NCBI GenBank assembly: GCA_021783175.1
Contig: JAJXUF010000064.1
Span: forward strand, 1 to 17,327
Length of the DNA stretch: 17,327 bases
Source: Pseudomonadota bacterium
GTDB taxonomy: Bacteria; Pseudomonadota; Gammaproteobacteria; Acidiferrobacterales; UBA6901
Reading direction: 5' to 3'
Positions 1 through 17,327 of the stretch are shown one piece after another. How positions within the stretch are numbered: the stretch's first letter is position 1; each line of letters begins with the position of its first letter. A program made the translations under genes and the position numbers. The notes below the pieces were generated by a model, which was given only the letters and a program-made list of their open reading frames with translations, was not told where the DNA came from and searched no databases.

Positions 1-297
1 TCCCTTGCGACTTGCTCAGGAAATTAGTGGCAGATTTTGCGCCGCGAATTTGCGCGATGATCGTCGCGCCTGAAGTACATTCATGTGAGGCGTCCCGCCC
101 TCCGCTGCCGGTTGCGGTAAAGAGAGTGAGGTCGCTGATTGCAACAATTCGCTAGCGGCTGCCATCCCGGCGCTGGTTGCCACCAAGGCGACGGCGGGCT
201 TTTTGAGCAAACCGCGCCGCGCTGTAAACGGTTTTGCGGAAAGATTCTCGTTTTTGCCTCCCGGAAATGCGCCAAATGGATGGCTCCGTCTTCTCAA
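1..297 (-). CDS. Nitroreductase-family protein, N-terminal fragment (partial, apparent frameshift)
   Basis: The visible N-terminus has a twin-arginine-like or hydrophobic leader (ARRGLLKKPAVALVATSAG) and then an ARRSSRKF motif, which matches the start of the FMN-binding fold in secreted SagB/nitroreductase-type proteins. The frame closes at a TGA at 16-18. Removing one T from the minus-strand TTT run (21-23 on the plus strand) instead reads LPLIPEQVAR to the window edge, as expected for this family. I therefore read it as one gene running off the left edge, with either a sequencing error or a real one-base frameshift. The first possible start is a TTG at 297 with no clear ribosome binding site, so the true start may lie further inside. 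Family assignment rests on under 100 residues and is tentative. The alternative is an unrelated short secreted protein. Confidence 0.45.
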
Positions 298-427
298 ACT
301 AGCGATGTTGCAGATTAACAGACGTGCGCGACCCGGCTTTGATGCGCGTCAAACGGGGCTGAAAAAAATGAACCGACGGGGATAAGTCTAAAAACTCTTT
401 TACTTACAATCAGCGTGGCGAGAGAGG

Positions 428-465
428 ACGCACCCACCCGGACGGAAAGGCCGGGTGGGTGGCGT
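428..465 (-). terminator. GC-rich hairpin, probable terminator of the DsrE-like gene
   Basis: An 11-bp perfect stem, CACCCACCCGG (431-441) with CCGGGTGGGTG (451-461), extends by three more pairs across a one-base bulge around a 9-nt loop. It begins 9 bp past the stop codon of the 474-980 gene. On the minus strand it is followed by a CT-rich stretch rather than a clean T run, so it may be a weak or Rho-assisted terminator, or a 3'-end stabilising hairpin. Confidence 0.6.
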
Positions 466-473
466 TGCGACAA

Positions 474-980
474 TCAGTGCGCTTTGGCTGGTGGCACAAG
501 CCTTTGCGGCTTGATCAAGGCGTAACCGTGACGCTCGGCATCGGCGATTGCCGGGTAGGCTCCGGGAACGACTGTGCCAATACCGACGATGTCAGATGGC
601 TTAAGCTTCGCTGCACTAATCGAATTTCCGCAGAACTCGATCTGCACGCCTTTATCTCTCAATGCAGCAATGCGTTCCACCAGGCCCTGGTTGTCGATGA
701 AGGCATCCTTGGAGAACGCTTTTACCATCGGACCCTGGATCACCATGATCAGCTTGGTGTGTGGCAGCGCCATAAGCCGCTCTGCCACAAAGGCCTGGAA
801 CTCGGTATCGGCCGGTACGGCGCCGCCCGCATCCATCACGATTTTGAGCCCCTGGTACTTTTCGTGGCTATGATCAATAGCGGTGCCATACGGCTCAAGG
901 TTATTGGACGCAAGCACTGGGGTTGCTGTCGTGATGGCAACGAGCAGTGCAGCGCTTAAAAATGACAGAACATAACGCAT
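474..980 (-). CDS. Secreted DsrE/DsrF-family protein
   Basis: A 168-residue protein with a clear Sec signal peptide (residues 1-25, cleavage after VLAS or just before it) and then a DsrE-like domain. Its C-terminal half carries the pattern typical of periplasmic DsrE-family proteins: VQIEFCGNSISA with a single conserved-looking Cys117, then DIVGIGTVVPGAYPAIADAE. DsrE-fold proteins include cytoplasmic sulfur-relay subunits whose Cys carries persulfide. Secreted single-Cys members like this one have no established substrate. The start is well supported: AAGGAG lies about 6 bp before the ATG at 980. It appears monocistronic, with a hairpin just past its stop. No dsr or other sulfur-oxidation genes are nearby, so a role in sulfur oxidation should not be assumed. 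Confidence 0.82.
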   Translation of the reverse strand: MRYVLSFLSAALLVAITTATPVLASNNLEPYGTAIDHSHEKYQGLKIVMDAGGAVPADTEFQAFVAERLMALPHTKLIMVIQGPMVKAFSKDAFIDNQGLVERIAALRDKGVQIEFCGNSISAAKLKPSDIVGIGTVVPGAYPAIADAERHGYALIKPQRLVPPAKAH

Positions 981-1239
981 TGTCTCTCCTTATATCCTCT
1001 ATTTTTAGCTGTGTTTACAACCATATTAACCCGACATTGACGATACGTGGGCGCGCAAGTCGCAGCCTGACAGCACTGCACCGGGCCTGCCGGGTCGGGA
1101 TCCACGCCAGTATCTCCCGGCGAGTGATGCCCGATTATAGGACTGCCAGAAGGGGTGTTTTATTCCACGATATGGAAGCGCCCTGCGCCCCGCCCCGGTA
1201 GCGCCAGTTCGTTACCAGGCGGCGCAACCAACCTTCTCG

Positions 1240-2283
1240 TCAGATGAGGTCTCGGTCAGATAGCTCCTGTTTGACATAGGCATAGAATATGGGTGCCGCA
1301 ATCACCCCGCGCAAACCAAAGGCAGCCTCGAATACCAGCATGGCGATTAGGATTTCCCAGGCTTTCGCATTGATTCTTCCGCCAACAATATGTGCATTCA
1401 AGAAATATTCTAGTTTGTGGATGACAACGAGAAATGCCAACGAGGCCAGCGCTACGCTGAAGGAGGCACTCAAGCTAACCAGGAATATCACTGTGTTGGA
1501 AACGAGATTTCCTGCTACTGGCACCAGACCTGCAACAAAGGTTATAGCAATGAGAGTCTTGACGAACGGTAGATCAATTCCGAATGATGGGAGCAGAACT
1601 AGCAGGTAAATGCCCGTAAGGCCGGTATTGATGACAGAAATTGGCAGTTGCGCCCGCATGATGCGGCGAAATGTTGTGGCCAGCAGGACCACGCGTTTGG
1701 AAAGCGCAAGAACCAACGGGGTGCGTCTCGCGCTTGGCACCGCCTCGTGCAAGGCTGCCATCGCCCCCACGATTAGGCCAATCAAAATGTGAATAAAGAC
1801 TCTGAGGGTATCGGTACCCAGCGTTCTGACTTCGCCAGCGTGCTCCCGGAACCACTGGGCTATGATCGCTCTTATGGATTCCGCCCCTGGCGTCAAACTA
1901 CTGACCATCTCGGCTGGCAAGAAGTGCCGCAGATTCTCGACTATGGTTGCAAGCTGCGCAAGAAGCGTCGCCAGATTGTCTGGTCCTTTGCGCAGAAATA
2001 CCACTATCCCAACACTTCCAAGGATGAGCAAAGCCACTGTTACTGTCGCCAGCAGTGCGACGACAACGATTTTGGTATTTCGGCTGGTGATAAACGGTAC
2101 CCGCAGCGCCGCCGACAGGATATGGACAAGCTGAAAGACTAGGAGACCAGCAAGCAGTGCGGCAAGCAAATGAAGCGCAAGCACCGCAATCAGCGCCAGT
2201 CCCATGAGCACCCAGGCAGCTATGTGATAGGGAGTCGGAATCCACTCGCTGCCGATCTGCTCCGCGTCCGGCATGTTTTTCAT
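1240..2283 (-). CDS. AI-2E/PerM-family (UPF0118) inner-membrane transporter
   Basis: A 347-residue integral membrane protein, normal length for the family. It has two hydrophobic segments near the N-terminus (about residues 24-55), a third around 72-97, a soluble amphipathic region at about 100-155, and a run of further segments to the end. Family landmarks in the C-terminal half are FVAGLVPVAGNLVSNT, KLEYFLNAHIVGGRI and the closing LRGVIAAPIFYAYVKQEL. E. coli members include TqsA, YdiK and PerM. The autoinducer-2 export label comes from TqsA and does not carry over to distant members; ion or proton antiport has been described for others. The ATG at 2283 has a GGGGGAGAGG ribosome binding site. 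It is separated by about 200 bp from the fsr-like gene upstream, so it is probably transcribed on its own. Confidence 0.85.
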   Translation of the reverse strand: MKNMPDAEQIGSEWIPTPYHIAAWVLMGLALIAVLALHLLAALLAGLLVFQLVHILSAALRVPFITSRNTKIVVVALLATVTVALLILGSVGIVVFLRKGPDNLATLLAQLATIVENLRHFLPAEMVSSLTPGAESIRAIIAQWFREHAGEVRTLGTDTLRVFIHILIGLIVGAMAALHEAVPSARRTPLVLALSKRVVLLATTFRRIMRAQLPISVINTGLTGIYLLVLLPSFGIDLPFVKTLIAITFVAGLVPVAGNLVSNTVIFLVSLSASFSVALASLAFLVVIHKLEYFLNAHIVGGRINAKAWEILIAMLVFEAAFGLRGVIAAPIFYAYVKQELSDRDLI

Positions 2284-2487
2284 TTTCCTCTCCCCCAGTT
2301 CTTTTTCTGGGCATTATCGTGCAGACGCCGCCGGACTTCCAGCCTCAGAAAGCTGACAACTGAAGGTCGGCGCAGCAGAGAACACGACACCACGTTTACG
2401 CCTCGGTCGGCGCAACGTCGCGAACTGATAGCCGCTAGTGACATGATGCACTACGGACCAAGATAAGACACGCGGGGATTAATTGCG

Positions 2488-3768
2488 CTAGTCTGCCGAT
2501 TGCTGTTCACGCAGCCCTGCATTGCCGGCTGAATCGACGGCAACCATTTTCGCAAGGCGTTGGTGGTTCATTTTCCCTTGCGGTAGGAAGCCTGCAAGAA
2601 GGCCGATAGCAGGAAGAAAGGCACAAACGTGATAGACAAAAATAATACTGGTGGCATCGGCAAATTTTCCAAGAACTGCCGCGCCGATGCCGCCCAAGCC
2701 GAAAGCGAACCCAAAAAATAGGCCAGCGACGGCGCCTACTCGTGCCGGCATCAATTCCTGCGCATAAACAACAATTGCAGGAAATGCTGAAGCGAGAATA
2801 ACGCCGATTGGAACCGTCAGAACACCTGTCCAGAACAGGTTTGCATAAGGCAGCAGCAAGGTAAACGGCAAAACTCCCAGGATAGAAAACCAGATTACGG
2901 CCTTTCTACCGATACGATCACCGATTGGACCTCCAGCGACCGTACCAACCGCCACGGCCGCGAGGAAAATGAACAGGTGAAATTGAGCACTCTGTACGGA
3001 CACGTTGAAACGGCTAATCAGATAAAAGGTGTAATAGCTGGTCATGCTTGCCATGTAAAAAAACTTCGAGAAAATCAGCGCAACTAATACGGCAACCGCA
3101 AGACCAATCCTGGCACGTCGCAATTCCGGTAATGCCGATGCTTTTGTTGCACGCGGCTTCCTATGCGCGGCAACATGTGATTTATACCAGTGTCCAACGT
3201 TGATCAGCAGAAAGATGCCAAGCAGTGCAGCGATTGAGAACCACGCGATACTTGATTGCCCTTGGCGAATTACGATGAAAGCCGCTGCCAACGGGCCTAT
3301 TGCCGAACCAGCATTGCCGCCCACCTGAAACAGTGATTGCGCCAGACCATGCTGTCCCCCAGAAGCCATGCGCGCCACACGCGAAGACTCTGGATGAAAT
3401 ACGGATGAACCAGTTCCCACTAACGCCGCGGCGACAAGCAACATCCAGTACGTGCTGGCAAGCGAGAGAAGAACCAGTCCCGAAAGTGTGAATACCATGC
3501 CGATAGCAAGGGAATACGGTTTTGGAGTCCGATCCGTATAAATACCAACAATGGGTTGCAGCAGCGAGGCGGTAAACTGATATGTAAAAGTCAGCGTACC
3601 AAGTTGACTAAAAGTAAGGCCATAGCTCGTCTTGAGCATCGGATAAACTGCCGGCAGGAGCGACTGCATCATGTCATTCAGCAGATGACAGAAGCTAATT
3701 GCAGCCAAAACCGCAAATGCCGTTCTAGCAACCGACCCACCGGCGTCGCTTGCAGCGGAAGTGTCCAC
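2488..3768 (-). CDS. fsr: MFS efflux transporter, fosmidomycin-resistance (Fsr) type
   Basis: A 426-residue, 12-helix major facilitator protein. Diagnostic stretches are SFCHLLNDMMQSLLPAVYP in the first helix, then DRTPKPYSLAIGM, the very characteristic HPESSRVARMASGG, and AQSLFQVGGNAGSAIGP in the middle of the N-terminal half. A second MFS loop motif, GGPIGDRIGRK, opens the C-terminal half. This combination is typical of Fsr, an exporter that confers resistance to fosmidomycin (an inhibitor of DXR in the MEP isoprenoid pathway) when overproduced. The natural substrate is unknown. The start is a GTG at 3768 with no strong ribosome binding site; the next Met is well inside the first helix, so the GTG is preferred. 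A perfect 6-bp inverted repeat lies just upstream (3780-3799). Confidence 0.88.
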   Translation of the reverse strand: MDTSAASDAGGSVARTAFAVLAAISFCHLLNDMMQSLLPAVYPMLKTSYGLTFSQLGTLTFTYQFTASLLQPIVGIYTDRTPKPYSLAIGMVFTLSGLVLLSLASTYWMLLVAAALVGTGSSVFHPESSRVARMASGGQHGLAQSLFQVGGNAGSAIGPLAAAFIVIRQGQSSIAWFSIAALLGIFLLINVGHWYKSHVAAHRKPRATKASALPELRRARIGLAVAVLVALIFSKFFYMASMTSYYTFYLISRFNVSVQSAQFHLFIFLAAVAVGTVAGGPIGDRIGRKAVIWFSILGVLPFTLLLPYANLFWTGVLTVPIGVILASAFPAIVVYAQELMPARVGAVAGLFFGFAFGLGGIGAAVLGKFADATSIIFVYHVCAFLPAIGLLAGFLPQGKMNHQRLAKMVAVDSAGNAGLREQQSAD

Positions 3769-3779
3769 TCAGAATCCGT

Positions 3780-3799
3780 AACAGGTTGTCATGCCTGTT
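3780..3799. repeat. Inverted repeat in the fsr leader
   Basis: AACAGG (3780-3785) and CCTGTT (3794-3799) form a perfect 6-bp dyad with an 8-bp spacer, 11 bp upstream of the GTG start of the fsr-like gene. It could be an operator half-site pair or a small hairpin in the 5' leader. Function is inferred only from position. Confidence 0.35.
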
Positions 3800-4003
3800 T
3801 CACAGCGTAGCAAATCTACGTTCGCTAGGCCAAGTTCGGCGCGGAATGTATGGCGGCTCCTCAGCAGGATGTTCTGCGACAGCGTCCATGCGTTAAATCT
3901 GGATGCGTCACTCCTTCCTGCCCCAATTCGCAGTAGAACATTCAATCATTGCGGCCGGCACAATAAATTCCATGGTTAAGCATCCTGGCAGAGTCGATCC
4001 AAG

Positions 4004-4783
4004 CTACGGTGACTGGTTGGTCAATTCACTTCTTATTTTTGCAAGCTTCGCCTTGATCCGGGCTGCATTATCAGGACCCATTCGAAGCAGAATCTTTTGT
4101 CCCGCCGAAAGTGCCTCGACCGCGGGATCTTGGAACTGGTATAGCACATTGGGCTGAATCAATTTCAGCGGGTAAACAACCTTCGGCGTCGCCAGCAAAT
4201 TATCGATCGCCTCCACCAACCGATCATTGAAATACCCATGCGGGTAACCAAGGCTCTCATACTCTTTCTGGAAAAGAGGGTAATAGTGTATGTACGTAGT
4301 GACGAGCGTTTTGCTGTTTGCGCTTTCTGCCAGCAGTACATAGGGCATGTAGCGTCGATAGTTGTCCGGGTTGATAGCCAGATTGTCGTCGGTGCCACTC
4401 GCTAGAAACCGTCCAGAAACCGGCCTGAACAGTTGGAAACGCATCGGCAGTTTGGCGCGCGGCAGATTGTCCACTGCGACAACGATGCGGTGCACGAGAT
4501 CTTCGGTAATAAATAAATGCTCTACCGATTTACGACCAAACAAACCGGTTAGGGCATCAAGAATCGCACTATCGCTCTGATCTAGCGGCGGCAATGGTTT
4601 CTGCGCCTGTACGGAAGGTTGCGGAACCGGATAGCGCACGGATGGAATGGCCGGCTTTGGCGCTGCTGTCGATTTGACAGTCGCCGGGGGCGTTTCCGGC
4701 GGCCGCAGAGTCCGCCAGTAATAAACGCCACCGCCAATTCCGACCAGCACCAAAACCACCACTACCGGCTTTATATGTCTCAT
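4004..4783 (-). CDS. Membrane-anchored DUF3014 protein
   Basis: A 259-residue protein of the uncharacterised DUF3014 family. Residues 5-23 form one N-terminal transmembrane helix. A Pro/Ala-rich linker runs from about 28 to 66. The conserved domain fills the rest, with PLPPLDQSD at its start, VHRIVVAVDNLPR, YPLFQKEYESLGYPHGYFNDRL and the closing ALSAGQKILLRMGPDNAARIKAKL. The likely topology is one anchor with the domain in the periplasm. The start at 4783 is chosen over a longer frame opening at 4852 because AGGAG sits 7 bp before it and the protein then begins directly with the membrane helix. No function is known for the family, and the neighbours offer no clue. Confidence 0.85.
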   Translation of the reverse strand: MRHIKPVVVVLVLVGIGGGVYYWRTLRPPETPPATVKSTAAPKPAIPSVRYPVPQPSVQAQKPLPPLDQSDSAILDALTGLFGRKSVEHLFITEDLVHRIVVAVDNLPRAKLPMRFQLFRPVSGRFLASGTDDNLAINPDNYRRYMPYVLLAESANSKTLVTTYIHYYPLFQKEYESLGYPHGYFNDRLVEAIDNLLATPKVVYPLKLIQPNVLYQFQDPAVEALSAGQKILLRMGPDNAARIKAKLAKIRSELTNQSP

Positions 4784-5043
4784 GTTGTTGCTCCTGCACC
4801 GATACTCCAATTTTCGGGGGTTTCGCCAGTGCTTCTCGCGCCGCCCGTCCATGCGAATCCGACGTGCTGTAGGCGGTGTTCAACAGGCGCCTGCGACGTT
4901 GCGTCTTTCCACCCTGCGGCTTTCCATTTTGCCACTTCCCAGTCGTCGACTGCTTCGCTAAGCTAGCACTAAAGCTTACTCAGCATTCGTTGCCGCGTGA
5001 AGACACGGCGCCCCTAAGGCGCAAACAAAGAAGAATGGGCGAT

Positions 5044-6081
5044 ATGCGATACAATCGATTGGGCAACACGGATTTGACACTTTCTGAGATTTGCCTGGGC
5101 ACAATGACCTGGGGCGAGCAAAACACCGAAGGCGAGGCACACCGCCAGCTGGATTATGCGACAAGTCGCGGAATCAACTATATCGATACCGCCGAAATGT
5201 ATCCGGTCCCGCCGCGCGCTGAAACCGCATGCCGCACGGAACGCTATTTGGGCACTTGGCTGAATCGTCAGACGCGCGATCAGCTTGTCGTGGCCAGCAA
5301 GATCGCCGGGCCAGGTCGGCGCGACTGGCTGCGCGGTGGCCGCACTTCGCTAACCCGCGCCAATATTCTCGAAGCGGCCGACGACAGCCTGGGTCGCCTG
5401 CAGACCGACTATATCGACTTGTACCAGATACACTGGCCGGATCGAAACGTGCAAATGTTTGGGGCGGCCGGATTTGATCCGAAGGCTGAGCGGACTACCG
5501 TCCCAATCATCGAGCAAATCGAGGCTATGGCCGAGCTGATTCGCGCCGGCAAGATTCGTTATTACGGATTATCCAACGAGAGCTCCTGGGGCGTATGTCA
5601 GTTTACCGCAATTGCACGCCAGCACGGACTACCCGCACCGGTTTCCATTCAGAACGTCTACAGCCTGGTAAGCAGGCAATTCGACCTGGATCTTGCCGAA
5701 GTGAGCTATCGCGAGAACATTCCGCTTCTCGCTTACAGTCCTCTTGCGGGTGGGGTGCTTAGCGGCAAGTACTTAAACAACGCGCAACCATCAGGTGCGC
5801 GCTTCACGTTGTTCCCGGAATTTCAGCCACGCAATCGCCGCGCCGCTGTAGCGCAGGCAACCGCTGAATACACCGAACTCGCAAGGAAGTACGGAATTGA
5901 GCCTGAACAGCTGGCGATCAGTTTCGTGCGCAACCGCTGGTTTGTCTGCTCGACGATCATTGGCGCAACAAGCGTTGAACAACTTAACCGCAACATCGAC
6001 AGCCTGAATGTAAACCTGGACGGTGAGATTCTTACCGCCATCGAGGAAATTCACGCGCGCTATTCTACGCCCGCGCCCTGA
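5044..6081 (+). CDS. tas: Tas-like NADP(H)-dependent aldo/keto reductase
   Basis: A 345-residue TIM-barrel oxidoreductase closely resembling E. coli Tas over its whole length, including LGTMTWGEQNTE near the N-terminus, DTAEMYPVPPRAET and the C-terminal ending YSTPAP. The aldo/keto reductase catalytic tetrad is visible: Asp48, Tyr53, Lys86 (ASKIAGP) and His130 (YQIHWPDR). Late in the protein, IGATSVEQLNRNID matches the usual cofactor-binding end of the fold. The physiological substrate of Tas proteins is not settled; E. coli tas was found as a suppressor of tyrosine auxotrophy. The start at 5044 gives the family's usual MRYNRLG opening with AAGAAG about 10 bp upstream. A second ATG at 5035 is possible. 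The 260-bp gap to the divergent DUF3014 start must hold both promoters. Confidence 0.9.
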   Translation: MRYNRLGNTDLTLSEICLGTMTWGEQNTEGEAHRQLDYATSRGINYIDTAEMYPVPPRAETACRTERYLGTWLNRQTRDQLVVASKIAGPGRRDWLRGGRTSLTRANILEAADDSLGRLQTDYIDLYQIHWPDRNVQMFGAAGFDPKAERTTVPIIEQIEAMAELIRAGKIRYYGLSNESSWGVCQFTAIARQHGLPAPVSIQNVYSLVSRQFDLDLAEVSYRENIPLLAYSPLAGGVLSGKYLNNAQPSGARFTLFPEFQPRNRRAAVAQATAEYTELARKYGIEPEQLAISFVRNRWFVCSTIIGATSVEQLNRNIDSLNVNLDGEILTAIEEIHARYSTPAP

Positions 6082-6852
6082 ACCACCTTCTTTAGTTGAA
6101 GATGTTCCTTCCTGCTATCAACGTTGTTTGCGGCACTGGCTAGTGTCAACATGATCGTCTGGCGTTCTACCTGCCCGTGACATAGATTTGCGCACGTGCC
6201 TTGCTGGACCGCGAGTGCAGAATTACGCCACTCCTTTGCGTGTTCCCGTACTCATTTCGCAGGACGGTCGTGGAAAGTTATTTTGCAGAATTACCCGCGA
6301 CAAGCAGATGGGGCAAGCTCACGTTGCAATTGAATTGCACAGCGACTACATGCTGGTTGTCGCGCAGATCAATCAAAAACGAGCAGCGCTATGGAAAATT
6401 TGCGAACAGTACATCATCAATGAACAAATAAAAGAATATTAGAACATTCGGAAATTTTACGATTGTTGAGCGGGCCACATTGTGCGGTGCAGGGAATGAA
6501 AACCTAATGCCTGGCGCCTTTTGATTCGGCATGCAAATGCGCCAGGATAACGGCAGGTACCGGCCTCAAACGGGAAAAAAACGATGCGGCTTAATGAGAC
6601 TAGCCGGTCAAAAGAAAGACAATTTCCATGCCAGCACCCAGGATCTCAATAAGCCAAATCACGCACCGCCTTTTGAGCAGCAGGGGCGATGTGGCCTGCT
6701 TGCCGGCTATACTCTAGATAGATCATTATGATTAGCGGATGATTGCGTATTTCAGCCTCCACACCGGTTGGAGATTTAAATCAATCGGGCGGTGCCTGCT
6801 TTTTGGAAACGCCGTTTAGAAGCACACAAATCAAACGCGGGGCGCTAAACCA

Positions 6853-6872
6853 CATCGTTTTCGGGAACGATG
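6853..6872. repeat. 7-bp perfect hairpin with TTCGGG loop
   Basis: CATCGTT (6853-6859) pairs with AACGATG (6866-6872) around a 6-nt loop. It is the first of four dyads within 235 bp upstream of the GGDEF-EAL gene. No T run follows on either strand, so it is not a standard terminator. Confidence 0.45.
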
Positions 6873-6922
6873 GGTAACCCCGCCAAATCGACGGATCAAG
6901 GGCGTTAGTTACAATCCACGAC

Positions 6923-6950
6923 AGGCAAGTCGCTACAAGGCGGCTTGCCT
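6923..6950. repeat. 7-bp inverted repeat
   Basis: AGGCAAG (6923-6929) pairs with CTTGCCT (6944-6950) across a 14-nt loop. An overlapping alternative pairing, AAGGC (6938-6942) with GCCTT (6947-6951), could compete with it. Its role is unknown. Confidence 0.4.
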
Positions 6951-7025
6951 TGTGCATTATTGCTGGTCTGAGTAGTTGAATCGAAGTCAGCGTCGCGGCA
7001 AACACGACGGGATTGAGTCAGCCGC

Positions 7026-7049
7026 GCTGATCATGCGAGTCAGATCAGC
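7026..7049. repeat. 7-bp inverted repeat
   Basis: GCTGATC (7026-7032) and GATCAGC (7043-7049) form a perfect dyad with a 10-bp spacer, centred about 160 bp before the GGDEF-EAL start codon. It could be a regulator site or an RNA hairpin. Confidence 0.4.
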
Positions 7050-7060
7050 TTCAAACACCA

Positions 7061-7096
7061 GTCGCGAAAGGCGTGGCAGTTCGCGACGCTTATGAT
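7061..7096 (+). promoter_or_regulatory. 8-bp palindrome next to a possible -10 box
   Basis: GTCGCGAA (7061-7068) and TTCGCGAC (7080-7087) form a perfect 8-bp dyad with an 11-bp spacer. TATGAT (7091-7096) follows 3 bp later and matches the sigma70 -10 consensus at five of six bases. No good -35 is seen, so the palindrome covers the place where the -35 would be. This is the layout expected of a regulator-controlled promoter for the GGDEF-EAL gene. It is inferred from layout only. Confidence 0.35.
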
Positions 7097-7194
7097 GTAC
7101 TGACAACTCGGCGACAGGAAAGGAGGCCAGAACCGCCGCAATACATTTGCAACCGGAATTTGCTGGAGTTCAGCCCGGCAAACCGTGATGACGA

Positions 7195-10089
7195 ATGAAG
7201 ACTGATCGCTGGATTACCGCAATTGGGGCAACTGTTGCCGTATTCGGCACGGCGATCCTACTCGCCCGGGCAGCGCCGACCGCACTGGCCAACGTCATTG
7301 CGGCCAATCCGCCAACGGCCGCAACAGGTCTATGCTTCTTCCTCTCCGGCGTAGCACTACTGCTTCCGCTTTCCTCTTTCCGGTTCTGGCGTATTGGATA
7401 TCAGTCCATCGGGGTAGCACTGCTGTTGATATCCTGGATCGCATCGGCGCGATATTGGCCAAATCGGATCAACATCCCGCTTCTTTCCGCTGTCTTGACT
7501 GAGGCGGGTTTCGAAAATTTTTCCTTCAGCTTGTCGCCTAGCGCAGCACTGGCCTTCACTTTAGCTTGGCTCGCGCTGATTGGCGTTTCGCACTCACGAA
7601 GCAAATTCTGGACTGGTGTGATCGTCGTTGCGCTTTTTGGCATTCTGATGCTCGGCGCTGCCTACATTGTGATCAATCTGTTCGACGTTGGCATCCTTTT
7701 TAGTCGTTACGATCAGAACGGCATGATGGTGGTGACTGCCATTGGACTGCTTGTCCTCGATGCAGGTCTGTTTGCGGTAGCGTACTCGGCCGGTCATTTT
7801 ACGTCGCTTGTTGCCATTCCGCCTGACAAGAAAATCACCTTTATTGGCGGTGCCATCGTACTGCTCTTCGGACTTGTCGTTGGTCTAGCAGTTTCTGGAC
7901 TGTGGGTGCGCACGACAATTGGAATCATCGAGGATAGCCTGCGGATTTCTCTAAACAACAGGGTGCAGACTTACCAGGCCGCGATTGATGCTGCGATGAC
8001 CAAGACGAATCTCATTAGCAGACAGACACGTTTTCACCGATTGATGGCCGAGTTGGCAAAACAACCGGACAATCAACTGGTGCGTGAAGAACTGAACAGG
8101 ATACTGGACCATACGCTTGTGGGCACCGGCATAACAGGTATCGCGATTTACGATGTGGCGGGGCACCTTATCGGGGAACGGGGAAGCATCCCTGCCAACT
8201 CCCGGCTACAAGCAGCGCTGCAATTTTCTTCCAACGCCGTACTGCTGTGGGACAATCGCTCGATACTGAAGGTTAGTGTCCCTGTTTTTCAGGGAATGAA
8301 ACATTTAGGCAACATTGTGGTTGCCGGGCCTTTGCCGACAATCGATCGACTAATGGTGGATGTTACCGGCCTGGGACGAACCGGGACAATGGCGGTATGT
8401 TCGGTCAACGGCAAGAACTGGGTGTGTTTTCCGAACCGTATCAATAGCTTCCAGGGAAAAATACTCACTCCTCGAATGCAGACCTTCGCGCGGGCGATGG
8501 CTTACGCGCTTCACGGCAAGAAGGGCGTCATTTATTCAACCGACCCGCAGAATCGCCGAGTACTGGCGGCCTATGGGCCGATTGGTCCTCTTGGTCTCGG
8601 AATGGTAGTTCGCGTGCGCACAACCGAGCTATTCCAGCCGGTGCGCGCGCGGTTTTTCGAGATTTTGATCCCGCTCACTATCCTGGAAGTAATTGGGCTT
8701 ATGCTGCTGCGCTGGCAGATCGCCCCGCTGGCCGCGAAATTGGTACACGAAATCCAGGAGCGAAAGGCGGCGGAGGAAAGACTCAGCTACCTCGCCCATC
8801 ACGACACTCTTACGGGTCTACCCAATCGCGCACTTCTGCATGATCGTCTACAACAGGCAATCGTCGACGCTGGCCGTCACGGATGGGTGGTCGCGGTCAT
8901 GTACCTGGATCTCGACAATTTTAAAGATATTAACGACACACTCGGGCACGAGGCCGGCGATATGCTGCTCAAAGAAGTTGCAATGCGCCTGACGAGTTGC
9001 GTGCGGTCCGGTGATACGGTATCACATCTGGGTGGTGACGAGTTCTGCTGTATTCTCGCCGGTGTTGCGCATTCCGGAGACGTGAACAAAGTCGCGGAGA
9101 AGATCCTGGAAGGTTTTTCTGGACCCTGTATGATTGGCGACCGCGAGCTATTCATCAACGTAAGCGTTGGCATAACGCTCTACCCTCTGGACGCACGCAC
9201 TCCACAAGACCTTCTCAAGAATGCCGATATCGCCATGTATCGCGCCAAGAAACACGGTGGTGGAAACTACCAGTATTATTCCGCGGATCTCGCGGTCGTG
9301 GCCGCAGAACGTCTGGCTTTGCAGACCGCGCTTCGCCATGCGATCGTGAACGGAGAGTTGCAGCTGCACTATCAACCGCAAGTGGACTTGCGCAATGGCC
9401 GCATGATAGCAGTGGAGGCGCTGTTACGCTGGCACCACCCTGATCGGGGCTGGATCCCTCCGGCTCAATTTGTGCCGCTGGCCGAGGACTGTGGACTAAT
9501 CCTTCCAATCGGCGAGTGGGTACTGAACGAGGCCTGTCGCCAGACCAGGCAGTGGCATGATGCCGGTCACCGCGGATTGCGGCTTGCCGTCAATCTGTCC
9601 GGACGGCAATTTCGCCAAGAAAGATTTGCAGCCAAACTTGCATCGATACTTTCAGATACAGGCCTGAGCCCGCAGCTTTTCGAGATAGAGCTGACGGAGA
9701 GTCTTTTGATGAGCGACATCGACGGAATGACTGGGACACTGGAGCAGCTCCACGACCTTGGAATCACCATTTCAATAGACGATTTTGGAACAGGCTATTC
9801 CTCACTCAGCTACCTGAAACGCTTTCCAATCTCCATACTAAAAATAGATCGCTCGTTCGTAGAGCATATAACCGTGGATTCGGATGACGCAGCCATCGTT
9901 ACCACAATCGTAAACATGGCACGCGGTCTAGGAATGAAGGTTGTTGCCGAAGGTGTGGAAACAAGGGAACAGCTGGCATTTTTGCGTTCGCTCGATTGTG
10001 ACGTCATGCAAGGGAATTACTTCAGTCCGTCTCTGTCCGCCGCCGATTTAAGTCAGCTTCTGCAGGAAGCACGCCGACTTACTGCCTAA
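7195..10089 (+). CDS. Membrane-bound GGDEF-EAL cyclic-di-GMP synthase/phosphodiesterase
   Basis: A 964-residue signalling protein. About seven hydrophobic helices occupy residues 8-238. A sensor-like region predicted to be periplasmic spans about 240-485, an eighth helix about 488-506, and a short linker leads to the catalytic domains. The GGDEF domain has an intact GGDEF at 613-617 and the inhibitory RxxD site (RSGD, 604-607) at the usual five-residue distance. The EAL domain has EAL at 741-743, DDFGTGYSSL near 862, KIDRSF near 883 and VAEGVET near 917, so both activities may be retained. Tandem proteins often favour one activity in vivo, which sequence cannot decide. The N-terminal membrane block was not matched to a named MASE domain. 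ATG 7195 follows an in-frame TGA at 7189-7191, so it is the earliest possible start, but it has a poor ribosome binding site. The TAA overlaps the stop codon of the convergent agt-like gene. Confidence 0.93.
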   Translation: MKTDRWITAIGATVAVFGTAILLARAAPTALANVIAANPPTAATGLCFFLSGVALLLPLSSFRFWRIGYQSIGVALLLISWIASARYWPNRINIPLLSAVLTEAGFENFSFSLSPSAALAFTLAWLALIGVSHSRSKFWTGVIVVALFGILMLGAAYIVINLFDVGILFSRYDQNGMMVVTAIGLLVLDAGLFAVAYSAGHFTSLVAIPPDKKITFIGGAIVLLFGLVVGLAVSGLWVRTTIGIIEDSLRISLNNRVQTYQAAIDAAMTKTNLISRQTRFHRLMAELAKQPDNQLVREELNRILDHTLVGTGITGIAIYDVAGHLIGERGSIPANSRLQAALQFSSNAVLLWDNRSILKVSVPVFQGMKHLGNIVVAGPLPTIDRLMVDVTGLGRTGTMAVCSVNGKNWVCFPNRINSFQGKILTPRMQTFARAMAYALHGKKGVIYSTDPQNRRVLAAYGPIGPLGLGMVVRVRTTELFQPVRARFFEILIPLTILEVIGLMLLRWQIAPLAAKLVHEIQERKAAEERLSYLAHHDTLTGLPNRALLHDRLQQAIVDAGRHGWVVAVMYLDLDNFKDINDTLGHEAGDMLLKEVAMRLTSCVRSGDTVSHLGGDEFCCILAGVAHSGDVNKVAEKILEGFSGPCMIGDRELFINVSVGITLYPLDARTPQDLLKNADIAMYRAKKHGGGNYQYYSADLAVVAAERLALQTALRHAIVNGELQLHYQPQVDLRNGRMIAVEALLRWHHPDRGWIPPAQFVPLAEDCGLILPIGEWVLNEACRQTRQWHDAGHRGLRLAVNLSGRQFRQERFAAKLASILSDTGLSPQLFEIELTESLLMSDIDGMTGTLEQLHDLGITISIDDFGTGYSSLSYLKRFPISILKIDRSFVEHITVDSDDAAIVTTIVNMARGLGMKVVAEGVETREQLAFLRSLDCDVMQGNYFSPSLSAADLSQLLQEARRLTA

Positions 10090-11132
10090 TTTCCCGCTCT
10101 GCCAGTTGCCGATTGCCGGGCAGCTACGTCGGGCGCAGTCGCAATACTCAGATGCCCTAGAAACTGCCTGGTACAAGTCTCCCATGAGTACTGCAATGCT
10201 TCCGCTCGACAAGCGTTTGGATCGAGCGTCGCGGCGCGTTCCGCTGCCTCCTTCAGGTCCGTATTCAAAAAGCCGGTAACGCCGTTCTTAATTATATCTA
10301 CCGGACCCTGTACCGGAAACGCTGCGACGGGCACCCCGCAGGCGAGCGCCTCGATTATCACCAAGCCGAACGTATCGGTGCGACTCGGAAACACGAACAC
10401 ATCCGCGGCCGCGACATGCTGCGCTAGCTCTCTTCCGGTCTTGTAACCGGTAAAGCGTACTTGCGGATATTTGTGCTTCAGCATTTCCAGATCCGGACCG
10501 CCGCCTACAACGAATTTAGTTCCATCCAGGTCCAGATTAAGAAACGCCTGGATATTCTTCTCCACCGCAACCCGTCCCATGTACATGAATATCGGACGTG
10601 GCGCATCAAGAAACGTCTTGTCGTACGGACGAAACACCTCGGTGTCGACGCCACGAGACCACATGCCGAGATTGCGAAATCCGCGTTCTTCAAGACGTGC
10701 TCGCAGCGTTTCAGTTGCAACCATTACGGTGGCTGCGCGGCCGTGAAACCAGCGCATGAAGCGGTAACCTGCGGCGAGGGGTATGCCTGTGCGCAACTTC
10801 ACATATTCGGGAAACTGCGTGTGAAAAGATGTAGTGAAGGGTAATCCCTTCTTTAAACACCACGAGCGCGCAGCCAAACCGAGCGGCCCTTCAGTGGCGA
10901 TATGCACGGCATCCGGACTGGCATTGTCCAACAGTTTTGTGACTCGCGCCCCAGGTAAAAGAGCTAGGCGGATTTCCGGATAAGTAGGACAGGGAACCGT
11001 GCGGAACGCGTCTGGCGTGATCATCTGCACACTGTGTCCCAAGCGCAACAACTCGTCGCGCGTGCGCGACAGAGTGTTGACCACACCGTTAATCTGCGGA
11101 TACCAGGCGTCGCTGACGAAAACGATATTCAT
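10086..11132 (-). CDS. GT4-family glycosyltransferase, likely diacylglycerol glycosyltransferase (Agt-like)
   Basis: A 348-residue GT-B fold enzyme of family GT4. The N-terminal Rossmann half opens with MNIVFVSDAWYPQINGVVNT and carries SFHTQFPEYV. The C-terminal half has YMGRVAVEKNI, VVGGGPDLEMLKHKYP and the donor-binding TDTFGLVIIEALACGVPV near 252-269, where Asp takes the place of the first Glu of the EX7E motif. Relatives include MgtA-type mannosyltransferases, SqdX-like enzymes and Agt, which makes glycolipids from diacylglycerol during phosphate starvation. The start at 11132 has GGAAG about 9 bp upstream; a longer frame opens at 11165. It overlaps the plcP-like gene by 44 bp, so the two are co-transcribed and probably translationally coupled. 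This pairing supports diacylglycerol as acceptor. The sugar donor cannot be told from sequence. Confidence 0.82.
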   Translation of the reverse strand: MNIVFVSDAWYPQINGVVNTLSRTRDELLRLGHSVQMITPDAFRTVPCPTYPEIRLALLPGARVTKLLDNASPDAVHIATEGPLGLAARSWCLKKGLPFTTSFHTQFPEYVKLRTGIPLAAGYRFMRWFHGRAATVMVATETLRARLEERGFRNLGMWSRGVDTEVFRPYDKTFLDAPRPIFMYMGRVAVEKNIQAFLNLDLDGTKFVVGGGPDLEMLKHKYPQVRFTGYKTGRELAQHVAAADVFVFPSRTDTFGLVIIEALACGVPVAAFPVQGPVDIIKNGVTGFLNTDLKEAAERAATLDPNACRAEALQYSWETCTRQFLGHLSIATAPDVAARQSATGRAGN

Positions 11133-11898
11133 TCTGTGTTTCTTCCAGGAGGTAGACACTTTCATCGGCCCAGTGAATTACGGCAAGAGATCCGTCTTCG
11201 TGTTCAACCAGTGCCGTACAGCTTTCAACCCAATCACCATCGTTGCAGTAAAGCATGTTGTCGTAAGATTCTATTGTCGCCTTGTGAATGTGGCCACAGA
11301 CGATTCCATCTACCCCGCGCCGGCGCGCCTCGTGTACCAGTGCCTGCTCGAAGCTGCTGATGAAATTTACCGCGCTCTTTGTTTTCTGTTTTAGATAGGC
11401 GGCGAGAGACCAGTAGCCGAACCCAAATCGACGACGGAAAAAGTTGACCCAACGGTTTAGGTAGAGCAGTACGTCGTAGATGCCACTACCCAATATGGCT
11501 AGCCACTTGCTGTGTTTTACGATCGTGTCGAACTCATCTCCGTGTATCACCAGCAGGCGCCGGCCATCTGCGGTTTGGTGAACAACATCGGCTGCCACGT
11601 GGACTCCACCGAAGATCCGTCCTATGTGTTCGCGGAAGACTTCGTCGTGATTTCCTGGAACATAGACGACTCGCGTCCCCTTCGATGCCTTCTCCATGAC
11701 GGATTGAATTACCTGGTTATGCAGCGACGGCCAGTACCAGCCGTTTTTTAGGTTCCAGAAATCGATGATGTCACCCGCGAGATATAGATGACGCGACTCT
11801 GTATGATTCAGGAAGTCGAGAAGATACTGGGCCTTACAGGATTTCGTACCAAGATGAACGTCGGAAATCCAGATGGTTCGAAAGCGTAGCGGCTTCAT
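11089..11898 (-). CDS. plcP: PlcP-like phospholipase C (metallophosphoesterase annotated as LpxH-like)
   Basis: A 269-residue calcineurin-type metallophosphoesterase. Metal-binding motifs appear in order: SDVHLG (Asp13, His15), GDIIDFW (Asp43), GNHDE (Asn83, His84), HGDEFD (119-124) and GHIH (202-205). Automated pipelines usually name this group UDP-2,3-diacylglucosamine diphosphatase. However, WYWPSLHN, HQTADGRRLLVIHGDEFD and GDWVESCTALVEH are, as I recall, typical of the PlcP branch characterised in Sinorhizobium and marine bacteria. There it cleaves the head group from phosphatidylcholine, phosphatidylethanolamine or phosphatidylglycerol to give diacylglycerol under phosphate limitation. 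The partner GT4 gene immediately downstream fits that role. No lpx gene lies nearby. The start at 11898 matches the domain start; an ATG at 11931 would add 11 residues. Expression from the 11899-12043 region may respond to phosphate. LpxH activity is the main alternative. Confidence 0.78.
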   Translation of the reverse strand: MKPLRFRTIWISDVHLGTKSCKAQYLLDFLNHTESRHLYLAGDIIDFWNLKNGWYWPSLHNQVIQSVMEKASKGTRVVYVPGNHDEVFREHIGRIFGGVHVAADVVHQTADGRRLLVIHGDEFDTIVKHSKWLAILGSGIYDVLLYLNRWVNFFRRRFGFGYWSLAAYLKQKTKSAVNFISSFEQALVHEARRRGVDGIVCGHIHKATIESYDNMLYCNDGDWVESCTALVEHEDGSLAVIHWADESVYLLEETQNEYRFRQRRLVSAD

Positions 11899-11954
11899 AT
11901 GACGGTCTCTGCGGATTTTCCTGGTGCGCACTATGCCCTTTTGCGTTGAAGGAT

Positions 11955-12005
11955 TTGTGACCGTTTCGTGATTTTTATGTCATATTTCAGTCATGCCATC
12001 GTCAT
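11955..12005 (+). promoter_or_regulatory. Candidate PHO-box array between plcP-like gene and dgkA
   Basis: Five related units start at exact 11-bp steps: TTGTGAC (11955), TCGTGAT (11966), ATGTCAT (11977), CAGTCAT (11988) and TCGTCAT (11999). The last three match the PHO-box half-site CTGTCAT at 6, 6 and 5 of 7 positions on the plus strand. The first two read better on the minus strand as CGGTCAC and AAATCAC, pointing toward the plcP-like gene. PhoB binds direct 7-bp repeats separated by 4 bp, which is this spacing. The units at 11977-11994 end 11 bp before a perfect -10, the arrangement of PhoB-activated promoters. Assigned by eye. Confidence 0.6.
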
Positions 12006-12011
12006 TATAAT
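12006..12011 (+). promoter_or_regulatory. -10 box of dgkA promoter
   Basis: This is a perfect TATAAT. No TTGACA-like -35 lies at the right distance; the GTCAT repeats occupy that position, which fits an activator-dependent promoter. Transcription would start near 12018, giving a short leader before the dgkA ribosome binding site at 12032-12035. Confidence 0.6.
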
Positions 12012-12043
12012 TCTCTGTGCCACACGTCATTGGAGACCTGTTC

Positions 12044-12439
12044 ATGGGGATAGTTAAGAAGCTTTTGGTCAGCAGCAGCGATATTGGACGCATCATTCGC
12101 GCCGGCAGCTATTCAGTGTCTGGTTTGCATGCAGCACTGAAAAAAGAGGCGGCGTTTCGTCAGGAAGTAATTCTTTTTGTGGTGCTTGCACCGCTTGGTG
12201 CATGGCTTGGTCGCAACGGCGTTGAACGTGCACTACTGATCGGTAGTTTGCTGCTTGTTATGATAGTCGAACTACTCAACTCTTCGGTAGAAGCAACAGT
12301 GGATCGAATCAGCCGCAAGCACCACAAGCTTTCAGGTCGAGCCAAGGATATGGGTTCAGCCGCCGTTTCGCTGTCTATTTTCCTCGCCGTGCTCGTCTGG
12401 GTTTTGATTCTCGCTGATCATTACAAGTGGCGATTCTAA
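12044..12439 (+). CDS. dgkA: Diacylglycerol kinase (DgkA, prokaryotic type)
   Basis: A 131-residue integral membrane kinase, normal length for the family (E. coli 121). It phosphorylates diacylglycerol to phosphatidic acid with ATP at the inner membrane. Family motifs are EAAFRQE (35-41), the active-site segment VELLNSSVEATVDR (75-88), and KLSGRAKDMGSAAV (about 95-108), with three hydrophobic helices. The start at 12044 has GGAG 8 bp upstream; an in-frame ATG at 12017 would begin at or just before the likely transcription start and is rejected. It is divergent from the plcP-like gene. PlcP makes diacylglycerol, Agt consumes it and DgkA recycles it, so the divergent pair is functionally coherent. 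In E. coli, DgkA mainly recycles diacylglycerol from osmoregulated-glucan synthesis, so a housekeeping role is also possible. Confidence 0.94.
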   Translation: MGIVKKLLVSSSDIGRIIRAGSYSVSGLHAALKKEAAFRQEVILFVVLAPLGAWLGRNGVERALLIGSLLLVMIVELLNSSVEATVDRISRKHHKLSGRAKDMGSAAVSLSIFLAVLVWVLILADHYKWRF

Positions 12440-13051
12440 ACGATTTCGAAGACCACGGTGCCTAGGGAAGTTCGACAGATGCGGGTTGGCAATCTCCGAT
12501 TTAACTTCGGGAGGCGCCCACAAATTGGAAACAGTGCTTTGTCTGTTTCACGCCAAGTATCATTCGACTCAACTGAAATTTCCGGAGAATCATGGACAAA
12601 TTCAGCGCGACAATCCATGGAAATATACGCAGTTTTCGTACGCTTCCTAATGGTTAGTCGCAATTTGGTGTTCGATCCAGGATTTCCAGCTCGACAGCAC
12701 CGATGTCGACTTGCAGTGCAGTCAATGCCGAATGGAGTACGTTCGCACGACACATTGGATGGAGCCAATCAAGCAAGAACGGGCTGTCTAGCGCAAACCC
12801 CACGCAGGTTCATCAATAGCGCGCCGCGCCGGCCGAGCCTGTTACTTTTGAGACTTAAACCAGGAGCGCGATGCTGATGTCTATGACTGCAGCGCCAAGA
12901 TTGCTCTGGCAGAAAGCGGATTCACTTATCGTCGCCAGCGTTATTACAACATCGACGGTGAGGGTTTAAGTGTTACTCGTTCCGGTTCTCGATGATGGGC
13001 CCTTGAGGTTATGCCTGGTTGCCGCAGATTTCGTAGACGTCACTCAGTTGA
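12440..13051. other. Gene-poor stretch after dgkA
   Basis: Open frames on both strands (12458-12877 plus, 12436-12768 minus) overlap each other and have low-complexity, charge-poor compositions with no motif or ribosome binding site. A 47-codon open stretch without a start codon (12852-12995 plus), containing SGFTYRRQRYYNIDGE, looks protein-like and might be a gene remnant. I see no terminator with a T run behind dgkA, and no RNA gene. Confidence 0.45.
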
Positions 13052-13489
13052 TCATCCACTGCGTGGGCGCTCCCAGGGCTCAACTTCCCCTCTTCGCACC
13101 CGAAACATGGAATGCGCCGCGAACACTTGTGTGTTCTTCCATTTACGGTAGTGTGCCGGGTTGCGTTTTTTCAGCTTGGCCATGAGATGCGTCCATTCGT
13201 ACGACAGCTGACCGGTCGTAACAGTGAGCGTCACCCTCTTCCGAATTGGTCTGATTTTCCGTTGATCAAAGGAGTAGCCACGCAACTCCGCCTCCTTGAA
13301 TATGGCGTCTAAGTAGACTGCGATTGCCATAAGCGGCGCCGCATGGCGCTTGAAACGATCCAACTGCGGGTGCTGTCGGTAGCCACGCGTTTTTCCACGC
13401 AACACAGCTTGCGCCAACAGCGCTTCCCGCCACACTGCCACTAAACCTTGCGGGTCAAGATATTTCGGATGTAGCGACCAGAGGCGCAA
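13052..13489 (-). CDS. pdg: Pyrimidine dimer DNA glycosylase (T4 endonuclease V family)
   Basis: A 145-residue protein of the pyrimidine-dimer DNA glycosylase family (Pfam Pyr_excise). It opens with MRLWSLHPKYLDPQGLVA, then WREALLAQAVLRGKTRGY and HPQLDRF, with YEWTHLMAKLKKRNP toward the C-terminus. Glu22 in WRE corresponds to the catalytic Glu23 of T4 DenV (YRE). In DenV the N-terminal amine after Met removal is the nucleophile; here residue 2 would be Arg, as expected for this bacterial branch. The predicted role is cutting UV-induced thymine dimers in base-excision repair. Several bacterial members have not been tested. The start is a TTG at 13489, strongly supported by GGAGG (13499-13503) 9 bp upstream and by the family N-terminus. 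It stands alone in a gene-poor region. Confidence 0.85.
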   Translation of the reverse strand: MRLWSLHPKYLDPQGLVAVWREALLAQAVLRGKTRGYRQHPQLDRFKRHAAPLMAIAVYLDAIFKEAELRGYSFDQRKIRPIRKRVTLTVTTGQLSYEWTHLMAKLKKRNPAHYRKWKNTQVFAAHSMFRVRRGEVEPWERPRSG

Positions 13490-14696
13490 GGTCTAAGGCC
13501 TCCAAGCGCCCAGGTAGTAGTCCAGCCAGCTATTCGCAATAATCCGGAGTAGTGCTGCACGCAACCATATAAGGGAATTGTGGTCTCCCGCCCGCTGAAT
13601 CATCGCGTCACCGCATGCGGCGGAGATACAGGCGCCTGGAGGCAGAAAATTGCAGCGAGCGATGCGCTGCAAGATTCCTTGTGTACCTCGACATCGGTGT
13701 GGATTTTCATGGGATTGTAGAAATTGATGTTCAATAAGTGCACGACCCTCGCCACCCAAAGTGATTGCGTCAGGGATAACGCATGTCCAAAGGTAAACCC
13801 GCGATGAATAAACCGGTCAGCGGGACAAAATCAAACTCAAGGACAGCGGCAATCTGGCGTCATTCGCGACCAGCGCCTTAACCGGCGATGCGCGGTATCA
13901 GGGTTGGCAAAGTGCTGCTTGCGAGGAGCCGCTTTGCAAAAGCCCAAAAAGTGACCCGAACGCCGCCTTCACATTGATGATATTACCTGCTGCGGGTACC
14001 AGCGCAATATCTAGTTCGCCGCGTATTCTCGCTCTCGGGTCCATCGCCTCGATAAACAGCGCAAGCACCGTTCCCGGGAAGCGAAAAAAGCCTTTTCCGA
14101 ATGAAAAGAACGGCACCGATTATTACGACGAACACCCCAGACTGGAGCGAATAAGAAATGGTCCCGTACCCGCTAGGCACCATCCGACTAAATGCAAATT
14201 GCTACCCGACATTGGGCCGCACCTCCGGAAAAGTGCAAGCTGAATCGAGTTGGATAACAGGTATTTTCCTAAAAATCATCTGTGGGAAGAATAAAAAATG
14301 GCGACTAGACATAAAGGCAGCCAAATTCCACGGGCTCCGGTGACTAACGGAAGAGAATCAAGGCGGTACGACTTATTTTCTTCCGCTGCCAAAGCGGACT
14401 CCCTGGCCCGGTGTCACGCGACCGATATTTTCTCGAAATCTCTATCAGCTCTCATGACTATCACAGGGGGTTGGTTGCGTGTTTCTATTAGGGCATCTCC
14501 GATAGCTCATACTATCTAAGGCAACAGGATGTTGCCCAGCAATGCCCATGCTCGATTTCGTAACGTAGCTATTAGCCGACTTGTAGAAACTCTTGGCACC
14601 GACCGAAATGGCCGCTCAAAAGCGGCCCGATCTACTCAGGATCTCCAAACCCAAAATTTCCAGTTGCCGCGCAACCCACTTCAAGGAGAGGTCGAA
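13490..14696. other. 1.2-kb gene-poor region with possible coding remnants
   Basis: No intact recognisable gene was found. Two adjoining minus-strand frames between 13898 and 14183 together read like one damaged membrane protein: a hydrophobic VFVVIIGAVLFI segment in one frame, then LALFIEAMDPRARIRGELD and VPAAGNIINVKAAFG in the other. They could be joined by a frameshift near 14080-14100. A tiny frame at 13783-13881 (plus) is listed separately. The remaining frames show no motifs. No tRNA, IS end or attachment site was recognised. Confidence 0.4.
13783..13881 (+). CDS. Possible small protein of 32 residues
   Basis: ATG at 13783 is preceded by AGGGA about 7 bp upstream. The frame encodes a basic peptide beginning MSKGKPAMNKPVSGTK and ending RHSRPAP. 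Short Lys/Ser-rich proteins of this kind are often real but are hard to support from one sequence. I do not recognise a family, and chance is a fair alternative. Confidence 0.2.
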   Translation: MSKGKPAMNKPVSGTKSNSRTAAIWRHSRPAP

Positions 14697-15515
14697 TCAA
14701 CTCGCGATGACGTCGCTGTGCCCTCGAACGTTGAGCCCGAGCGCATTCAGTACGTTGGCGCGCCCAAGATTCGCCAGCGCGCGCCGATCCTGGCCTGGGC
14801 AGCAAATCAGATTGCAGAAACTTAACTTCACTGTTAGGCCGTGCTCGGAGAGCAAGGCCCAGAGATGCGAAACCAGAGCATCATCACCTACGAAGGCAGC
14901 CTTGGGGTGGTTTCGGTCGCCATGTGGATAACTGACAGCAACCACCTGCACCGGAGATTCGGTGCGGATCGCCGCCTGAAAGAGGCGTGGATGAAATGGG
15001 CGCACCACGCTTCCGTCGGTGGTAGTTCCCTCCGGGAAAAACAGGACCGAGCGTTGCTGCCGAAGCGACCGCGTCATACGGTCGGCTGCAAGCACCGTAG
15101 TGTCTGTTTTTCCGCGTGCCAGAAAAATCGTTCCAACGCGCGCCACCATGCCACCGAGGAGTGGCCAACGCCTGACGTCGTCTTTGGCAACGAAATCGAC
15201 ATCGACGATTGAGCGCAGACAAATGACATCAAGCCAGGAGACATGATTGGAAATGAAAAGCGCTGGTATCTTGGGAACGTCTCCATCGATTAAAAGACGC
15301 AGATTCAAAATGCGCGTTACACCTAGCATCCACCAACGTACCAGCGCGTCGGAATTCTGGCGTGTCCTTTGCCATCGCAGCAACGGCAGCAGACCGTGAG
15401 CGAGCACAACGCCAACCAGGATATGCGCAATGATGCGCACTAGACGCACTGTGCGCTTTACCTCGCGCCAGCATGCATCGCTTGTTCGGTCAACGATTGA
15501 CGAAGTGGCGAACAT
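14697..15515 (-). CDS. olsA: PlsC-family acyltransferase, likely OlsA (lyso-ornithine lipid O-acyltransferase)
   Basis: A 272-residue membrane-associated acyltransferase. An N-terminal hydrophobic segment (about 25-45) precedes the catalytic NHVSWLD (His91, Asp96; HX4D box) and the glycerolipid-binding FPEGTT (160-165). The basic family reaction is acylation of 1-acylglycerol-3-phosphate. It follows an OlsB-like gene with a 26-bp overlap, so the more likely role is the second step of ornithine lipid synthesis, O-acylation of lyso-ornithine lipid to the phosphorus-free aminolipid. OlsA enzymes can also act as PlsC, and sequence alone does not separate the two. The ATG at 15515 has no strong ribosome binding site; translation coupled to olsB is likely. 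Shine-Dalgarno-independent starts are common in such overlaps. The remote C-terminus is variable. Confidence 0.82.
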   Translation of the reverse strand: MFATSSIVDRTSDACWREVKRTVRLVRIIAHILVGVVLAHGLLPLLRWQRTRQNSDALVRWWMLGVTRILNLRLLIDGDVPKIPALFISNHVSWLDVICLRSIVDVDFVAKDDVRRWPLLGGMVARVGTIFLARGKTDTTVLAADRMTRSLRQQRSVLFFPEGTTTDGSVVRPFHPRLFQAAIRTESPVQVVAVSYPHGDRNHPKAAFVGDDALVSHLWALLSEHGLTVKLSFCNLICCPGQDRRALANLGRANVLNALGLNVRGHSDVIAS

Positions 15516-16275
15516 AGCGCGTTTTCATCTGGTCTGCGCGCAGCAGGATAAAGAGATCAGCAACATTGAACTGCGGGTCCCACGCAGGTTCACCGCATAT
15601 CCTGGCTCCCACGCGCAAATATGCCTTTAACAACGGCGGGATCGCCCCACCCTCCTGGTCACCAACTAGATTGACTTGCGGCAACCGCACCTTTGGAACT
15701 ACGCGCCACTGTTCCGGTGCCAGATAGTTGTCTTTGAGGTGATCGTAGAGCGCTTGCGCCGCGCCGGTACCATGACCTAGCGGGATACTCGCACAACCCA
15801 TGAGATAATCGAAACGATTCTTGACCATGTATCGGGCAAGTCCTTGCCAAAGCAGTGCAATCGTAGCACCGGTACGGTAGTCGGGATGCACGCAGGTGCG
15901 GCCCACCTCCATCAGTCGTCCGGGCAACGACAATATGCGGGTAAGATCAAATTCCCCGGCCGAATAGTAGCCGCCTGCCTTTTCCACCTGGGTGCTGGTC
16001 AGGATGCGATAGCAACCGACTATTCTATTGACTTCGATATCACGCACTATTAGGTGTTCGCAAAAGGGATCGAAGTGATCACGCTCGACACCGGCTTCGA
16101 TCGTTTCGATGCGTGCGCCCATTTCTTCAACAAACACCTGATAGCGCAATCTCTGAACAGCTTCGATGTCCTTGGGCGAATCCGCGAGTTCAACCTGCAG
16201 GCGCGGGACGGGTGTCGGTGGCAGTTCTGAGCGAAACTGGGCATTAGCGTTCAGCGCAGGGATCATGGCGGTCAT
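15490..16275 (-). CDS. olsB: OlsB-like L-ornithine N-alpha-acyltransferase (GNAT-type)
   Basis: A 261-residue protein of the hemolysin-like/OlsB acyltransferase group, distantly related to GNAT enzymes. Landmarks are QRLRYQVFVEEMGA (42-54), DHFDPFCEHLIVRD (66-79), GCYRILTSTQ and the characteristic RLMEVGRTCVHPDYR (120-134), then LLWQGLARYM and MGCASIPLG. OlsB transfers a 3-hydroxyacyl group from acyl carrier protein to the alpha-amine of ornithine, giving lyso-ornithine lipid. The overlapping downstream acyltransferase would complete it. Relatives are often annotated only as GNAT N-acetyltransferase or hemolysin. ATG 16275 is the first start, with a weak ACGGAAA before it; ATG 16266 is an alternative. 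A three-unit PHO-box-like array lies about 50 bp upstream, in the orientation of this gene. Ornithine lipid genes are phosphate-starvation induced in several bacteria. Confidence 0.83.
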   Translation of the reverse strand: MTAMIPALNANAQFRSELPPTPVPRLQVELADSPKDIEAVQRLRYQVFVEEMGARIETIEAGVERDHFDPFCEHLIVRDIEVNRIVGCYRILTSTQVEKAGGYYSAGEFDLTRILSLPGRLMEVGRTCVHPDYRTGATIALLWQGLARYMVKNRFDYLMGCASIPLGHGTGAAQALYDHLKDNYLAPEQWRVVPKVRLPQVNLVGDQEGGAIPPLLKAYLRVGARICGEPAWDPQFNVADLFILLRADQMKTRYVRHFVNR

Positions 16276-16326
16276 TTTCCGTTATGTGTTGTGCGGAACA
16301 CGATGACGGAACAGTGTTACCTGTAG

Positions 16327-16355
16327 ATGGCAGTCGAATGTCGGTTTTCTGACAG
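16327..16355 (-). promoter_or_regulatory. Candidate PHO box upstream of olsB-olsA
   Basis: Read on the minus strand toward olsB, three units occur at exact 11-bp steps: CTGTCAG (16355-16349), CCGACAT (16344-16338) and CTGCCAT (16333-16327). Against the half-site CTGTCAT they match at 6, 5 and 6 of 7 positions. The 4-bp spacer of the first pair is AAAA, as in the E. coli consensus. The last unit ends 51 bp before the olsB ATG. No convincing -10 hexamer follows; TAACAC (16319-16314) is the nearest candidate. Assigned by eye. Confidence 0.6.
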
Positions 16356-16557
16356 CATCCAGTCAGCTTAAGTCACCGGACTTTCATGGGTTACCACGGA
16401 TTTCCATTGCATTCCGAGTTCCTTGCGGAACAAGCATCCGCTTAGGGTCCGGATCGTGATCGAGGGTATGCACCTGCGCCGTGAGATTGCCGGATCCGAC
16501 GCGGACCCTAACTGAATCCAGATCAAACAGGCGCGCCGGTCCGGCAAAGCCTAAGTC

Positions 16558-16920
16558 TTGGCGCTACACAACCCGCTGTCTCAGGCATGTTCTGCCGCGG
16601 TTCTGCATCGCTTTCTTTCCGGGCGTAGGATCGAGGAACTGCAGCAAGTCCGCTTTATCTTCGACAAGTCCGACCGTCCTGTGGTGATGCAGATTCGCAT
16701 CGACGAGGATTGCGAGTCAGGATTCGACCGGGTGTACAAGCGGCTTATCGCGAAGTATCCCCTGGTGAGCCAATCCATTCCCTTCGTGGGCAACAAGAAG
16801 GCCCGCTTCGAATCGGGCAATGCGGTCATATTGCTGATAGCGCCGTACATGAGCTTTGCCATGAGCATAACTCACGTAACACGCGGTTTTGAGAAAACTT
16901 ATCAGTCGATGCGTCACTAG
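16558..16920 (+). CDS. Hypothetical protein, possibly 5'-truncated or frameshifted
   Basis: A 120-residue frame that I do not recognise. It reads like a folded soluble domain: VLHRFLSGRRIEELQQVRFIF, then VVMQIRIDEDCESGFDRVYKRL, a hydrophobic AVILLIAPYMSFAMSITHV, and a C-terminal EKTYQSMRH. Two cysteines (about positions 11 and 51) could pair if it is exported. The only start is a TTG at 16558 with no ribosome binding site. An in-frame stop at 16552-16554 cuts it off from an upstream stretch (about 16481-16557) in other frames that also looks coding. The N-terminus, and perhaps a signal peptide, may have been lost by mutation or sequence error. It is transcribed away from olsB. Confidence 0.45.
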   Translation: MALHNPLSQACSAAVLHRFLSGRRIEELQQVRFIFDKSDRPVVMQIRIDEDCESGFDRVYKRLIAKYPLVSQSIPFVGNKKARFESGNAVILLIAPYMSFAMSITHVTRGFEKTYQSMRH

Positions 16921-17327
16921 AATGCAGTCAAGAAGTCAAAACGCGAGGGGTCGGAGTTCCATTTCAGAAAAGCTGGAAAGTTTCCGATAGTACCAGCGAA
17001 ATAAACGCCGGGCGGACGCGATCCGGAACGGAGCCTTCCCGCCCCGGGCCGTTGCCCCACCCCGCGAACGGCTCAGCATCATCCCCACCTGTACTACTTT
17101 TCGGTAGCTCGAAAAAACGAGGATGTTTCAAGCTAGCTCAAAGCTGCCAAACTTCCGCCTTGGTTGGTTCATTCGGCTCAGGTTCTCCCATACGGATCAT
17201 TCCAAAGCCGCCGCTGATCGGGCCCAGCGGCGCCGGGGGGGGGGGGGGGGGGGGCCTACCCACAAGAACATATCTCGCCCCGAAAAAAAAAGAAAAAATT
17301 ATATTATGGGATCAAACCAGTGTAAAA
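16921..17327. other. Contig-end sequence without genes
   Basis: No open frame of interest was found. Low-complexity features increase toward the end. After the 20-base G run the text becomes A-rich, with a 9-A run starting at 17283, unlike the rest of the window. It probably contains base-calling or assembly errors, and nothing biological should be inferred from the last 100 bases. Confidence 0.55.
17235..17254. repeat. Homopolymer of 20 G
   Basis: An uninterrupted run of 20 G on the plus strand, 73 bases from the window end. Runs this long are very rare in proteobacterial chromosomes and are more common as sequencing artefacts or vector/adaptor tailing. Confidence 0.8.

Follow-up and report, generated by a model that had tools for sequence, protein, structure and literature searches.

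To our knowledge, dgkA of Escherichia coli has not been described as a Pho gene. An earlier note on the DNA studied here had departed from this textbook view and placed a dgkA gene in the Pho regulon, behind five PHO-box-like repeats with an 11-bp period. The question raised by the locus is whether such repeats form a PhoB-activated promoter and, if so, which of the genes around it that promoter serves.

Genes of the plcP-dgkA locus

On its minus strand the window, that is, the whole stretch of 17,327 nucleotides that was analysed, has overlapping genes for a metallophosphoesterase and a GT4 glycosyltransferase; dgkA lies on the plus strand, and genes for OlsB- and OlsA-like acyltransferases follow farther on. 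The genes nearest the repeats were assigned as follows:

10086..11165, minus strand, agt, GT4 glycosyltransferase, second gene in the plcP operon
11089..11898, minus strand, plcP, PlcP-type metallophosphoesterase (Metallophos)
12044..12439, plus strand, dgkA, prokaryotic diacylglycerol kinase (PF01219, E 1e-34)

By its DAGK_prokar domain and by a segment held in common with E. coli DgkA, IVE.LNS..EA.VDRI....H.LSGRAKDMGSAAV, the product of the window dgkA is DgkA; the two proteins belong to the same family, and the alignment with the solved E. coli structure (3ze4) extended over 117 residues. Translation was taken to begin at ATG 12044, which has GGAG just upstream, whereas GTG 12017 was ruled out as the start, lying only 5 bp past the −10 element listed below. 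The metallophosphoesterase, a putative intracellular phospholipase C, fits PlcP, the enzyme of this kind in cells starved of phosphate, because 79 of 80 related loci have an agt-like gene following it. It was distinct from LpxH, scoring 47 bits against LpxH models with cut-offs of 134 and 190; its gene shares an operon with a gene of lipid synthesis, and expectation-maximisation (EM) recovered a PHO motif. The plcP orthologues likewise lie in an operon with agt and have PHO boxes upstream. Agt is, by the same context, a putative diacylglycerol glycosyltransferase. Public records naming plcP orthologues mostly call them UDP-2,3-diacylglucosamine pyrophosphatase LpxH, a label that is probably wrong for these PlcP-type proteins. 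Candidatus Muproteobacteria was among the few organism names attached to the proteins nearest to the window PlcP, closer kin have PlcP proteins of 75-87% identity, and the nearest genomes reached were those of the order that includes G003 and G004, hereafter the same order.

In marine bacteria (PMC4796936) and Pseudomonas (PMC8528852) plcP has been reported upstream of agt, and the PlcP-Agt operons of marine heterotrophs and Pseudomonas in those papers have the order seen in the window, plcP then agt with a PHO box upstream. The window differs from them in its divergent dgkA, which has its promoter region in common with plcP. A search of the main text of PMC4796936 for the word kinase gave nothing, and the neighbours described there therefore do not include dgkA.

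PHO boxes in the plcP-dgkA gap

Two PHO-box matrices were derived blind, by EM from random seeds, on plcP upstream regions without an adjoining dgkA; the mixed matrix came from 66 proteobacterial regions and the gamma matrix from 84 gammaproteobacterial ones. Both runs gave an 11-bp direct-repeat PHO box (gamma version TGTCATnAAAnnGTCAT), estimated to be present in 88% (mixed) and 80% (gamma) of the regions. As controls we chose the promoters of 5 of 12 PstS matches and of 7 of 8 PhoB matches over the cut-off (the one omitted is a second PhoB in G006). In G001, G002, and G006 the pst matches fell under the family cut-off, and these are termed pst-like. The gamma matrix gave 13.7-21.6 bits in all 12 of these phoB and pst or pst-like promoters, from six relatives. 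When both strands of the window, about 34,600 positions, were scanned, the two best sites with either matrix lay between plcP and dgkA and pointed apart. The elements of this gap are:

11930..11935, minus strand, −10 element CATAGT for plcP, exactly 10 bp past its box
11946..11963, minus strand, candidate PHO box CGGTCAC AAAT CCTTCAA, facing plcP (15.1 bits mixed, 16.1 gamma)
11968..11974, minus strand, extra plcP-facing half-site AAATCAC (GTGAT at 11968 on the other strand)
11977..11994, plus strand, candidate PHO box ATGTCAT ATTT CAGTCAT facing dgkA, two 11-bp-phased half-sites, supported by the blind matrices and by same-order conservation
11999..12005, plus strand, third half-site TCGTCAT, in phase and abutting the −10 element, with the same layout in L334
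12006..12011, plus strand, −10 element TATAAT for dgkA, 11 bp past the box, no −35

The repeats were where the earlier note had put them. Its five cores, GTGAC at 11957, GTGAT at 11968, and GTCAT at 11979, 11990, and 12001, follow one another at exactly 11 bp; the unit at 11977-11994 reads ATGTCATATTTCAGTCAT and is followed by 11 bp and then by the perfect TATAAT. Its claim that dgkA has no −35 was also borne out, since a sigma-70 scan of 11600-12500 gave no promoter pair at all (shuffles, mean 0.9), and the TATAAT therefore has no −35 partner. The box at 11977-11994, a pair of TGTCA-type 11-bp direct repeats, matched the PhoB matrices above background, with 15.3 bits by the mixed matrix (p 2.6e-6; first in the window) and 14.0 bits by the gamma matrix (p 7.8e-6; second), and the overlapping box at 11988-12005 scored 10.1. 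What did not survive was the reading of all five units as a single array directed at dgkA, which we ruled out by the matrix scan: on the minus strand GTGAC 11957 and GTGAT 11968 are GTCAC and ATCAC, half-sites of the second box, the one facing plcP, where the overlapping minus-strand box at 11957-11974 scored 9.4. The PhoB-type architecture proposed for dgkA was thus upheld for the box at 11977-11994, which scores as a PHO box in the direction of dgkA and occupies the place of a −35, and not for the ladder as a whole. That the two divergent boxes are in the same 11-bp phase may be chance.

Could the whole resemblance be accidental? The plus strand of the window contains 58 5-mers of the form GT[GC]A[CT], with one five-step 11-bp ladder among them; in Markov random windows even a three-step ladder of this form arose in none of 2000, and three GTCAT at 11-bp steps in 1 of 2000, counting either strand. 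Two results favour chance: a search of the window for the two-unit pattern at two mismatches showed no enrichment (6 matches versus 4.0 expected), and with the gamma matrix a box as good as that of dgkA is expected 0.27 times per window, and one as good as that of plcP 0.05 times. Because of these expectations, much of the argument rests on position and conservation. Taken together, the ladder statistics, the ranking of the two boxes at the top of the window, and the conservation described below all speak against an accident, which we consider the least credible of the explanations weighed here.

On the plcP side the box stands in the place of a −35, 10 bp before CATAGT, as expected of a PhoB-activated promoter; on the dgkA side the distance to TATAAT is 11 bp. 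From the −10 positions, transcription starts near 12018 (plus strand) and 11924 (minus strand) and leaders of about 26 bases each are predicted for the two genes. CATAGT lies 10 bp past the plcP-facing box likewise in L025, L339, and L002, and, read by eye, past a weak plcP-facing box (6.2 bits) in L334. In the phoB promoters of the relatives an NNNAAT hexamer was found exactly 10 bp past the box in seven of seven. The −10-like hexamers past 53 plcP sites were most frequent at 10 bp (seven) and 21 bp (eight), with one at 11 bp; in the mixed plcP sites tandem boxes blur the −10 position. E. coli-type PhoB promoters (consensus CTGTCATNNNNCTGTCAT, as quoted in PMC8528852) have 11-bp direct repeats in place of the −35 and a −10 downstream, as does the window; the window departs from them in having two divergent boxes within 145 bp, a dgkA-side gap of 11 bp rather than 10, and a third half-site touching the −10. 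According to the E. coli PhoB map (PMC10294691), structural models support strict spacing. Since the dgkA gap is 11 bp against a norm of 10 bp and strict spacing, binding of PhoB would be surer in this organism than activation of dgkA by PhoB; the assignment of dgkA to the Pho regulon thus has the support of the facing box and its matrix score, qualified by the gap.

Direct repeats with an 11-bp phase are bound by several regulators of the OmpR family, and the site might be used by one of these other than PhoB. We regard this as very improbable: the phoB and pst promoters of the relatives have this motif too, and a PhoB over the family cut-off is encoded by all six relatives tested.

Conservation and linkage to plcP

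Among 57 genomes of the same order, 12 encode a PlcP-like protein at E < 1e-70; seven of these proteins are close, at 66-75% identity, and a divergent dgkA is present at five of the seven loci. In all five the box facing dgkA scored 12.0-14.1 bits and was followed by a −10-like hexamer, this being the best hexamer at 8-12 bp and hence subject to some freedom of choice. It stood at 10 bp in L335 (TATAAT), L336 (TACCGT), L338 (TAGCGT), and L339 (TTCAAT), and at 11 bp, as in the window, in L334 (TAAGAT), which also has the three-unit layout of the window. Alignment of the window with L334 showed the GTCA cores, TA..AT, and ACTATG on the plcP side to be kept, with differing spacers. With the window included, shuffling gave P 0.002-0.015 for the dgkA-facing box in six of six same-order divergent pairs, or 5e-9 combined; the independent evidence is smaller than this because L335 and L336 are near copies, and L334, L335, L338, and L339 alone gave 2e-6. 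In a DgkA tree the window protein fell beside that of L334 with weak support (86/84). The close relatives without dgkA at plcP had plcP-side scores of 20.5 (L337) and 8.4 (L340), and upstream of the five distant same-order plcP homologues (L341-L345) there was no PHO box, dgkA being likewise absent there. These five form a PlcP-like group of 49-51% identity with a differing glycosyltransferase neighbour, about 30% identical to agt.

Over all 16 divergent pairs, window included, the dgkA-facing box was present at P<0.05 in 12 and the plcP-facing box in 11. The four pairs lacking the former at this level (L001, L017, L019, L126) are among the 10 more distant ones; conservation of the repeats, on which the earlier claim depended, therefore held in every same-order divergent relative and failed in four of 10 pairs beyond.

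To place these pairs in a wider frame we surveyed 369 gammaproteobacterial genomes, which yielded 104 plcP loci, several of them cut off by a contig end short of 1.5 kb. In 14 of the 104 the 1.5 kb or so upstream of plcP include a dgkA, divergent in seven and co-directional in seven. The 90 dgkA upstream regions scored comprised 30 loci and 60 stretches from a longer list (dgkA matches occurred in 225 of the 369 genomes). A genome was classed as plcP-bearing when its match reached about 177 bits, so that G207 and G295, with fragments only, were classed as without; adjacency to plcP was visible only in the 30 longer loci, and the dgkA of G096 (L313, about 2 kb off) was classed as non-adjacent. 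Facing boxes scoring 11 bits or higher preceded 5 of the 8 dgkA genes next to plcP; among the other dgkA genes they preceded 2 of 28 where the genome has plcP and 0 of 54 where it does not. Matches on the opposite strand of the same regions numbered 5/8, 1/28, and 4/54, and facing matches away from plcP are therefore at background. The Fisher p for the facing-box contrast, 2.5e-5, is too small, as survey rows are related; the related genomes G069, G205, and G308 supply three of the five adjacent positives. Each of these three genomes has two dgkA copies, of which the plcP-adjacent one has the facing PHO box; the stand-alone copies of G069 and G308 had no strong facing box, and that of G205 had a 10.3-bit match overlapping its start. 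The dgkA of G094, a same-order genome without a plcP match, was outside the best 25 upstream regions, all of which scored above 5 bits. Separately, L278 (G091) and L279 (G130), in plcP-bearing genomes, have a dgkA apart from plcP with facing PHO boxes of 15.8 and 15.3 bits.

These comparisons bear on the principal alternative, that all half-sites serve plcP-agt and that dgkA is transcribed outside phosphate control from a promoter of its own, the TATAAT with a poor −35. The plcP orthologues do widely carry boxes without an adjoining dgkA, and the 11-bp gap in place of 10 bp fits this alternative as well. In L002 and L025 the dgkA-facing box is present but is not followed by a good −10 at a suitable distance, and downstream one can make out by eye a separate TTGAAT-17-TATGGT promoter. 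Among the co-directional pairs, six of seven lack a good box before dgkA (the exception being L205, 11.3 bits) and five of seven have at least 10 bits before plcP, so in those loci plcP, not dgkA, is the likely target. Against it, the box at 11977-11994 is directional, 15.3 bits toward dgkA versus 5.7 in reverse with the mixed matrix; in the same order a box at P<0.05 was kept on the dgkA side in all six pairs and on the plcP side in only three; and the sigma-70 scan left dgkA without a −35. We judge this alternative unlikely, though the most serious of those considered.

Diacylglycerol and the phosphate-starvation response

We propose, with a probability of about three in four, that the 145-bp gap is a bidirectional PhoB-activated promoter coupled to a diacylglycerol valve and a probable olsBA co-response. 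The gene order and linkage, the positions and directions of the boxes, the matrix scores, and the conservation support it directly; binding of PhoB~P, induction of both genes, and the direction of lipid flux we infer. Under phosphate starvation PhoB~P would bind the two divergent PHO boxes, whose centres are 31 bp apart, each box substituting for a −35; one would drive plcP-agt through CATAGT and the other dgkA through TATAAT. The action of PlcP on phospholipid would then yield diacylglycerol and a phosphate head group. Agt would attach a sugar to the diacylglycerol, and DgkA, induced along with the other two, would serve as an overflow valve by turning the excess back into phosphatidic acid. 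This valve idea rests on established enzyme chemistry, in which PlcP makes, Agt uses, and DgkA phosphorylates diacylglycerol.

The neighbouring olsBA-like genes would probably belong to the same response:

14697..15515, minus strand, olsA-like gene, lyso-ornithine lipid O-acyltransferase (NF052553, E 6.1e-35, below cut-off)
15490..16275, minus strand, olsB-like gene, ornithine N-acyltransferase (NF052554, E 3.4e-55, below cut-off)
16338-16355 and 16316-16333, minus strand, probable tandem PHO boxes before the olsB-like gene, 22 bp apart (11.8 and 10.8 bits)

The products scored 187.6 bits against an equivalog cut-off of 350 (OlsB) and 120.6 against 300 (OlsA), and the genes are therefore termed olsB- and olsA-like only. 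By gamma-matrix score their two boxes come fourth and sixth in the window, where two or three lipid units may be under Pho control. The third- and fifth-best gamma sites, plus-strand 16370-16387 (AAGTCACCGGACTTTCAT, 12.5 bits) and minus-strand 6391-6408 (11.0 bits), face no nameable gene, and a PHO-like site at plus-strand 3786-3803 (TTGTCATGCCTGTTTCAC, 13.4 bits mixed, 10.2 gamma) lies just upstream of an MFS transporter gene and points away from it. In another gammaproteobacterial genome (L188) plcP is preceded on its own strand by olsB- and olsA-like genes, and olsB-like matches occur near plcP in L171, L190, L238, and L242 too.

Part of this enzyme set has a precedent. PHO-dependent PlcP, DagK, OlsA, and OlsB have been reported in Pseudomonas putida BIRD-1 (PMC5082522), where the set of lipid enzymes seen in the window goes up in low phosphate; the list there of proteins absent from the phoBR mutant gives PlcP and OlsAB without DagK, and the discussion states that all are silenced. 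Because DagK was reported as PHO-dependent in that strain, Pho control of a diacylglycerol kinase is not a new kind of finding, and the claim that it runs against the textbook view needs tempering to that extent. What that report describes in this connection is protein abundance and not a shared promoter. The E. coli PhoB map (PMC10294691) makes no mention of dgkA in its main text; the open-licence literature on dgkA with Pho or lipid remodelling, searched by titles and abstract openings, offered no shared plcP-dgkA promoter, nor did the passages on dgkA in PMC13086504, PMC12282109, and PMC7649339. A bidirectional plcP-dgkA promoter thus appears to be undescribed in the literature searched.

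The shared promoter architecture ties diacylglycerol kinase to the lipid pathway of phosphate starvation and poses a puzzle, namely why a cell short of phosphate should co-induce a kinase that consumes the phosphate of ATP and reverses PlcP. A tentative reading, to which we give less than even odds, is that in this gammaproteobacterial lineage the plcP-linked, PhoB-controlled DgkA belongs specifically to lipid remodelling, the promoter setting the PlcP:DgkA ratio and with it a phospholipid-diacylglycerol cycle; in G069, G205, and G308 the plcP-linked gene would then be a second dgkA specialised for this role. The results also suggest that in such genomes the LpxH label has been given to PlcP genes. 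A valve against diacylglycerol toxicity or a regulated cycle, if true, would alter flux models of non-phosphorus lipid synthesis, and with a controlled phospholipid-diacylglycerol cycle the starving cell would not be limited to one-way lipid replacement.
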